Positions 1-64,000 of a DNA stretch of 64,000 nt are shown in pieces (the stretch's first letter is position 1; the number at the start of each line of letters is the position of its first letter). Position numbers and translations under genes: made by a program. The DNA comes from Pedobacter boryungensis. GTDB lineage: Bacteria > Bacteroidota > Bacteroidia > Sphingobacteriales > Sphingobacteriaceae. The notes beneath the pieces were generated by a model. That model made no database searches. It was not told where the DNA came from and was given only the letters and a program-made list of their open reading frames with translations. The stretch is taken from contig NZ_JABMKV010000001.1 of assembly GCF_013204825.1 (NCBI RefSeq), positions 744,001 through 808,000 on the forward strand. The letters are read 5' to 3'.

Positions 1-871
1 CAGGATCTTTATTTATAACTACGATTACTTTTGAAGAACTTACGCCAGCCAAATGCTGAATGGCACCAGAAATACCAATAGCTATATATAAGTTAGGGCT
101 AATTGCAATTCCTGTTTGACCAACGTGTTCTGAATGTGGTCTCCAATCTGCATCAGAAACTGGTTTTGAACATGCAGTAGCTGCACCTAAAAGATCAGCT
201 AATTCTTCAATCATTCCCCAGTTTTCTGGTCCTTTTAAACCTCTACCGGCAGAAACTACTAATTCGGCATCTGGTAAAGAGATTTTATTTGTTGCTCTTA
301 CAATTTCCTTAACAATTGCGGTTAAATCTGTTGATTTAATTTCTGGAGTAAAATTCTCAATTGTTGCTTCAGCAGAGTTTTCTTTTACGCCAAAAGCATT
401 CGGGTTTAAAGCGATTACTTTGTTATCAGAGGTTAAAGTAGTAATAGCAAAAGCTTTACCAGAGAAAGCAGTTTTTTTAACAGCAAATCCACCATCAAAA
501 TTTGGTAATTCTACAGCTCCATCTACTAAACCCGCTTTAAGTTTTACTGCAATACGTGGTGCTAATCCTTTTCCAGAGAAAGAGTTTGATAATACAACTA
601 AGTTTGCATCTTCTTTTTTTGCTGCCTCAGCAATTACAGAAGCATAAGCTTGATTTACAAAGTTTTTTAATTGATCAGCTGCAACATTTAATACTTTAGA
701 TGCGCCATATTTACCTAATTCTTTCAATTCAGTTTCGGAAACATTACCGATAGAAATCGCGGTTAGGTTTGTATTTTGATTATCGGCGATGGCTTTTGCA
801 TAAGAAACTGCTTCAAAAACAGATTTCTTAAATTTTCCATCGGCTTGTTCTACATATACTAATACTGACAT
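1..871 (-). CDS. etfA: Electron transfer flavoprotein alpha subunit, truncated at the window edge
   Basis: EtfA binds FAD and, with EtfB, passes electrons from acyl-CoA and other dehydrogenases to the respiratory chain through ETF:quinone oxidoreductase. Translation from the ATG at 871 begins MSVLVYVEQADGKFKK, a typical EtfA start. Near the window edge it reads SEHVGQTG, then GISGAIQHLAG and NKDP, which is the FAD-binding C-terminal domain. About 290 codons are present; the family is about 320 residues, so roughly the last 30 residues lie outside the window. It follows etfB on the same strand after 68 bases, the usual pairing. Family identity is firm. Confidence 0.95.
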   Translation of the reverse strand, partial: MSVLVYVEQADGKFKKSVFEAVSYAKAIADNQNTNLTAISIGNVSETELKELGKYGASKVLNVAADQLKNFVNQAYASVIAEAAKKEDANLVVLSNSFSGKGLAPRIAVKLKAGLVDGAVELPNFDGGFAVKKTAFSGKAFAITTLTSDNKVIALNPNAFGVKENSAEATIENFTPEIKSTDLTAIVKEIVRATNKISLPDAELVVSAGRGLKGPENWGMIEELADLLGAATACSKPVSDADWRPHSEHVGQTGIAISPNLYIAIGISGAIQHLAGVSSSKVIVVINKDP

Positions 872-939
872 ATATTTTATTTCTAATCCCTTATGGGAAG
901 ATTTCAATTTTAATTATTTGATAAACTTTTATCTGAAGA

Positions 940-1677
940 CTAGATAACTTTTGCTTCGGTATGTAATAAAGTGATTAATTCTTCTGCATTTTCTGCTGGT
1001 ACTAATTTAACAGCGCCACGTGGAGCAGGAGTTTCAAATTTTGTTACCTTACCTAATTCTTCAATAGCCACAGCTTCTACTACTGTTAAAGGTTTTGTTC
1101 TAGCAGACATAATGCCTCTCATGTTAGGAATTTTTGCTTCTGCTGTACCTTCTGCGCAACTAGCTACAAATTTACCAGTTACAGAAACAACTTCTTTACC
1201 ACCTTCAATTTCTCTTTCAACAGTTGCTGTTGTACCATCAAAATCTAATTTTTTAATAATAGAAATAGATGGAATATCTAAAAACTCACCAATCATTGCA
1301 GCAACCTGAGAACCATTGTAATCAATTGATTCTCTTCCACATAAAATCATATTAAAATCGTTTGCTTTTGCATATTCTGCAATCTGAAAAGCTGTAAAAT
1401 AAGCATCTCTTGGTGCGGCATTTACTCTAACTGCATCATCAGCGCCAATAGCCAATGCTTTTCTAATGGTTGGTTCAGTAGCGCTTTCGCCTACATTAAT
1501 AACCGTAACAGTTCCTTTTCCTCCTTCACATAACTCTATAGCCCTAGATAAAGCGATCTCATCATATGGGTTTACAATAAATTGCACACCTGCAGTATTG
1601 AATTGTGTATTATCGTTAGTAAAAGTTATTTTTGTAGTTGTGTCGGGCACATTACTGATACAAACTAATATTTTCAT
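940..1677 (-). CDS. etfB: Electron transfer flavoprotein beta subunit
   Basis: EtfB is the AMP-binding partner of EtfA in the soluble heterodimeric electron carrier used in fatty-acid and amino-acid oxidation. The 245-residue product starts MKILVCISNVPDTTTKI. It has the adenine-nucleotide alpha-hydrolase fold, with INVGES and ILCGRESIDYNGSQV (the G-R-(E/Q)-(S/A)-x-D segment) and the C-terminal LPNMRGIMSA-like motif (here IPNMRGIMSA). Length matches the family (about 250). It is the upstream gene of the leftward etfB-etfA pair and is divergent from the TPR gene at 1797, with a 119-base gap between them. Confidence 0.95.
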   Translation of the reverse strand: MKILVCISNVPDTTTKITFTNDNTQFNTAGVQFIVNPYDEIALSRAIELCEGGKGTVTVINVGESATEPTIRKALAIGADDAVRVNAAPRDAYFTAFQIAEYAKANDFNMILCGRESIDYNGSQVAAMIGEFLDIPSISIIKKLDFDGTTATVEREIEGGKEVVSVTGKFVASCAEGTAEAKIPNMRGIMSARTKPLTVVEAVAIEELGKVTKFETPAPRGAVKLVPAENAEELITLLHTEAKVI

Positions 1678-1796
1678 ACGTTACATTTGTTTTTAAAGGT
1701 AATGAACCTATAATTGCTAATATTTAAGTTATTAACTAACCATAGTTTCTTTAAATTGTCTTTGTGCAAATCTAATTAAAAAAGCAGGGATTTAAA

Positions 1797-2132
1797 ATGC
1801 AAAACACACGATTAAGCAAGTTATTAGAATTTTTGGAGAACGAACCTAATGATCCCTTTATTTTATATGCTTTAGCTACAGAATACAACTCATTAAATGA
1901 CACAGAAAATGCATTTGCGTATTATTTAAAACTTGTTGATCAACATCCGACTTATATAGGAACTTATTATCATTTAGGTAAATTGTACGAAAAACATAAT
2001 CAAAAAGATAAAGCAATTGATATTTATCAAAAAGGAATTGCAGCTGCTAGAACAAAGCGAGATATGCATGCGCTTTCGGAATTACAAGGTGCTTACAATT
2101 CTGCAGCAGGTTTAGATTATGAAGATGACTAA
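1797..2132 (+). CDS. Small TPR-repeat protein
   Basis: A 111-residue protein made almost wholly of tetratricopeptide-like helices: residues about 15-45 (NDPFILYALATEYNSLNDTE) and 46-85 (AFAYYLKLVDQHPTYIGTYY, then YHLGKLYEKHNQKDKAIDIY) fit two TPR units with the A/G, Y and L/A positions in register. No signal peptide or membrane segment is seen, so it is probably a cytoplasmic scaffold; its partner is unknown. The stop is followed 12 bases later, in the same frame, by the TTG start of the chromate transporter, so the two are probably cotranscribed. A near-consensus -7 box (TGTCTTTG) lies about 40 bases upstream of the start. Confidence 0.85.
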   Translation: MQNTRLSKLLEFLENEPNDPFILYALATEYNSLNDTENAFAYYLKLVDQHPTYIGTYYHLGKLYEKHNQKDKAIDIYQKGIAAARTKRDMHALSELQGAYNSAAGLDYEDD

Positions 2133-2144
2133 TTAAAAAATCCC

Positions 2145-3344
2145 TTGGCAAAAAGACAGCTCTTATTTATTAGAAATGTAATCTTTTTTACATTTACCGC
2201 TTTTGGAGGTGCACAAGCACATATTTCTCTTTTGCTAAGGTATTTCGTTAAAAATACTCACTTCATTTCCGAAGAAGAATTATTGGAATTAAATGCTTTA
2301 GCACAGGTATTACCTGGACCAGCTTCAACACAAACATTAGTTGGCATTGGCTATAAAGTTGGTGGGTTAAAACTGGCAATTTTTACCTTCTTAATTTGGA
2401 TTATACCATCAGCAGCGATCATGACATTAGCAGCTATCAGCTATGCTATGCTAGATCAAAAACAACAGTTTGTTGAGATTTTGAAATTTATACATCCAAT
2501 CGCATTAGGTATAGTTGCTTATGGAGCGTATAATTTGGGTAGAAAAGTCTTAGTAAATGAGGTAGCTATATTTTTAGCTTTTGGAGCTGTGATAGCTACG
2601 TTAGTTTTAAGAAATGCGTATGTATTCCCGCTTGCAATTTTAATAGGAGGGATGGTTTCATCAGCAATTGGAACACCAACAGATGAAGCTCAAATAAGAG
2701 TGAGATTATTTGCAAACATCAATCCTAGAAAATTATCTTATTTTATTGGTGTACTGCTTTTTATGGCAATGTTAGGCGCAATTATTAATAGGACATCTCC
2801 TTTCAGTTTACCCATTAGATTATTCGAAAATTTTTATCGCAACGGCATTTTTGTATTCGGAGGAGGACAAGTTTTAGTGCCATTAATGTTTACAGAGTTT
2901 GTAGAAATGAAGCATTATTTGTTGCAATCCGATTTTATTTCAGGTTTTGCAGTGCAACAAGTCTTGCCAGGGCCAACATTTTCTTTTACAAGTTACCTTG
3001 GTGCGTTAAGTATGAAACAAGGTGGATATGGCATCTCAGGACAAATTTTGGGCAGTGCTTTAGCTGTTTTAGGGATTAATTTACCAGGATTAATTTTAGT
3101 ATTATTTATTGTTCCTTTTTGGGATGATTTGAAAAAAATTACGCGAATTAAATATTCTTTAGCAGGAATAAATGCAGTAAGTGTAGGTTTTATTATTGCA
3201 GCTTTTTTATTACTTATAAAACCAATAGGATTTGATTTATTGCCTATATCTATCTTAATATCAACCTTTTTAATCTTGAATTTCACAAAAATTAGTCCGC
3301 CGTTTATTATTTTGGTAGGAATACTTTTAGGCTTTTTGATTTAA
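2145..3344 (+). CDS. chrA: Chromate transporter, two-domain (long-chain CHR family)
   Basis: CHR family membrane transporter of 399 residues; characterised members expel chromate. Two homologous halves are visible: the N-half has FGGAQAHISLL and LPGPASTQ, the C-half FGGGQVLVPLM and LPGPTFSF, so this is the fused bidomain form with about 10-12 membrane segments. The only start upstream of the first conserved segment is TTG (2145), since the frame is closed by the preceding gene's TAA at 2130-2132; ATG codons further in would cut into the first CHR motif. Its stop shares the palindrome TTAA with the stop of the convergent dnaB. The actual substrate in this organism is not shown by sequence. Confidence 0.9.
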   Translation: MAKRQLLFIRNVIFFTFTAFGGAQAHISLLLRYFVKNTHFISEEELLELNALAQVLPGPASTQTLVGIGYKVGGLKLAIFTFLIWIIPSAAIMTLAAISYAMLDQKQQFVEILKFIHPIALGIVAYGAYNLGRKVLVNEVAIFLAFGAVIATLVLRNAYVFPLAILIGGMVSSAIGTPTDEAQIRVRLFANINPRKLSYFIGVLLFMAMLGAIINRTSPFSLPIRLFENFYRNGIFVFGGGQVLVPLMFTEFVEMKHYLLQSDFISGFAVQQVLPGPTFSFTSYLGALSMKQGGYGISGQILGSALAVLGINLPGLILVLFIVPFWDDLKKITRIKYSLAGINAVSVGFIIAAFLLLIKPIGFDLLPISILISTFLILNFTKISPPFIILVGILLGFLI

Positions 3345-4906
3345 AAAGGTGCATCTTCATCAGAGAAATCATCCATTTTAGATGGTCTGATAATTACATT
3401 TCCAGAAGATTTTTCGAAATTTTGAGACGGCATGATTTGACTTTCAGAAGAGAAGCTATTTTGTGGCATAAAGCTTTCTTCCAAGTCAGCAAATTTCACG
3501 TATTTTCCAATAAAGCGAAGCGGAACAATTCCAGTTTCCCCATTACGGTGTTTTGCAATAATTACTTCACCAATACCAGCTTGAGAGCGACCATTTTCAT
3601 CTTCTGTTATCCCATAATATTCAGGACGATATAAGAACAACACCATATCGGCATCTTGCTCAATTGAACCAGATTCACGTAAATCTGATAGCAAAGGCCG
3701 CTTACCATTTTGACCTGGTCTGTTTTCTACAGCCCTACTTAATTGAGATAGGGCTAAAACTGGTACTTCTAATTCTTTTGCAACAGATTTTAACGCTCTT
3801 GAAATACTACCAATTTCTTGCTCACGGTTACCACCGCCTCCTTGACCTTCGCCTTTACCATGCATTAACTGCAAGTAATCGACAATAACCATTTGTATAT
3901 CGTATTGCGATTTTAAACGACGACATTTAGCTCTGAATTCAAATATATTTAAAGCTGGAGTATCATCAATAAGAAGAGGTGCTTCGGTTAATGTTCCAAT
4001 TTTACTGTGTAATTGTTGCCATTCCCATTCTGCTAAATTTCCTTTTCTAATTTTCTCCTGCTCAATTTCTGTTTCGCCAGATATCAGACGATTAACTAGC
4101 TGAACCGATGACATCTCTAAGGAGAAAACCACCACTGGTTTTTTAAAATCTACTGCTGCATTACGAGCACAACTAAGTACAAAAGCAGTTTTACCCATTG
4201 CTGGTCTTGCTGCAATAATTACCAAATCAGATTTTTGCCAACCACCTGTAATTCTATCTAAATCTGTAAAACCTGATGGAACACCAGTTAAGCCGTCTGT
4301 TTTAGTACGTAATTCTTCAAGCGTAGCTAAAGATTGCTTAATGATCTCGTCCATTTTTTGTGTATCTCTACGCAAATTATTTTGGGCGATATCAAATAAA
4401 TTCTTTTCAGCGTGATCTAACAGATCGAAAATATCAGTAGTATCTTCGTAAGCATTAGTAATAATCTCGGTAGAAATTCTAATCAGCTCACGTTGAATAT
4501 ATTTCTGAGAAATAATACGAGCATGGTACTCAATATTTGCTGCAGAAGCTACACGATTAGTTAAATTAGTGATGTAATATGCACCGCCAACTATTTCTAA
4601 TGTACCTTGCTGGCGCATTTCTGAAGTAACTGTTAAAATATCTACAGGCTTAGATTTTTGAAACAGTTGTTGAATTGCCTCAAATATTTTTTTGTGTGCC
4701 TCTTGATAAAAAACTTCAGGTTTTAAAATATCGATAACGGTAGATAAAGCATCCTTTTCTAACATCAAAGCACCTAAAACAGCTTCTTCTAAATCTATTG
4801 CTTGAGGCGGTATTTTGCCCATTGTATTCATAGAAGTAGCTAATCTACTTTTTCTTGCTGAAGTTGAAAATTTTCCTTGCCCTTGTGGTTCGTTATCGGT
4901 AATCAT
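3341..4906 (-). CDS. dnaB: Replicative DNA helicase DnaB
   Basis: Hexameric replication-fork helicase. Residues about 30-135 are the DnaB N-terminal helical domain (IPPQAIDLEEAVLGALMLE), followed by the RecA-like ATPase with Walker A ARPAMGKTAF, Walker B VIVDYLQLM and the DnaB motif DLRESGSIEQDAD. I place the start at the ATG at 4906 (MITDNEPQ), giving 521 residues. A TTG 18 bases further upstream is in frame but less likely. Length is normal for Bacteroidota DnaB, and no intein is present. It is convergent with chrA, the stop codons overlapping in TTAA. The C-terminal tail ends acidic (DDFSDEDAPF). Confidence 0.96.
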   Translation of the reverse strand: MITDNEPQGQGKFSTSARKSRLATSMNTMGKIPPQAIDLEEAVLGALMLEKDALSTVIDILKPEVFYQEAHKKIFEAIQQLFQKSKPVDILTVTSEMRQQGTLEIVGGAYYITNLTNRVASAANIEYHARIISQKYIQRELIRISTEIITNAYEDTTDIFDLLDHAEKNLFDIAQNNLRRDTQKMDEIIKQSLATLEELRTKTDGLTGVPSGFTDLDRITGGWQKSDLVIIAARPAMGKTAFVLSCARNAAVDFKKPVVVFSLEMSSVQLVNRLISGETEIEQEKIRKGNLAEWEWQQLHSKIGTLTEAPLLIDDTPALNIFEFRAKCRRLKSQYDIQMVIVDYLQLMHGKGEGQGGGGNREQEIGSISRALKSVAKELEVPVLALSQLSRAVENRPGQNGKRPLLSDLRESGSIEQDADMVLFLYRPEYYGITEDENGRSQAGIGEVIIAKHRNGETGIVPLRFIGKYVKFADLEESFMPQNSFSSESQIMPSQNFEKSSGNVIIRPSKMDDFSDEDAPF

Positions 4907-5050
4907 ATCAACAAAAATATACAAAAGAAAGATTGAATTTCTAAATCTTTTTAAACACGCTGTGAATTAAGTTGTTGCATTTTTTAATTGTTTTAACATC
5001 TTTTATTTATTTCTAAACAATTAAATGTTAATAAGCAGAATAAGAATAAT

Positions 5051-5058
5051 TACTTTTG
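5051..5058 (+). promoter_or_regulatory. Putative -7 promoter box for rlmB
   Basis: TACTTTTG matches the Bacteroidota sigma-A -7 consensus TAnnTTTG exactly and lies 15 bases before the ATG of rlmB. No clear TTTG-type -33 element is seen at the expected distance. Confidence 0.5.
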
Positions 5059-5073
5059 TAGCAGATTTTAATT

Positions 5074-5841
5074 ATGGATAATTTTAGAAGACCACAACGT
5101 GTAAAAGAAAATAACGAATTTGTTTTTGGTATAAGAGCGGTAATTGAAGCGATTAAAGCGGGTAGGGATATTGAAACAATTTATTTGCAACGTGGTTTAA
5201 CTGGAGATTTATTTACAGAACTAAAAACTTTGCTTCACGGTACTTTAATCCCTCTAAGTTCTGTTCCTGTAGAGAAATTAAATAGAATGTCGCAAAAAAA
5301 CCATCAAGGTGTAATTGCTGTAATTTCTCCAATAACCTACCAAAATATTGAAGATATCATTCCTTCAGTTTTTGAAAAAGGAGAAACGCCATTAATTTTA
5401 ATATTAGATAGCGTAACAGATGTTCGTAATATGGGTGCAATTGCTCGTACTGCAGCATGTGTTGGTGTTCATGCAATAGTTGTTCCCTTAAAAAATGCTG
5501 CTCAAATTAATGCAGATGCCATAAAAACATCTGCTGGAGCTTTATTTAGTATTCCTATTTGTAGACACGATAATTTGCGTAAAATTTGCTTGTTTTTACA
5601 AGATAGTGGCTTGCAAATTGTGGCTTGCACCGAAAAAACCAACGATTTAATTTATGCGCCTGATTATACGATGCCAACTGCAATTGTGATGGGTTCTGAA
5701 GACGAAGGCATATCGAACGATTTATTACGTGTGGCAAATCATTTAGCTAAAATTCCAATGGCAGGGCAAATCGAATCGTTAAATGTTTCTGTCTCTGCTG
5801 GTGTAATCTTATACGAGGCTGTTAGACAGAGAACTAATTAG
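5074..5841 (+). CDS. rlmB: 23S rRNA (guanosine-2'-O)-methyltransferase, RlmB/TrmH (SPOUT) family
   Basis: Methylates a ribose in 23S rRNA (G2251 in E. coli numbering) using S-adenosylmethionine. The 255-residue product has the N-terminal SpoU substrate-binding domain (VFGIRAVIEAIKAGRDIETI) and the C-terminal trefoil-knot SPOUT domain. The latter carries motif 1 (DVRNMGAIARTA), motif 2 (VMGSEDEGIS) and motif 3 (LNVSVSAGVILYE). Length is typical. It stands alone on the plus strand behind its own promoter-like box. TrmH-family members can differ in target RNA, so the exact rRNA position is inferred from family resemblance. Confidence 0.9.
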   Translation: MDNFRRPQRVKENNEFVFGIRAVIEAIKAGRDIETIYLQRGLTGDLFTELKTLLHGTLIPLSSVPVEKLNRMSQKNHQGVIAVISPITYQNIEDIIPSVFEKGETPLILILDSVTDVRNMGAIARTAACVGVHAIVVPLKNAAQINADAIKTSAGALFSIPICRHDNLRKICLFLQDSGLQIVACTEKTNDLIYAPDYTMPTAIVMGSEDEGISNDLLRVANHLAKIPMAGQIESLNVSVSAGVILYEAVRQRTN

Positions 5842-6117
5842 TTTTATTGAAGCGAAATAACACTGCTATTTTTAAAGTTCCTCCAGCTTTTTGCTAAATC
5901 TTTTTTGCTTCGAAAAGCTCAGCTCACAAAAAGTATATCGCTTCAATCTGGGCTATTTAATGTTGGCTTGTGCAAGTAAAACCTAAATAATTGCAAAAGC
6001 CTGTGTTTAATAAACCCGACAGCAACGAAAATATCTCGATTTTTTTTCGGGAATTGTAGTGAATGGCGGGGCAGAACAAACCTATTTACTAGTATGTTTG
6101 CTTTTCAAAAAAAATGT
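5842..6117. repeat. Gene-free spacer with decayed palindromic repeats
   Basis: No reading frame of note. At 5881-5954 the arm ctccagctttttgct is followed by an imperfect reverse complement ending in cttcaatctggg, forming a degenerate hairpin with CC(A/C)G...(C/T)GGG ends. At 6019-6072 a second run has cccga...tcggg and then ggaattgtagtgaatggcgggg. Both resemble the shorter element at 17,550-17,597 (cccgctttttgct ... ttcgctacaatcggg), suggesting one dispersed repeat family in different states of decay. Confidence 0.5.
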
Positions 6118-7209
6118 TTAGATAAATTTATTACCAAACTTCGCTTTTACATCTGCAACAATGTTTTTTACATTTTGTTCTTCAGACCGCGGACAAATTA
6201 ATAAGGTGTTATTCGATTCAACCACAATATAATTGTGTAAACTTTGAAGGATTACTAGTTTTTCGCCTGGTACATTTACCATGCAGTTAGATGAATCGAA
6301 CATCATTACCTGATCAGAAGGAATAACTGCATTACCTACATAATCTTTCTCGGCCATTTCATAAATAGAGGCCCAAGTTCCAAGATCAGACCAGCCAAAA
6401 TCTGATGGAAGAACATATACATTATCAGCTTTTTCCATTATGGCAAAGTCGATAGAAATATTAGTGCATTGCAAATAAGCATTTGCAATAAATTCTACTT
6501 CATTAGCGGTGCTGTAAAATGAATTTCCCTGTTGGAAAATTTCATGCATATCTGGTAAGTGCTTTTCAAATGCTTTATTAATAGCTTTCGCTGACCAAAT
6601 AAAAATACCAGCATTCCATAAAAAATCCCCGCTTTTAATAAAAGATTGTGCAAGTTCTAAATTAGGTTTTTCTGTAAAGGTTTTTACTTTATGTATGCTA
6701 TCATCAGTTTTTAAAACCTCATCAACATATTGTATATAACCATATCCAGTATCTGGTCTATTAGGTTTAATACCTAAAGTGATTAAGCAATCATTTGTCG
6801 AAGCGGCCTCCATTGATTGCTCAATAGCCTGAATAAAGCCTTTTTGGTTTGCAATGGTATGATCTGATGGAGCAACTACTATAACTGCGTTTGGATTAAT
6901 TTTAGCAATTTTCATAGAACCATATGCAATACATGGTGCTGTATTACGCATAATTGGCTCAGCCAAAATTTGATCTTCTTTTATCGCTGGAAGTTGTTCT
7001 TTGATTAAATCAACGTAAATCTCGTTAGTTACAATAAAGATATTTTCCGGTGGGCAAATTTGTAAAAATCTATCGTATGTACTTTGAATAAGGGTTTTGC
7101 CTACACCAAAGAAATCTATAAACTGTTTTGGAAATCCTGTTCTGCTTACCGGCCAAAAGCGACTGCCTACACCGCCAGCCATTATTAATGCGTAGTTATT
7201 TTTATTCAT
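6118..7209 (-). CDS. manC: Mannose-1-phosphate guanylyltransferase
   Basis: Makes GDP-mannose from mannose-1-phosphate and GTP for surface polysaccharide and glycan synthesis. The 363-residue product opens with the nucleotidyltransferase signature MAGGVGSRFWPVSRTGFPKQ and contains VAPSDHTI, FTEKP and FLWNAGIFIW, all typical of the GMP-type enzymes. It lacks the C-terminal phosphomannose isomerase cupin domain of the long bifunctional ManC, so it is the short monofunctional type. It sits 21 bases downstream of kdsD on the same strand, so the two sugar-nucleotide genes are probably cotranscribed. The symbol follows function; cpsB or algA-type names are also used. Confidence 0.92.
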   Translation of the reverse strand: MNKNNYALIMAGGVGSRFWPVSRTGFPKQFIDFFGVGKTLIQSTYDRFLQICPPENIFIVTNEIYVDLIKEQLPAIKEDQILAEPIMRNTAPCIAYGSMKIAKINPNAVIVVAPSDHTIANQKGFIQAIEQSMEAASTNDCLITLGIKPNRPDTGYGYIQYVDEVLKTDDSIHKVKTFTEKPNLELAQSFIKSGDFLWNAGIFIWSAKAINKAFEKHLPDMHEIFQQGNSFYSTANEVEFIANAYLQCTNISIDFAIMEKADNVYVLPSDFGWSDLGTWASIYEMAEKDYVGNAVIPSDQVMMFDSSNCMVNVPGEKLVILQSLHNYIVVESNNTLLICPRSEEQNVKNIVADVKAKFGNKFI

Positions 7210-7230
7210 GTACTACAAAGATAATTTAAT

Positions 7231-8196
7231 TTAAATAATGCCCTCTTGTAATAGGTCATGCAAATGTACCATTCCGTAGTAGGTATCACCTGTGGTGACC
7301 AATAACTGAGTAATGTTATTTGTTTTGATTAATTCTAGGGCTAATAATGCTAACTCATCTTTATCAATCTGTTTAGGATTAGTATTCATTAAATCTGCAG
7401 CGGTTATATTTTCAATATTAGTATGTTTTTCTAACATTCGTCTAATATCTCCATCTGTGATGATACCTAAAATCTTTTCATCGGCTATAACAACAACTGC
7501 ACCTAAACGGTTTTTACTAATTTCAATAATTACATCTTTTACAGCAGCTGAAGGAGAAATAGTAGGCTTTTCATTTTTTGCAGCTAAATCACCAACCTTT
7601 AAATACAAGCGTTTTCCTAAAGATCCACCAGGATGATAGCGAGCAAAATCATCCGTATTAAATTCTCTAGCTTCTAGTAAACAAATAGCTAAGGCGTCCC
7701 CCATGGCTAATTGTGCAGTTGTACTCGTAGTGGGTGCTAAATTATGTGGACATGCTTCTTTATTAACTGTTGTATTTAAAATTAAATCAGCTTGTTTCGC
7801 TAAATCAGAATCTAAGGAACCTAGCATACCAATTAATAAATTGCCTGATTGTTTTAAAAGAGGGGCAAGGAGTTTAATTTCTGGGGTGTTTCCACTTTTA
7901 GACAAACAAATTACAATATCATCTTTTTGGATCATTCCTAAATCTCCATGTACAGCATCAGCAGCATGCATAAAAATTGCTGGTGTACCAGTTGAATTAA
8001 ATGTAGCCACGATTTTTTGAGCAATAATTGCACTTTTGCCTATACCCGTCACAATAACTCGCCCATTACTCTCTAAAATAGCATGTACAACTTTTACAAA
8101 ATCATCGTTAATATATTGTAAAAGGTTTAAAATAGCTTCTGATTCTAACTTTAAAGTTGAAATAGCTGTTTCGATTATAGATTTTTTACTTTTCAA
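7231..8196 (-). CDS. kdsD: D-arabinose-5-phosphate isomerase (KpsF/GutQ family)
   Basis: Converts ribulose-5-phosphate to arabinose-5-phosphate, the first step to Kdo of lipopolysaccharide. The 321-residue product has an N-terminal SIS domain (VTGIGKSAIIAQKIVATFNS, CLSKSGNTPEI, MGDALAICLLEAREF, FARYHPGGSLGKRL), then two CBS domains from about residue 210 to the end. No ATG lies near the N-terminus; the frame is open to a stop at 8229, and the plausible start is TTG at 8196 (reading MKSKKSIIETAIS). It is divergent from recQ and upstream of manC. kdsA, the next Kdo enzyme, lies just beyond recQ. Confidence 0.92.
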   Translation of the reverse strand: MKSKKSIIETAISTLKLESEAILNLLQYINDDFVKVVHAILESNGRVIVTGIGKSAIIAQKIVATFNSTGTPAIFMHAADAVHGDLGMIQKDDIVICLSKSGNTPEIKLLAPLLKQSGNLLIGMLGSLDSDLAKQADLILNTTVNKEACPHNLAPTTSTTAQLAMGDALAICLLEAREFNTDDFARYHPGGSLGKRLYLKVGDLAAKNEKPTISPSAAVKDVIIEISKNRLGAVVVIADEKILGIITDGDIRRMLEKHTNIENITAADLMNTNPKQIDKDELALLALELIKTNNITQLLVTTGDTYYGMVHLHDLLQEGII

Positions 8197-8283
8197 AGAG
8201 AATTTATTAGTATATTGATGCTTTAATTAATGCAAAATTATGTTATTTTGAACAATAATAGCACAGAATATTTGATACAAAAA

Positions 8284-10473
8284 ATGGACGTGAAAAAGTC
8301 GTTGTTTGATAATTTGCAAACTTTCTTCGGTTTCGATAATTTTAAAGGAGATCAAGAGTCGATAATTACCAATGTTTTAGAAGGAAAAAATACGTTCGTA
8401 ATTATGCCTACTGGCGGAGGTAAATCTATATGTTACCAGTTGCCAGCATTAATGAGTGAAGGTACAGCCATTGTAATTTCGCCATTAATTGCATTAATGA
8501 AAAACCAAGTAGATCAGTTAAGAGCATTTGGTGGGAGTGATAGTATTGCACATTTTCTTAATTCATCCTTAAATAAAACAGAAATTACTCAGGTTAAGAG
8601 TGATTTATTAGATGGACAAACAAAATTATTATATGTTGCTCCGGAATCATTAGCTAAGCAAGAAAATATTGATTTTTTAAGATTGCTTAAGATTTCTTTT
8701 GTGGCGGTTGATGAAGCACATTGTATTTCTGAATGGGGTCATGATTTTAGACCAGAATATCGCAAAATAAGACAAGTAATAACGGGTTTAGGAGAAGAAA
8801 TTCCAATTATAGCGTTAACTGCTACCGCAACCCCTAAAGTACAACAAGATATTATAAAAAATCTTCAAATGACAGATGCAACATTGTTTAAGTCGTCATT
8901 TAACAGACCAAACTTATTTTATGAAATTAGACCTAAGCGTGATGTAATTAAAGAAATTATCAGATACATTAAGTATAACACAGGTAAATCTGGTATCATT
9001 TATTGCTTAAGTCGTAAAAAGGTAGAAGAAGTTGCAGAGAGTTTAAATTTGAATGGAATTAAAGCTTTGCCTTATCATGCAGGATTGGAGCCTAAAGTTA
9101 GAGCGGAAACCCAAGATAAATTTTTAATGGAAGATGCAGAAGTGATTGTGGCTACAATTGCTTTTGGTATGGGAATAGATAAACCTGATGTGCGTTTTGT
9201 AATTCATCATGATATTCCGAAAAGTATGGAAGGCTATTATCAGGAAACTGGTAGGGCAGGAAGAGATGGAGGAGAAGGAGTTTGTTTAGCTTTTTATGCG
9301 CAGAAAGATGTTGATAAGTTAGCTAAATTCATGAAAGATAAACCTGTTTCAGAACGTGAAATAGGCACTCAAATTTTGAAAGAAGTAATTGATTATGCTG
9401 AATCAGGTGTGTGCCGAAGAAAGCAGATTTTACATTATTTTGGAGAAAACTTTAATGAAACTGGTTGCAATTGCATGTGTGATAATTGCAAAAAGCCAAA
9501 GCAATTATTTGAAGCGGAAGAACACTTGTTGACTTTACTAAAATTGATTGAATCTACAGGCGAAAAATTTGACGATACGCATTTACTGAACATTTTTATG
9601 GGAAGTGAAACAGCACAAACTATTGCTTATGAACAAAATAAATTGCCAGAGTTTGGTTTAGGTAAAGAAGCGGGCGAAATTCTTTGGAAATCACTAATTA
9701 GACAAGCTGTATTAAATAATTTTGTTTCAAAAGATATTGATAATTACGGCTTATTACGCCTAACTAAAAGTGGTAAAGATTTTATTGAGAACCCTTATAG
9801 CTTAAAATTCATTTTAAATGAATTGATAGAGAGCGCAGTTGATGATGATGAAGAAGATGTAAAACATGGTACAGGAGCGTTAGATACACAGCTGTTAGGT
9901 CTATTGAAAGATCTTCGTAAGAAAATCGCTAAGCAAAAAAATGTTCCTCCATTTGTGGTTTTCCAAGATCCATCTTTAGAAGAAATGTGTACGCATTATC
10001 CTATTTCAATGGATGAATTGAAACAAATTTCTGGTGTAGGACATGGAAAAGCATTAAAGTTTGGTGGATCATTTATCGAACTTATAAAAAAATATGTTGA
10101 AGATAATGATATAGAGAGACCAATTGATTTGGTGATTAAAACTCAGGCAAATAAATCTGCTTTAAAAGTTTCCATTATCCAAAATATTGACAGACAGATT
10201 GGTTTGGAAGATATTGCTAGATCAAAAGGAATTACTTATTTCGATATTTTAAAAGAAGTTGAAGCCATTGTAAATTCAGGTACGAAACTAAATTTGGGAT
10301 ATTTTGTTGATGAAGTTATTGATGAAGATAGGCAAGATGAAGTATTTGATTATTTCAGATCAGCTGATAATGATTCGATAGACGAAGCCTTAAATGATTT
10401 GGGCGAAAGTGATTATACTCGCGAAGAAATACAATTAATGCGGATTAAATTTATGTCCGAATTAGGAAACTAA
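8284..10473 (+). CDS. recQ: ATP-dependent DNA helicase RecQ
   Basis: 3'-5' helicase for recombination and repair. Walker A is MPTGGGKSICYQLP and the DEAH box is VDEAHCISEWGHDFRPEY. Helicase motif V/VI is ATIAFGMGIDKPDVRFV with QETGRAGRDG. The RecQ zinc-binding Cys cluster is GVCRRKQI...CNCMCDNC, followed by a winged helix and an HRDC domain (DPSLEEMCTHYPISMDELKQ). A further C-terminal helix-turn-helix-like segment (about 100 residues) is present, as in long RecQ of this phylum. An in-frame ATG at 8230 adds 18 residues with no family resemblance; ATG 8284 (MDVKKSLFDNLQ) matches family starts. Confidence 0.95.
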   Translation: MDVKKSLFDNLQTFFGFDNFKGDQESIITNVLEGKNTFVIMPTGGGKSICYQLPALMSEGTAIVISPLIALMKNQVDQLRAFGGSDSIAHFLNSSLNKTEITQVKSDLLDGQTKLLYVAPESLAKQENIDFLRLLKISFVAVDEAHCISEWGHDFRPEYRKIRQVITGLGEEIPIIALTATATPKVQQDIIKNLQMTDATLFKSSFNRPNLFYEIRPKRDVIKEIIRYIKYNTGKSGIIYCLSRKKVEEVAESLNLNGIKALPYHAGLEPKVRAETQDKFLMEDAEVIVATIAFGMGIDKPDVRFVIHHDIPKSMEGYYQETGRAGRDGGEGVCLAFYAQKDVDKLAKFMKDKPVSEREIGTQILKEVIDYAESGVCRRKQILHYFGENFNETGCNCMCDNCKKPKQLFEAEEHLLTLLKLIESTGEKFDDTHLLNIFMGSETAQTIAYEQNKLPEFGLGKEAGEILWKSLIRQAVLNNFVSKDIDNYGLLRLTKSGKDFIENPYSLKFILNELIESAVDDDEEDVKHGTGALDTQLLGLLKDLRKKIAKQKNVPPFVVFQDPSLEEMCTHYPISMDELKQISGVGHGKALKFGGSFIELIKKYVEDNDIERPIDLVIKTQANKSALKVSIIQNIDRQIGLEDIARSKGITYFDILKEVEAIVNSGTKLNLGYFVDEVIDEDRQDEVFDYFRSADNDSIDEALNDLGESDYTREEIQLMRIKFMSELGN

Positions 10474-10506
10474 ACAACTAAATCCTTTAAGGATACATAA
10501 ACTACT

Positions 10507-11322
10507 ATGATTAACTTTTCTATAGATAAATTAAAACATACAGATTCTAACAATTTTTTTTTAATGGCTGGTCCCTGTGCTATTGAAGGCGAAGATATCG
10601 CTTTGCGCATTGCGGAAAAAATAGTTACACTTACAGATAAACTGAATATTCCATACATTTTTAAAGGTTCTTATCGTAAAGCAAATCGAAGTAAAGGAAG
10701 TTCTTTTACAGGTATTGGCGATGAAAAAGCATTAAAAATTCTTGAAAAAATTGGCAAAACATTCGATGTGCCTACTGTAACCGATATTCACGAAAGTGGA
10801 GAAGCAGCTATGGCGGCAGCTTATGTAGATGTTTTACAAATCCCAGCTTTTTTATGCAGACAAACAGATTTATTAATTGCAGCTGCAGAAACAGGAAAAG
10901 TAGTAAATGTTAAAAAAGGACAATTTTTATCTGCTGGTTCAATGAAATTCGCAGTTGATAAAATCATAGATTCAGGTAATCATAGGGTCATACTCACCGA
11001 TAGAGGAAATACATTTGGCTACCAAGATTTAATTGTAGATTATCGTGGTTTACCAGAAATGCAAAGTTTTGGTGTTCCGGTCGTAATGGATTGCACACAT
11101 TCACTACAACAGCCTAACCAAAGTAGTGGTGTAACTGGTGGTAAACCAGAGTTAATCGCAACCATTGCAAAAGCAGCAATTGCAGTAGGAGCAGACGGTT
11201 TATTTATAGAAACTCACCCCGATCCAGCTAATGCAAAATCTGATGGTGCTAATATGTTAAATCTAGCCTTATTAGAAGATTTATTGGTAAAGTTGATAAG
11301 AGTTAGACAAGCTATTTTATAA
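10507..11322 (+). CDS. kdsA: 3-deoxy-8-phosphooctulonate synthase (Kdo-8-P synthase)
   Basis: Condenses phosphoenolpyruvate with arabinose-5-phosphate to Kdo-8-phosphate for lipopolysaccharide core. The 271-residue product shows FLMAGPCAIEGEDIALRIAE, FKGSYRKANRSKGSSFTG, the DVLQIPAFLCRQTDLL loop, RGNTFGYQDLIVDYRGLP, VVMDCTHSLQQPN and FIETHPDPANAKSDGANML, all family signatures. It follows recQ by 33 bases on the same strand and ends directly against the stop of the convergent DUF6526 gene (no spacer). Its partner kdsD is on the far side of recQ, on the opposite strand. Confidence 0.96.
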   Translation: MINFSIDKLKHTDSNNFFLMAGPCAIEGEDIALRIAEKIVTLTDKLNIPYIFKGSYRKANRSKGSSFTGIGDEKALKILEKIGKTFDVPTVTDIHESGEAAMAAAYVDVLQIPAFLCRQTDLLIAAAETGKVVNVKKGQFLSAGSMKFAVDKIIDSGNHRVILTDRGNTFGYQDLIVDYRGLPEMQSFGVPVVMDCTHSLQQPNQSSGVTGGKPELIATIAKAAIAVGADGLFIETHPDPANAKSDGANMLNLALLEDLLVKLIRVRQAIL

Positions 11323-11757
11323 TTATGCTCTGTGGTAATCTCCACGCCAGTTTTTTATAGCTATTTTAATTTCTTTTCCAGATAATTTTTCAGCAACAGC
11401 TCTATCTACTAAACTTAAAAACTCTTCATTCGGAGCAAAGCGTAAAGCAATAATTTGACCCATTCTTAATTCTGAGGGTAATAGTTTGCCGGTTAATGCA
11501 AAATAACGTAGGTTCTCTTCTGCTCGTATAGCTCTATCTTGTGCTTTTATGGCGAAACTCCGGCTATACCAAAACAATAAGGCCACAATTACAAATAAAA
11601 TTAAAATCAATAAAGCGTTGTGTAAGTTTAGTTTTGTGGTATCGAGTGCATGAAAAATACCAATAATTGCACCTAATAAACCAGTTACAATCAATATGCC
11701 TAACACAAAGTGAAATCCAGGCACTAAACGAGTATGATTTTTAAAATTTTGTTCCAT
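11323..11757 (-). CDS. DUF6526-like small membrane protein
   Basis: The 144-residue product starts MEQNFKNHTRLVPGFHFVLG. Two hydrophobic segments at about residues 16-36 and 43-63 (LLILILFVIVALLFWYS) form a hairpin, followed by a cytoplasmic tail of about 80 residues rich in charged residues (RAIRAEENLRYFALTGKLLP). This pattern fits the DUF6526 family of Bacteroidota; its function is unknown. It lies 6 bases downstream of the OmpA-family gene on the same strand, so the two are probably cotranscribed. Confidence 0.75.
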   Translation of the reverse strand: MEQNFKNHTRLVPGFHFVLGILIVTGLLGAIIGIFHALDTTKLNLHNALLILILFVIVALLFWYSRSFAIKAQDRAIRAEENLRYFALTGKLLPSELRMGQIIALRFAPNEEFLSLVDRAVAEKLSGKEIKIAIKNWRGDYHRA

Positions 11758-11763
11758 TATAAT

Positions 11764-13659
11764 TTAAATTTTAATAATAGTAAATTCGGTTCTTCTATTT
11801 TGTTGCCTACCTTCTTCAGTAGTATTGTCTGAGCGAGGTTTAGTTTCGCCGTAACCTTTAAATGTAAGTCTTTTTTTGTCTATGCCATTATCAATTAAAT
11901 AATCATAAACTGCTTTTGCTCTATTCTCTGATAATTTCTCATTTTCTTTTGCAATACCAACATTATCGGTATGTCCTTGTATTTCAATTGAAATGTGCTC
12001 ATATTTTTTAAGTAGTTCGGTTAAAAGATTTAATTCGACGATTGATGGCGGCAAAAGCTCATATTTATTGGTATCGAAGAAAATATTTTTTAAAATAACA
12101 TCACTACCAACTTGTAATTTATCTAATAATATTTCAATTTGATAAGGTTGATTGATACTTGCTTTATTCAATGCAAAATGTTGTGAATTAAATAAATATC
12201 CATCAGATTCTACATTAAAAGAATATTCACTTCCTATAGGCATTACGGCTAAAAAATCTCCTGTTTCTTTTGAAGTATAATCGTTAAAAACAGGCATATT
12301 TGTTTTTAAATCTATAATCAAAACATTTGCCTCTAATAACGATTTTGTTTCTTTATCTCTAACAATCCCTTTCACATATGTTACTGGCAATGGTTTTGCT
12401 TTTTCTGGAAGCTTAAAATGATAAATGTCTAAATCACCAAAACCACCACCCTCAATATTTGAAGAAAAATAACCCTCTAATCCATCTGCACTAACTGTTA
12501 AACCTATTTCTTCATTAAATGTATTAATTGGATAACCTAAATTAATTGGTGTAGAAAATTCTCCATTTTCATTCATACGACTGTAGAAAATATCTTTATT
12601 TCCAAAACCTGGCCAACCATCTGATGAGAAATACAACGTTTTTCCATCAGCATGCATAAATGGCGTATTTTCATCGTATGGTGTATTAATTTTTGATCCT
12701 AAATTTACTGGATCAGTCCATTTACCTTCATCTGTTAAATTACTTTTCCAAATATCATAACCTCCAATTCCACCTGGGCGATTACTTACAAAATACAATG
12801 TGTTTCCATCTGCGCTAATTGATGGTTGTGAATCCCAATATTCAGAATTAATTGTTTTTCCTAAATTTATAGCTTTACCCCATTCATTTCCCTCTTTTCT
12901 AGATACATAAATGTCGCAACGCCCTAAACCATCAGGTCTATTACAACCGGTAAAAAAAATATATTTCCCATCTGGTGAGATAGATTGTGCACCTTCATTA
13001 AAGTTTGGAGTGTTGATTTGATCACTTAAAGGTTGGGCCTTTTGCCATTCATTTTCTTTTTTTGTAGAAATAAAAAAGTCTTCATTTCCATTGGTAACTC
13101 TAGTAAATATTAGTGTTTGACCATCAGCAGTCAACGCTGGAAAATAATCTCGATTAGGACTATTTACATAAAAACCCATATTTATAGGTTCATATTTAGT
13201 TGGTGTTTTAATAGCTGAAATTGAAAAGTCGCAATCTAATATGTATTTTTTCGTTTTGTTTGTAAAATCTGGATCAGTACCGATGTATTTTTGTTGAAAC
13301 TGTAAAAAGTTAGCTTTAGCAGGTACATAATCTCCAGAAAGAAGCTCGCTTTCTGCCAAAACATAATAAATTCTAGCTTCTACAGTTGGAGAAGCACTTA
13401 TTGCCTTACGATAATTTTCTTTCGCTTTAGGATAAGACTTTAACCTACGATAAACATCTCCTAACTGAATATAGGCTAATTGGAATTTTGGATCTGCTTT
13501 TATAGCTGCATCCAAATATTTGATCCCTTCATCGTAAATGTTTTGTCTCAAATACTGCTGTGCATCATCAAAATTTTCTTGTGCTTTTTTGTTGATAGAA
13601 GTTTGAGCACTTACAGAAAAAGTTATCCAGCATAAAAAGAAAATCAATAATTTATTCAT
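11764..13659 (-). CDS. OmpA-family outer-membrane protein with TPR and PD40 propeller
   Basis: Envelope protein of 631 residues with signal peptide MNKLLIFFLCWITFSVSA|Q. In order: TPR-like repeats (about 25-125), WD40-like/PD40 beta-propeller blades (about 165-410; repeated S-x-D-G-x-x-(I/L)-(Y/F)-F units such as SPDGKYIFFTG, SADGNTLYFVSNRPGG, HADGKTLYFSSDG), a carboxypeptidase-regulatory-like domain (VKGIVRDKETKSLLEANVLI), and a C-terminal OmpA peptidoglycan-binding domain (IEIQGHTDNVG, LSENRAKAVYDYL, GYGETKP, NRRTEF). The architecture is common in Bacteroidota; the C-terminus binds peptidoglycan and the propeller may bind a partner or substrate that cannot be named from sequence. Confidence 0.92.
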   Translation of the reverse strand: MNKLLIFFLCWITFSVSAQTSINKKAQENFDDAQQYLRQNIYDEGIKYLDAAIKADPKFQLAYIQLGDVYRRLKSYPKAKENYRKAISASPTVEARIYYVLAESELLSGDYVPAKANFLQFQQKYIGTDPDFTNKTKKYILDCDFSISAIKTPTKYEPINMGFYVNSPNRDYFPALTADGQTLIFTRVTNGNEDFFISTKKENEWQKAQPLSDQINTPNFNEGAQSISPDGKYIFFTGCNRPDGLGRCDIYVSRKEGNEWGKAINLGKTINSEYWDSQPSISADGNTLYFVSNRPGGIGGYDIWKSNLTDEGKWTDPVNLGSKINTPYDENTPFMHADGKTLYFSSDGWPGFGNKDIFYSRMNENGEFSTPINLGYPINTFNEEIGLTVSADGLEGYFSSNIEGGGFGDLDIYHFKLPEKAKPLPVTYVKGIVRDKETKSLLEANVLIIDLKTNMPVFNDYTSKETGDFLAVMPIGSEYSFNVESDGYLFNSQHFALNKASINQPYQIEILLDKLQVGSDVILKNIFFDTNKYELLPPSIVELNLLTELLKKYEHISIEIQGHTDNVGIAKENEKLSENRAKAVYDYLIDNGIDKKRLTFKGYGETKPRSDNTTEEGRQQNRRTEFTIIKI

Positions 13660-13710
13660 TTAAGCTAAGCAATTTGATGTTAGACTAATGTAAATAAAAT
13701 ATCGAATACT

Positions 13711-14334
13711 TTAGGGAATGTTAAGGAATTTATGGGTTTGTAATGAAATTTCCCATTTCGGATTTGCCATTACATATTCTACAATTAATGGTGTCATTTC
13801 TTTATACTTTGACCATTCTGGCTGCAAATATAATTTACAAGATGGTGATACAGTTTCGGCATATTTCTCTGCCCATTCAAAATCACTTTTATTAAAAACA
13901 ATAACTTTTAATTCGTTTGCAAAAGGTGTAATGTCTGGTCTAGGGGCTTTGAATTTCTTAGGAGATAGGCAAATCCAATCCCATGAACCAGAGAGAGGAT
14001 AAGCACCAGAAGTTTCTATAAAAGTTAGAATATTTTGTTCTTTTAGTTTTTTAGTTAGGTAATCTAGGTTATATATTAAAGGTTCACCACCAGTTACCAC
14101 AACAGCTTTGCCAGGAAAAGTATCTGCTTTTGCTACAATATCATCACTTAAAGTAAGCGGATGCAATTCTGCATCCCAACTTTCTTTCACGTCACACCAA
14201 TGACAGCCAACATCACAACCGCCCAAACGAATAAAATAAGCCGCTTTTCCTGTATTAAATCCTTCGCCTTGTATTGTGTAAAATTCCTCCATTAAAGGAA
14301 GTAATGTCCCATCTTCTGGTATATTGTGTGCCAT
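13711..14334 (-). CDS. queE: 7-carboxy-7-deazaguanine synthase QueE
   Basis: Radical-SAM enzyme that makes 7-carboxy-7-deazaguanine, a precursor of queuosine in tRNA. The cluster-binding motif CX3CX2C is present as CDVGCHWC, preceded by EFYTIQGEGFNTGKAAYFIR and followed by VVTGGEPLIYNL. I use the ATG at 14334 (MAHNIPEDG); an in-frame ATG 33 bases upstream adds a hydrophobic stretch unlike the family. The product has 207 residues, a normal length. It is divergent from the Rieske gene. A queuosine-precursor transporter is encoded 12 kb away (26,376), so the cell seems able both to make and to import precursors. Confidence 0.93.
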   Translation of the reverse strand: MAHNIPEDGTLLPLMEEFYTIQGEGFNTGKAAYFIRLGGCDVGCHWCDVKESWDAELHPLTLSDDIVAKADTFPGKAVVVTGGEPLIYNLDYLTKKLKEQNILTFIETSGAYPLSGSWDWICLSPKKFKAPRPDITPFANELKVIVFNKSDFEWAEKYAETVSPSCKLYLQPEWSKYKEMTPLIVEYVMANPKWEISLQTHKFLNIP

Positions 14335-14380
14335 TTTGTAAATTAGAGCGCAAATATACACATTCAAAAAAGCAGAAAAG

Positions 14381-14716
14381 ATGATTTGGGTAAAGGTTTT
14401 GTCAAAACAAGAAACTGAAAGAGAAGATTTTATAGAAATGGCAAAAGCTGATGGGAAAAAAATCTGTGTGATTAAACATAAAGGAAAGTTTTCTGCTATT
14501 CAAAATACTTGCCCACACGCTGGAGGTCTTTTAAGTGGAGGTTGGTGCAAAGAAGGAAATATTGTTTGTCCAATTCACCGTTGGGAATATAATTTAGAAA
14601 CAGGAAGAGGTGCTGAGGGACAAGGAGACTATATCAATATTTATCCAACAAAGTTGAAAGAAGATGGATTATATGTTGGATTTAAAGAAAGTTTATGGAA
14701 AAGGTTTTTTAGATAA
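14381..14716 (+). CDS. Rieske [2Fe-2S] ferredoxin-like protein
   Basis: The 111-residue single-domain Rieske protein binds a 2Fe-2S cluster through two Cys and two His: CPHAGG (about residues 45-50) and CPIHRW (about 65-70). Such small proteins act as electron carriers for oxygenases or similar to NirD. No oxygenase gene is adjacent: it is divergent from queE and convergent with folD (8-base gap), so the redox partner is unknown. No signal peptide or membrane anchor is seen, which argues against the bc1-type Rieske subunit. Confidence 0.88.
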   Translation: MIWVKVLSKQETEREDFIEMAKADGKKICVIKHKGKFSAIQNTCPHAGGLLSGGWCKEGNIVCPIHRWEYNLETGRGAEGQGDYINIYPTKLKEDGLYVGFKESLWKRFFR

Positions 14717-14724
14717 AGTTGGTC

Positions 14725-15606
14725 TTAACTATAAATCTCTCTCTTAGCAGAGGCTAATGTGTTTTTCAATAAACCTGCAATGGTCATTAAACCTACACCG
14801 CCTGGAACTGGTGTGATCCATGAAGCCTTTGGGGCTACATTCTCGAAATCCACATCTCCATATAATTTAAAGCCAGATTTAGTTTCTGATGAAGTTTCTC
14901 TGTTAATACCCACATCAATAATAATAGCACCGGATTTAACCATATCTGCAGTTACAAAGTTTTTTCTGCCAATTGCAGCTACAACAATATCGCCTTGCAA
15001 AACCATTTCTTTTAAATTATGGGTTTTGCTATGTGTAAGTGTTACTGTACAGTTGCCAGGATTGGCGTTGCGAGCCATTAAAATACTCATCGGACTACCC
15101 ACAATATTACTTCTTCCTACAACAACACAATGTTTACCAGTTGTGTCAATATTGTAAGCTTTCAGCATCAATAAAATGCCATAAGGTGTAGCTGGAATGA
15201 AACAAGGTAAATTACGCATCATTCTCCCTAAATTAACAGGATGAAAACCATCAACATCTTTGCGATAATCAATGGTTTCGGTAACTTTCTCCGGATCAAT
15301 ATGTTTTGGCAAAGGCAATTGAACAATTAAGCCATCAACTCCTGCATCTTTATTAATCTCTTCAATTTTAGCTAATAGTTCAGCTTCAGTAACTGAGTTA
15401 TCATATCTCACTAATGAGGATTGAAAACCAACTTTTTCACAGTTTTTCATCTTACTAGCAACATAGGTTTCGCTTCCACCATCGTTACCAACTAAAATGG
15501 CAACTAAATGAGGTTTTCGTCCACTTTGTGCTAAAAATTCAGCAGCTTCTTCTGCTATTTCTGTTTTTATCTTTTCTGAAGCGAATTTTCCGTCTAGTAG
15601 TTGCAT
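14725..15606 (-). CDS. folD: Bifunctional methylenetetrahydrofolate dehydrogenase/cyclohydrolase
   Basis: Interconverts 5,10-methylene-, methenyl- and 10-formyl-tetrahydrofolate using NADP. The 293-residue product has [14 protein letters not shown] with the catalytic Lys of the YxxxK motif, [27 protein letters not shown], the nucleotide-binding [13 protein letters not shown], and [13 protein letters not shown] (family consensus PGGVGPMT, so Leu replaces Pro here). Length is standard. It lies 82 bases downstream of lepA on the same strand, separated by an inverted repeat. Confidence 0.95.
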
Positions 15607-15630
15607 TGTAAGTATAAAGTATTTAGTAAC

Positions 15631-15686
15631 TAGTATTTAGATATCATGTAGTCGTTTAAATACTAACTACTAATATCTAAATACTA
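15631..15686. repeat. Inverted repeat in the lepA-folD spacer
   Basis: tagtatttagatat (15,631-15,644) is matched exactly by its reverse complement atatctaaatacta (15,673-15,686), with a 28-base loop holding further degenerate copies (aaatactaactacta). Copies of agtattt-like words also occur just upstream. It could form a weak A+T-rich hairpin between cotranscribed genes, or be a degraded interspersed repeat. There is no U-tract typical of a terminator. Confidence 0.55.
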
Positions 15687-15688
15687 TT

Positions 15689-17476
15689 TTAATCTAATTT
15701 TAAAACTGCCATAAACGCACTTTGTGGAATTTCTACATTTCCAACTTGACGCATACGTTTTTTACCTTTTTTCTGTTTTTCTAATAATTTACGTTTACGA
15801 GAAATATCACCACCATAACATTTAGCAGTTACATCTTTACGTAATGCACTTAAAGTTTCACGAGCTATAACTTTTGCACCGATAGAAGCTTGTATCTTAA
15901 TCTCAAATTGCTGACGAGGAATTAATTCTCTCAACTTTTCACAGATTTTTTTACCAAAATCGTATGCATTGCTACGGTGAATTAGTGAAGATAAAGCATC
16001 AACTGGTTCATCATTTATTAACATATCTAAACGCACCAAATCAGATTTACGGTAACCAACTTGGTGATAATCGAAAGATGCATAGCCTTTAGAAATGGTT
16101 TTTAATTTATCATAAAAATCAAATACAATTTCGCCCATTGGGATTTCGAAAACCAATTCAACTCTATCAGATGTTAAGTATGATTGATTTACAATAGTTC
16201 CTCTTTTCTGAATACAAAGTGACATTACAGGGCCAACAAAATCAGCTTTAGTAATGATATTTGCTTTAATAAATGGTTCCTCAACAGAATCCAATTTACT
16301 TGGGTCAGGCAAATCAGATGGGTTATTTACGAAAATTTCTTCACCTTTAGTCGTGTGTGCAATGTAAGATACGTTAGGAACTGTAGTAATTACCGTCATA
16401 TCAAATTCACGCTCCAAACGCTCTTGGATAATTTCCATGTGTAGCATACCTAAGAAACCACAACGGAAACCGAAGCCTAAAGCAGCAGAACTTTCTGGTT
16501 CAAAAACGATCGAAGCATCATTCAGTTGCAATTTATGCATCGCTTCACGCAATTCTTCAAACTCATCGGTATCAACCGGATAAATACCAGCAAATACCAT
16601 TGGTTTTACTTCTTCAAAACCTTGAATGGCTTCTTCAGAAGGTCTAGCAACATTGGTAATCGTATCACCAACTTTTACTTCACGTGCTTCTTTAATTCCA
16701 GAAATAATATAACCTACATCACCAGTTTTAACAGACGGTCTTGGAGACATATCTAGTTTTAAAATACCAACTTCATCAGCTAAATATTCTTTACCAGTAT
16801 TAATAAATTTTACTTTATCGCCTTTTTTAATTTCGCCGTTCACAACTTTATAATAAGCTATAATTCCTCTAAAAGAGTTAAAAACGCTATCAAAAATTAA
16901 AGCTTGCAATGGTGCTGCCGCATCGCCAACAGGAGCTGGAACTCTATCAACAATTGCTTGCAAAATTTCAGGAATTCCCATTCCAGTTTTACCAGATGCA
17001 GGAATAATTTCTTCTCGTTTACAGCCAATCAAATCAATAATTTGGTCTTTTACCTCTTCTGGCATTGCTCCAGGCAAATCCATTTTATTTAAAATTGGTA
17101 TGATTTCTAAATCATGCTCTAAAGCCAAATAAAGATTAGAAATTGTTTGAGCTTGTATGCCTTGCGATGCATCAACAATTAACAAAGCGCCCTCGCAAGC
17201 AGCAATAGAACGAGAAACTTCATAACTAAAATCAACGTGACCAGGTGTATCAATTAAATTGAAAACATATTCTTGGTCACCAATTTTATAATTCATTTGT
17301 ATCGCGTGACTTTTAATCGTGATCCCACGTTCACGCTCCAAATCCATATTATCAAGCAATTGTGCTTGAGATTCGCGTTGAGAAATCGTCGCTGTATATT
17401 CTAATAATCTATCGGCTAAAGTGCTTTTGCCGTGATCTATATGTGCAATTATGCAAAAATTACGTATGTGCTTCAT
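15689..17476 (-). CDS. lepA: Elongation factor 4 (LepA), ribosome back-translocase GTPase
   Basis: Translational GTPase related to EF-G. With ATG at 17,476 the product has 595 residues starting [20 protein letters not shown], where AHIDHGKST is the P-loop (G1). Switch/G2-G3 elements are [11 protein letters not shown] and DTPGHVDF, and G4 is NKMDLP. The LepA-specific C-terminal domain is seen in [20 protein letters not shown] and [20 protein letters not shown]. An upstream in-frame ATG at 17,521 would add 15 residues without family support. Length matches E. coli LepA (599). Confidence 0.96.
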
Positions 17477-17549
17477 CTTTGCTGCAAAGATAGTTTTTTT
17501 AGCTAAAGATTTGAAAAGCAATTTCAGTAACTCTTATCGTTATTTCAGT

Positions 17550-17597
17550 CCCGCTTTTTGCTTTACTTCGCTGCGCTTCGTGTTCGCTACAATCGGG
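17550..17597. repeat. Short imperfect palindrome, CCCG/CGGG ends
   Basis: cccgctttttgcttta at the left and ttcgctacaatcggg at the right are imperfect reverse complements around the core ttcgctgcgcttcg. It lies between the start of lepA and the end of the GH92 gene. It resembles the larger decayed element at 5,881-5,954, so it probably belongs to a dispersed intergenic repeat family. Confidence 0.5.
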
Positions 17598-17629
17598 TTT
17601 AGAGAACTAGAAAATCCACTAACACAAAT

Positions 17630-20557
17630 CTATTTAACAGTGATTTCATCAAAAAATGTGTGTGCTTTGCCACCAACGCCTTCGTGCCAAGAAGGTAGTG
17701 TTCCATAGTTTTTAGCAATAATTTTTATATATCTGCAAGTCTTGTCAATTTTGGCAGTTAGTTCTTTAATTTGAATTGTATAGTCTTTTGCATCAGCGGG
17801 AGCTTTTACTGTGCTTATTAATTTAAAATTCATATCATTGCCAGCTATATAAAACTCAGTTTCCGAAGGAAAAATAATCCATGCTTGGGTATCTTGTAAA
17901 GCGTCAATACTTACAGCATTTACTTGCTGTTCTTTGCCTAAATCCAAAATGCCATCAAAATCTACTCCCCAGAAGCCTTGCCAACGATTTCCAACTCTCC
18001 AGTTTATACTACCCCTAACACCATCAATTAAGGCGTCATTTCCTCCGCCAGTAAAGCTTTTGTTGATTTCGCTATTGATTTTTACAGTATAGTTAGTGGT
18101 AATTTTTTTATAAGCAGCAGTACTCACATAACTGGTTTTAAATCCATTTTTATAAGCAATTGCTTTGACCGAAATATCTTTATCTATACTAAATGGGGCA
18201 ATGTATCTAATAGAATTACGATTTGGTATTGAACCGTCTATGCTGTAATAAATTTCTGTATTTGATAGGGCAGAAGTAATACTTATTTCAGCTTTATTTT
18301 TAAAAGTTTCTTGCGGACCTTCAATAATTGGGTTAGGGACTATTAGGTTTTCGCTAATTTTCATGATAGGTTTTTGTAAACCATTTAGATAGTTCAAATT
18401 TGATGTAGCAGACAAAGCAAAGTTTAAATTAGCGCCATTTGCCAAATCTGAGAAATTTAAAAACAGTTTATTGTAGGCCTTCCCATTTAATAAAATCCCA
18501 TTAATGTAATAATTGGCATCGCTTTTAGTAGGAGCGGAAATAATTATTTTTTTGCCATTTTCTAAACTAATAGTCATCTTTTTAAACCATGGTGTACCAA
18601 TATTATACATGTTATTCCCTGGCGAAACTGGATAAATTCCCATCGCACTCATCACCAACCACGCACTCATCTGACCACAGTCCTCATTTCCTGCCAAGCC
18701 ATCAGGTTGATCATCGTATTGTTCATTCATGATTTTATTGACGTAATATTGTGTTTTTTCTGGATGTGTAGTGAAATTAAATAAATAGGCCATGTGATGA
18801 CTTGGTTCATTTCCATGTGCATATTGTCCAATTAAACCAGTAATATCGCTTTGATCACGGCCTGTTAAACCTTGTTTTGTGGTAAACAATTCATCCAGCT
18901 TTGCTTGATAAATCTTTTCTCCACCCATTAAATTCATATGTCCGTTTACATCTTGTTGAGTGCTAAAACTATAATGCCAAGAATTTCCTTCCGTATAATT
19001 ATTATTAACCTCAGTTGGGTTAAACGGTTTCCACCAACCCCCATTATTTCGTGCTCTAATATGCCCAGTCGATGGGTCGTAAACGTTTTTCCAGTTCTGT
19101 GCTCTGGTGATGTAAGTTTGATAATCTGCTTCTGCACCTATCATCTTAGCAAATTGTGCCACGCACCAATCATCATAAGCATATTCTACAGTTTTTGAGG
19201 CGCTTTCATGCTCAAAATCTGCTAATACAGCTCCATTTTTTGCATAAGTATCGATACCAAACTGCTTACGATTTACAGCATGTTTCATGGCTTCTAAAGC
19301 TAATTTGGTGTCGAAACCTCTAATACCTTTGGCGTATGCATCTGTTATCACAGGAATAGCATGATTTCCTATCATACAGAAAGTTTCATCGTTTGCTAAA
19401 GGCCAAATGGGTAACAATCCACCTTCCTTGTGCATTGCTAAAAAAGTTTTAATGAAATCTAACGTTCGTTTTCTATCAATTAAAGTTAATAGAGGATTTT
19501 CTGTTCTATAGGTATCCCATAAAGAGAAAACACTATAATATTCGAAGTCTTTTGCAACATGTACCTTTTTATCCAAACCACGATATTTACCATCAACATC
19601 CATATATAAATTTGGATTAAGTAAACTGTGGTATAATGCTGTATAAAAAGTAGTTAATTGTTTTTTACTTGTGCTTACTGCATCAATTTTTGAGAGTTCA
19701 ATATTCCAAACTTGCTTAGCTTTTGCATATGTTTTTGCAAAATCAAATCCATCTTTTTCACTATTCAAGTTTTTTAGCGCACCTGCATCATCTACAGCAG
19801 AAATAGCTACTTGTGATAGTATGCTTTCTTGATCGGTAGTTTCGAATTGAATATAAACTTTAAGATTTGTTCCTTTTGCTTTCTTTAAACCAGTTTGTAA
19901 TTCATCGTTTATAGCTATTCCAAAAGATTTGAAAGGTTTGTTATAACGAACATGGAAATATAATTCTTGCCCTTTTGCCCAAGAACTCGATTTTCTATAA
20001 CCTTTAATTTCTCTATTGTTTACAATTTCTACCCAACTATCTAAAACTTTATCTCGGTGTTTTAAATCAATAATGATATTAGATTCCTTCGATTTTGGAT
20101 AAGTGAATTTGTAGAGACCTGCTCTTCGTGAGGTAGTAATTTCGGCTTTAACTTGATATTTATCTAAAAAAGTTTTGTAATATCCTGGGCTCGCTTGCTC
20201 ATTTTTCTTTTGAAAAGGAGAGGCGTATTGTTTATTTATAAATTCTGGTTTGCCAACTGTTGGCATAAATAAAAAATCACAATAATCTTCAATTCCAGTT
20301 CCACTTAAATGTGTTTGAGAGAAGCCATAAATGATATTGTCTGTGTAATGATAGCCAGAACAGCCATCCCAGCCTTCTAATCTGGTGTCAGGTCCTGGTT
20401 GTATCATACCAAAAGGAATTGCAGGTCCTGGATAAGTATGGCCATGTCCTCCGGTTCCTATAAATGGATTAACATATTGAGTAAAGTCTTTTTTAGTTTG
20501 TGCAGATGCGATATTTGCCAGTATCAAAAGAGGCAACAATAGCTTAAAAAATTTCAT
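17630..20557 (-). CDS. Secreted GH92 alpha-mannosidase with chitobiase-like and discoidin-like C-terminal domains
   Basis: Calcium-dependent exo-alpha-mannosidase family that trims high-mannose N-glycans. The 975-residue product has signal peptide MKFFKLLLPLLILANIASA|Q. The GH92 domain (about 25-745) shows GTGGHGHTYPGPAIPFGMIQ, EGNSWHYSFSTQQDVNGH (general acid region), GNEPSHHMAYLFNF and GNEDCGQMSAW (metal/catalytic region). Residues about 755-835 resemble the chitobiase C-terminal beta-sandwich (IYYSIDGSIPN, VKAIAYKNG). The last 130 residues resemble a coagulation-factor 5/8 (discoidin) carbohydrate-binding module. It is the last gene of the leftward string from 24,969. The linkage it cuts (alpha-1,2, -1,3 or -1,6) cannot be read from these motifs alone. 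Confidence 0.93.
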   Translation of the reverse strand: MKFFKLLLPLLILANIASAQTKKDFTQYVNPFIGTGGHGHTYPGPAIPFGMIQPGPDTRLEGWDGCSGYHYTDNIIYGFSQTHLSGTGIEDYCDFLFMPTVGKPEFINKQYASPFQKKNEQASPGYYKTFLDKYQVKAEITTSRRAGLYKFTYPKSKESNIIIDLKHRDKVLDSWVEIVNNREIKGYRKSSSWAKGQELYFHVRYNKPFKSFGIAINDELQTGLKKAKGTNLKVYIQFETTDQESILSQVAISAVDDAGALKNLNSEKDGFDFAKTYAKAKQVWNIELSKIDAVSTSKKQLTTFYTALYHSLLNPNLYMDVDGKYRGLDKKVHVAKDFEYYSVFSLWDTYRTENPLLTLIDRKRTLDFIKTFLAMHKEGGLLPIWPLANDETFCMIGNHAIPVITDAYAKGIRGFDTKLALEAMKHAVNRKQFGIDTYAKNGAVLADFEHESASKTVEYAYDDWCVAQFAKMIGAEADYQTYITRAQNWKNVYDPSTGHIRARNNGGWWKPFNPTEVNNNYTEGNSWHYSFSTQQDVNGHMNLMGGEKIYQAKLDELFTTKQGLTGRDQSDITGLIGQYAHGNEPSHHMAYLFNFTTHPEKTQYYVNKIMNEQYDDQPDGLAGNEDCGQMSAWLVMSAMGIYPVSPGNNMYNIGTPWFKKMTISLENGKKIIISAPTKSDANYYINGILLNGKAYNKLFLNFSDLANGANLNFALSATSNLNYLNGLQKPIMKISENLIVPNPIIEGPQETFKNKAEISITSALSNTEIYYSIDGSIPNRNSIRYIAPFSIDKDISVKAIAYKNGFKTSYVSTAAYKKITTNYTVKINSEINKSFTGGGNDALIDGVRGSINWRVGNRWQGFWGVDFDGILDLGKEQQVNAVSIDALQDTQAWIIFPSETEFYIAGNDMNFKLISTVKAPADAKDYTIQIKELTAKIDKTCRYIKIIAKNYGTLPSWHEGVGGKAHTFFDEITVK

Positions 20558-20562
20558 TTGAA

Positions 20563-21003
20563 TTAGTTAGTGGTTGACTTTAGTTCAATTTTTTTCATTC
20601 GAGAGAATGGATATCCATTGCATCCTTTTTTAGGGTTTTGCCTATCTACATAAGCAGTTTGTTCAGCAATACTATCGGTTGGCGCATCATAAACGGTTAA
20701 GCAGAAACCCCATTTCCAAGGCTCCATACCTGTAAAGGTCATGTAATCTATTCTGGTATATTTATTACCATCTGTTTTGTTTGCCACATCATTTTTCGCA
20801 ACTAAATACTGTTTTTCAAGATTCCATTTAAGGATATGATATTTTGAAGTTGGATTTTGTACCCAAAGTGTGTCATTTATGCTATAGGTAATTCCATAAT
20901 CATCAATAAAATTACCTAAAGCAAATTCAGGAGCTTTAGATCTGGTTTGTTGCCCAAATAAGTAAAGCGGAAACATCAAGAATAAAAAAAAATTAAACCT
21001 CAT
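20563..21003 (-). CDS. Secreted protein of unknown function
   Basis: The 146-residue product has N-terminal signal MRFNFFLFLMFPLYLFG|Q and a soluble remainder of about 128 residues. That part has many aromatic residues (EPWKWGFCLTVYDAPTDSIA), two cysteines and no recognised motif. It lies only 5 bases upstream of the GH92 gene and 11 bases downstream of a small membrane protein, so it belongs to the same transcript. A role in export or lipid-side binding cannot be told from sequence. Confidence 0.7.
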   Translation of the reverse strand: MRFNFFLFLMFPLYLFGQQTRSKAPEFALGNFIDDYGITYSINDTLWVQNPTSKYHILKWNLEKQYLVAKNDVANKTDGNKYTRIDYMTFTGMEPWKWGFCLTVYDAPTDSIAEQTAYVDRQNPKKGCNGYPFSRMKKIELKSTTN

Positions 21004-21014
21004 TTGTAAATATT

Positions 21015-21212
21015 TTAGCTTTTAACTCTATGTTTTTGATATAATAATCCTGATATAATCAATAATATAATTGCAATAACTAATAATATTGTAGAATGCT
21101 CAATCATCAAAAACTTGTCATGGAAATTAATATCAATAGCGTCTTTTGGGATAATGAATGAAACAATTAAAAATAGAATACCTAAAATTAGACTGGCGAA
21201 AGATGCTTTCAT
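21015..21212 (-). CDS. Small two-helix membrane protein
   Basis: The 65-residue product has hydrophobic segments at about 5-20 (FASLILGILFLIVSFII) and 40-57 (STILLVIAIILLIISGLL), joined by a short polar loop (PKDAIDINFHDKF), and a basic tail QKHRVKS. Function unknown. It is read in a tight string with cutC upstream (8-base gap) and a secreted protein downstream, which supports it being a real gene despite its size. Confidence 0.6.
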   Translation of the reverse strand: MKASFASLILGILFLIVSFIIPKDAIDINFHDKFLMIEHSTILLVIAIILLIISGLLYQKHRVKS

Positions 21213-21220
21213 AAATATGG

Positions 21221-21949
21221 TTATTTTGATGTAAGTTGTTTAACTATTTCTTCTGATGTTTGTTGGTATTGATACTCGTCTTCAATGCTTCCCATTTTTG
21301 TGCTCTGATTTCTAAACTGCATTTTACTTTGTAAACTAACTCTAGCAGATGAATGAAAAACCTTTGCACTGGTTTTTGCTGCAATCTCTTTAATATTATC
21401 AGGATATATTCCAGCTCCTGGCATAACTTCTATTCTTCCATTAGCCTGTCTCACTAATTTAGAAATGAATTCCATTCCTGTAAAAGCACTTTCAAAACCA
21501 CCCGAAGTTAAAACCCTTACAAAACCTAATTCAATTAAATCTTCTAGCGCTTTCTCTAAATCATTGCTCATATCAAAAGCTCTATGAAATGAAACAGGCA
21601 TTGGTTTTGCCAATTCAATTAATTCTTTGCAGCGTATTTTATCTATTTCACCATCTGGTGTTAAAATACCCATAACTACGCCATTACAATTCAGTTCTTT
21701 GCAGATTTTGATGTCTTCTTTCATCAATTCGAATTCATCAGCATTATATAAAAAATCTCCACCACGTGGGCGAATAATTGGCCAAATTTCAATGGACAAC
21801 CTTTCTTTGCAAAGCTTAATTTGTCCATAACTGGGAGTTGTACCACCTTCAGCCATATTTTCACAAAGCTCTACGCGAATTGCGCCTCCATTTTGAGCTG
21901 CAACAGCAGAAGAGTAGGAGTTAGCACAAATTTCAAGTGACTTGGACAT
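21221..21949 (-). CDS. cutC: CutC-family protein
   Basis: TIM-barrel protein of 242 residues in the family named for copper tolerance in E. coli; its biochemical role remains unsettled. Signature segments are SYSSAVAAQNGGAIRVELCE near the N-terminus, IRPRGGDFLYN, FHRAFDMSNDLEKALEDL and LTSGG...PGAGI. It overlaps the upstream glycosylasparaginase gene by one base (TAATG arrangement on the minus strand), so translational coupling is likely. In Bacteroidota cutC often sits with glycoside hydrolase genes, as here, which argues for a role in glycan use rather than copper. That part is inference. Confidence 0.92.
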   Translation of the reverse strand: MSKSLEICANSYSSAVAAQNGGAIRVELCENMAEGGTTPSYGQIKLCKERLSIEIWPIIRPRGGDFLYNADEFELMKEDIKICKELNCNGVVMGILTPDGEIDKIRCKELIELAKPMPVSFHRAFDMSNDLEKALEDLIELGFVRVLTSGGFESAFTGMEFISKLVRQANGRIEVMPGAGIYPDNIKEIAAKTSAKVFHSSARVSLQSKMQFRNQSTKMGSIEDEYQYQQTSEEIVKQLTSK

Positions 21950-22983
21950 TAATAATAGCTTTTCCCTTTGATTACCAAATCTTGTTTACTGCTATCGCAA
22001 ACTGCATAACTAAATCCTTTTTGAATTGCATATGCACCGTATTCACCTTTTTTATTCATGGCTAAAAAGCCAACTTGAATGTTCTTGGCAGTTTCTGGTT
22101 TCTTTTTGATGATACGCATTACTGCTTCTTTACAGGCTTCTTCCGGACTATAACCTTGTCGCATTAATTCTACAACTAAAAAAGAACCTACATTTCTCAC
22201 CACTTCTTCTCCAACACCAGTTGATGTTGCTCCACCAATTTCATTGTCAATGTATAAACCAGCACCAATAATTGGACTATCACCGATACGACCATGTAAT
22301 TTATAAGCCATACCACTTGTTGTACATGCACCAGAAAGATTTCCTTTTGCATCCATGGCTATCATCCCAATGGTATCATGGTTATATTGATTTCCTGGTA
22401 ATTTCTGTGGGGCCGCTTTATCATATAGTTTATTTTCTATATTCATAACTGGCTCATACTTGGAAGTCTTTAACCATTCTTTCCATGCTTTTTCACTTGC
22501 AGGGGTTAATAAATTTTCTTTTTTAAACCCTTGCTCTAAAGCAAATTGTAAAGCTCCATCTCCAGCTAACATTACGTGAGGAGTTTTTTCCATCACTTTT
22601 CGAGCAACAGAAATCGGATGTTTAATATGTTCTAATGCTAAAACAGCACCACAATTTCCCAATTCATCCATAATGCAAGCATCCAAAGTTACTTTTCCAT
22701 CACGGTCTGGTAAACCCCCATAACCAACAGATTGATTAGATTCATCAGCTTCTGGAACCCAAACACCTTGTTCGACAGCATCTAACGCACGTCCATTTTT
22801 GCTTAAAACTTTCCAAGCATCAGCATTTGCTGCTACTCCAAAATCCCATGTAGAGATTACTATTGGTTTGTTTATATTGCTTCCTATAGTTTTTGGTAAA
22901 ACTTCTGCAATGCTATTTTTGCTTACAACAATTAAACCTGCAGATAGGGCTGAGGTTTTAATGAATTTTCTTCTATCAAACAT
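21949..22983 (-). CDS. N4-(beta-N-acetylglucosaminyl)-L-asparaginase (glycosylasparaginase)
   Basis: Ntn-hydrolase that splits GlcNAc from the asparagine of degraded N-glycoproteins. The 344-residue precursor starts MFDRRKFIKTSALSAGLIVV, a twin-arginine (Tat) export signal. The autocleavage site is HDTIGM, with nucleophile Thr204 after proteolysis, as in the Elizabethkingia enzyme (HDT-V/I-GM). Further signatures are GSWDFG-like STWDFGVAANADAW, the substrate loop RIGDSPIIGAGLYIDNEIGG and TGVGE. Length is typical of the family. It lies with cutC and GH92, consistent with N-glycan breakdown in the periplasm. Confidence 0.92.
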   Translation of the reverse strand: MFDRRKFIKTSALSAGLIVVSKNSIAEVLPKTIGSNINKPIVISTWDFGVAANADAWKVLSKNGRALDAVEQGVWVPEADESNQSVGYGGLPDRDGKVTLDACIMDELGNCGAVLALEHIKHPISVARKVMEKTPHVMLAGDGALQFALEQGFKKENLLTPASEKAWKEWLKTSKYEPVMNIENKLYDKAAPQKLPGNQYNHDTIGMIAMDAKGNLSGACTTSGMAYKLHGRIGDSPIIGAGLYIDNEIGGATSTGVGEEVVRNVGSFLVVELMRQGYSPEEACKEAVMRIIKKKPETAKNIQVGFLAMNKKGEYGAYAIQKGFSYAVCDSSKQDLVIKGKSYY

Positions 22984-22995
22984 AATTGATATTAT

Positions 22996-23799
22996 TTAAC
23001 CTATTGTAAAATTATCTGCGTCTTTTAAAAAGGGAAATTGTCGACGTACTTTCTCCAAATCTGGATAATTTATACTGAATGTATATAAATCTTCATCTTC
23101 AGGTTTGTAATAAATTGTATTTCCATAGGGATCTATGCACATTGAATGGCCACTATGGTATACTTGATTGCCATCGTGACCAACCCGATTTACACCAATT
23201 ACATAACTTTGATTTTCTATTGCACGAGCATGAATTAAAGTACGCCAATGAGCAGATCTTTTATCTGGCCAACTTGCTACTAGCAATAAAATATCATATT
23301 CGGCATTTTTGTTGCGCAACCATACGGGAAAACGTAAGTCATAACATACTGCCAATCTGATTTTCCAGCCTTTAAGCTCAACAATAAGTTGTTTTTCTCC
23401 AGCAGTATAATTTGCATCTTCATCACCCAAACCAAACAGATGATGTTTATCGTAATATTGATAATCGCCTGTTGGTAACATCCAAATCATTCGATTATAA
23501 AACTTGCCATTTTCCTTAATAATTAAACTCCCAGTAATCGCACAATCATAGTTTTCGGCTGTTTTTTGAAGCCATTGTATGGTTTTACCAGTCATTTCTT
23601 CAGCCATTTCTTCAGCTTTCATGGTAAAACCTGTATTGAACATTTCGGGTAAAACAATTAAATCTGTTTTTTCACGTACGCCACTGGATAATCGCAAAGA
23701 AATATTCTGCAAATTTTTATCAATGTTTTCCCAAAATAAATACGCCTGAAAAACGGTAATTTTTAGGTTCTGAATGTTTAAGTATTGTGGACTTTCCAT
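22996..23799 (-). CDS. Nitrilase-superfamily amidase (omega-amidase, YafV-like)
   Basis: Carbon-nitrogen hydrolase of 267 residues. The Glu-Lys-Cys triad is visible: Glu in VLPEMFNTGF, Lys in YYDKHHLFG and Cys152 in LAVCYDLRFPVW. The HLF and LRFPVW surroundings match omega-amidases, which hydrolyse 2-oxoglutaramate or 2-oxosuccinamate to the oxoacid. It begins 24 bases after the aminotransferase gene. Glutamine-dependent transaminases and omega-amidases form a known two-step pathway that pulls transamination forward, so the pairing supports the assignment. No signal peptide: cytoplasmic. Confidence 0.9.
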   Translation of the reverse strand: MESPQYLNIQNLKITVFQAYLFWENIDKNLQNISLRLSSGVREKTDLIVLPEMFNTGFTMKAEEMAEEMTGKTIQWLQKTAENYDCAITGSLIIKENGKFYNRMIWMLPTGDYQYYDKHHLFGLGDEDANYTAGEKQLIVELKGWKIRLAVCYDLRFPVWLRNKNAEYDILLLVASWPDKRSAHWRTLIHARAIENQSYVIGVNRVGHDGNQVYHSGHSMCIDPYGNTIYYKPEDEDLYTFSINYPDLEKVRRQFPFLKDADNFTIG

Positions 23800-23823
23800 T
23801 TTATAATTTTTAGGACCAGGAAA

Positions 23824-24969
23824 TTATACTTTTAATAATCTTTCAACTGCTTTTTCTAAGGTATCTTGTTCTTTTGCAAAACAAAAGCGCAATATCTTAT
23901 CATCAGTTCCTTTTGTGTAAAATGCAGAAACAGGTATTCCAGCTACACCAAAATCTGTTACTAATCGTTTAGCCATATCAATATCTTTTTCATCGCTAAA
24001 GTTACTATAGCTTACACACTGAAAATAAGAACCTTTACAAGGTAATAATTTAAATTTGGTCTCGCTTAAAAGAGATCTAAATAAATCTCTCTTTTGCTGA
24101 AAAAATGAAGATAAACTATCGTATATATTCTCACTTTTTAAGTAATTAGCTACGCCAAGTTGCATTGGTGTATTTACACTAAAAACGTTAAATTGATGGA
24201 TTTTTCTAAACTCAGCCATTAGTTTAGCAGGAGCAAGACAATAACCTAATTTCCAGCCTGTAGTATGCAATAATTTACCGTAAGAAGCAACAATAAAACT
24301 GCGTTCCTGTAATTCTGGATATAAAGCAACACTTTCATGTTTTTCTCCATCAAAAATGATATGCTCATACACTTCATCGCTTATAATTAAGATATCAGTG
24401 TTTTTTGTCAGTTTAATTAAAGCCTGAATGTCAGCTTTGCTTAAAATACTACCAGACGGATTATGGGGACTATTTAAAATAATCATCCTGGTATTTGCGG
24501 TAAAAAGTTTTTTTACCATTTCCCAATCTATCGAATAATCGGGTGCGTGTAGTTCAAAAGGCTTAACTAAGCCGCCTAATAACTTTACCGTTGGTGAATA
24601 ACAATCATATGCAGGTTCGAAAATTATTACCTCGTCTCCAGGATTAATTACTGCTGCTAATGCTGTAAAAATTGCCTGAGTTCCGCCAGCAGTAATAGTT
24701 ACTTCAGTTTCTGGATGATAATAGGCACCATACATTTTATCCATTTTTTCGGCAACTAATTCGCGTAGTATTTGCAAACCTTGCATTGGTGCATATTGAT
24801 TATAACCATCTTTCATAGCATCAGCTACAAAATTTATTAGCTTAGGATTGGTTGCGTAATCTGGAAAACCTTGAGAAAGGTTAATCGCATTATGTTGTTG
24901 AGCTAACTTAGACATTACCGAAAATATGGTAGTGCCAACAGTAGGGAGTTTAGAATTAAGAAGTATCAT
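23824..24969 (-). CDS. PLP-dependent aminotransferase, methionine/kynurenine type (YbdL-like)
   Basis: Class I/II fold-type I aminotransferase of 381 residues. Motifs are AINLSQGFPDY (family signature), the cofactor-binding SPHNPSG, SDEVYEHIIFD, and the Schiff-base lysine in ASYGKLLHTTGWKLGY. Closest characterised relatives are methionine aminotransferase YbdL and glutamine transaminase K/kynurenine aminotransferase. It is the first gene of the leftward string ending with GH92, and is followed at once by an omega-amidase-like gene. That suggests glutamine or asparagine as amino donor, possibly in methionine salvage. Substrate assignment is inference. Confidence 0.9.
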   Translation of the reverse strand: MILLNSKLPTVGTTIFSVMSKLAQQHNAINLSQGFPDYATNPKLINFVADAMKDGYNQYAPMQGLQILRELVAEKMDKMYGAYYHPETEVTITAGGTQAIFTALAAVINPGDEVIIFEPAYDCYSPTVKLLGGLVKPFELHAPDYSIDWEMVKKLFTANTRMIILNSPHNPSGSILSKADIQALIKLTKNTDILIISDEVYEHIIFDGEKHESVALYPELQERSFIVASYGKLLHTTGWKLGYCLAPAKLMAEFRKIHQFNVFSVNTPMQLGVANYLKSENIYDSLSSFFQQKRDLFRSLLSETKFKLLPCKGSYFQCVSYSNFSDEKDIDMAKRLVTDFGVAGIPVSAFYTKGTDDKILRFCFAKEQDTLEKAVERLLKV

Positions 24970-25029
24970 GCATTACGAAATTAGCAATAATCCGATAAAA
25001 TTATAGCTATTCAACTGAAATGATAATTA

Positions 25030-26232
25030 TTATTGATTTGTAGAAATTTGATTGATTTTATTTCTTCCAATAAGTAAACAACATAATGCAATTAAAGCAG
25101 CTATTGTCATTACAGCGGGCATTGGCCAAACTACATCTGCCGCAAATAAGCTAATTGCTGCAGAAGCTAGTGCACCTAAACCCATTTGCAGGGCTCCCAT
25201 TAATGCAGATGCACTTCCAGCATTTTTACTGAAAGGGGCAAGAGCAAGTGCAGATGCATTTGGATTAATAAAGCCTAAACAGCCTAAGAATAAAGCGATA
25301 AAACCAATTGTGGTATATAGATTTAAAAGGTTATTAAGTGCTGCTGATAAAAATAATATACTAAAAATGCATTGCGCAATTAATGCCCAAAACACAATAT
25401 TTTTGCTTGTAAACCATCTTAGAATAATGCTATTTACTTGACTGAAACCGATGAATGAAACAGATAAAAGCGCAAAGATCCAACCGTAACCTGTTTCACT
25501 TACTTGATATAAATCCATAAATACGACTGGTGATGAAGATACGTAAGCAAATAATCCACTAAACGTAATACCGCTAACCAACGCATAGGTATAGAACTCT
25601 GGTTCTTTAAGTACTAATACGAAATTATTTAAAATAGGTTTAGGTTTTAAAGAGTAAGTTGGGTCTGGTTTATAACTTTCTGGTAACCAAAAAATTGATG
25701 CCAACAACATCAATAAAGACATAAAACTTAAAAAAACAAATACCGATTGCCAACCTAAAGCAGTAATGAGATAACCTCCTGCTGTTGGTGCCAGCATTGG
25801 CGATACTGCGATTACCAACATTAAAGAGGCAAAAACTTTAGGACTTTCTTTTACTGTAAATAAATCTCTAACCATAGCTACAGATGCAACTGCTGTTGCA
25901 CAACTTCCAATGGCCTGTACAAATCTCAATACAATTAATTGATCTATTGAAGTAACTAATAAACAGCCTAATGAAGATAATATGTAAAGAATTAATCCAA
26001 AATATAATGGTTTTTTTCTTCCAAATTTATCTAATAGTGGACCGTACAATAATTGACCAGCAGAAATTCCGATAAAAAATGTAGATAACGATAATGAGAC
26101 GTTTGGCACACTTGTATTTAAATCTTTTGCGATTGCTCTAAAACCAGGCAAATACATATCTATTGAAAATGGGCCTAAAGCTGCAAGTGATCCTAGAATT
26201 AAAATAAGAAAAAATGATTTTGATTTTGCCAT
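25030..26232 (-). CDS. Bcr/CflA-family multidrug efflux MFS transporter
   Basis: Twelve-helix major facilitator of 400 residues in the DHA1 Bcr/CflA group (drug:H+ antiport). Signatures are FSIDMYLPGF in helix 1, the loop 2-3 motif GPLLDKFGRKKPLYFGL, RFVQAIGSCATAVASVAMVRDLF (motif C region) and APTAGGYLITALGWQSVF. It is divergent from the queuosine-precursor transporter. The shared 143-base gap contains a perfect inverted repeat (26,290-26,320) 58 bases upstream of its start, which may be a repressor site. Drug specificity cannot be predicted. Confidence 0.92.
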   Translation of the reverse strand: MAKSKSFFLILILGSLAALGPFSIDMYLPGFRAIAKDLNTSVPNVSLSLSTFFIGISAGQLLYGPLLDKFGRKKPLYFGLILYILSSLGCLLVTSIDQLIVLRFVQAIGSCATAVASVAMVRDLFTVKESPKVFASLMLVIAVSPMLAPTAGGYLITALGWQSVFVFLSFMSLLMLLASIFWLPESYKPDPTYSLKPKPILNNFVLVLKEPEFYTYALVSGITFSGLFAYVSSSPVVFMDLYQVSETGYGWIFALLSVSFIGFSQVNSIILRWFTSKNIVFWALIAQCIFSILFLSAALNNLLNLYTTIGFIALFLGCLGFINPNASALALAPFSKNAGSASALMGALQMGLGALASAAISLFAADVVWPMPAVMTIAALIALCCLLIGRNKINQISTNQ

Positions 26233-26289
26233 TGGTGGAATTTAAGAGGCGCAAAGATGAGTATTTTGAAGCCTGTTAGTCGTCTAAAG

Positions 26290-26320
26290 TTTGTCAAAAG
26301 AGAGATTAATTTTTGACAAA
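26290..26320. promoter_or_regulatory. Operator-like inverted repeat between bcr-type and yhhQ-type genes
   Basis: TTTGTCAAAA (26,290-26,299) and its exact reverse complement TTTTGACAAA (26,311-26,320) are separated by 11 bases, giving a centre-to-centre spacing of 21 bases (two helical turns). The position between two divergent transporter genes fits a dimeric or paired-dimer repressor site. No regulator gene lies next to it. Confidence 0.5.
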
Positions 26321-26375
26321 TCAATAGAGAAAACCTAAAATTTCGTTTCTGTTAAAATAGTCGTATTTTAGCTAC

Positions 26376-27146
26376 ATGACTTTTAAAACCAAAGAAAGCC
26401 GATTGCTCCTAGTTCTAGGTGCATTTTTTGTGGCTAATGCCATTTTATCAGAATTTATTGGAGTAAAAATTTTCTCAGTTGAAGGTACATTAGGTCTTCA
26501 AAAATTTGATATTAATTTATTTGGTGTAAAAAATCTTTCTTTTAATATGTCTGCAGGCGTATTGACATGGCCAATTATTTTTATTATGACTGATATTATA
26601 AATGAATACTTTGGCGTAAAGCAAGTCAGATTCTTGTCTATTCTAACTTGCATATTAATTGGTTTTGCATTTGTAGTTGTTGGATTAGCCATGAAATTAC
26701 AGCCATCAGATTTTTGGTTAATGCAAAAAATAGATGGTCAACAAATTAATATGTTAGTTGCCTTTGATGCAATTTTTGGACAAGGAATGTGGATTATAGT
26801 AGGTTCTATTACCGCTTTTTTGATTGGTCAAATGGTAGATGTGTTGATTTTTCATCGAATTAAAAAGTTTACAGGTGAAAAAGCTTTATGGTTAAGAGCA
26901 ACGGGTTCTACATTAATTTCACAATTGATAGATAGTTTTGTAGTGATTTTTATTGCTTTCTATTTAAACCCAACTTATCATTGGAGTTGGCAAATGGTAG
27001 CCGCCATTGGTTTAGTTGGCTATACCTATAAATTTATCATCGCATTAGCAATGACACCAATTTTATACCTAGTTCATAGTATTATAGATGGATATTTAGG
27101 AAGAGATTTAGCTCATAGAATGATAAAAATGGCTGGAAGAGGCTAA
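26376..27146 (+). CDS. yhhQ: Queuosine precursor transporter (YhhQ/VUT family)
   Basis: Inner-membrane ECF-type transporter family for preQ0/preQ1 or related 7-deazapurines. The 256-residue product has about six membrane segments, with the family pattern WPIIFIMTDIINEYFG (the D-I-x-N-E-x-(Y/F)-G signature after helix 2), IGQMVDVLIFHRIKKFTGEKALWLR, and TLISQLIDSFVVIFIAFYL. An N-terminal extension (about 35 residues) and internal loop are longer than in E. coli YhhQ, as usual in this phylum. queE at 13.7 kb encodes part of the synthetic route to the same modified base. Confidence 0.9.
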   Translation: MTFKTKESRLLLVLGAFFVANAILSEFIGVKIFSVEGTLGLQKFDINLFGVKNLSFNMSAGVLTWPIIFIMTDIINEYFGVKQVRFLSILTCILIGFAFVVVGLAMKLQPSDFWLMQKIDGQQINMLVAFDAIFGQGMWIIVGSITAFLIGQMVDVLIFHRIKKFTGEKALWLRATGSTLISQLIDSFVVIFIAFYLNPTYHWSWQMVAAIGLVGYTYKFIIALAMTPILYLVHSIIDGYLGRDLAHRMIKMAGRG

Positions 27147-27181
27147 TATTAAAGAAACTCAAACAAATTGGTTATTTAATT

Positions 27182-27235
27182 ATGGAAGGCAAACAATTAG
27201 CTAAAGAAATTGTTTACAAAACTGAAACTATTTAA
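27182..27235 (+). other. 17-codon leader-like frame before the BLUF gene
   Basis: An ATG at 27,182 opens a short frame (MEGKQLAKEIVYKTETI) whose TAA is followed directly by the ATG of the BLUF gene (TAAATG), in the same frame. It may be a short upstream peptide that couples translation, the relic of an N-terminal extension closed by a nonsense codon, or chance. Confidence 0.25.
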
Positions 27236-27634
27236 ATGTACTATTACCTACTGTATTTCGGTGTTGCCAAAAATGATTTTACTGAACAAGATTTTGATGT
27301 TTTATTGGAGCAAGCCAGATCCAGAAATCACTATTTAGGTATAACTGGTAAACTCTTACATTGTGAGGGCGCTTTTATTCAATTATTAGAAGGATTAGAA
27401 GTCGCTGTTAAAGAAGTATATGATTCCATTCGTATTGATGAGCGATTAGTTGCCATAAAGAAAATTACTGAAGGTCATTGTGAAGAGAGATATTATGCAG
27501 ATTGGACAATGGAATTTAAGGATGTTGGAATAGAAGAAATTAATAAGATGGAGAATTGTAGTCATCCTAACGTTACAGAATATGTTAAAACTGCATCGGC
27601 TGTAAAACTTTTAAAGTTATTGGCAAAAAGTTAA
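27236..27634 (+). CDS. BLUF-domain blue-light photoreceptor, stand-alone
   Basis: The 132-residue product is a single BLUF (FAD-binding blue-light sensor) domain. The conserved photocycle residues are present: Tyr7 in LLYFG, Asn31 in SRNHYLGITGKLL, Gln49 in FIQLLEG, and Trp90/Met92 in DWTMEF. After the domain there are only about 40 residues, mostly helical, with no output domain such as EAL or a cyclase, so it is a short BLUF acting through protein contacts. It is followed by the RRM gene after 190 bases, which has its own promoter-like box. Partner unknown. Confidence 0.92.
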   Translation: MYYYLLYFGVAKNDFTEQDFDVLLEQARSRNHYLGITGKLLHCEGAFIQLLEGLEVAVKEVYDSIRIDERLVAIKKITEGHCEERYYADWTMEFKDVGIEEINKMENCSHPNVTEYVKTASAVKLLKLLAKS

Positions 27635-27797
27635 AAAAATATCTTTTTTGACACAAAAGTTCAATCCTAGTGTTATTCTAATAGTTTGATAATCTTTTTC
27701 GATTATTTAATCATAATAATTGAAAAAGGTTTGAGAAACAATACCTTATAAATAAGATTTACTGACACTTAGATAGCAAAATACCAGTATTTTTTTG

Positions 27798-27805
27798 TAT
27801 CTTTG
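27798..27805 (+). promoter_or_regulatory. Putative -7 promoter box for the RRM gene
   Basis: TATCTTTG fits TAnnTTTG exactly and lies 19 bases before the ATG at 27,825, so the transcript would have a short leader. A -33 TTTG is not obvious. Confidence 0.55.
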
Positions 27806-27824
27806 TGCAAATTTTTAAACATTA

Positions 27825-28133
27825 ATGAAGATATTTATTACAGGCCTTCCTTTAGAAGTAGGGGAAGATGAATTAACAGCCGTATTTGGTGATTTCGGTC
27901 AAGTAAAATCACTTAGAATTATTAAAGACCGCGAAACTAATCAGAGCCGTGGCTTTGGTTTTGTAGAGATGCCTAACGATGAAGAAGCTAAAGAAGCTAT
28001 CAAAAGAATGAACGGCGGAGACTATAACGGTAACAGAATTAAAGTTGCTGAAGCACAAGAAAAACCAAACACAGGTGGTGGTAATGCTGGCGGAGGTTTT
28101 AAACGTAACAACAGCAGAGAACGCAGTTACTAA
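27825..28133 (+). CDS. Small RRM RNA-binding protein
   Basis: The 102-residue product is one RNA-recognition motif plus a short Gly/Asn/Arg-rich tail. RNP2 is IFITGL (residues 3-8) and RNP1 is RGFGFVEM (42-49), with the aromatic residues that stack on RNA in place (Phe4, Phe44, Phe46). The tail (GGGNAGGGFKRNNSRERSY) resembles glycine-rich RNA-binding proteins of cyanobacteria and Bacteroidota, often linked to cold or stress response. Expression looks independent: own -7 box and a strong terminator at 28,237-28,264. Confidence 0.93.
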   Translation: MKIFITGLPLEVGEDELTAVFGDFGQVKSLRIIKDRETNQSRGFGFVEMPNDEEAKEAIKRMNGGDYNGNRIKVAEAQEKPNTGGGNAGGGFKRNNSRERSY

Positions 28134-28236
28134 ATCTAAAATTCTTTTAGCGATTAAAGTCTAATTGGCTAAAGTTTTTTTACTGATTAATATTTCTTAT
28201 CTGAAACTTAATTCCAAGTTTCAACCTTATAAAAGC

Positions 28237-28264
28237 ATTGCGGATTTTTGTCCGCAATTTTTTT
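28237..28264 (+). terminator. Rho-independent terminator after the RRM gene
   Basis: Stem ATTGCGGA/TCCGCAAT with a 6-base loop, followed at once by a run of seven T. It lies about 100 bases after the RRM stop. Confidence 0.85.
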
Positions 28265-28349
28265 AACTGAATTTCAATAATTTATAACGATTTTGTTTCT
28301 TATCATCCTTTAAGATGGAATAAACTATTATTTATTATAAATTAGTAGC

Positions 28350-29585
28350 ATGAAAGTGGATTATATTGCTTTATCAATACCAATCTTTTTTATCCTTATA
28401 GGAATAGAATTAGCTTATACTTTCTATAAAAAACTTGGATATTATCGTATCAATGATTCAATCGCTAATTTAAGTCAAGGTATTGGCCAGCAGATTACAG
28501 GATTATTTATGAAAACTGTACTGTTTTTTGGATATACCTATATTTTCGAACATTGGCGATTATTTAATTTGCCAGATACCATTTGGACTTGGATTATTCT
28601 ATTTATTGGAGTAGATTTTTTCTATTATTGGTTTCATAGAATGAGCCATGAGATTAATGCTTTATGGGCAGCACACATTGTTCATCATCAATCTGAAGAA
28701 TATAATTTAACAGTAGCCTTACGTCAATCTTGGTTTCAAAGTTGGTTTTCCTGGATATTCTATCTTCCCCTGGCCTTTATAGGTTTTGACCCATTAATGT
28801 TTGTTACTTTAAGTGCTTTTAATACGTTATATCAGTTTTGGATACATACCCGTACCATTAAAAGCATGGGTTTTTTGGAACGCATTATAAATACACCTTC
28901 ACACCATAGAGTTCATCATGGCACAAATCCAAAATATATAGATAAAAACCACGCTGGTTCTTTAATTATTTGGGATAAAATGTTTGGCACTTTTCAAAAA
29001 GAAGAAGAGGAAGTTTATTATGGAATCACGACGCCATTGGCAAGTTGGAATCCTGTTTGGGCGAACATACACTATTGGGCAGAACTCTTGAATACAGCTA
29101 AAAAATCAGATAGTCTGCCTGATAAAATTAAAGTTTTCATAAAACCTCCAGGGTGGTTTCCAGCAAAATTAGGTGGATTTAAACCAGCTCCAGAAATTGA
29201 TATTCTTAATTATAAAAAGTTCGACTCCAGCTATAGTAGAGGATTGATTTTATATGTGTTAGTGCAGTTTATTATTGCCTTAGCGGTTGGTTCAGCATTA
29301 TTATTTCTATACCCTAAAATGGATATCGCACCTATTATATGTGCCGCAACTTTTACAATTTTAACTTTACTAACGTGCGGTGCACTTTTAGAAAATAAAG
29401 CTTGGTTAAAGTATTTTGAATTTGGTAGACTTATTTTAAGTCTTTTTTCACTTTATTTTTTTAAGGATATCGCCATTTTCAATACCCTTGCTTTAACAGT
29501 AATTACTATCCAAATTAGCTCCTTAATTTGGTTCTTTTATATACAAAACTCCCTTTTTCATGTTTCAGAGACACCTTCAATTTAG
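28350..29585 (+). CDS. Alkylglycerol monooxygenase-like fatty acid hydroxylase (sterol desaturase superfamily)
   Basis: Membrane di-iron hydroxylase of 411 residues. The eight-His pattern is seen: H96-R-M-S-H100, H109-I-V-H112-H113 and H186-R-V-H189-H190. It sits among several membrane helices (about 5-25, 45-65, 75-95, 125-150, plus four or more after residue 290). The length and the long C-terminal membrane part resemble TMEM195/alkylglycerol monooxygenase rather than short sterol desaturases. It overlaps by 26 bases the next gene, a YhhN/TMEM86 lysoplasmalogenase relative. The substrate, perhaps an ether lipid, is inference from this pairing. Start ATG 28,350 is followed directly by the first helix. 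Confidence 0.85.
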   Translation: MKVDYIALSIPIFFILIGIELAYTFYKKLGYYRINDSIANLSQGIGQQITGLFMKTVLFFGYTYIFEHWRLFNLPDTIWTWIILFIGVDFFYYWFHRMSHEINALWAAHIVHHQSEEYNLTVALRQSWFQSWFSWIFYLPLAFIGFDPLMFVTLSAFNTLYQFWIHTRTIKSMGFLERIINTPSHHRVHHGTNPKYIDKNHAGSLIIWDKMFGTFQKEEEEVYYGITTPLASWNPVWANIHYWAELLNTAKKSDSLPDKIKVFIKPPGWFPAKLGGFKPAPEIDILNYKKFDSSYSRGLILYVLVQFIIALAVGSALLFLYPKMDIAPIICAATFTILTLLTCGALLENKAWLKYFEFGRLILSLFSLYFFKDIAIFNTLALTVITIQISSLIWFFYIQNSLFHVSETPSI

Positions 29586-30291
29586 CTTTGCATTTTTCGT
29601 AATTTTCTTTTTCCAATTATTAGTTGAGACTGATCCAAAGAGCGCAAAGCTGATTTTAGCGAATTTTCACTTTGCCATTAAACCATTAATCACCATTTCT
29701 TTAATGATTTTTTTAGGATATCATACCCAATTAAGAGGAAGGTTTGCCAAAAGAATATTTATTGGGTTAGTTTTTGGTTTATTTGGAGATTGTTTCTTAA
29801 TGTTTCTAGATGTTGATCCTTCATTCTTTATGTACGGCTTGGCATCATTTCTAATTGGTCATCTAGCTTATATAAGTGCATTTTATTTAGATTACAAATG
29901 GCATCCATCTGGAGAAAAGAAATATACAAAAATAGCTTTAGTAGTAGCTGGAGTTTTTTGTTTAGGCTTTTACCTATACTTAAGACCACATCTGAATGAA
30001 ATGAAAATTCCTGTAATGATTTATTCAATTGTTATTTCAGCTATGGCAATTATGGCTGTAAACAGAAAAGGCAGGGTAAATACTTTAAGTTTTAATTTGA
30101 TTTTTTGGGGCGCTATATTATTTGTAGTTTCAGACTCAATTTTGGCGTTTAATAAATTTGTTTTCCCTTTTGAATTTGCAGGTATACCAATTATGATTAC
30201 CTATATGGCGGCCCAATATTTCATTACAATTGGTGCTGTAGAGAGAAAATTAAAAAAGCATTCTGTAATAGAAGCAGAAACTAATTCATAG
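29560..30291 (+). CDS. YhhN (TMEM86)-family lysoplasmalogenase-like membrane protein
   Basis: The 243-residue product has about eight membrane helices and the YhhN family pattern: KPLITISLMIFLGY near helix 2, LVFGLFGDCFLMF with the conserved G-D pair, FLIGHLAYISAFY with the conserved GH, and the late LFVVSDSILAFNKF. Vertebrate TMEM86 hydrolyses the vinyl-ether bond of lysoplasmalogens, and bacterial YhhN has related activity reported. The 26-base overlap with the monooxygenase-like gene implies translational coupling. Its 3' end overlaps the convergent pbpC by 11 bases. Confidence 0.87.
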   Translation: MFQRHLQFSFAFFVIFFFQLLVETDPKSAKLILANFHFAIKPLITISLMIFLGYHTQLRGRFAKRIFIGLVFGLFGDCFLMFLDVDPSFFMYGLASFLIGHLAYISAFYLDYKWHPSGEKKYTKIALVVAGVFCLGFYLYLRPHLNEMKIPVMIYSIVISAMAIMAVNRKGRVNTLSFNLIFWGAILFVVSDSILAFNKFVFPFEFAGIPIMITYMAAQYFITIGAVERKLKKHSVIEAETNS

Positions 30292-32671
30292 AGTTCTTTT
30301 TGTCCCTATCTAAAACTGTAAAAACTTGGACTAAACGTTCTCCATTTTCATCAACTAGTGTTAAGGTATGTTTCCCTGGTAAAGGACTTACTGCCAATTG
30401 ATGAAACGATTTTGTACTGCCCACAAATTCTTTATCAATGTGCCAATATATCTTTGCTTCGGAGTTTCGATGTGCGGCATTTAAAATAACTTTCCCTCGT
30501 GTTCCATCTAATTCAACTGGAATATAAATTACAGCATTATTTTTTGGATAAATCATATCCATTACTTGATTACCACCTGCATCATTGCAGCCAGGTTTAA
30601 ATGGCGGTAGTACCTTATAATCGCTGTTTTTTATTTTATAATAATATTCCATTGCTGGTGGAAGAATAAACCAATTTAAATGTTGCATTTGAGCTGTGCT
30701 TTCACACTTATCAGTTACTCGAAATGTACCTGCTGCATTTAAATGAACTAATTTATGATAAGGACAAACTGCTGTTTTTTCGCCATTAACAGGTACAAGT
30801 TCAGTAATTTTATCTATGCAATATTCTCCAGCCTTAAATCCACTTTGTTTACAGATGAGCATTTTTTTAAGCTTGGTTTTTGGAGTTTCAAACCATTTAG
30901 AACGAGGCAACTGTCTAAAAATATCAAATAGTACAGGTGCAGCAACTTCAATACCCATTAAACCAGGTCTTCCTTCTCCGTCGGCGTTACCAACCCAAAC
31001 GCAAACCACATAGTTTGGTGTTAAACCAATTGCCCAAGCATCTCTAAAACCAAAACTGGTACCAGTTTTCCACGCTACTCGTTGAGATGAAGAGAATTGT
31101 TCCCATAAACCTTCGTCACCTGGCCTCATTACTTCTTCCATGGCATTAAATGTTGCCCATATTGCGCCATGATCTACTATAGAATTCAATTCTGTTTCTT
31201 CTTCTTTTACAATTGATTTAAAAGATTTATCATAAATAGGAGAGTCGTAATCATGGGGATTATATTTGCCTTGATAATCGTTAAAATGATTTAAGGTTCT
31301 AGCCATACCTAAATAACTTTTAGCCAAATCCCACATGGTAACTTCACTACCACCTAAAATTAGAGATAAGCCATAATGATCTGCAGGTTGATTTAAAGTA
31401 GAAAAACCAAACTTTTTAAGTTTATCATAAAAGCGCTCATATTTATACTGTTGTAGCATTTTAACTGCTGGAATATTCAGAGACCTACTTAGTGCTTTAT
31501 CGGCTGAAATTGCTCCATCATAACCCAAATCGTAATTTTGAGGAGAATATCCGCCAATTTGTGTAGGAACATCAGCCACTAATGTATGTGGTAATAACAT
31601 ACCATCGCTTAGCATACTTGCATACAGTAAAGGTTTTAATGTACTGCCCGGACTTCTTGGAGCTTTAATCATATCGACATGGCTTTCAAATTCCTTGTTT
31701 TCAGGTTGATAACAATTACCTACATAACTTTTTACCGTTCCATTCTTTACATCTAGTACTAAAGCCGCAATATTATTAATGTCGTTAGCTTTGTAACGAT
31801 TATTATATCGTTTTAATAGTTCGTTAATTTTTAATTGTAAATCATAATCTATTGTAGTTGTTAAACTTGTAGATTTTACATTCAAAGAATTCTTTTCTTC
31901 CTTAAAGCGGTTAAGAAGATGAGGCGCATTTTGTGGTAATGGTAGAGGTTTTCCGGGAATTGGTTCTGATTTAGACAATTCTGCAGTGGCTTTGTCAATG
32001 ATATTCAGCTTTGCTAATTTATCCAATAAATCGTTCCTTTTTTTTATCAAACGTGTAGAATTCTTACCCGGATGAACCAAAGATGGGCTATTTGGTAGTA
32101 CCGCTAATGTGGCCATTTCACCCCATGATAAACTTTCAGCTTTGCGACCAAAATATCGCCAACTTGCAGCATCTAGTCCAACAACATTACTACCAAACGG
32201 TGCATTGGATGCGTATAAACTGATGATTTCTTGTTTAGAATAGCGAAACTCTAATCGCATGGCCAACCACATTTCGGTTAACTTTTGCCAAATACTTCTA
32301 TTTTGTCTCCGCGATAAACGAATAACTTGCATAGACAATGTACTACCACCACTTATTACACCACCTGCTTTAATATTTTGTCTCATCGCTCTCGTCATTG
32401 CAACGGGATCAATTCCAAAATGTAAAAAGAAACGCTGATCCTCAAAAGCGGTGATGCATTCAACAAATTTATAAGGAATTGTATCGGAAATAGGAAAACG
32501 CCACTGACCATCGCTAGCAATCGCTGCACTTAATAACTGGCCGTTATTTGCTTCTATCACATAAGAGGTGGGTGATTTAAATAAATGTTTAGGTAAGGAA
32601 AATAGAAATACCAAAAAAAACAAAAAGCAAATGCCATCAGAAATTAGTACAGCTTTTTGTTTTTTATTCAT
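30281..32671 (-). CDS. pbpC: Penicillin-binding protein 1C (glycosyltransferase/transpeptidase)
   Basis: Bifunctional class A peptidoglycan synthase of 796 residues. Membrane anchor at about 8-28. The glycosyltransferase-51 domain has the catalytic Glu in ITAFEDQRFFLHFGIDP and GGSTLSMQV. The transpeptidase domain has Ser in SPGSTLKPLLYA, the SxN-type SLNIPAVK and KTGTSFGFRDAW. The C-terminal 90 residues are the PBP1C-specific beta domain (BiPBP_C). It lies 187 bases downstream of a giant alpha-2-macroglobulin gene on the same strand, the well-known pbpC/yfhM pairing, thought to protect the periplasm against host or rival proteases. Confidence 0.94.
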   Translation of the reverse strand: MNKKQKAVLISDGICFLFFLVFLFSLPKHLFKSPTSYVIEANNGQLLSAAIASDGQWRFPISDTIPYKFVECITAFEDQRFFLHFGIDPVAMTRAMRQNIKAGGVISGGSTLSMQVIRLSRRQNRSIWQKLTEMWLAMRLEFRYSKQEIISLYASNAPFGSNVVGLDAASWRYFGRKAESLSWGEMATLAVLPNSPSLVHPGKNSTRLIKKRNDLLDKLAKLNIIDKATAELSKSEPIPGKPLPLPQNAPHLLNRFKEEKNSLNVKSTSLTTTIDYDLQLKINELLKRYNNRYKANDINNIAALVLDVKNGTVKSYVGNCYQPENKEFESHVDMIKAPRSPGSTLKPLLYASMLSDGMLLPHTLVADVPTQIGGYSPQNYDLGYDGAISADKALSRSLNIPAVKMLQQYKYERFYDKLKKFGFSTLNQPADHYGLSLILGGSEVTMWDLAKSYLGMARTLNHFNDYQGKYNPHDYDSPIYDKSFKSIVKEEETELNSIVDHGAIWATFNAMEEVMRPGDEGLWEQFSSSQRVAWKTGTSFGFRDAWAIGLTPNYVVCVWVGNADGEGRPGLMGIEVAAPVLFDIFRQLPRSKWFETPKTKLKKMLICKQSGFKAGEYCIDKITELVPVNGEKTAVCPYHKLVHLNAAGTFRVTDKCESTAQMQHLNWFILPPAMEYYYKIKNSDYKVLPPFKPGCNDAGGNQVMDMIYPKNNAVIYIPVELDGTRGKVILNAAHRNSEAKIYWHIDKEFVGSTKSFHQLAVSPLPGKHTLTLVDENGERLVQVFTVLDRDKKNSMN

Positions 32672-32811
32672 TATTTGATTTTATAGGGGTAACATTTGAA
32701 AGATAATTTTGATTAATCAAATGTGCTATTATGGAAAAATTAGTTACTTTATTGAGATTGTTTTTTGGCTTTGTTCGTTTCTTAATGATAAATATTTGGC
32801 CAAGATTGTAA

Positions 32812-32849
32812 ATCGTCATTGCAATCCATAAAGAAGAAGCAATGACGAT
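32812..32849. repeat. Perfect 11-base inverted repeat between A2M and pbpC
   Basis: ATCGTCATTGC (32,812-32,822) pairs with GCAATGACGAT (32,839-32,849), 16-base loop. The GTCATTGC/GCAATGAC ends match a class of intergenic palindromes also seen in other forms at 38,964-39,032 and 49.7-50.0 kb. No T-run follows in the minus direction, so it is more likely a repeat than a terminator. Confidence 0.6.
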
Positions 32850-32857
32850 CTTATTAA

Positions 32858-35800
32858 TTATTTCACAACTTGTACCCATTGCCCAGCTTGTGTAGCGCTA
32901 ATGTTATTATTATACATTGCTTCACATTGCACAGCAGATAAATAATATTTGCCTAAATAGGATGCATTTAACAATACTTTATACGTTAATGTTTCATTCT
33001 CACGAATATTGAAATATGTAAATACTCTATCGTCTCTCACATCACGATAAGTATATGCAGCCGATGCCAATGCACTTTCATTATCATAAAGTCTAGTATT
33101 AATAATTTCCCAACCGGAAGGAAAAATTTGTGTTAATGCCATTTGCTCGTAATACCCCATTTTTCCTGGGTTTTTAATGGTAACTTCTGCATAAAAGTCT
33201 GTACCCTGTTTTAACAAGGCTGGATTAAGAATTCTACCGTTTAATGTTTTATAGCCCACATTCATTTCTAAAACATCAGGTTTATTAGGTAAGAAATTAT
33301 TTTGTCCTGCTACTGGCTGACCTTGTAAAATTAAACGTACAAATAGTACATTTTTTCCAGTATTTGTAATGCTTGCCGTATTGTTTTTGAAATTGAGGGC
33401 AGTACTATTTAAGTATTGTTCACTGGTAATATTTCCTTTTTGTCCATCTACAATATAGTTGTACTGCAATTTATTTGAAGCACTATTTTGTCCACAGAAT
33501 TTAGCAATAGCCAATAAACTATAAGCAGTTGTTTGTGTACTATACAATGTGTTTTGACCCAAACGTGCGGCAACTGTTTGTAGTAATTGTGCAGCCTTGC
33601 TTTTTTGTCCCATTAAAGTTAGTGTCTCCATAATCATCGCTTCATCCCTTAAATCAGAACCGTAAGTACCTCCTAATTGAGTATAAGGCTCCACCGTTTG
33701 AGCTAAACCTCTAATCAATCCATTTGCTGCCGCAGATTGTCCAGCTAATTGATATGCAGCCGCTAATCGCCATTTTGCACTAACAGATAGATATTCAAAT
33801 GCTCGCAATCTATTCATAGCTGCCATTTCTGGCTTTTTAGCTAAGGCTAAAACATATAAACGATACGCCTGACTTAAATCTCCTCCATAAAAATTGGTAC
33901 TATTTGGTGCCCAATTATTCGCTTTTGTTTTCTGGTAACGAATTAACTCATCTAAAAGTCCTACAGGTAAGGTATAACCTGCATTTTGTGCTTCTACTAA
34001 AAAGTGCCCTGCATAATTTGTTCCCCATTCATCCGATGAACCTTCTCCAGGCCAATAGCTTAATCCTCCTTCAGTTGTTTGGAAGCCTTTTAATCTGTTA
34101 ATTCCAGATTTAATATTTCGCTCAACTTCAGTTTTTTTCTGTGTACTAAGCGGAGTTAATTTATCTAACATTAATTGAGGGAAAATACTCGATGTAGTTT
34201 GTTCTACGCATCCATGCGGGTATTGAATTAAATAACTTAAACGCTTATTTAAATCAATAGGAGGAATTGAAGAAACTTCTACAGAACCAGTATTTGTTCC
34301 AGCCATTCCAATTGGGGCATAATTTGTTTTCCAAGTTTGTTTGGGTTGTACGGTTGCAGAAACTACATTAGTAATGTATGGATTTGGATTTCTAATATCC
34401 ATTTCAACATCATAAACAGTTTTTTCACTTCCACTTTGTGCGATAATTTTAACTTTTGCTACACCAACACTATTTGGTGCAATTACATTGAAATAAGTCA
34501 TTTGTTCGCCAGCTTGTTTAAAGTTTAATTGCTGCGTTTTTGGACCATTAATTAGTAGATTATTGCTTTGCAACTGTACACTTACATTTTTTAAATTAGC
34601 ATTGGTGGCGAAAATGTTTACTGGTAATGTAAAACTTTCTCCAGGACCGATAACTCTTGGTAAAGTGGCTAGAACCATTAACGGTTTTTTAACTTCAACT
34701 GCTTTTTCTGCATAGCCATAAGCGCCACTATCTCCAGCAATAACCATAGCTCTAACCGAACCTATATATTGTGGCAAGGTAAATTTATGTGTTTTGTTTT
34801 CGCCTTTGGCTAAAGAAAATGGTCCCATAAATTTAACGACAGCTTTAAATCTGTTTGCCTTAGCGGGATTTAGATTTTTATTGATTGAACCATCACCACC
34901 AATACTTAATATACGTTCTAGATTGCCACCCCAAGCTCCTAAAACCTGATCGAATAAATCCCACGTTTTAACTCCTAAACCTTCTCTTGCATAAAATATA
35001 CTATGCGGATCTGGAGTTTTATAGCGAGTTAAATCCAATAACCCTTCATCAACCAAAGCAATTGTATAGGTCATTGCTTTACCTTTTGCTTCACTAATCG
35101 TAATACTACTTTCAACCTCTGGTTTAAGTGTATTTGCCATTTTTATAATAGGTTTTAGAATAGTTTCTGGATCTTCAATGGTTAATGGGATCGCTCCATA
35201 CATTCTAATTGGTAAATCATTTAGCGTTTGCGCATGAGGTTGCAATAAGGTGATGTTTGCAAACACATTAGGCGCCATATTTTTTTCGGCCTTAAACTTA
35301 AACTGTGTTTGACCTTTTTTGGTATCAATCCAGTATGTTTTTAATACACGACTTCCATTTTCAATTGAAATTAAAGCTCGTCCATTTTCTCCAGTAGGAA
35401 TAGTCAATGTTATATCTTCACCAACATTAAATTTCTCTTTGTTTGCGGTAAATGATAACATTGAAGCATCGGTAGGATTGTTTGCTTGTTCACGTTGCGC
35501 CCAACCTGGCCAATCGACGTAAACAGATTTTCCAGTTGTGTGACCACCATTTTCATCGCGAATCAAAATTAAATACCGTCCCCATTCTGGTTCATTGATT
35601 CTAAAACTCCATGAACCTTTTCCATTGCGTAAGGATATAGTTTCTTTCTTAATGAGTTTGTTATATTGATTTTGGGTGAAATTAGCATAGCTGTCTTGGT
35701 TATCTTGTTCCCACCACCAACGCCATTGCACTTTATATAATTCTACTTGTACAGTTTTGCTTCCGCCGAGCAAACGCCCATCTCTATTTACATTTACAAC

Positions 35801-38440
35801 ATCGATCTTATGATCTTGACCTGTTAATAATAAGCCACTTAAACGATCTCCCTTTGGAGTTTTTATTCCTAAATAACTGGTATAAACATGATAAGGAATG
35901 CTAAAATTATCTATACTAAAATTACCACCTGGTTCAAAAACTTTAGTAGTAAAATTAGCACGTAAAACACCTGGAGCTGTGTTGTTTTCACTTAGATTTG
36001 TGTTGACTACTGCAGTTCCAGCAGCATTTAATGTACCTTCAAATATGGTTTTAAGTTGCGATTGAAATTGAACTGTTGGATTATCAAATGCATACTCCTC
36101 AAAACCTTTAAATTTAGTTTCAGTAGTATTCAAATTAACATCGACTTTTGCTTTTAAATTTTGCGCAGGAGTGCCAAATAACCATTTTGCTGATAGGGTA
36201 ATAGCAGATGATGCACCATTACCTAAATACGTTTTTCCGCCCAAATCAAAATTGATTTTTAGGCGATTTGGCATAATTGTTTCTACTTTAATAGTTTTAG
36301 AAAAAGATGCACCCCCAACTTTTACTTTTGCTAGCCAATTACCAGTCGGAGCAGTATTTTCTGTAGCCGTTTTAAATGTATAAAATCCATTTAAAGCTTG
36401 TGCACTTACCATCCGTTTTGCCAACTGGCCTTTTGGATTATAAAACTCGAAAGTAACTGGGTAGTTTTCTGGGAGTTTCTTCAATTTATCTTCTAAAATA
36501 AACGATAAATACACACTATCCCCAGGTCGCCAAACACCACGTTCCCCATAAATAAACCCTTTAATTCCATTTTGAACAACATCTCCACTTACATCAAAAC
36601 GACTTAATGGTAATGAATTCCCATCATCCAACTTTAGATATCCACGTTCATTTCCTTTTTTTGCAATTAACAAGAACGGTTTTCGTTTTAAATCGAAGTT
36701 AGCCAATCCATCACCATCGGTTTTCACAGTTGTTAATAATTGACGTTGGTAATCCAATAACTCTATACTTACACCACTTAAAGGTTTAGCTGTTAATAAA
36801 TCGGTAGCTACTATAAGCATACTGTTATCATTTCCTCTTTTGGCTACTAGGCCGATATTAGATGCTAATAAATTACGACTTGCCCAACGTTCATTTGTAT
36901 AATAAGAAGGCGTACAAGGATTATCTTTGTCACTCCATCTGTAATGATTTGGATAATAGCTATTGTACTGTTCCCAAAACTCATCATCCTCATCTATTTT
37001 GTCGCCATAACTATCATAATAATCTTCATCAGCACCATCATCAACTGTTTCGGTATTTTCTTTACACTCGTATACATTATAAGCTTGTCTAAACCCAATT
37101 GTAACGCGATACATAGCGCCAGGTTCAGTTCTAATCAATTTGTCAAGGTCTAAAGTAAATCGGGTTTTTTTGTGCAGATTAATGCTTTTGTCTTCATCTA
37201 ATCGAATTGTCTTTTGAACAACTGGTTTTGCAACTCTTCTTAACTCATTTCCTTCTTTGTAATTGTTTACCTGAAAAAATTGAGGAATATTGTTTTCATA
37301 AATTTTTATCACAGTAACATCAACAGCCTTTAAGTTAACTGCCTCAAAAGGTAAAACCAGTTTGCCAGAATTGGGCAAAATAGTACCAGAACCCGCAATT
37401 GTTACAGAAGGCAATTTGTCTTCGAAAATTATATTTGCTGATTTAACACTTTGTAATGCTTTTCCTTCAATATCAGTAATTGCAGCATTTACAGTTACCG
37501 CATAATTTCCTTGTAATGGGTCTGGGGCATAGACCTTGATCTGACTTGCATCTATTGTAAAACGAAGATCTTGCAAATTTCCTAAAGAAATCAGACCATT
37601 TAAATCTTGAGCAACATTTACAGGGGATGAGCATTGGATTAGCGCATAATCTTCAGCACTTTGAATCGCTTTAATATCAAGAACTTTAAAAACACCTTGT
37701 GCAGGAACTAATAATTTTTCTTCGCCTTTATTATAATCAGCATTTATGGCATTACCATTCCATTTTAAAAGCAGAGCTTCTTCCTTGTTTGTTTTTTTAA
37801 TGCTATCAATTACAAAAATAGATCGATGTTTTTCTGGATCATGAGTCCATTTTATATTCAGTTTTTGTGGGAAATCTAAGATTATTGACTTCTCAATATT
37901 GGATTGTTCTTCGAAATCTGCAGTATTAATTTCACCGCTTAATTTCATATAATTTAAAGAAGTATTGTTTTGAGAAACCAATCCATTTTGAACTAAATTT
38001 AACCCAGGTTTGATGACTTTAAAATCGAAATCAAATTCTTCTAATCCTTTTTCTGTAGCTGTAATGTTCGATAAATTTAATGTCGCATCATATTTTTGAT
38101 CGGGTTTTAGCTGCTCATCAGGTCTAAATTCAAGAGTTTGTGCATCTATCCAATACGTTTTACCTTTTATGTTAGGGGAGAAGTCAAGTAATTCTCTTTC
38201 ATCAGGCTTACCTAAATCAGTTAAACTCTTAACTGCACTTGCAAGATGAACTCGGATGAAACTTTTTTTGGAAATAGTACCTGAAGTATAAGATTCTATG
38301 TATTTAGCATAAGCCTGATTATCTTGTTTTTTTTTATTCTTAAAAAGAAATATAACAGAAAGACCTAAAATAATGGCTATAGCACTAAAGAGAATGAATT
38401 TCTTGTTTTTCGAAGAAATTGAAGTAGATGTGTTTTTCAT
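32858..38440 (-). CDS. Bacterial alpha-2-macroglobulin (YfhM-like, thioester-containing)
   Basis: Periplasmic protease-trapping protein of 1860 residues. The N-terminal membrane segment (about 13-30, ILFSAIAIILGLSVIFLF) has no lipobox Cys, so it is likely membrane-anchored by the helix, not lipidated as in E. coli YfhM. MG beta-sandwich domains follow, with an Asp/Tyr-rich stretch (TVDDGADEDYYDSYGDKIDE, about 466-485). The thioester motif is GCVEQ with Cys1411 and Gln1414, preceded by YPHGC. The C-terminal alpha/alpha toroid is seen in QTTEGGLSYWPGEGSSDEWG and LLDELIRYQKTKANNWAP. It is upstream of pbpC. Length is slightly above E. coli YfhM (1653). Confidence 0.93.
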   Translation of the reverse strand: MKNTSTSISSKNKKFILFSAIAIILGLSVIFLFKNKKKQDNQAYAKYIESYTSGTISKKSFIRVHLASAVKSLTDLGKPDERELLDFSPNIKGKTYWIDAQTLEFRPDEQLKPDQKYDATLNLSNITATEKGLEEFDFDFKVIKPGLNLVQNGLVSQNNTSLNYMKLSGEINTADFEEQSNIEKSIILDFPQKLNIKWTHDPEKHRSIFVIDSIKKTNKEEALLLKWNGNAINADYNKGEEKLLVPAQGVFKVLDIKAIQSAEDYALIQCSSPVNVAQDLNGLISLGNLQDLRFTIDASQIKVYAPDPLQGNYAVTVNAAITDIEGKALQSVKSANIIFEDKLPSVTIAGSGTILPNSGKLVLPFEAVNLKAVDVTVIKIYENNIPQFFQVNNYKEGNELRRVAKPVVQKTIRLDEDKSINLHKKTRFTLDLDKLIRTEPGAMYRVTIGFRQAYNVYECKENTETVDDGADEDYYDSYGDKIDEDDEFWEQYNSYYPNHYRWSDKDNPCTPSYYTNERWASRNLLASNIGLVAKRGNDNSMLIVATDLLTAKPLSGVSIELLDYQRQLLTTVKTDGDGLANFDLKRKPFLLIAKKGNERGYLKLDDGNSLPLSRFDVSGDVVQNGIKGFIYGERGVWRPGDSVYLSFILEDKLKKLPENYPVTFEFYNPKGQLAKRMVSAQALNGFYTFKTATENTAPTGNWLAKVKVGGASFSKTIKVETIMPNRLKINFDLGGKTYLGNGASSAITLSAKWLFGTPAQNLKAKVDVNLNTTETKFKGFEEYAFDNPTVQFQSQLKTIFEGTLNAAGTAVVNTNLSENNTAPGVLRANFTTKVFEPGGNFSIDNFSIPYHVYTSYLGIKTPKGDRLSGLLLTGQDHKIDVVNVNRDGRLLGGSKTVQVELYKVQWRWWWEQDNQDSYANFTQNQYNKLIKKETISLRNGKGSWSFRINEPEWGRYLILIRDENGGHTTGKSVYVDWPGWAQREQANNPTDASMLSFTANKEKFNVGEDITLTIPTGENGRALISIENGSRVLKTYWIDTKKGQTQFKFKAEKNMAPNVFANITLLQPHAQTLNDLPIRMYGAIPLTIEDPETILKPIIKMANTLKPEVESSITISEAKGKAMTYTIALVDEGLLDLTRYKTPDPHSIFYAREGLGVKTWDLFDQVLGAWGGNLERILSIGGDGSINKNLNPAKANRFKAVVKFMGPFSLAKGENKTHKFTLPQYIGSVRAMVIAGDSGAYGYAEKAVEVKKPLMVLATLPRVIGPGESFTLPVNIFATNANLKNVSVQLQSNNLLINGPKTQQLNFKQAGEQMTYFNVIAPNSVGVAKVKIIAQSGSEKTVYDVEMDIRNPNPYITNVVSATVQPKQTWKTNYAPIGMAGTNTGSVEVSSIPPIDLNKRLSYLIQYPHGCVEQTTSSIFPQLMLDKLTPLSTQKKTEVERNIKSGINRLKGFQTTEGGLSYWPGEGSSDEWGTNYAGHFLVEAQNAGYTLPVGLLDELIRYQKTKANNWAPNSTNFYGGDLSQAYRLYVLALAKKPEMAAMNRLRAFEYLSVSAKWRLAAAYQLAGQSAAANGLIRGLAQTVEPYTQLGGTYGSDLRDEAMIMETLTLMGQKSKAAQLLQTVAARLGQNTLYSTQTTAYSLLAIAKFCGQNSASNKLQYNYIVDGQKGNITSEQYLNSTALNFKNNTASITNTGKNVLFVRLILQGQPVAGQNNFLPNKPDVLEMNVGYKTLNGRILNPALLKQGTDFYAEVTIKNPGKMGYYEQMALTQIFPSGWEIINTRLYDNESALASAAYTYRDVRDDRVFTYFNIRENETLTYKVLLNASYLGKYYLSAVQCEAMYNNNISATQAGQWVQVVK

Positions 38441-38547
38441 AAAACTTTACATTGGTAAATGTTGTATGAAAAATAGCAAAAAAAGAAATGGAAACTAAAA
38501 AATAGTTATCAACTTATAGAGCTAAATGTTAGCAAGAACTGTACGGA

Positions 38548-38952
38548 TTACTTAATCATTACACCAGGCTTGTTCAGCACAGGAATTCGAATTAAATTGT
38601 TTTCAATTATACTCTCTGGAAGGAAAATAAATTTCTTATCATAGATTTCTTTTCCAATGTAGTAACTCAGCCAATATTCATTTGTTAAACCAAATACCGC
38701 TGGATCGATAGCTTCAACCCCTGCAAATGAATTTGCATTTAAATCACCAATAAAATGTCTTAATAATGAAGTTTTAACTTGTTTACCATCTTTTTCTCCA
38801 TAGCCTTTAGATGTAATTAAAACATTGGTTATGGGTTCATTTTTAAAGTTTACAACATACACAGTCCAACTTCCAACTTCTGGAGTTTCACTAACTAACG
38901 CTACTGCAATAGCCACATCTTCAACAATATTTTCCGGTAAATCTGCTTTCAT
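38548..38952 (-). CDS. Conserved protein of unknown function
   Basis: The 134-residue product is soluble, without signal peptide. It starts MKADLPENIVEDVAIAVALV and continues with a beta-rich middle (GSWTVYVVNFKNEPITNVLI) and the C-terminal segment VFGLTNEYWLSYYIGKEIYD. The strand-rich, single-domain look suggests a small beta-sandwich. I recognise it as a type common in Bacteroidota, but can give no function. It lies 107 bases upstream of the alpha-2-macroglobulin gene, same strand, and downstream of topA with a repeat between. Confidence 0.75.
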   Translation of the reverse strand: MKADLPENIVEDVAIAVALVSETPEVGSWTVYVVNFKNEPITNVLITSKGYGEKDGKQVKTSLLRHFIGDLNANSFAGVEAIDPAVFGLTNEYWLSYYIGKEIYDKKFIFLPESIIENNLIRIPVLNKPGVMIK

Positions 38953-38963
38953 ACCCCATGTTT

Positions 38964-39032
38964 GTCATTTCGAGGAACGAGGAATCTCTTTGTGAATTTA
39001 ATCATAGAGATTTTTCAATCGTTCTTAATGAC
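38964..39032. repeat. Imperfect inverted repeat with GTCATT/AATGAC ends
   Basis: Left arm gtcatttcgaggaacgagga (38,964-38,983) continuing aatctcttt; right arm agagatttttcaatcgttct then taatgac ending at 39,032. The arms are imperfect reverse complements around a short A+T-rich loop. The left arm is closely related to the tandem units at 52,064-52,168. Confidence 0.6.
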
Positions 39033-39103
39033 AACTTACTCTTTGTTTCTATTATAGTTAAGAATTCAAAATTGAAAACTTGCAACTATAAACTGTTAAC
39101 TAG

Positions 39104-41650
39104 TTATTTCTTCTTAGCTACTGCTTTTTTCTTTGCCGGTGCTTTTTTCTTAGCGTCAAAAGCTTTCGGGACTTGCTCAACAATCAGCTTTTTAACATCT
39201 TCTAAAGATATTTCAGCTAATTCATCCGCCGTATATTTTGCTTTGGTTTTAGGGTTATTTCTCAATTTCAGCATTTCCTTACCGAAACGGATAAAAGGTC
39301 CCCAACGACCATTTTCTATTGCAATTTTTTCAGTTTCCCATTGCTGGATATAGCGATTGTTTTCTTTTTCTATCTTCTTTTCAATCAATTCCTTGATATC
39401 ATTAGCAGATAAGGAATCAAAATTGTAAGCTTTAGGAACATTGATGAATAAACTATTCCATTTAATAAAAGGACCAAAACGACCAATTCCTTTTGTTACT
39501 GGTAAACTTTCATATTCTGCTACTGGAGCATCAGCTGTAACTTTTTCGCCAATAATTTCTAATGCTCTAGCTTGATCAACAGTTAATGGATCTTCATTTT
39601 TAGGAATCGATATAAATGCATCCCCCCATTTTACATAAGGGCCAAAACGACCAACTCCAACTGACACTTCTTTACCTTCATAATCTTCTAATTGAAAAGG
39701 TAATTTAAATTGATCTAATGCTTCTTCTAGCGTAACTGTTCCTACGGATTGTGATTTGCCTAAACTTGCATAACGAGGTTTATCTTCCTCATCATCAGAT
39801 AATTCTCCTATTTGAACTAAAGGGCCATAACGCCCAACCTTAGCATATACATTTTTACCAGTGGTTGGATCTACACCTAATAAGCGTTCGCCATTTGCAC
39901 GATCTGCATTTTCTAGGGTATTTTCTACTTCACTGTGAAAAGGCGTATAAAAAGAATGAAGCATTTTAGTCCATTCTTGTAAACCTTGGGCAATCTCATC
40001 GAATTGCTTTTCTACTTTAGCAGTAAAATTAAAATCTACAATTCCTTTAAAATGTTCAACTAAAAAATCGTTTACCACTTCGCCAATATCGGTAGGGAAG
40101 AGTTTAGCTTTTTCGGCTCCCGTTATTTCAGATTTAGTTACTTTACTAATGTTTCCATTAGCTAGCACCATACTCATAAAGTCTCTTTTTTTACCATCTC
40201 TATCTTCCTTAACCACATAACCACGATTTTGAACTGTCGAAATTGTTGGTGCATAAGTAGATGGCCGTCCAATACCAAGTTCTTCTAATTTCTTAACTAA
40301 ACTTGCCTCAGTATATCTTGCAGGTGGACGAGAAAAACGTTCAGTTGCTGCTAATTCTTTTAAAATTAATGATTGACCTTTTGCTAATGGTGGTAATAAG
40401 TTGTTGTCTTCATTTTCATCCTCCTCATCATCCGTAGATTCCAGATAAACTTTCAAAAAACCATCAAATTTCAACACTTCACCTTCAGCTAATAGCTCTT
40501 CTTTTCTGGTAGATATATTAATGTTGACATTTGTTTTTTCAAAAATAGCTTCACTCATTTGCGATGCGATGGCACGTTTCCAAATTAAATCATATAAACG
40601 TTTTTCGGAATTATCTCCATCCACACTGTGTTGATTAAAATACGTAGGACGGATAGCTTCATGGGCTTCTTGTGCGCCTGCAGATTTAGTTTTATAAAGC
40701 CTAGGTTGGTGATATTTTTCTCCCCAAGCTGATTTAATTTCAGCCGATGCAGCATCAATTGCTGTTTGAGATAAATTTACCGAATCTGTTCTCATGTAAG
40801 TGATTTTACCACTTTCATATAGTTTTTGAGCTATTTGCATTGTTCTCGCAACCGAAAAACCAAGCTTACGTGATGCTTCTTGTTGTAAGGTAGATGTAGT
40901 AAATGGTGCTGCAGGATTTCTCTTTGCAGGTTTAACTTCTAAGCTACTTACTTCAAAATTTGCATTGATACAATCTTGCAAGAATTTTTCTGCGTCTGCC
41001 GCTTTTTCAAAACGTGGAGGCAATTCTGCTTTAACAAGTTCTTTACCTTTTCCGGTTGTAAACTGTGCTGTAATTTTAAAAGCAGCAGTAGCATTAAATT
41101 TATTTACCTCACGTTCGCGATCAACAATTAATCGCACAGCTACAGATTGTACACGGCCAGCTGATAGAGAAGGTTTTACTTTTTTCCACAAGACAGGAGA
41201 AAGTTCAAAACCCACTAATCTATCTAAAACCCGACGGGCTTGTTGAGCGAATACTAAATTATAATCGATTGTACGAGGTGTTTCAATTGCCTTTAAAATG
41301 GCAGGTTTAGTAATTTCATGAAAAACAATGCGTTTTGTATTGTTTTCTTTTAAACCCAAGGTTTCGTATAAATGCCAAGAAATGGCTTCTCCCTCACGGT
41401 CTTCATCGGATGCTAGCCATACCATTTCGGCTTCTTTTGCTAGCTTCTTTAATTCTGAAACAACTTGTTTTTTATCGGCAGGAACTTCATAAGTTTGGGA
41501 AAAGTTATTTTCAGTATCAATTCCCATATCTCCTTTTACTAAATCACGGATATGACCATAACTAGACTTAACCAAGAAATCTTTTCCTAAATAACCTTCT
41601 ATGGTTTTAGCTTTTGCAGGTGATTCGACTATTAGTAAATTTTTTGCCAT
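39104..41650 (-). CDS. topA: DNA topoisomerase I
   Basis: Type IA topoisomerase of 848 residues that relaxes negative supercoils. The TOPRIM domain has LLIVESPAKAKTIEGYLGKD and ASDEDREGEAI, and the active-site Tyr is in ITYMRTDSVNLS. After the core there are four C-terminal repeats (GRYGPLVQIG, GRFGPYVKWG, GRFGPFIKWN, GRWGPFIRFG) in place of Cys4 zinc ribbons, followed by a Lys/Ala tail (KKKAPAKKKAVAKKK) that probably binds DNA. This tail form is common in Bacteroidota. The start MAKNLLIVES is unambiguous. A second type IA enzyme, topB, is at 50.2 kb. Confidence 0.96.
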   Translation of the reverse strand: MAKNLLIVESPAKAKTIEGYLGKDFLVKSSYGHIRDLVKGDMGIDTENNFSQTYEVPADKKQVVSELKKLAKEAEMVWLASDEDREGEAISWHLYETLGLKENNTKRIVFHEITKPAILKAIETPRTIDYNLVFAQQARRVLDRLVGFELSPVLWKKVKPSLSAGRVQSVAVRLIVDREREVNKFNATAAFKITAQFTTGKGKELVKAELPPRFEKAADAEKFLQDCINANFEVSSLEVKPAKRNPAAPFTTSTLQQEASRKLGFSVARTMQIAQKLYESGKITYMRTDSVNLSQTAIDAASAEIKSAWGEKYHQPRLYKTKSAGAQEAHEAIRPTYFNQHSVDGDNSEKRLYDLIWKRAIASQMSEAIFEKTNVNINISTRKEELLAEGEVLKFDGFLKVYLESTDDEEDENEDNNLLPPLAKGQSLILKELAATERFSRPPARYTEASLVKKLEELGIGRPSTYAPTISTVQNRGYVVKEDRDGKKRDFMSMVLANGNISKVTKSEITGAEKAKLFPTDIGEVVNDFLVEHFKGIVDFNFTAKVEKQFDEIAQGLQEWTKMLHSFYTPFHSEVENTLENADRANGERLLGVDPTTGKNVYAKVGRYGPLVQIGELSDDEEDKPRYASLGKSQSVGTVTLEEALDQFKLPFQLEDYEGKEVSVGVGRFGPYVKWGDAFISIPKNEDPLTVDQARALEIIGEKVTADAPVAEYESLPVTKGIGRFGPFIKWNSLFINVPKAYNFDSLSANDIKELIEKKIEKENNRYIQQWETEKIAIENGRWGPFIRFGKEMLKLRNNPKTKAKYTADELAEISLEDVKKLIVEQVPKAFDAKKKAPAKKKAVAKKK

Positions 41651-41883
41651 TCAGAACGTTTTTCTGCAAATAAAACTATAAATAAGTCTAAAATCAAAAT
41701 TGGTTTTGCTTTTATTTTTAAATTTATATTTAAATCTGTTAGCTAAATAGCTCTTATACATCGCTTAACAGTATTCAAATCGCTTTTAACTATTTTTTCA
41801 AAAAATCAATTTATTTACGCTATTATTATTTTATCAATCCAATTTCTAACTATCTTCGTTAGTATATTCTAAAAATTAACATT

Positions 41884-42402
41884 ATGATCAACACCTTATT
41901 AATACTACTAAGTTTATGGACTGCACCTACGCCTCCAAAAACTGTTTATGATTTTTCTTTTAAAAGCATTGATGGCAAAACTGTAAAGCTTTCTAAATTT
42001 AAAGGAAAGAAGATTTTAATTGTAAATACTGCTTCGAAATGCGGGTATACTCCACAATATGAAGATTTAGAAAAGCTACATAAAAAATATGGTAAAGATG
42101 TAGTTTTGATTGGCTTTCCTGAAGGCAATTTTGGCGGTCAAGAATTAGGCACAAATGCTGAAATTAAAGAGTTTTGTACTGGTAAATACAACGTTAGTTT
42201 TCTGTTAGCCGAAAAAAGTAGCGTTAAAGGAGATGATATCACACCACTATTTAAATTTTTAACCACACAGGATAATCCAGATTTTAAAGGTGATATAAAA
42301 TGGAATTTTGAAAAGTTCTTAATTAACGAAAAAGGAGAGTTGGTACATCGTTATCGCTCTGCTGTAAAACCACTAGATCCCACTATTATTAATAACCTGT
42401 AG
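41884..42402 (+). CDS. Glutathione peroxidase-family thiol peroxidase, exported
   Basis: The 172-residue product reduces hydroperoxides with a catalytic Cys in NTASKCGYTPQYEDLEKLH. The WNF motif is present (WNFEKFLINEKG). The usual FPCNQFGGQEP is FPEGNFGGQELG, so the second (resolving) Cys of plant and bacterial GPx is missing and the tetrad Gln is Asn. N-terminal residues 1-14 (MINTLLILLSLWTA) are hydrophobic and look like a short signal, so it may act outside the cytoplasm. A terminator follows the stop. The true reductant is unknown and may be thioredoxin-like. Confidence 0.9.
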   Translation: MINTLLILLSLWTAPTPPKTVYDFSFKSIDGKTVKLSKFKGKKILIVNTASKCGYTPQYEDLEKLHKKYGKDVVLIGFPEGNFGGQELGTNAEIKEFCTGKYNVSFLLAEKSSVKGDDITPLFKFLTTQDNPDFKGDIKWNFEKFLINEKGELVHRYRSAVKPLDPTIINNL

Positions 42403-42420
42403 TTTTTATAGGTTTAAATA

Positions 42421-42452
42421 AATCCCAAAGCATAATCGTTTTGGGATTTTTT
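42421..42452 (+). terminator. Rho-independent terminator after the peroxidase gene
   Basis: AATCCCAAA (42,421-42,429) pairs with TTTGGGATT (42,440-42,448), followed by a T-run to 42,452. It ends only 15 bases before the ATG of the next gene, so that gene either starts transcription within it or depends on read-through. Confidence 0.8.
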
Positions 42453-42466
42453 GTTTAGTATTGAAA

Positions 42467-43240
42467 ATGAACTATTCTCCATATTTAATCCTTGCTTTCG
42501 TTTTAATTATTTCATTGTACTTCATCTTTCGAAAAAAGAAGGTTACCATACATCCATTAAGCAAAGCTGATAAATTACTACTAAATAATAATGTAGATTT
42601 CTACATCAACCTTGATGACGCTAAAAAAATCGAATTTGAACAAAAAATAGTTCAGTTTTTAGCAGTAATTAAAATAGAAGGGGTGGGTTTAGAAATAACT
42701 CAATTAGATAGATTGCTAGTTGCCGCAAGCGCTATAATTCCAATTTTTGGTTTTGCTGATTGGGAATATAAAAATCTTACCAATGTTGTTTTATATCCTG
42801 ATACTTTTAATAAAGATTTTCAATTTGAAGGTGGTGAGCGCAATATAATGGGGATGGTTGGGAGTGGTTTTATGAATGGACAAATGGTTTTATCTCAATC
42901 TGCATTAAGACATGGTTTTTCAAAAAGTGCTGGCAAAGAGAATACAGGAATTCATGAATTTGTGCATTTATTAGATAAATCAGACGGCGCAACAGATGGA
43001 GTGCCAGAAAATTTGATGACACATGAATATACCTTGCCTTGGATAAAAATGATGCACGAAGAAATGGAAAGGATAGAAGATGATAAATCTGATATTAATC
43101 CTTATGCAATTACAAATCAAGCTGAATTTTTTGCGGTAGTTTCAGAATATTTTTTCGAACAACCAGAAATTTTAAAGGATAAACACCCAGATTTATACCA
43201 CATCCTAAGTAGAATTTTTGGACAAAAACTTGCGCAATAA
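42467..43240 (+). CDS. MtfA-like zinc metallopeptidase (family M90), membrane-anchored
   Basis: The product has 257 residues from the ATG at 42,467 (MNYSPYLILAF); a TTG six bases upstream is in frame but less likely. An N-terminal membrane helix (about 5-22) ends in RKKKVTIHP. The zinc motif HEFVHLLD (HExxH) is present with the downstream family segment TNQAEFFAVVSEYFFEQPE, whose Glu is the likely third ligand. E. coli MtfA is a cytosolic peptidase that binds the Mlc repressor. Here the anchor and absence of a PTS suggest another target. Confidence 0.9.
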   Translation: MNYSPYLILAFVLIISLYFIFRKKKVTIHPLSKADKLLLNNNVDFYINLDDAKKIEFEQKIVQFLAVIKIEGVGLEITQLDRLLVAASAIIPIFGFADWEYKNLTNVVLYPDTFNKDFQFEGGERNIMGMVGSGFMNGQMVLSQSALRHGFSKSAGKENTGIHEFVHLLDKSDGATDGVPENLMTHEYTLPWIKMMHEEMERIEDDKSDINPYAITNQAEFFAVVSEYFFEQPEILKDKHPDLYHILSRIFGQKLAQ

Positions 43241-43305
43241 TATTACAATATAGCTTTGAAATCATTACAAAAGCAAGTTATCTTAGCGTAGTCAAAATAA
43301 GCTAT

Positions 43306-44058
43306 ATGGTTACAAAAAACAAGATCTACTTTCTTGCTGCTTCTTTATTATTTCTAGGCTCTTGTACAGCTAAATATGCAGTTGTAAAATCTAATAGAGA
43401 AGAATATAAAATTAGCAATGATGTTCAGGTAGATAGTACAATCATTAAAACATATATGCCTTATAAAGTTAAGGTAGATGCAGAAATGAATACTGTAATT
43501 GGATATTCTGATGTTGTTTTAACAAAGAGTTCTACGGTTCCAGAATCCGTATTAGGTAACTTCTTTGCAGATGCTGTTTTCCATCAAGCTAAGAAGATGG
43601 AGCCAGCAATCGATTTCGTTTTTCCAACTACAAAAGGAGGTTTACGTAATGATATTGCAAAAGGACCAATAAACGTTTCCAATATATTTGAATTAATGCC
43701 CTTTGAAAACCAATTGGTATTATTCAATCTAAAGGGAGAAGATGTATTGAAAGTGGTCAATTATATAGCAATTTCTAATGGGCAACCAGTAAGTGGATTA
43801 AAATTTAATATCAAAGAAAAATCACCTGAACAAATTATAATTAATGGAAAACCATTTGATGTAACTAAGAATTATTGGGTGTTAACATCAGATTATATTG
43901 CTAGTGGTGGTGATGACGCAGTAGGTTTTGCAACACCAATTTCTAGAAAAAATATAGGGCTTTTAGTTCGTGATGCACTATTGAGAGAAGTTAAACAAGT
44001 TCAAGCTGAGGGAAAGAGCATAAACGCAAAATTAGATGGAAGAATTACTAAAAATTAA
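43306..44058 (+). CDS. 5'-nucleotidase C-terminal-domain lipoprotein
   Basis: The 250-residue product has a lipoprotein signal (LAASLLFLGSC, lipid on Cys about residue 20) and a single 5'-nucleotidase C-terminal (substrate-binding) domain. That domain shows SSTVPESVLGNFFADAVFHQ, FVFPTTKGGLRNDI, NIFELMPFENQLVLFNLKG and TSDYIASGGDD. It has no metallophosphatase domain; that is encoded by the next gene, which overlaps by 23 bases. The two together make up the parts of UshA, but in inverted gene order and with different export routes. Confidence 0.92.
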   Translation: MVTKNKIYFLAASLLFLGSCTAKYAVVKSNREEYKISNDVQVDSTIIKTYMPYKVKVDAEMNTVIGYSDVVLTKSSTVPESVLGNFFADAVFHQAKKMEPAIDFVFPTTKGGLRNDIAKGPINVSNIFELMPFENQLVLFNLKGEDVLKVVNYIAISNGQPVSGLKFNIKEKSPEQIIINGKPFDVTKNYWVLTSDYIASGGDDAVGFATPISRKNIGLLVRDALLREVKQVQAEGKSINAKLDGRITKN

Positions 44059-44983
44059 TCGCCGCAATTTTATAAAAGCGGGTGGTATAGCAAGTGCTAG
44101 CTTTGCATTGAGCTTAAATTCTCTAGATGCTTTTGCTAATGGTCGATTGCAAAAATTAACTATTTTGCATACTAATGATGTTCATAGTAGGATAGAACCA
44201 TTTCCAATGGATGGTTCTAGAAATGAAGGTTTAGGTGGTACTGCAAGAAGATCAGCATTAATTAAAAGGATTAGAGCTGAGCAAGAAAATGTATTATTAT
44301 TAGATGCTGGGGATATTTTTCAAGGAACACCTTATTTCAATAAATTTGGTGGCGAGCTAGAAATAAAGCTGATGAGTCAGATGCAATATGATGCCACAAC
44401 TTTAGGGAATCATGATTTTGACAATGGTGTTGAAGGATTCTACAAACAATTACCATATGCTAATTTCCCAGTATTAATTGCTAATTACGATTTATCCAAT
44501 ACTGCACTTTCAAAGTCTACACAGCCATTTAAAATTTTTAAAAAAGCAGGACTAAAGATTGGGGTTTTCGGTTTAGGGATTCAATTAAAAGGATTAGTAG
44601 ATCCTAAAAACTACGGAGAAACTCAGTATTTAGATCCAATTACGAAGGCAAATGAGACCGCAGCAATCTTAAAAAACGATTATAAATGCGATTTAGTGAT
44701 TTGTTTATCACACTTAGGATATAAATACCGTAGCGATGCAGTTTCTGATCAGGTATTAGCAAAAAGCACAAGAAATATCGATTTAATTATTGGCGGTCAT
44801 ACGCATACATTTATGGATGTACCAGAAGATGTAAAAAACTTAGATGGACAAATTACGACTATAAACCAAGTAGGTTTCGCTGGAATTAATTTAGGTAGAA
44901 TAGATTATTACTTTGAAGCTTACAAAGACAAAAAAATGAATATTGGTACTCCTTATTTGATTAATAATAAGTTGGATGGATAA
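44036..44983 (+). CDS. Metallophosphatase domain of a split 5'-nucleotidase, Tat-exported
   Basis: The 315-residue product begins MEELLKINRRNFIKAGGIAS, a twin-arginine signal. The calcineurin-like phosphoesterase motifs follow: LHTNDVHSRIEP, DAGDIFQGTPYF, TLGNHDFDNG, CLSHLGYKYR and IGGHTHTF, which supply the two-metal site. It ends after the phosphatase domain and lacks the C-terminal substrate-binding domain, which is in the preceding overlapping gene. The overlap implies coupled translation and probably a complex in the periplasm. The likely activity is nucleotide dephosphorylation for salvage or phosphate supply; the substrate is not proven. Confidence 0.93.
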   Translation: MEELLKINRRNFIKAGGIASASFALSLNSLDAFANGRLQKLTILHTNDVHSRIEPFPMDGSRNEGLGGTARRSALIKRIRAEQENVLLLDAGDIFQGTPYFNKFGGELEIKLMSQMQYDATTLGNHDFDNGVEGFYKQLPYANFPVLIANYDLSNTALSKSTQPFKIFKKAGLKIGVFGLGIQLKGLVDPKNYGETQYLDPITKANETAAILKNDYKCDLVICLSHLGYKYRSDAVSDQVLAKSTRNIDLIIGGHTHTFMDVPEDVKNLDGQITTINQVGFAGINLGRIDYYFEAYKDKKMNIGTPYLINNKLDG

Positions 44984-45010
44984 TTAAGTTCGTAATTGAG
45001 GAGCTTAAAA

Positions 45011-46102
45011 TTAAATTAAAAATCCACCACCTAACAAATCATTACCTTCGTAAAAAACAGCAGACTGACCAGGTGCTATTGCAGAAACATTGTGATCAAA
45101 AACTACACGCATTTGGTCTTTTTCTTGAACAATGGTACTTAACATTCCAGCATCTTTATAACGAATTTTAGTAATCACGTTATCCATTGGTTCGTTAATG
45201 TTTTCGTATTTAATTAAGTTGATATTTCTAACCATTGCTTCTTTACGCTCCAATTCATCAGCTCTACCCAATACAACCGTATTACTTTCCGGTAAAATTT
45301 GGGTAACAAACATCGGTTCGCCGAAAGCAACACCTAGGCCTTTACGTTGACCAATAGTATAAAAAGGATAGCCTTTATGTTGGCCAATAATCATTCCGTT
45401 ACTGTTTACGAAATTTCCTCCGGCAACCCTATCTTCTAAATCCTCTACTTTATGTTTTAAGAAAGCTCTATAATCATTGTCTGGAACAAAGCAAATTTCG
45501 TAACTCTCAGATTTTTTTGCCAATTCTTCTTGTCCCATATCCATTGCCATCTGGCGGATTTCTGCTTTTGCAAAACTGCCTAACGGGAATTTAGTACGTG
45601 ATAAATTCTCTTGCGAAACACCCCATAATACATAAGATTGATCTTTATTTTCGTCTTTTCCTTTAGAAATTACATAACGACCGTTATCTTGTTGACGGAT
45701 ATTTGCATAATGACCTGTTGCAATAAATTCACAATCTAGTTTGTTAGCACGTTTTAATAAAGCTTCCCATTTGATATGGGTATTACATAAAACACAAGGA
45801 TTTGGCGTGCGACCAGCTAAATATTCATCTACAAAATTGTCAATTACAAAATCGCCAAATTCATCACGGATATCTAAAATATAATGTGGGAAACCGTAGT
45901 TTACAGCCAAGGTACGAGCATCATTAATGCTGTCTAAACTACAACAACCGGTTTCTTTACTGCTTCCACCAGATGTAGCATAATCCCAGGTCTTCATTGT
46001 AAGGCCAATTACTTCATAACCCTGCTCATGCAACATTACAGCAGCAACCGAACTATCAACTCCGCCACTCATGGCCACTAAAATTCTACCGTGTTTACTC
46101 AT
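45011..46102 (-). CDS. mnmA: tRNA-specific 2-thiouridylase MnmA
   Basis: Adds sulfur to U34 of Lys, Glu and Gln tRNAs. The 363-residue product has the PP-loop ATPase motif VAMSGGVDSSVAA, catalytic Cys in TPNPCVLCN, the second Cys in SYEICFVPDN, and YTIGQRKGLGV. Length matches the family. It is convergent with the 5'-nucleotidase gene (27-base gap). One of its substrates would be the tRNA-Lys(UUU) encoded at 61.1 kb. Confidence 0.96.
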   Translation of the reverse strand: MSKHGRILVAMSGGVDSSVAAVMLHEQGYEVIGLTMKTWDYATSGGSSKETGCCSLDSINDARTLAVNYGFPHYILDIRDEFGDFVIDNFVDEYLAGRTPNPCVLCNTHIKWEALLKRANKLDCEFIATGHYANIRQQDNGRYVISKGKDENKDQSYVLWGVSQENLSRTKFPLGSFAKAEIRQMAMDMGQEELAKKSESYEICFVPDNDYRAFLKHKVEDLEDRVAGGNFVNSNGMIIGQHKGYPFYTIGQRKGLGVAFGEPMFVTQILPESNTVVLGRADELERKEAMVRNINLIKYENINEPMDNVITKIRYKDAGMLSTIVQEKDQMRVVFDHNVSAIAPGQSAVFYEGNDLLGGGFLI

Positions 46103-46181
46103 TATTAAAAATCTGGATGCAAAAATACAGGTTTTTGATGAAATAAATAGTTAAGGTAGTCTTAGCAATGTAAAAAGGCTA

Positions 46182-47213
46182 TTAGTTTTTTTGACTGGAT
46201 ACCCTAGCTTGAATGGTTGTGTCAAGAAGCACAGTGTCGTATTTTTCACTTTCTTTATTAGCTATTAATGCTAGTAATTGCTTTGTAGCCAAATTACCTA
46301 TTTCAAATGCTGGCTGATGAATTGTACTTAAAGAAGGGTGTAGTGCATCCGCCAAATCTGTATTACTAAAACCAATTAACGCAACATCAGTTGGAATTTG
46401 ATAGCCTAATTGATTAATTAGCGATAAACATTTTGTAGTTAATTGATCAGTAGCAGTAAAAATACCAGTTGGTTTATTCTTTAATGCCATTAATTCCTGT
46501 ATCGCTTTTTCTAAGTTTTGATGTAAAGAAGTTGCATTAGAGGTATCACAAAATTTAACGAGTTCTTCTCGATAAGTCAAACCCGAATCTTTCAATGCTT
46601 TCTTGTATCCTTCAAAACGATCAGTAGCCATACTCAATTTGGTGTTGCTGCTAATATGTGCAATACTCTTATAACCATTGTTAATTAAATGCATTGTAGC
46701 ATCATAAGCGCCTTTAAAATTATCAGACGCCACTTTATGTGTATTTATATGATCACTCAATCTATCAAACAATACAATTGGTAAACCAGATTTTTGTAAA
46801 TCGATTAAGTAATCGAAATCTGTAGTTTGATAAGCAGGAGAGATGAGCAATCCATCAATTCCTCCAGCATATAATAAATTTACGCAAGCCTTTTCTTGTT
46901 CAAAAGATTCTTTGCTTTGCATAATGATTAGCTGGTAATTATGATCAGTGCAATACTGATCGATACCATCTAGCATTTGTGCCACAAAATTGTTGTCAAT
47001 AGAACAAACCACCACTCCAATAGATCTACTTTTACCTTCTTTTAAACTTTTGGCCATTCGATTAGGAATATAATGATGCTCCTTAGCATAGGCTACAACC
47101 TTTTGCTTAGTTTCATCACCAATTTGATAGCTATCTGTTAATGCCCTAGAAACGGTAGAAATAGATAAGTTTAACGCTTTGGCAATATCTCGTAAAGTGA
47201 TATTAGTGTTCAT
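46182..47213 (-). CDS. LacI-family transcriptional regulator
   Basis: The product has 343 residues from ATG 47,213 (MNTNITLRDIAKAL); a TTG one codon upstream is also open. The LacI helix-turn-helix and hinge are clear: ITLRDIAKALNLSISTVSRA, then IPNRMAKSLKEGKSRSIGVV. A periplasmic-binding-protein-like effector domain follows (SIDNNFVAQMLDGI, FDRLSDHIN, GFSNTDLADALHPSLSTIHQ). It is divergent from the GH92 gene at 47,391, and a perfect palindrome lies between (47,293-47,310). The likely job is sugar-responsive control of the mannosidase and of itself. Confidence 0.93.
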   Translation of the reverse strand: MNTNITLRDIAKALNLSISTVSRALTDSYQIGDETKQKVVAYAKEHHYIPNRMAKSLKEGKSRSIGVVVCSIDNNFVAQMLDGIDQYCTDHNYQLIIMQSKESFEQEKACVNLLYAGGIDGLLISPAYQTTDFDYLIDLQKSGLPIVLFDRLSDHINTHKVASDNFKGAYDATMHLINNGYKSIAHISSNTKLSMATDRFEGYKKALKDSGLTYREELVKFCDTSNATSLHQNLEKAIQELMALKNKPTGIFTATDQLTTKCLSLINQLGYQIPTDVALIGFSNTDLADALHPSLSTIHQPAFEIGNLATKQLLALIANKESEKYDTVLLDTTIQARVSSQKN

Positions 47214-47292
47214 CAATTATTTATAATATTAAATGCTAAGGTACAATTTTTTGATATTTTAAGAGAACCTGATTATCCCTATTGTATGGTTA

Positions 47293-47310
47293 TACTAAAA
47301 CCTTTTAGTA
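47293..47310. promoter_or_regulatory. Candidate LacI-family operator
   Basis: TACTAAAA-CC-TTTTAGTA, an 18-base palindrome with perfect 8-base arms, lies 79 bases from the LacI start and 80 bases from the GH92 start, in the middle of the divergent gap. Further TAGTTTT half-sites follow at about 47,312 and 47,332. Size and symmetry suit a LacI dimer, although the usual central CG is CC here. Confidence 0.5.
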
Positions 47311-47390
47311 ATAGTTTTTTAATGGTATAATAGTTTTCAGCTAAAATTAATACCTTAGATTTTCTATTTATTATTCTGCTATAAAAAATT

Positions 47391-49676
47391 ATGAAACAAA
47401 TTTTATTCTACGGCTTATTTTTCATTTCAATCGTTGCTAATGCACAGCAAAATCTTGTTAAGTATGTAAAACCATTAATTGGTACCGAAAAAATGGGACA
47501 CACTTACCCAGGTGCCACAGTTCCATTTGGGGCGGTACAATTAAGTCCAGAAACAGATACTATTTCTTATGAAGTTAATGGTAAGTATAATGGTGATGTA
47601 TATAAATATTGCGCAGGATATAAATATGAAGATAAAACCATAGTTGGATTTAGTCATACCCATTTTAGCGGAACGGGTCACTCTGATTTGGGTGATTTTC
47701 TAATCATGCCTACGCAAGGTAAGTTGCAGTTAAACCCAGGTGTTGCAAGTGATACCAAGACTGGTTATCGTTCGGCATTCTCTCATGCTAATGAAGTTGC
47801 AGAAGCGAGTTATTACAAAGTAAAATTAGATGATGATAACATTACCGCAGAAATGACGGCTACCACACGTGTAGGTATGCATCAATATACGTTTCCAAAA
47901 TCTAATCAAAGTCATATCATATTAGATTTGATGGCAGGAATTTATAACTACGATGAAAAAACAGTTTGGACCTACGTTCGTGTAGTAAACGATACTTTAA
48001 TTACAGGTTACCGTCAAACATACGGATGGGCTCGTACTCGTACTGTTTATTTTTCAATGAGTTTCTCTAAACCATTTAAAAGCTATGGTCAAAAGAATTA
48101 CGATGCTAAACAAGCATATCGTGGTTTCTGGGGTAAATTTGATCAAACCAAAAACTTCCCGGAAATAGCAGGTAGAAAAGTTAGAATGTACTTTGATTTT
48201 GATACGAATGAAGGTGAGAAAATTAAAATCAAATTTGCTTTATCGCCAGTAAGCCAAGAAAATGCATTGCAAAATATGCGTTCTGAAATTACAGGTTGGG
48301 ATTTTGAAAAAGTTAAAGCACAAGCGCAAGCTACTTGGAATAAAGAATTGAATAAAATTAATATCTCTGCATCTGATGATGATAAAACCAATTTCTATAC
48401 GGCGATGTATCATGCGTTTATTAATCCAACAACTTATACAGATGTAAATGGTCAATATAAAGGATTAGATCAGGATGTACACACGGCAAATGGTTTTACA
48501 AACTACACTACATTTTCTCTATGGGATACTTATAGAGCTTTACATCCATTTTTTAACATTATCCAACCAGCTCGAAACAATGATATGGTTAAATCTATGT
48601 TAGCGCATTACGATCAAAGTAGTTTGCAAATGTTGCCAATATGGTCGCATTATGCGAATGACAATTGGTGCATGAGTGGTTATCACAGTGTTTCTGTAAT
48701 TGCTGATGCAGTTATAAAAGGAGTTTACAATGGCGATGCAAATAAAGCTTTAGATGCTTGTGTAATGACTGCAAAACATCGCAACTACGAAGGAATAGGT
48801 TATTACATGGATTTGGGCTATATCCCAGCAGAACGAAGTGGCGTTTCTGTTTCTAATACATTAGAATATGCATACGATGATTGGGCAATCGCTCAGATGG
48901 CTAAGAAGCTAAACCGAATGGATATTTACAATGAATTTATTAAACGCTCTGGCAATTGGAAAAATAATTACGATGCGTCAATTGGTTTTATGCGTCCTAA
49001 AATGGCAGATGGAACATTTAAGCAAAAGTTTGATAGTAAAGATACAGAGGGCCAAGGTTTTATTGAAGGTAATAGTTGGAATTATAGCTTTTTCGTACCA
49101 CAAGATCCTGCAGGATTAATTGAAGTAATGGGTGGTAAAAAGAAGTTCGCTATGCGTTTGGATACCTTATTTACCATGCATTTACCTGATGAATTTTTTG
49201 CGCATACTGAAGATATTACTCGTGAAGGAATTATTGGAGGTTATGTACATGGAAATGAACCAGCACATCATATTGCTTATTTATACAATTGGGCAGATCA
49301 GGCCTATAAAACCCAAGCTCAAGTGCGTCATATCTTAAAAATGCAATATAAACCTACACCAGATGGGTTGGGGGGTAACGATGATTGTGGCCAGATGAGT
49401 GCCTGGTATATGTTTTCATCTTTAGGTTTTTATCCTGTTTCGCCAGGTGGCGATGAATATGCATTAGGTTCTCCAGCAGTAAATAATGCAAGTTTAAGCT
49501 TAGAAAACGGAAAAACATTTGCTGTTGAAGCCATTAATCAGAGCGATAAAAATGTATATGTGCAGAAGGTTTTATTAAATGGAAAGGAATTAACTAAACC
49601 ATTTATTAAGCATAGCGATATTACATCTGGTGGTAAACTAACTTTTTACATGGGAGCAAAGCCGAAGAAATCTTAA
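47391..49676 (+). CDS. Secreted GH92 alpha-mannosidase
   Basis: The 761-residue product has signal peptide MKQILFYGLFFISIVANA|Q and a single GH92 catalytic unit. Signatures are GTEKMGHTYPGATVPFGAVQ, GFSHTHFSGTGHSDLGDF, IEGNSWNYSFFVPQD (general acid region), GNEPAHHIAYLYNW and GNDDCGQMSAWYMFSSLGFY (both acidic residues before Cys). Unlike the GH92 at 17.6 kb it has no extra C-terminal domains, and the region before DCGQ reads ND rather than NE, so the two may have different linkage preferences. It is probably controlled by the divergent LacI gene. Confidence 0.94.
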   Translation: MKQILFYGLFFISIVANAQQNLVKYVKPLIGTEKMGHTYPGATVPFGAVQLSPETDTISYEVNGKYNGDVYKYCAGYKYEDKTIVGFSHTHFSGTGHSDLGDFLIMPTQGKLQLNPGVASDTKTGYRSAFSHANEVAEASYYKVKLDDDNITAEMTATTRVGMHQYTFPKSNQSHIILDLMAGIYNYDEKTVWTYVRVVNDTLITGYRQTYGWARTRTVYFSMSFSKPFKSYGQKNYDAKQAYRGFWGKFDQTKNFPEIAGRKVRMYFDFDTNEGEKIKIKFALSPVSQENALQNMRSEITGWDFEKVKAQAQATWNKELNKINISASDDDKTNFYTAMYHAFINPTTYTDVNGQYKGLDQDVHTANGFTNYTTFSLWDTYRALHPFFNIIQPARNNDMVKSMLAHYDQSSLQMLPIWSHYANDNWCMSGYHSVSVIADAVIKGVYNGDANKALDACVMTAKHRNYEGIGYYMDLGYIPAERSGVSVSNTLEYAYDDWAIAQMAKKLNRMDIYNEFIKRSGNWKNNYDASIGFMRPKMADGTFKQKFDSKDTEGQGFIEGNSWNYSFFVPQDPAGLIEVMGGKKKFAMRLDTLFTMHLPDEFFAHTEDITREGIIGGYVHGNEPAHHIAYLYNWADQAYKTQAQVRHILKMQYKPTPDGLGGNDDCGQMSAWYMFSSLGFYPVSPGGDEYALGSPAVNNASLSLENGKTFAVEAINQSDKNVYVQKVLLNGKELTKPFIKHSDITSGGKLTFYMGAKPKKS

Positions 49677-50209
49677 GATTTATCGTTTTTATTTTTTTAA
49701 AAATCGCTTCATTCTTCCCAATGACTTCTATTTGTCGTCTTTGCGAAGGAGGCTTTTCGCCTCGTGTGGCAATCTCATTGCTGCTAAAATACAACAGTTC
49801 AAACGAATGTCCGAAGATGTCCGAAAATGTCTCGATTTATCAGTGAAAAAGTAGTTTTCTCCTAGACTTCTCCTAGGTTTGTTCTGGTATTGTTCTGCTA
49901 AAACGCGGTTTTCTAGGAGGAGTGTAGGAGCAAACTAGGAGAAAACTATATTAAATTAACCCAAGTTCGAGATTACAATCCACTTAACAGTTCCAAAATA
50001 TTAATTGTTCAACAGCTTTAAGATTGCTTCATTCTTCCCAATGACATGTATTCTGATTTTTGTGAACAGGAACGATGAAGCATTCTCATTATTAACTTAA
50101 GTTTAAAATTAAGACTTCAATAACAACTAGATAGCTATTTCTTGATAACTAATTCATTTTTGCTCCAATAATTTTTTACATATTTAGGGTTCTAAAAAGA
50201 ATGCTAAGA
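49677..50209. other. 533-base gene-free spacer rich in repeats
   Basis: No plausible gene. It contains a 20-base exact direct repeat (gcttcattcttcccaatgac at 49,706-49,725 and 50,026-50,045), a tandem run of three 10-base units near atgtccgaag (49,807-49,834), and a long palindrome at 49,852-49,948. It also holds a hairpin gaggc/gcctc at about 49,748-49,765 within another GTCATT-type repeat. Much of it seems to be decayed interspersed repeat. Confidence 0.7.
49852..49948. repeat. 97-base palindrome with multiple CTCCTAG/CTAGGAG words
   Basis: Outer arms tagttttctcctag (49,852-49,865) and ctaggagaaaacta (49,935-49,948) are perfect reverse complements. Inside, the left side has a second ctcctag and the right side two more taggag words, so several alternative pairings are possible around a loop containing ttctgctaaaacgcgg. 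No T-run follows either arm. Confidence 0.7.
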
Positions 50210-52057
50210 ATGAAAGTTGTTATTGCTGAAAAGCCATCTGTAGGTCGTGAGTTAGCTAAAGTGTTTGGGGCTATAACCAGAAAAGATGGATATATTGAAG
50301 GTAAAGGCTATTCATTTACTTGGGCTTTTGGGCACTTATTACAATTGGCGCCGCCACAAGATTATGGTTTTATAGGTTGGCGAAAACAACACTTGCCAAT
50401 GCTTCCAGCTAAGTTTAAACTGGCTATACGTAAAATTAAAACGAAAGATGGTTTTGTAGAAGATCCAGGGGTTCGAAAGCAATTAGATATTATCCAAAAA
50501 TTGTTCGATGAAGCTACAGAAATCATTGTAGCAACAGATGCTGGTCGGGAAGGCGAATTGATTTTTAGGTATATTTATTATTTCTTAAAATGTAAAAAAC
50601 CATTTAAACGTCTGTGGATTTCCTCACAAACTGACGAAGCGATTAAAGATGGTTTTAGGAATCTTAAACCTGGCTCAGATTACGATACTTTGTTTAATTC
50701 GGCACACGCTCGTTCGCAAAGCGATTGGTTAGTGGGCATGAATGCGACACAAGCATTAAGTTTATCTGCTGGTAATAAAACTGTTCTATCATTAGGTAGG
50801 GTACAAACACCAACACTAGCAATGATTTGTGCTAGATTTTTAGAGAACAAAAACTTTGTGCCCCAAACTTTTTATCAAATCGCTATTCAATTAGATAAAG
50901 ATGGTCAGTTATTCAAGGCAATTTCTGCAGCTAATTTTAAAACCCAGCCTGAGGCGCAAGCAATTTTTGATAAAGTAGAAGATGTAGCATCTGGCTTTGC
51001 GACTGGTGGAAACATAACAGCTGTTGAAGCAAAGCCCAGAAAGGAACCGCCACCACTATTGCACGATTTAAGTAGTTTGCAACAAGAAGCCAATAAGAAA
51101 AATGGCTTTACAGCAGATCAAACCTTAAATTTATTGCAGAATTTATATGAGAGCAAATTGGTTTCCTACCCACGTACAGGTAGTCGCTATATTGGTGATG
51201 ATGTTTTTGCAAATGTACCTAAACTGATTTCAACCTTAACTGATCATCCAATTTTTGCAAACCAAGCTAGTTTTTTACAAACAGCAACACTCAACAAAAG
51301 AAGTGTAAATGCTAAAAAAGTAACAGATCACCATGCTATTTTGCCTACAGGCGAAAAACCTTACAATTTAAGTAAGGATCATCAGGCTGTATATGATATG
51401 GTTGCAGGAAGAATGTTAGAAGCATTTCATCAAGAATGTATAAAAGAAATCACTAAAATCACTGTAGAATCGGGTTCTGTATTTATAGCGAATGGTACTG
51501 TTATCCGTTCTACTGGATGGCGTTCGGTATTTAATGAAACTGAAGAAGATAAAAAAGATGAAGAAAATCCGGCTTTGCCAAAAGTTAAAGTTGGAGAATT
51601 ATTACCAATCGTAAATAAAGCTTTATTAGAAAAACAAACCAAGCCAAAATCTTTGTATAACGAAGCATCTTTGTTAAAAGCGCTAGAAACTTCGGGTAAA
51701 GAAATTGAAGATGAAGAATTGCGCTATGCAATGAAAGACAGTGGTTTAGGTACACCGGCAACTCGTGCAGCAATTATAGAAACCTTATTAACTAGAGAAT
51801 ATATTGTTCGTGAAAAACGCAACTTAATTCCAACCACCAAAGGGTTGGCAGTTTATGAAGTTGTAAAGGATAAGAAAATCGCACAGGCAGAGTTAACTGG
51901 CCAATGGGAGAAACGACTAGAAGAAATTCGTTCTGGTGCATCGGTAACTGATTTTAAAACAGAAATTGAAGAATATACTAAAACGATTACACAAGAGCTT
52001 TTATTAGCAGGAGTGGGACTTTCGGCTCAATTATCACAAGTTCCAGCAGCTAGCTAA
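50210..52057 (+). CDS. topB: DNA topoisomerase III (type IA)
   Basis: The product has 615 residues from ATG 50,210 (MKVVIAEKPSVGRELAKVFG); an ATG three codons upstream is also open. The TOPRIM domain has VIAEKPSVGREL and ATDAGREGELIFR; the active-site Tyr is in LVSYPRTGSRYIGDD; LGRVQTPTLAM and GLGTPATRAAIIETLL are further type IA signatures. It lacks a long zinc-ribbon tail. TopB-type enzymes decatenate DNA and in many bacteria are also carried by mobile elements, but the length and codon use here look chromosomal. It is flanked by repeat-rich spacers on both sides. Confidence 0.94.
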   Translation: MKVVIAEKPSVGRELAKVFGAITRKDGYIEGKGYSFTWAFGHLLQLAPPQDYGFIGWRKQHLPMLPAKFKLAIRKIKTKDGFVEDPGVRKQLDIIQKLFDEATEIIVATDAGREGELIFRYIYYFLKCKKPFKRLWISSQTDEAIKDGFRNLKPGSDYDTLFNSAHARSQSDWLVGMNATQALSLSAGNKTVLSLGRVQTPTLAMICARFLENKNFVPQTFYQIAIQLDKDGQLFKAISAANFKTQPEAQAIFDKVEDVASGFATGGNITAVEAKPRKEPPPLLHDLSSLQQEANKKNGFTADQTLNLLQNLYESKLVSYPRTGSRYIGDDVFANVPKLISTLTDHPIFANQASFLQTATLNKRSVNAKKVTDHHAILPTGEKPYNLSKDHQAVYDMVAGRMLEAFHQECIKEITKITVESGSVFIANGTVIRSTGWRSVFNETEEDKKDEENPALPKVKVGELLPIVNKALLEKQTKPKSLYNEASLLKALETSGKEIEDEELRYAMKDSGLGTPATRAAIIETLLTREYIVREKRNLIPTTKGLAVYEVVKDKKIAQAELTGQWEKRLEEIRSGASVTDFKTEIEEYTKTITQELLLAGVGLSAQLSQVPAAS

Positions 52058-52063
52058 CTTAAC

Positions 52064-52168
52064 TGTCATTTCGGCAAAATGAAGAAACCCTTTTAAATCC
52101 CGTCATTTCGACCGGAGTGGAGAAATCTTTTTAAACTTCGTCATTTCGAGCGTAGCCGAGAAATCTTT
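52064..52168. repeat. Three degenerate tandem copies of a ~30-base GTCATTTCG unit
   Basis: Copies start at about 52,065 (gtcatttcggcaaaatgaag), 52,101 (cgtcatttcgaccggagtgg then agaaatcttt) and 52,139 (cgtcatttcgagcgtagccg then agaaatcttt), period about 37-38 bases. The same unit forms the left arm of the hairpin at 38,964. Such units are scattered in Bacteroidota intergenic DNA. Confidence 0.75.
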
Positions 52169-52257
52169 AGGCAAAGTATTTTGAAGAATATATCTCCCTT
52201 ACTGCATTAAGTTTAACATGACATAAAATTTAAAGTATTTTTTTATATTGCTTCATC

Positions 52258-53289
52258 ATGAATCGTAAATATTTTCTATCCTCAATTATTACTGCTCCAC
52301 TTCTTTTAAGTTCACTCTCTAGCAAAGCTGATGTAATTTCTTCTTTCACAAACGAATCTAAGCGCATAAAAATACCACCTTATCTTTTACCTGGAGATAC
52401 CATTGGCATAACTTGTCCAGCAGGTTATATTACTCAAGCTGAGATTGATCCGTCGATTATTCAAATGAAAAGTTGGGGGTTTAATGTTGTAATTGGCAAA
52501 ACGGTTGGTGCCAAAGATTTTACTTTCGGTGGTACAGATCAAGAGCGCTTAACAGACTTGCAACAAATGTTAGATGATCCAACTATAAAAGCAATTATGT
52601 GTGCAAGGGGAGGATACGGGGCAATCAGAATTGTAGATCAATTGGATTTTAGTAGTTATAAATCATCACCCAAATGGTTAATTGGATTTAGTGATATCAC
52701 CATTTTGCATAGCCATATCAATACCAATTATCACGTGGCAACTATTCATTCTAAAATGTGTAATAGTTTTCCATCCGATTGGGCCTTGGCAGAACCAATT
52801 CAAGTAGAAACAATAAACTCTATCCAGCAGGCGCTGAAAGGAGAGAAAATGAAATACGTTGCACCATATAATGCTAGTAATAGAATGGGAGAGGCAAAAG
52901 GTGAATTGATTGGAGGGAATTTACGTTGCATTGAGAATCTATCAGGAAGTAAATCGGAAATTGAAACAGATGGTAAAATTCTTTTTGTAGAAGACACTGG
53001 AGAATATTTATACAGTATTGATAGAATGTTTTATAATCTCAAACGCAGTGGGAAATTAGAAAAATTAAAAGGACTGATTATTGGTGGCTTTAAAGTAAAA
53101 CCTGATGATTCTGGTGATGAGTTTGGCAAAAGCTTAGTGGAAATTGTATTAGATAAAGTAAAAGAATATGATTATCCAGTTTGCTTTGATTTTCCAGTGG
53201 GGCACCAAAGAGCTAATTTCGCTTTAAAATGTGGAGTTAAGCATGTGATTGACGTGAGAGCTGAAGGAAGTAAACTTGAGGAGGTTTAA
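52258..53289 (+). CDS. LD-carboxypeptidase (muramoyltetrapeptide carboxypeptidase, family S66)
   Basis: Removes the terminal D-Ala from murein tetrapeptides during cell-wall recycling. The 343-residue product has the S66 signatures: LLPGDTIGITCPAGYI at the start of the domain, CARGGYGAIR, nucleophile Ser in LIGFSDITILH, Glu in LFVEDTGEYLYSIDRM, and the His region FPVGHQRANFALKCG. Residues 1-25 (MNRKYFLSSIITAPLLLSSL) form an export signal, so unlike cytoplasmic LdcA this copy probably works in the periplasm. It is followed at once by the inverted-repeat-bounded GxxExxY unit. Confidence 0.9.
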   Translation: MNRKYFLSSIITAPLLLSSLSSKADVISSFTNESKRIKIPPYLLPGDTIGITCPAGYITQAEIDPSIIQMKSWGFNVVIGKTVGAKDFTFGGTDQERLTDLQQMLDDPTIKAIMCARGGYGAIRIVDQLDFSSYKSSPKWLIGFSDITILHSHINTNYHVATIHSKMCNSFPSDWALAEPIQVETINSIQQALKGEKMKYVAPYNASNRMGEAKGELIGGNLRCIENLSGSKSEIETDGKILFVEDTGEYLYSIDRMFYNLKRSGKLEKLKGLIIGGFKVKPDDSGDEFGKSLVEIVLDKVKEYDYPVCFDFPVGHQRANFALKCGVKHVIDVRAEGSKLEEV

Positions 53290-53295
53290 ATTATA

Positions 53296-53849
53296 ACCAC
53301 ATAGAAACATAGAAAACATAGTATGGCTTATTGTGAAAGATTATTTATTCAGGTAATAAGCTGAATAAGTCATTTACATAAGTTTGTTGACCATCTTTAA
53401 ACAGATTAAGGCAATTGAAATTAATTAATATTCCTTTGGGTGCTTCTAATAGTTTCATATAGGTAAATAATTGAGCTTTAAAAATCGGGCTTATAGAATC
53501 TACAGCTTTCAATTCAATCACAATACAATTCTCTACAAATAAATCACAGCGTAAAGTGGTTTCTATTTGAATTTCTTTATAATAGACTGGCACATTAGGT
53601 TGTGCAAGAAAATATACTCCTCGTAAAGATAATTCATGTTCAAGACATTTTTGATAAGCGCTTTCCAACAATCCGGGGCCTAAATATTTATGAACTTCTA
53701 TAGCCGCACCTATGATAGTATAGGTCAAATCATTTAAATTCTTTTTTGTCATCTCTTATTTTTTAAAAAAGGGGATGACTTTTATTAAAAATAAGTAAAT
53801 ATCCTGAATGGTAAAAACTTAACCTATGTTTTCTATGTTTCTTTGTGGT
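53296..53849. mobile_element. Putative small element: GxxExxY gene between 26-base terminal inverted repeats
   Basis: The 26 bases at 53,296-53,321 (accacatagaaacatag...) are repeated inverted at 53,824-53,849 with one mismatch. Each arm has an internal near-tandem acatagaaa word. The 554-base unit fills the gap between the convergent ldcA-like and MBL genes, starting 7 bases after one stop and ending 6 bases before the other. It holds only the GxxExxY gene and no transposase. A non-autonomous mobile unit or a conserved regulatory hairpin pair would both fit; no clear target-site duplication was seen. Confidence 0.5.
53345..53752 (-). CDS. GxxExxY-family protein
   Basis: The 135-residue product has the family motif GPGLLESAY (GxxExxY) in IEVHKYLGPGLLESAYQKCL. 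It also has a likely PD-(D/E)XK nuclease-like core: Glu in the motif, Asp in LRCDLFVENCIVIELKA and the E-x-K pair (IELKA). The C-terminus LINFNCLNLFKDG is typical. The family is widespread in Bacteroidota and other phyla with unknown function. It is the only gene between the 26-base inverted repeats. No neighbouring gene is codirectional closely enough to suggest an operon, apart from the MBL gene 103 bases upstream. Confidence 0.88.
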   Translation of the reverse strand: MTKKNLNDLTYTIIGAAIEVHKYLGPGLLESAYQKCLEHELSLRGVYFLAQPNVPVYYKEIQIETTLRCDLFVENCIVIELKAVDSISPIFKAQLFTYMKLLEAPKGILINFNCLNLFKDGQQTYVNDLFSLLPE

Positions 53850-53855
53850 AATTTA

Positions 53856-54623
53856 TTAAGCACTAATATAATAAACCGCTGTTTCTTGCAATCGGGAAGC
53901 TACAATAATCTCCGTGCCATTAGCATGTTGCTGAAATAAATCATGAACTAGGTTCGGGCAATTATTATCCTTACTTAAATGGGATAGAAATAGATGGCTC
54001 ATGTACGACGGTTTGTGCTCTACAAATAAAGCCAAAGCCTGTTTGTTAGATAAATGTCCACGTCCACCACGTATTCTGTTTTTTAAAAAATAAGGATATC
54101 TACCTTTATCTAGCATTTCATCATCATAATTGGCTTCTAAAAAAGCAGCATGACATTCCTTAAAGTTAAGCACTACATTTTCACAATTACCACCAATATC
54201 TGTAAAAACCCCAACCTTAACACCTGCATAGCTAATGGTAAAACTATGAGGTTCTGCGGCATCATGTAGCTTAGGAAATGCAGTAATCTGTAATTTACCT
54301 ACATAGATGGGCGAGTAGGCCACAAATGAGTTTAATAAATGATGTTGAATTTGTTGTTTCCCACCTAATAAAGTATGGTGCGTAATGTAAACTGGCAACT
54401 GATATTTTTTTGCAAGTACTGGTAAACCACGAATATGATCGCTATGCTCGTGGGAAATGAAAATCGCTTTTACCTTGCTCATGCTCAAAGCTAATCGCTG
54501 CATACGAATCTCTGTTTCCTTACAACTCAGTCCAGCATCAACTAAAATTGCCTCTTCGTCATTTCCGATATAGAAACAATTTCCGTTGCTGCCTGTATTA
54601 AGTGAACTGATAAATAAAGCCAT
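53856..54623 (-). CDS. MBL-fold metallohydrolase (YycJ/WalJ-like)
   Basis: Metallo-beta-lactamase-fold enzyme of 255 residues. The metal motif HxHxDH is seen as ISHEHSDHIRGL, with LVDAGLSCKE before it (the first Asp ligand), and later FTDIGG and EANYDDEML. The start SLNTGSNGNCFYIG and the segment NRIRGGRGHLSNKQAL match the YycJ group, implicated in DNA repair or cell-wall coordination in Firmicutes. In Bacteroidota the role is unknown. No signal peptide. It is divergent from the cupin-like gene at 54,736. Confidence 0.9.
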   Translation of the reverse strand: MALFISSLNTGSNGNCFYIGNDEEAILVDAGLSCKETEIRMQRLALSMSKVKAIFISHEHSDHIRGLPVLAKKYQLPVYITHHTLLGGKQQIQHHLLNSFVAYSPIYVGKLQITAFPKLHDAAEPHSFTISYAGVKVGVFTDIGGNCENVVLNFKECHAAFLEANYDDEMLDKGRYPYFLKNRIRGGRGHLSNKQALALFVEHKPSYMSHLFLSHLSKDNNCPNLVHDLFQQHANGTEIIVASRLQETAVYYISA

Positions 54624-54735
54624 ATGAAATACAAAGAAAGTGAATTTATTAATTTTTAATTCGCATTTTTATAAACATTTACAAATGCACAAACAACTTT
54701 AGTTTATAGCTGTTTTTTATCTAAACTGAAATAAA

Positions 54736-55131
54736 ATGGAAGAGAAACACAACAACGCCACGCCACAAAGACCAGAAGGTGCTAGGCCTTTAGATGCAGG
54801 TATTATTCCGATAAATATTCCAAAATATATTGAGCAAATTAAACAGGAAGAAGCCTATGGGAAGAATGGGAAAAATGCGATCACTGTATTTAAATCTGAG
54901 CAAGTAACTATTACCATAATTGCTTTAAAAGAAGGAGAAACTGTAAGGCCAGGAAGCGAAGAAGGCGAAGCTATTATGAGTTTGCAGTTAATTGATGGAA
55001 ATTTATTGTTTGAAAGTATGGGAAATGTTGTCGAATTAAAAACAGGTGAATTACTTACTTTACATCAGTTATTATCGTTTAAAGCAAAAGCAAATAGTGA
55101 TTGTATTTGCCTTTTAACTATGGTTAAATAG
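54736..55131 (+). CDS. Small cupin-like protein
   Basis: The 131-residue product has a charged, Pro-rich N-terminus (ATPQRPEGARPLDAGIIPIN), then a strand-rich region with the spacing of a cupin barrel: VTITIIALKEGETVRPGSEE, AIMSLQLIDGNLLFESMGN and VELKTGELLTLHQLLSFKAK. The metal-binding His residues of classical cupins are not evident, so it may be a non-metal cupin. No signal peptide. It stands alone, divergent from the MBL gene. Function unknown. Confidence 0.7.
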   Translation: MEEKHNNATPQRPEGARPLDAGIIPINIPKYIEQIKQEEAYGKNGKNAITVFKSEQVTITIIALKEGETVRPGSEEGEAIMSLQLIDGNLLFESMGNVVELKTGELLTLHQLLSFKAKANSDCICLLTMVK

Positions 55132-55260
55132 CTATTAAGCAGTCTTTTGCAGAGTACTTATTAATTTAAACGATAAAGTGAATGGATTTCGTTTCGATAA
55201 TTTTTAACTAAAAAGTGGCTTAATGAGCTCATAAACGAATAAAAAAATATTAAATACCAC

Positions 55261-55289
55261 TTGTTTTTTGTGTTTAAATGATATATTTG
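55261..55289 (+). promoter_or_regulatory. Putative promoter of the histone H1-like gene
   Basis: TTG at 55,261 (-33) and TATATTTG at 55,282-55,289 (-7, exact TAnnTTTG) are 18 bases apart, 22 bases before the ATG. This is the best-formed promoter in the window, in keeping with an abundant protein. Confidence 0.65.
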
Positions 55290-55311
55290 AAATCAAATTA
55301 AAACTTAAAAA

Positions 55312-55491
55312 ATGGAAAAATTCTCAAAAGTAAAAGAAGTAATCGCTGCGATTGAAGCAGATGCAGAAAAATTTTATAATGGTGGTAACGCAGCAGCGGG
55401 AACTAGAGTGCGTAAAGCAATGCAAGATCTTAAAGGTTTAGCACAAGAAATTCGTACTGAAGTGACTGAGAAAAAAAACAGCGCTAAATAA
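55312..55491 (+). CDS. Histone H1-like small nucleoid protein
   Basis: The 59-residue product starts MEKFSKVKEVIAAIEADAEK and continues FYNGGNAAAGTRVRKAMQDL, ending in a Lys-containing tail (VTEKKNSAK). The pattern, a helix pair joined by N-G-G-N-A-A-A-G-T-R-x-R, is that of the histone H1/Hc1-like proteins of Bacteroidota, which probably bind DNA. The gene is short but certain: exact promoter, good frame and strong terminator directly after the stop. DNA binding is inferred from the family; the chain here is less basic than chlamydial Hc1. Confidence 0.88.
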   Translation: MEKFSKVKEVIAAIEADAEKFYNGGNAAAGTRVRKAMQDLKGLAQEIRTEVTEKKNSAK

Positions 55492-55517
55492 GCTTTTGAG
55501 CTTAATCATTACAAAGG

Positions 55518-55546
55518 AAAGACCTTGCTATGGCAAGGTCTTTTTG
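55518..55546 (+). terminator. Rho-independent terminator after the H1-like gene
   Basis: AAAGACCTTGC pairs with GCAAGGTCTTT around the 4-base loop TATG, followed by a T-rich tail. A strong stem 27 bases after the stop codon. Confidence 0.9.
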
Positions 55547-55626
55547 TTTATATAAATCTATAGATTAGTACTCGCTAATTTTGTACATTTATCACACTCA
55601 TTCATACAAAAATAATCCTCTCAAAA

Positions 55627-55935
55627 ATGGTTTCAGTAAAAGTAAGCTATACAGTAAAACAAGAATTCCTAGCTCAAAACAAGCAAAATATCAATGTATT
55701 TCTTGCGGATTTTAAAAAGCTAGTAGACAAAAATTTCTTGTACAATGTTTATCTTGAAGAAGATGGCTTAACTTTTTTACATATTTCTATGTATGAAAAC
55801 GAAGAGGTACAGCATCAAATTCTAAATGTGCCCTCATTTCTTCAGTTTCAAAAGGAGAGAGATGATAGCGGTTTGGAGAATACGCCAAAAGTTGAAATTC
55901 TGACTTCAATAGGTTCGTCACTTCGTATACTGTAA
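55627..55935 (+). CDS. Small protein, possibly a dimeric alpha-beta barrel
   Basis: The 102-residue product has the strand-helix-strand-strand order of the antibiotic-biosynthesis-monooxygenase/ferredoxin-like dimeric barrel: VSVKVSYTVKQEF (strand), NINVFLADFKKLVDK (helix), YNVYLEEDGLTFLHISMYEN (two strands), and VQHQILNVPSFLQFQKERDD (helix). No catalytic residues can be pointed out. No export signal. It stands alone with a 135-base leader after the H1 terminator. Fold assignment is tentative. Confidence 0.65.
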   Translation: MVSVKVSYTVKQEFLAQNKQNINVFLADFKKLVDKNFLYNVYLEEDGLTFLHISMYENEEVQHQILNVPSFLQFQKERDDSGLENTPKVEILTSIGSSLRIL

Positions 55936-56007
55936 TCAATTTAACTAATTTAAAAACAAATAGCCCTACATCTTTGCAAGGCTATTTTATAACTGATCAA
56001 ATTAAAT

Positions 56008-56604
56008 TTATTCAGCACCAACGTTACCCGTTTTAACTTCTCCAGCACGTTTGTAGTTAGCCATAATTACACCCTTTGTGGTCGCATAACTATCTATTAA
56101 TGTAAATGCTGCCGGAATAGGACCATTGCTAAATAAGTTTTTCCCTTTACCAAGTGTCAGTGGGTGAATTTTTAATCGTAGCTCATCTACTAAATCATGT
56201 TCAAGCAATAGCTGGATCAGCTCACTACTTCCCCAAACTTGAATATCAGATCCTGCTGATTTTTTAAGTTTTTTAATATCAGCTACGCCCTTAAGAAAAG
56301 TTGAATTTTTCCAATCTGATTGATCTCTGGTTGTAGATAAAACATATTTATTCCCTTCGTTGATGCTTGGCCAAAAATCTCCATGCGTTGGCCAATAGTT
56401 TTCCCAAATTTCAAATGTTTTTCTACCTAATAAATAATCTGCAGGTTGTAGTTCCTTGCGTATGGCTTCATTGTAAGCTTCATCACCGTATGGTGCAGTC
56501 CAACCACCATATTTAAAACCCCCAGATGTATCTTCTTCCGGACCTCCAGGCCCTTGCAGGACACCATCCAGTGAAATCATCGATAAAACAATTATTTTCC
56601 TCAT
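56008..56604 (-). CDS. Dihydrofolate reductase-like (RibD C-terminal) protein
   Basis: The 198-residue product of the RibD C-terminal/DHFR-fold family (YyaP/YwjB-like) starts MRKIIVLSMISLDGVLQGPG. It contains LLGRKTFEIWENYWP, the NADPH-binding IQVWGSSELIQLLLEHDLVDEL and IHPLTLGKGKNLF. These proteins are predicted NADPH-dependent reductases of unknown substrate. Unusually for this phylum, AGGAG lies 9 bases before the ATG (minus strand, 56,614-56,618), a good Shine-Dalgarno sequence, which may point to acquisition from another lineage. Confidence 0.87.
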   Translation of the reverse strand: MRKIIVLSMISLDGVLQGPGGPEEDTSGGFKYGGWTAPYGDEAYNEAIRKELQPADYLLGRKTFEIWENYWPTHGDFWPSINEGNKYVLSTTRDQSDWKNSTFLKGVADIKKLKKSAGSDIQVWGSSELIQLLLEHDLVDELRLKIHPLTLGKGKNLFSNGPIPAAFTLIDSYATTKGVIMANYKRAGEVKTGNVGAE

Positions 56605-57198
56605 GTCTTTTATCTCCTATACTAACTTATGTTTAAAAATAACACAATGTGCTTTGTATGAAACAAATATCGATAACAAAGACTGGTCTTTGAAGTATGA
56701 ATGCGACAATTCTAATGGCTAATTACGGTAAGATCAATAGTTATTCCCTAGACACATTGGTTTAAACAATAATGCCTAACATTCTGTTAACTTTCATGGT
56801 TGAGGAAAGCACCTGATTAGGATACGTTCCAATATTCCTATGACGAATAAAGAATAATCATGTATTGCCAGTCCAAGAAACACTATACAATAATACAACA
56901 GGGAGAGGATGCTATTAAGAATGAAGTTGCTATTCCCATATACGGGAGGATAATTATAAAGTAGCATAGGCTCATAAAAATACGTGATAACTAGTTATAT
57001 CTAGTAGTTCACAATTTGGTCTGCAAACTTCGGTTAGTGGATTTAATGTCTACCTTATCACCAAATCATACATTAAAGTTTTGTGAAGTCATCATTAGTG
57101 GTTTTAACCACACTTTTACAAATGGTATAAATTATTGGAGCCAATACATTTTATCTCGCATACAAATTCCGTAAATTAGCATTAAATGCTCTATTAAT
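56605..57198. other. 594-base gene-free region with several palindromes upstream of the large nuclease-like gene
   Basis: No frame longer than about 35 codons looks coding. Three palindromes stand out. One is CAAAGAC-TG-GTCTTTG at 56,677-56,692. The second is ATAACTAGTTAT at 56,987-56,998, within a larger imperfect hairpin gtgataactag...ctagtagttcac at 56,986-57,012. The third is GTGGTT-TT-AACCAC at 57,098-57,111. They could be operators, a structured leader, or the relic of a deleted or inserted element. No tRNA fragment or long direct repeat was found here. Confidence 0.55.
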
Positions 57199-60100
57199 AT
57201 GCGACTGATACAAAGAGCCCAAATAGAAAATTGGGCTGATACCGTTAACTCAAAAGCAGACCTTCCTGTCCTGATCTCAAGGCTAGTGCGAGGTTCAATG
57301 CCAGTAAATACGAAAACATTTTTTCCGGCGGGAACAGCCGCCTATGTCCGTGGATATGATGGTATTGTCGATTCAGATGTTGATTACAGGTATGTGCCGA
57401 TTGGAATATCTTTGTGGGAATTTGGTACTGAAAAAAATGTTAAAAAGAAAGCCAATGAGGATTATGAAAAACGAACCTTAAATCCAGAAGGACATGTTCC
57501 ATCTGAGAGGATACTGATTTTCCTGACGCCAAGATTCTGGCAGGATAAGGATAAATGGCGCACCGAAAAGCTGATGGAGGGTGTTTGGAAAGATATTCGG
57601 GCATATGATTGCCGAGATATTGAAGAGTGGCTAGATGAGACACCTGCAGTTAGCCGTTGGTTTGCAGCTGAGACAAATGTATTGCCATTCGATGGTGTAA
57701 TTACTGTTGAGGAATTTTGGAGAGAATTTGCACATGGTAGACCTGGTCAGTTCCCTCCATCTATCCTCACAGGAGGAAGAGAGTATGAATTAGAGCAGCT
57801 ATCTAATTTTCTCGCCGCGGAACCCGACATCCATGCAGTTAGGGCGGCTTCAAAAGAGGAAGCAACTGCTTTTATCATTGCGTGCGCAAAACAATTTGAT
57901 GAATCAGCACAAACTTCATTTATATCAAAAAGTTTGGTCATAGAAACAGATACAAATTTTAGAAGCCTTCAGATTAATAGCAGGAATCTTAATATGATTG
58001 CAAAGTTCGATAAGCTTAACATACTTTTTCCTGCGGTTGAAAAGGGACATCACGTTCTAGTTCCACTTGGACCAGACGACACTTTCAATCAAAATATAAT
58101 CACACTTCCAGGGCTGGATAGGGAAAAGCAGGTTACTTCGCTAATTTCCATGGGTATTTCTGATGAAGATGCTAGAAGACTTTCTATAGAAGCTGGGCGT
58201 GACATCACTGTACTTCGCAGATTGCTTAAGTTTCCCCAAAGCCGAATTCACTGGCTAGAAGGAAATGTAAAAGAAATCATACCGGCTCTTTTGCTTGGTC
58301 GTTGGTACGACTTTAAACCTGGAGACCGCGAATTGATAGAAATGTTTTCAGGTGAAAGCTATGAAACTTATCACGAGAAACTGAAACGTTGGAGAGATTG
58401 TCCAGAGTCTCCAATCCTTCAAATTGGTAATACTTGGCGGTTGAGATCGCCCTTGGATGCCTGGGCAAATATTGCATCATTTCTCAGCGCAGGAGATTTT
58501 AAAAACCTTAAACAAGCGATAACATTAGCCCTCAGAAAAGGAAATCCATATATTCCGAAAGACGAGAATAACCCCTTTGATATTATTTCAGGATCGGACA
58601 GGCAATATTCGACTTGGGCTAGAGAAGGCCTTTTGCAATCGTTAATATTGATAGGATTCTATGGAAATGGACTCGAGCTTGACGGCATGGATGACCCTCA
58701 GGGCTGGACAGATGAGGTAGTAGGAAGTTTACTTAAGGACGCCGACGCTAATTTATGGATATCTTTAGACAAGGAGCTTCCTTTGATTGCTGAGGCATCT
58801 CCAAGTTGTTTTTTGCACTACGTAAATATATCGCTCAATTCCTCAGAGAATACTCTTCTACCAATGTTAACAGAAAGGCCTGGAATGCTAACACCAAGTG
58901 CCTATCATACGGGTATGCTTTGGGCAATGGAGGCATTGGCTTGGATACCAGAATATCTTGAAGATGCCACCATATTACTTGCAAGATTAGCGAAGTTAGA
59001 CCCTGGTATAAAAATAGTAAATAATCCAATTAATTCCTTGCTGGAAATATACAAGTCTTGGCACCATCAGACACTTGCAAGCCTAGACCAGCGCATAGCC
59101 GTTTTGCGATCCTTAATTGAAGAGGACAATGATTTAGCTTGGAAAGTGCTGTTTTCAATGTTGCACACAGACCGCGGAACAGCTCATCCTACCCACAGAC
59201 CTAGATGGCGCCTTTTCAGCACACCAGTAAATACGGAGGTTACCCATAGAGAGTATTGGAGTATTGGTGACCAAGTGATCGATTTATTATTGTCTATAGT
59301 GGCAAATGATGCAGAAAGAATAGCTGCACTGTTGAATCGTTCAACAGTATTAACCATTAAACAGCGAAATAAGATTCTTGCTCTTGCAGAGCAAAATGCA
59401 GATAACATCAAAGAAGGAAAGGATAAGGTTTGGTCAACGCTCCGCAAAATCCTTTCAGATAGCAGATCCTATCCAGATGCAGATTGGTCGGTTCCAGAGG
59501 AACTTCTCTCTCCATATATTGACCTTTATAAACGTTACGAACCTGTAGATCCTATCGAAAAAATAAGATGGGTATTTGATGACCATTGGCCAAATTTTCC
59601 TGAAGGCGGAAGCATCAGAGGTCGTAATGGCCGAGATCATCATGGTAAAAAAGTTGCGGCAGCAAGAATGGAAGGGATTCGAATCATACTCAAAAATGGA
59701 GGAATTGAAAAAGTATTAATGTTAGCAAAAGAGGTTAAGGAACCGTGGATATTAGGTGAGGCTTTAGCCAAAGTGAAAAACCCTATACAATATACAGATG
59801 AGGTGTATCCTTTATTAGATGGCCAGCAAGGAGAGATAAGTTTGGCTCAAACATATTTCAAAAGCCTATATTTCTCTCAGGATGTAGCATGGGTAGATTC
59901 TGTTTACAGGAAACTAGCGGAGAGTGATTTGTCTATCCATGCCATCAATCGGTTCTTTCTCTCGCTTCATCCAACGAGAGAAATTTGGAGATATCTGGAA
60001 GATATTGATACGGAGATAACAACATTATATTGGAAAGAAGTAAATACGATGCTATTTTGGATGGAAAAAGATGATATAGATTTTGTCTTGGACAATTTAG

Positions 60101-60981
60101 AAAAGTACAACAGGCATTTCTCTGCTATAGATATGGCTGCACACATCTCGGAAGAACAACAGCTAAGTTCCGAAAAGATATTGAACTTACTGATGAATGC
60201 CGTTACTAGACCCACAGATGAAAACCGGAATTTTCCAAGCTATCAGGCTGGAGTCCTTTTCAAACTGCTTGACGAAAGGAGAAATTTAGATGATTCAACG
60301 ATGATTAGATTAGAATATCTATATCTATCACTGTTGGATGGACATAGAATTCATCGGTATCCTAAGTATCTACATGCGGAGTTAGCTAAAAATCCTGAAT
60401 TTTTTATTGAGGTAATCAAATGGGCCTATCTGCCAAAAAATAGGGAGCTTGTTGATAAAGAGCGGAATGACCTTTCAGATGAACAGTTAGTTCATCGAGG
60501 TCAACAAGCCTATAAGTTGCTTAATTCGATGAAAAAATTACCTGGAATCGAAGATAAGAAGGGAATAAATGAGTCATTTTTAAAAAACTGGGTCGAGCAA
60601 TCCAGGGCATTAGCCGCTGCTGCAGATCGAACCGAGGTCACTGATAGCTTTATTGGTAAGCTCCTAGCGCAATATCCGGAGGATGGAACAGATAATTGGC
60701 CAGCTGAGGTTATTTCAGAAGTCATTGAGGCTGTTGGCACTAAAGATATGCTCTCTGCATTTTCTACAGCTCTCTTCAATAAAAGAGGTTCTTCTATTAG
60801 AGGTGCCTTCGCTGGCGGTGATATTGAAAGGGCGCATGCAATCTATTTTGAAAAGCTTGTAAAAAAACATAGGCTCAAATATCCCAAGATGTCAAGCATT
60901 TATTCTGGCCTTGCTAAAAACTATAGGGCTTCAGCTAAGGAAATGGATGATAGAGCAGAAAGAGATAAATTAGATTATTGA
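57199..60981 (+). CDS. Large uncharacterised protein: PD-(D/E)XK nuclease-like domain, degenerate STAND-like region, helical C-terminus
   Basis: The 1260-residue, single-gene unit. Residues about 1-160 look like a restriction-endonuclease-fold domain: FPAG, then Y-D54-G, W-E74-F-G with K79 and K82-84, then ANEDYEKRT, LIFLTPRFWQDKDKWRTEK and VWKDIRAYDCRDIEEWLDET. Residues about 185-350 (GGREYELEQLSNFL, HHVLVPLGPDD, GISDEDARRL...LRRLLKF) follow the order of a STAND/AAA+ NTPase with lid, but there is no Walker A (GxxxxGK[ST]). The remaining 900 residues are helical and Trp-rich, like repeat scaffolds. This architecture resembles defence proteins of the Avs/Mrr-STAND type, but no function is proven. 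Flanked by a gene-free region and tRNA-Lys; GC looks somewhat higher than neighbours. Confidence 0.7.
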   Translation: MRLIQRAQIENWADTVNSKADLPVLISRLVRGSMPVNTKTFFPAGTAAYVRGYDGIVDSDVDYRYVPIGISLWEFGTEKNVKKKANEDYEKRTLNPEGHVPSERILIFLTPRFWQDKDKWRTEKLMEGVWKDIRAYDCRDIEEWLDETPAVSRWFAAETNVLPFDGVITVEEFWREFAHGRPGQFPPSILTGGREYELEQLSNFLAAEPDIHAVRAASKEEATAFIIACAKQFDESAQTSFISKSLVIETDTNFRSLQINSRNLNMIAKFDKLNILFPAVEKGHHVLVPLGPDDTFNQNIITLPGLDREKQVTSLISMGISDEDARRLSIEAGRDITVLRRLLKFPQSRIHWLEGNVKEIIPALLLGRWYDFKPGDRELIEMFSGESYETYHEKLKRWRDCPESPILQIGNTWRLRSPLDAWANIASFLSAGDFKNLKQAITLALRKGNPYIPKDENNPFDIISGSDRQYSTWAREGLLQSLILIGFYGNGLELDGMDDPQGWTDEVVGSLLKDADANLWISLDKELPLIAEASPSCFLHYVNISLNSSENTLLPMLTERPGMLTPSAYHTGMLWAMEALAWIPEYLEDATILLARLAKLDPGIKIVNNPINSLLEIYKSWHHQTLASLDQRIAVLRSLIEEDNDLAWKVLFSMLHTDRGTAHPTHRPRWRLFSTPVNTEVTHREYWSIGDQVIDLLLSIVANDAERIAALLNRSTVLTIKQRNKILALAEQNADNIKEGKDKVWSTLRKILSDSRSYPDADWSVPEELLSPYIDLYKRYEPVDPIEKIRWVFDDHWPNFPEGGSIRGRNGRDHHGKKVAAARMEGIRIILKNGGIEKVLMLAKEVKEPWILGEALAKVKNPIQYTDEVYPLLDGQQGEISLAQTYFKSLYFSQDVAWVDSVYRKLAESDLSIHAINRFFLSLHPTREIWRYLEDIDTEITTLYWKEVNTMLFWMEKDDIDFVLDNLEKYNRHFSAIDMAAHISEEQQLSSEKILNLLMNAVTRPTDENRNFPSYQAGVLFKLLDERRNLDDSTMIRLEYLYLSLLDGHRIHRYPKYLHAELAKNPEFFIEVIKWAYLPKNRELVDKERNDLSDEQLVHRGQQAYKLLNSMKKLPGIEDKKGINESFLKNWVEQSRALAAAADRTEVTDSFIGKLLAQYPEDGTDNWPAEVISEVIEAVGTKDMLSAFSTALFNKRGSSIRGAFAGGDIERAHAIYFEKLVKKHRLKYPKMSSIYSGLAKNYRASAKEMDDRAERDKLDY

Positions 60982-61070
60982 TAGTTTTGAGCATAATCAT
61001 ATGCTCCTTTTTTAAAACCCTTATGACATATGTAATAACGGATATGTTATCATAGGTATTCCCTAAAAAC

Positions 61071-61105
61071 AAAAACCCTGCTAATCTTTCGATTGCAGGG
61101 TTTTG
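61071..61105. terminator. Bidirectional terminator between the large gene and tRNA-Lys
   Basis: AAAACCCTGC (61,072-61,081) and GCAGGGTTTT (61,095-61,104) form a perfect 10-base stem with a 13-base loop, with A-rich sequence before and T-rich after. It can end transcripts from the nuclease-like gene on the plus strand and from tRNA-Lys on the minus strand. Confidence 0.85.
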
Positions 61106-61109
61106 TTTG

Positions 61110-61182
61110 TGATCCCGCTGGGATTCGAACCCAGGACCACTACATTAAAAGTGTAATGCTCTACCAGCTGAGCTACGGAATC
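61110..61182 (-). tRNA. tRNA-Lys (anticodon UUU)
   Basis: A 73-base cloverleaf on the minus strand. Acceptor GATTCCG pairs with CGGGATC; the D-arm is GCTC-AGCTGGTA-GAGC; the anticodon stem TTACA/TGTAG encloses the loop CTTTTAA with anticodon TTT; the T-loop is TTCGAAT within TGGG/CCCA. The discriminator base is A, and CCA is not encoded. UUU-anticodon tRNA-Lys is a target of MnmA, encoded at 45.0 kb. Its 3' end faces the nuclease-like gene, the orientation expected if an element used the tRNA 3' end for integration, but no att duplicate was found. Confidence 0.96.
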
Positions 61183-61627
61183 ATTCCTCTTGTTTAAGGA
61201 GGGGCAAATATAGAAATTAAAACGTATTTGCCCAATTATTTTTTAAAATAGTTAAGATGCTTTGTTGAACACGCTTTAACACCTTAATTATCAATAGCGT
61301 TTCGAACTTCCCTTATTACTTATTGACCTTTAAAGAATAAAGGCGTTTGATGAATTTTAGCGCAAACGCTTGAAATCCTTTCCATTTTTAGAGGATCATA
61401 AAATTAGAAGTCAAAATTTGTGATATAAAATTGTTAGACTTATTTGATTAAACAATTAAAAGCAACAGTTAACCTGAGGTAGTTGATAATAGTTGAAAAT
61501 AAAAGGCCTCTAGTTTAATATATCAAACGTTTGCGTGGTAATTAATTGCTATTTAATAATTTGCATGTCTATTTTAGGAGTTACAATGCATTTATGCAGT
61601 AAAACCAACTAACCACTAAACACACAA
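61183..61627. promoter_or_regulatory. 445-base upstream region of the GH2 gene with CAAACG operator-like sites
   Basis: No gene seen. CAAACGTTTG (61,524-61,533) is a perfect 10-base palindrome with the central CG usual in LacI-family operators. The same half-site appears as an inverted pair at 61,343-61,349 (gcgtttg) and 61,363-61,369 (caaacgc). No good SD and no perfect -7 box were found; ctattttagg at about 61,570 is a weak candidate. Confidence 0.45.
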
Positions 61628-64000
61628 ATGAAAAAACACATTATTATTTGCTCTATCATGGTATTGCTTGCCTTGCACACAACGGCACAGCAATTACCTG
61701 TAGAGTTGCAAACTCCAGAAGTTGTTTCTTTAAACAGAATGCCAATGCGAGCATCTGCATTCGCTTATGAAAATGCAGATTTGGCTGCTAAAAGAACAAA
61801 AGAGAAATCGGCTTATTTTATTTCTTTAAATGGAACTTGGAAATTTAACTGGGTTAAAGACCCACGTAAAAGACCGTTAGATTTTTATAAAACAGATTTT
61901 AATGATACCAAGTGGGATAACTTTAAAGTACCTGCAAATTGGGAAGTAAACGGCTATGGTTTGCCAATTTACGTAAATCAGCCTTATGAATTTGCTGGTA
62001 GAAAACTGACAGGAAATAGAATGAATCCTCCTTTTGATATTCCTGAAGATAATAACCCAGTCGGATCGTATCGTAGAAAAATTAATATCCCAGAAAACTG
62101 GAAAAATAGACAAGTGTTTATCAGCTTAGGCGCTGTAAAATCTGCATTCTTTATTTGGGTAAATGGTAAAAAGGTGGGCTATAGCGAAGATAGTAAGTTA
62201 GCAGCAGAGTTTGATATTACAAAATATGTGAAGCCTGGCGAAAATACCATCGCATTGCAAGTTTACAGATGGAGTGATGGCAGTTATTTAGAATGTCAGG
62301 ATATGTGGCGCATTTCTGGTATAGAACGTGACGTTTATCTCTATTCTACTCCTAAATTAGATATTCGTGATTTTAAAGCTGTTGGTACTTTAGATCAAAC
62401 CTATACCAATGGTTTATTAAATGTTGAAGTAACCGTTGAGAACTATAAAATAGATCAACGCACTAACCACAGCAGACCTGATAGCTTTTATGTAGCCTTA
62501 AATTTAGTTGATGCTAAGGGAGTTTCGGTTTGGAAAGATGCCACAGGACTTCAAAAAGTGTTGGGTAATTATAAAAACAACCTTTCTTTTAAAACACAAA
62601 TCAGCAATGTGAAAAATTGGTCGGCAGAAGTGCCGTACCTATATACATTGTACATTACTTTAAAAGATAAAAACGAGCAAATAATTGAAGTTATTCCGCA
62701 GCGTATTGGTTTCCGTTCGGTAGAGGTTAAAGGAAGTGATTTGCTAGTAAATGGAAAACGTATCTTTCTAAAAGGCGTTAATCGCCATGAGCATAATGCA
62801 ACACAAGGACATACACTTACACATGAAGACATGAGAAAAGATATGGAGATGATGAAAAAGCTAAATGTAAATGCTGTTCGTCATTCGCATTATCCGCCAG
62901 ATCCGTATTGGATGGAGCTTTGTGATGAATATGGTTTATATGTAATTGATGAAGCAAACATCGAATCGCATGGTCGTTACTATAGTCTAGAAACTTCTTT
63001 TGGTAATGATAAACAATGGCGTATTCCGCATTTAGAAAGAATTACCAGAATGTATGAACGCGATAAAAACCATACTTCCGTTATTACTTGGTCATTAGGA
63101 AATGAAGCTGGGAATGGTGTTAATTTTTACGAAGCCTATGAATGGTTAAAACAAAGAGATTTTCGTCCGGTGCAATACGAAAGAGCTGAGAATGATTTTA
63201 ACACAGATATGATTGTTCCTCAATACCCTGATCCAAATTGGTTGGTTAGATATTCGAAAGGAAAAAATGAAACGAGACCTTTAATTATGAGCGAATATGC
63301 GCACATTATGGGCAATAGCTTGGGTAACTTTAAAGAATACTGGGATGCAATTGAAAATAATCCAAAATTACAAGGTGGTTTTATTTGGGAATGGATAGAT
63401 CAAGGAATTGATACTGTAAAAAATGGAAAGCGAATTTTAGCTTATGGAGGAGATTTTCCTTTAGAAGGTCCAGTTAATGAAGATTTTAGTGATAACAACT
63501 TCTGCGTAAAAGGTGTAGTCACTGCGTATCGCGAATTAACACCAATGGCAATTGAGGCTAAAAAGGTATATCAATTTATCAAATCGAGTTATTTAGGAAA
63601 CAACCAAATCAGTGTAACCAACAGTTATTTCTTCCGCGACATTAATAATGTTCAATTAAACTGGGAAGTTTTAGAAGATGGTAAAGTAGTTCAGAGCGGA
63701 ATAGTGGCAACTTTAAATATCAATCCCCGACAAACATCAACTTTTACTTTGCCAATAAAAAACAGTTACAAAGCTGGAAAAGAGTATTTCTTAAATCTCC
63801 ATTATGTGCTAAAAACACCTGAACCTTTTTTAGAGAAGGGCTATGACATTTCTTATGAACAGCTTGCCTTAAATGGAACATCAAAAGGTATTGAAGTAAA
63901 AACTAACAAAGCAGATCATCCTGTTAAGTTGACTAAAACTACTGATAAAGCTATTTTTACTGGTAAAAATTTTCAAGCAACATTTGATTTAAAAAACGGG
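61628..64000 (+). CDS. Secreted GH2 beta-galactosidase (LacZ type), truncated at the window edge
   Basis: 791 codons are present, open to the last base. Signal peptide MKKHIIICSIMVLLALHTTA|Q, so it is exported, unlike E. coli LacZ. Domains in order: GH2 sugar-binding jelly roll (SLNGTWKFNW, FKVPANWEVNGYGLPIYVN), immunoglobulin-like domain, and TIM barrel with RHSHYPPDPYWMELCDEYGL. The acid/base Glu493 is in LGNEAGNG and the nucleophile Glu556 in SEYAHIMGNS. The beta-sandwich C-terminal (domain 5) part would follow outside the window; about 1000-1050 residues are usual. The beta-galactosidase name follows the SEYAH-MGNS motif. Confidence 0.92.
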   Translation, partial: MKKHIIICSIMVLLALHTTAQQLPVELQTPEVVSLNRMPMRASAFAYENADLAAKRTKEKSAYFISLNGTWKFNWVKDPRKRPLDFYKTDFNDTKWDNFKVPANWEVNGYGLPIYVNQPYEFAGRKLTGNRMNPPFDIPEDNNPVGSYRRKINIPENWKNRQVFISLGAVKSAFFIWVNGKKVGYSEDSKLAAEFDITKYVKPGENTIALQVYRWSDGSYLECQDMWRISGIERDVYLYSTPKLDIRDFKAVGTLDQTYTNGLLNVEVTVENYKIDQRTNHSRPDSFYVALNLVDAKGVSVWKDATGLQKVLGNYKNNLSFKTQISNVKNWSAEVPYLYTLYITLKDKNEQIIEVIPQRIGFRSVEVKGSDLLVNGKRIFLKGVNRHEHNATQGHTLTHEDMRKDMEMMKKLNVNAVRHSHYPPDPYWMELCDEYGLYVIDEANIESHGRYYSLETSFGNDKQWRIPHLERITRMYERDKNHTSVITWSLGNEAGNGVNFYEAYEWLKQRDFRPVQYERAENDFNTDMIVPQYPDPNWLVRYSKGKNETRPLIMSEYAHIMGNSLGNFKEYWDAIENNPKLQGGFIWEWIDQGIDTVKNGKRILAYGGDFPLEGPVNEDFSDNNFCVKGVVTAYRELTPMAIEAKKVYQFIKSSYLGNNQISVTNSYFFRDINNVQLNWEVLEDGKVVQSGIVATLNINPRQTSTFTLPIKNSYKAGKEYFLNLHYVLKTPEPFLEKGYDISYEQLALNGTSKGIEVKTNKADHPVKLTKTTDKAIFTGKNFQATFDLKNG

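What the first reader, a model, noticed from the sequence alone, without database searches (positions are those of the whole stretch)
57199..60981. Lone 1260-residue protein with a nuclease-like N-terminus and a P-loop-less STAND-like middle: candidate uncharacterised defence system
Seen: a single large gene between a 594-base gene-free region and a terminator/tRNA-Lys, with D54, E74 and K79/K82-84 in a restriction-fold-like arrangement, a middle part laid out like an NTPase plus lid but lacking GxxxxGK[ST], and about 900 helical residues. Known: Mrr-like nuclease plus STAND plus helical repeats is the layout of Avs-type antiphage proteins, in which the C-terminus senses phage proteins. Inference: a one-gene sensor-effector where nucleotide switching has been lost or replaced. 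In the nuclease core the usual E-x-K reads E-F-G, so Lys may have migrated.
Basis: partly seen in the sequence, partly recalled or inferred. Interest (0 to 1): 0.78.

Follow-up and report, generated by a model that had tools for sequence, protein, structure and literature searches.

The report
P-loop-less Avs-like phage sensor
This lone bacterial gene most likely encodes a phage alarm built like the known Avs and PD-Lambda-4 defence proteins, a DNA-cutting end joined to a long sensing arm, but the ATP-binding site that normally works the switch is missing in every relative examined, so it may switch on in a different way.

Summary
In detail: one 1260-residue gene at 57199-60981. Structure prediction gives a restriction-endonuclease-like domain, an AAA+/STAND-like NTPase core and winged helix, then about 850 residues of helical repeats; the best PDB matches to residues 1-375 are Avs4 and Avs3. 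D54, E74, K84 and D88 are invariant in 36 distinct relatives. E-x-K has become E-x-G, and no relative has a P-loop at the expected place.

Profile comparison ties the protein end to end to PADLOC's PD-Lambda-4_A (E 1e-28), whose seven relatives collected here keep both a canonical QxK site and a P-loop. The helical arm (363-1260) is also found on other effectors: a different N-terminus with a D...QxK-like pattern, and a separate HetE-N/GapS6a gene. The gene is patchy and looks acquired: one close copy in 145 genus genomes, highest GC3 of 36 window ORFs, a variable tRNA-Lys site. Relatives sit on conjugative plasmids, P2-like prophages and beside defence genes.

Best reading: a one-gene antiphage sensor-effector of the Avs/PD-Lambda-4 kind that has lost nucleotide binding. 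Defence, nuclease activity and trigger are inferred, not shown. New variant of a known kind.

The parts
57199..60981 (+). Whole gene: 1260-aa P-loop-less Avs/PD-Lambda-4-like protein (phrog_18693 family)
   Evidence: ORF; PHROG match 2.3e-169 over residues 1-1257; 25-member full-length alignment
57199..57678 (+). Residues 1-160: restriction-endonuclease-like domain (helix 18-33, strands 39-41, 55-59, 69-75, helix 81-94, strand 105-109)
   Evidence: AlphaFold2 model, block pLDDT mostly 84-97 apart from residues 41-50; N-domain profile A2 vs PD-Lambda-4_A alignment A3 Prob 96.6, E 6e-10
57358..57360 (+). Asp54, first putative metal ligand (G-W/Y-D-G motif)
   Evidence: invariant 25/25 and 12/12
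57418..57420 (+). Glu74, second putative metal ligand; aligned with Q of Q-x-K in PD-Lambda-4_A
   Evidence: invariant 25/25 and 12/12; alignment
57448..57450 (+). Lys84 in the helix after strand 3, candidate migrated catalytic Lys (G76 stands at the usual K place)
   Evidence: K84 invariant 25/25 and 12/12; G76 in 24/25
57688..58233 (+). Residues 164-345: AAA+/STAND-like NTPase core plus lid, no Walker A
   Evidence: VIA-align Z about 10 to ClpB/RFC AAA+ modules, Z 9.1 to the NRC4 resistosome
57838..57876 (+). Residues 214-226 VRAASKEEATAFI: sits where PD-Lambda-4_A relatives carry GLSGxGK[ST]; Walker A absent
   Evidence: profile alignment; P-loop in 7/7 of A3, at this place in none of A1/A8
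58264..58443 (+). Residues 356-415: winged-helix-like segment at the start of the C-terminal module
   Evidence: secondary structure of the C-terminal model
58444..60978 (+). Residues 416-1260: helical-repeat (HEAT/TPR-like) array, putative sensor; shared with other N-terminal modules
   Evidence: about 45 helices in the model; Foldseek matches to HEAT/TPR superhelices; homology 363-1260 to L041 and L048 proteins
61109..61182 (-). tRNA-Lys(TTT) bordering the variable site
   Evidence: ARAGORN; relative without the gene

Best explanation
A horizontally acquired single-gene antiphage sensor-effector built like Avs and PD-Lambda-4_A. Proposed working: the C-terminal helical array binds a phage-encoded protein; this frees or oligomerises the molecule through the NTPase-like/winged-helix hub; the N-terminal restriction-fold domain, with metal held by D54/E74 and K84 standing in for the usual E-x-K lysine, then cuts DNA. 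The Walker A site is absent throughout the family, so the hub would act as a scaffold without binding nucleotide in the standard way. Shown: homology, architecture (by prediction), conserved residues, absence of the P-loop, patchiness, placement on mobile elements. Inferred: defence, nuclease activity, phage trigger, oligomerisation.
For: Collinear profile homology to PD-Lambda-4_A relatives over 1044 columns, E 1e-28, against a control of E 0.67. A relative, P0002, scores 1.7e-74 to PADLOC PD-Lambda-4_A and has the N-domain with QLK, a P-loop and a helical C-terminus. PD-Lambda-4 comes from a screen whose candidates were each confirmed to lower phage plating (PMC9519451). Foldseek top hits are Avs4 and Avs3. 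D54/E74/K84/D88 invariant. Strong purifying selection (dN/dS 0.08; 0.04 in the N-domain) in one pair. Patchy: 14/395 genomes of the phylum, 3/145 of the genus with one a remnant with stops. Highest GC3 of 36 ORFs. Relatives on plasmids and virus contigs; near CD-NTase, SIR2, bSEFIR, Upx, AbiE, RM and Shedu-domain genes.
Against: No activity has been measured. In this genome the gene is alone, not in a defence island. Sequence identity to PD-Lambda-4_A is only about 12% in the profile alignment. An E-x-G core with Lys in a helix could also mean a restriction-fold domain that binds but does not cut. The defence neighbourhood of relatives was not tested against a background rate.
Confidence: 0.7

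Rival explanations
1. Same family, but the N-domain is a catalytically dead DNA- or RNA-binding module and the protein acts by binding or as a partner of another effector, for example beside a PD-Lambda-4_A protein as in two Rhizobium plasmids (a sensor/helper pair).
For: G76 replaces the usual catalytic Lys; members lie directly upstream of a PD-Lambda-4_A relative in R. gallicum and R. leguminosarum plasmids.
Against: D54, E74, K84 and D88 are all invariant over members as little as 24% identical, and the N-domain has the lowest dN/dS of the protein in the one measurable pair; no PD-Lambda-4_A relative was found in the window's genome (no positive control).
Confidence: 0.2
2. A regulator of mobile elements rather than an antiphage effector: many plasmid relatives carry an N-terminal Cro/C1- or HigA-like HTH and are annotated as transcriptional regulators.
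For: HTH_3/HTH_31 in 10 of 25 members; annotations.
Against: The HTH is absent from the window protein and from its close relatives; a PD-Lambda-4_A relative carries a similar HTH, so it may serve autoregulation.
Confidence: 0.07
3. A housekeeping or metabolic protein of the genus.
For: None beyond its position beside conserved genes and a tRNA.
Against: Close match in only one of 145 genus genomes (the window's own), plus one distant copy and one remnant; absent from the equivalent interval of a relative; atypical composition.
Confidence: 0.02

Closest known systems
PD-Lambda-4_A (PADLOC PDLC03991; Vassallo et al. 2022, PMC9519451)
   Same: Collinear over N-terminal restriction-like domain, NTPase core and helical C-terminus; some members of both carry an N-terminal HTH.
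   Different: PD-Lambda-4_A relatives keep Q-x-K and a Walker A; this family has E-x-G plus K84 and no Walker A.
Avs4 and Avs3 (AVAST), PDB 8dgf and 8dgc
   Same: Best Foldseek matches of residues 1-375 in the whole PDB; nuclease, STAND core and helical sensor in the same order.
   Different: Avs proteins use an ATP-dependent STAND switch (as described in PMC12724215 for Avs2); no PADLOC Avs model matches this protein.
GAPS6 (NCBIfam antiphage_GapS6a NF047935 / GapS6b NF047936)
   Same: In P2-like E. coli prophages and a Buttiauxella plasmid, a gapS6a (HetE-N) gene stands directly before a protein made of this family's helical arm.
   Different: The large protein there does not match the GapS6b model, and the window gene has no gapS6a partner.
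phrog_18693
   Same: Full-length match, 2.3e-169 over 1-1257 of 1260: the same family.
   Different: Carries no function; it is a cluster name only.

Membership tests
PD-(D/E)XK nuclease superfamily | alpha-beta-beta-beta-alpha-beta core | tested here: met
   AlphaFold2 secondary structure H18-33, E39-41, E55-59, E69-75, H81-94, E105-109; profile match to the QxK-bearing N-domain of PD-Lambda-4_A
PD-(D/E)XK nuclease superfamily | acidic residues at strands 2 and 3 | tested here: met
   D54 and E74 invariant
PD-(D/E)XK nuclease superfamily | Lys two residues after the strand-3 acid (E-x-K) | tested here: not met
   G76 in 24/25; K84 in the next helix is invariant instead
STAND NTPase | AAA+/NTPase alpha-beta core with lid and winged helix | tested here: met
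   Z about 10 to AAA+ modules for 164-345; winged-helix-like segment from the DSSP of the C-terminal model
STAND NTPase | Walker A GxxxxGK[ST] | tested here: not met
   absent at the aligned place in all members
STAND NTPase | Walker B hhhhD[DE] | tested here: not met
   window reads LNMIAKFD; columns 264-270 carry no conserved acid pair, PD-Lambda-4_A has VVVDDC/LVIDNC
PD-Lambda-4 | homology to PD-Lambda-4_A over most of the length | tested here: met
   hhalign E 1e-28 over 1044 columns
PD-Lambda-4 | full-length hit to the PADLOC PD-Lambda-4_A model | tested here: not met
   only residues 570-662, E 0.0016; 11 of 25 members hit weakly
PD-Lambda-4 | partner gene(s) of the system | not tested
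   no second component was looked for in the window
Avs (AVAST) | nuclease or other effector, STAND core, helical sensor in one chain | tested here: met
   models and Foldseek top hits
Avs (AVAST) | match to a PADLOC Avs profile | tested here: not met
   no Avs model at E up to 10
Avs (AVAST) | recognition of a conserved phage protein | not testable with these tools
   needs experiment or complex prediction
GAPS6 | gapS6a plus GapS6b | tested here: not met
   no NCBIfam match of the window protein; only relatives of the C-terminal arm pair with gapS6a

The most novel reading that the evidence does not exclude
A naturally nucleotide-independent STAND-type immune receptor family, widespread on mobile elements, whose helical sensor is a portable module joined to at least three effectors (restriction-fold with migrated Lys, an N-terminus with a D...QxK-like pattern, and a separate HetE-N/GapS6a protein), in some plasmids paired in tandem with a P-loop-bearing PD-Lambda-4_A relative.
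Probability: 0.45. Interest if true: 0.78.

Novelty: new variant of a known kind. Interest (0 to 1): 0.62.

Why it matters
STAND immune receptors, from plant resistosomes to bacterial Avs, are understood as nucleotide-driven switches. A conserved, selected family that keeps the fold but has lost the P-loop everywhere would be a natural experiment on whether nucleotide is needed to couple sensing to killing. The same sensor on several effectors also links three separately named things (PD-Lambda-4, GapS6a systems, phrog_18693) and gives defence-annotation tools a family that they now miss.

Tried and rejected
Pfam, NCBIfam and PDB sequence searches with the window protein alone gave nothing useful. 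BLASTP of P0001 against P0002 shows almost nothing; only profile comparison reveals the link. Viral-contig scans with single relatives found none, and one with the close-clade alignment A4 found none. Most hits of the A5 scan were only HTH domains and were not used. Text search for GAPS6 gave irrelevant papers, so the GAPS6 role rests on the NCBIfam name and on memory. The word PD-Lambda-4 was not found in the main text of the Vassallo paper; the link rests on PADLOC's name and the review table. A search for PDLC03991 in relatives and controls rang nowhere and so says nothing about absence. No dedicated PD-(D/E)XK entry appears in the VIA list, because the NTPase part fills it.

Full report
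Observation. The window holds one long ORF at 57199-60981 (+), 1260 residues, with tRNA-Lys on the other strand at 61109-61182 and no ORF of 60 residues or more in 56605-57198. By itself it matches nothing in Pfam or NCBIfam and nothing convincing among PDB sequences; PADLOC gives only a weak hit to PD-Lambda-4_A, residues 570-662, E 0.0016. PHROGs holds the same family as phrog_18693, function unknown, E 2.3e-169 over the full length.

Family. tblastn on plasmids found 22 records, 18 covering 80% or more of the query, from Bacteroidota, Pseudomonadota and Actinomycetota, 11 of the plasmids conjugative. Whole-genome searches found 14 of 395 genomes of the phylum and 3 of 145 of the genus: the window's own, one 25% identical copy, and one 80-residue remnant with stops. 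Virus-contig scans found further full-length members on putative prophage contigs. In a 25-member alignment D54, G55, E74, K84, D88 and W144 are invariant in the N-terminal part, and 12 sequences partly overlapping that set, most of them from virus contigs, repeat D54/E74/K84/D88 without exception; the two sets share the window protein and L001, so about 35 different proteins were seen (the summary's 36 is this count rounded up by one). G76 stands where E-x-K would have its Lys, in 24 of 25.

Fold. An AlphaFold2 model of residues 1-375 from 12 sequences has mean pLDDT 85.6. Residues 18-109 run helix, strand, strand, strand, helix, strand, the restriction-endonuclease order, with D54 just before strand 55-59, E74 in strand 69-75 and K84 in helix 81-94. 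Residues 164-345 align to AAA+ modules with Z about 10 (ClpB, RFC) and to the NRC4 resistosome with Z 9.1. Foldseek's three best PDB chains for the model are Avs4, Avs3 and Avs4, E 4e-5 to 2e-4; TM-scores are low because these chains are far larger and domains are placed differently, so this is a match of layout rather than a close superposition. Residues 356-1260 form a winged-helix-like segment and then about 45 helices, matching HEAT/TPR superhelices in general.

Link to PD-Lambda-4. The N-domain profile hit one further gene, P0002, which PADLOC names PD-Lambda-4_A at 1.7e-74. It reads HTH, then GGEDGR...FQLK, then GLSGIGKS and VVVDDC, then helices. Six more relatives from plasmids were aligned with it; all seven have Q-x-K and a P-loop. 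Profile against profile, the window family and these seven align collinearly over 1044 columns, Prob 99.8, E 1e-28; the N-domain alone gives E 6e-10. A control against another large protein, an Upx relative, gives Prob 0.1, E 0.67. In this alignment E74-F-G76 stands on Q-x-K, and VRAASKEEATAFI stands on the P-loop. The window family is therefore a relative of PD-Lambda-4_A that has lost Walker A and Walker B and moved or lost its catalytic Lys. PD-Lambda-4 is one of the 21 systems of a phage selection in which every candidate was confirmed to reduce plating (PMC9519451; a review table lists it with a P-loop NTPase, PMC10952713).

A portable sensor. Residues 363-1260 are shared with proteins whose N-terminus is quite different. 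One type (L041, L031, L017) begins NPFSTGGGG and carries a D...QxK-like pattern; calling it a second nuclease is my reading of the sequence, as Pfam and PADLOC did not recognise it. The other (L032, L046, L048) is a roughly 930-residue protein directly behind a 106-residue HetE-N gene that NCBIfam names antiphage_GapS6a. In E. coli the first type is carried whole by 7 of 5426 genomes, next to prophage genes in the one examined, and the second sits between ogr and gene D of P2-like prophages.

Surroundings. Relatives lie beside a SMODS CD-NTase and SIR2 (L070), bSEFIR (L071), Upx and a DrmC-like PLD protein (L072), a C5 methyltransferase (L075), AbiEi/AbiEii (L034, L076), type I RM genes (L035), SIR2 and Abi (L036), Abi and SieB (L031), and an SduA-domain gene (L033). 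This is a list, not a background-corrected test. In R. gallicum and R. leguminosarum plasmids a member stands directly upstream of a PD-Lambda-4_A relative. In the window's own genome no such partner was found (without a positive control) and the neighbours are ordinary.

Acquisition. The gene has the highest GC (0.405) and GC3 (0.336; the others 0.159-0.285) of 36 ORFs in the window. In a relative, G470, the conserved block ending in the 102-residue ORF is followed after 1.2 kb by the same tRNA-Lys, with neither this gene nor its DHFR-like neighbour between. One comparable pair (82% identical) gives dN/dS 0.08, and 0.04 in the N-domain, with synonymous sites close to saturation.

Mechanism and confidence. 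I hold antiphage defence likely (about 0.85), a working nuclease end fairly likely (about 0.65) and nucleotide-free switching about even to likely (about 0.6). The sensor role of the helical arm follows from Avs by analogy and from its exchange between effectors; no trigger is known. 'Works like Avs/PD-Lambda-4' is better supported than 'is a member': two defining motifs of STAND proteins were tested and are absent.

Noticed in passing
L076 8725-16685; L077 8665-16692: Members of this family stand in tandem, same strand, directly upstream of a P-loop-bearing PD-Lambda-4_A relative on two Rhizobium plasmids, suggesting a possible sensor/helper pair.
   Followed up: partly
L048 6980-10098, L032 7564-10658, L046 9675-12808: gapS6a (HetE-N) followed by a roughly 930-aa protein made of this family's helical arm, not matching the GapS6b model: an unnamed GAPS6-like variant in P2-like prophages.
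   Followed up: partly
L041 9113-12661 and L031 7089-10652: About 1180-aa proteins with an NPFSTGGGG...QxK N-terminus, possibly a second restriction-like effector, unrecognised by Pfam and PADLOC; one version carried whole by 7 of 5426 E. coli genomes.
   Followed up: partly
L075 6795-11860: A 402-aa N-terminal partial copy stands directly before a full-length member: a tandem duplication or decaying second copy.
   Followed up: no
L072 11250-15128: Next to the distant copy in a second genus genome (G531) lies a large Upx-like protein overlapping its end, and a DrmC-like PLD gene: an apparent defence island.
   Followed up: no
window 55935-61182: The stretch between the 102-aa ORF and tRNA-Lys varies between relatives (5.2 kb here, 1.2 kb in G470, about 7 kb of other genes in G486), a likely insertion hotspot; the block just beyond the tRNA also differs.
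   Followed up: partly
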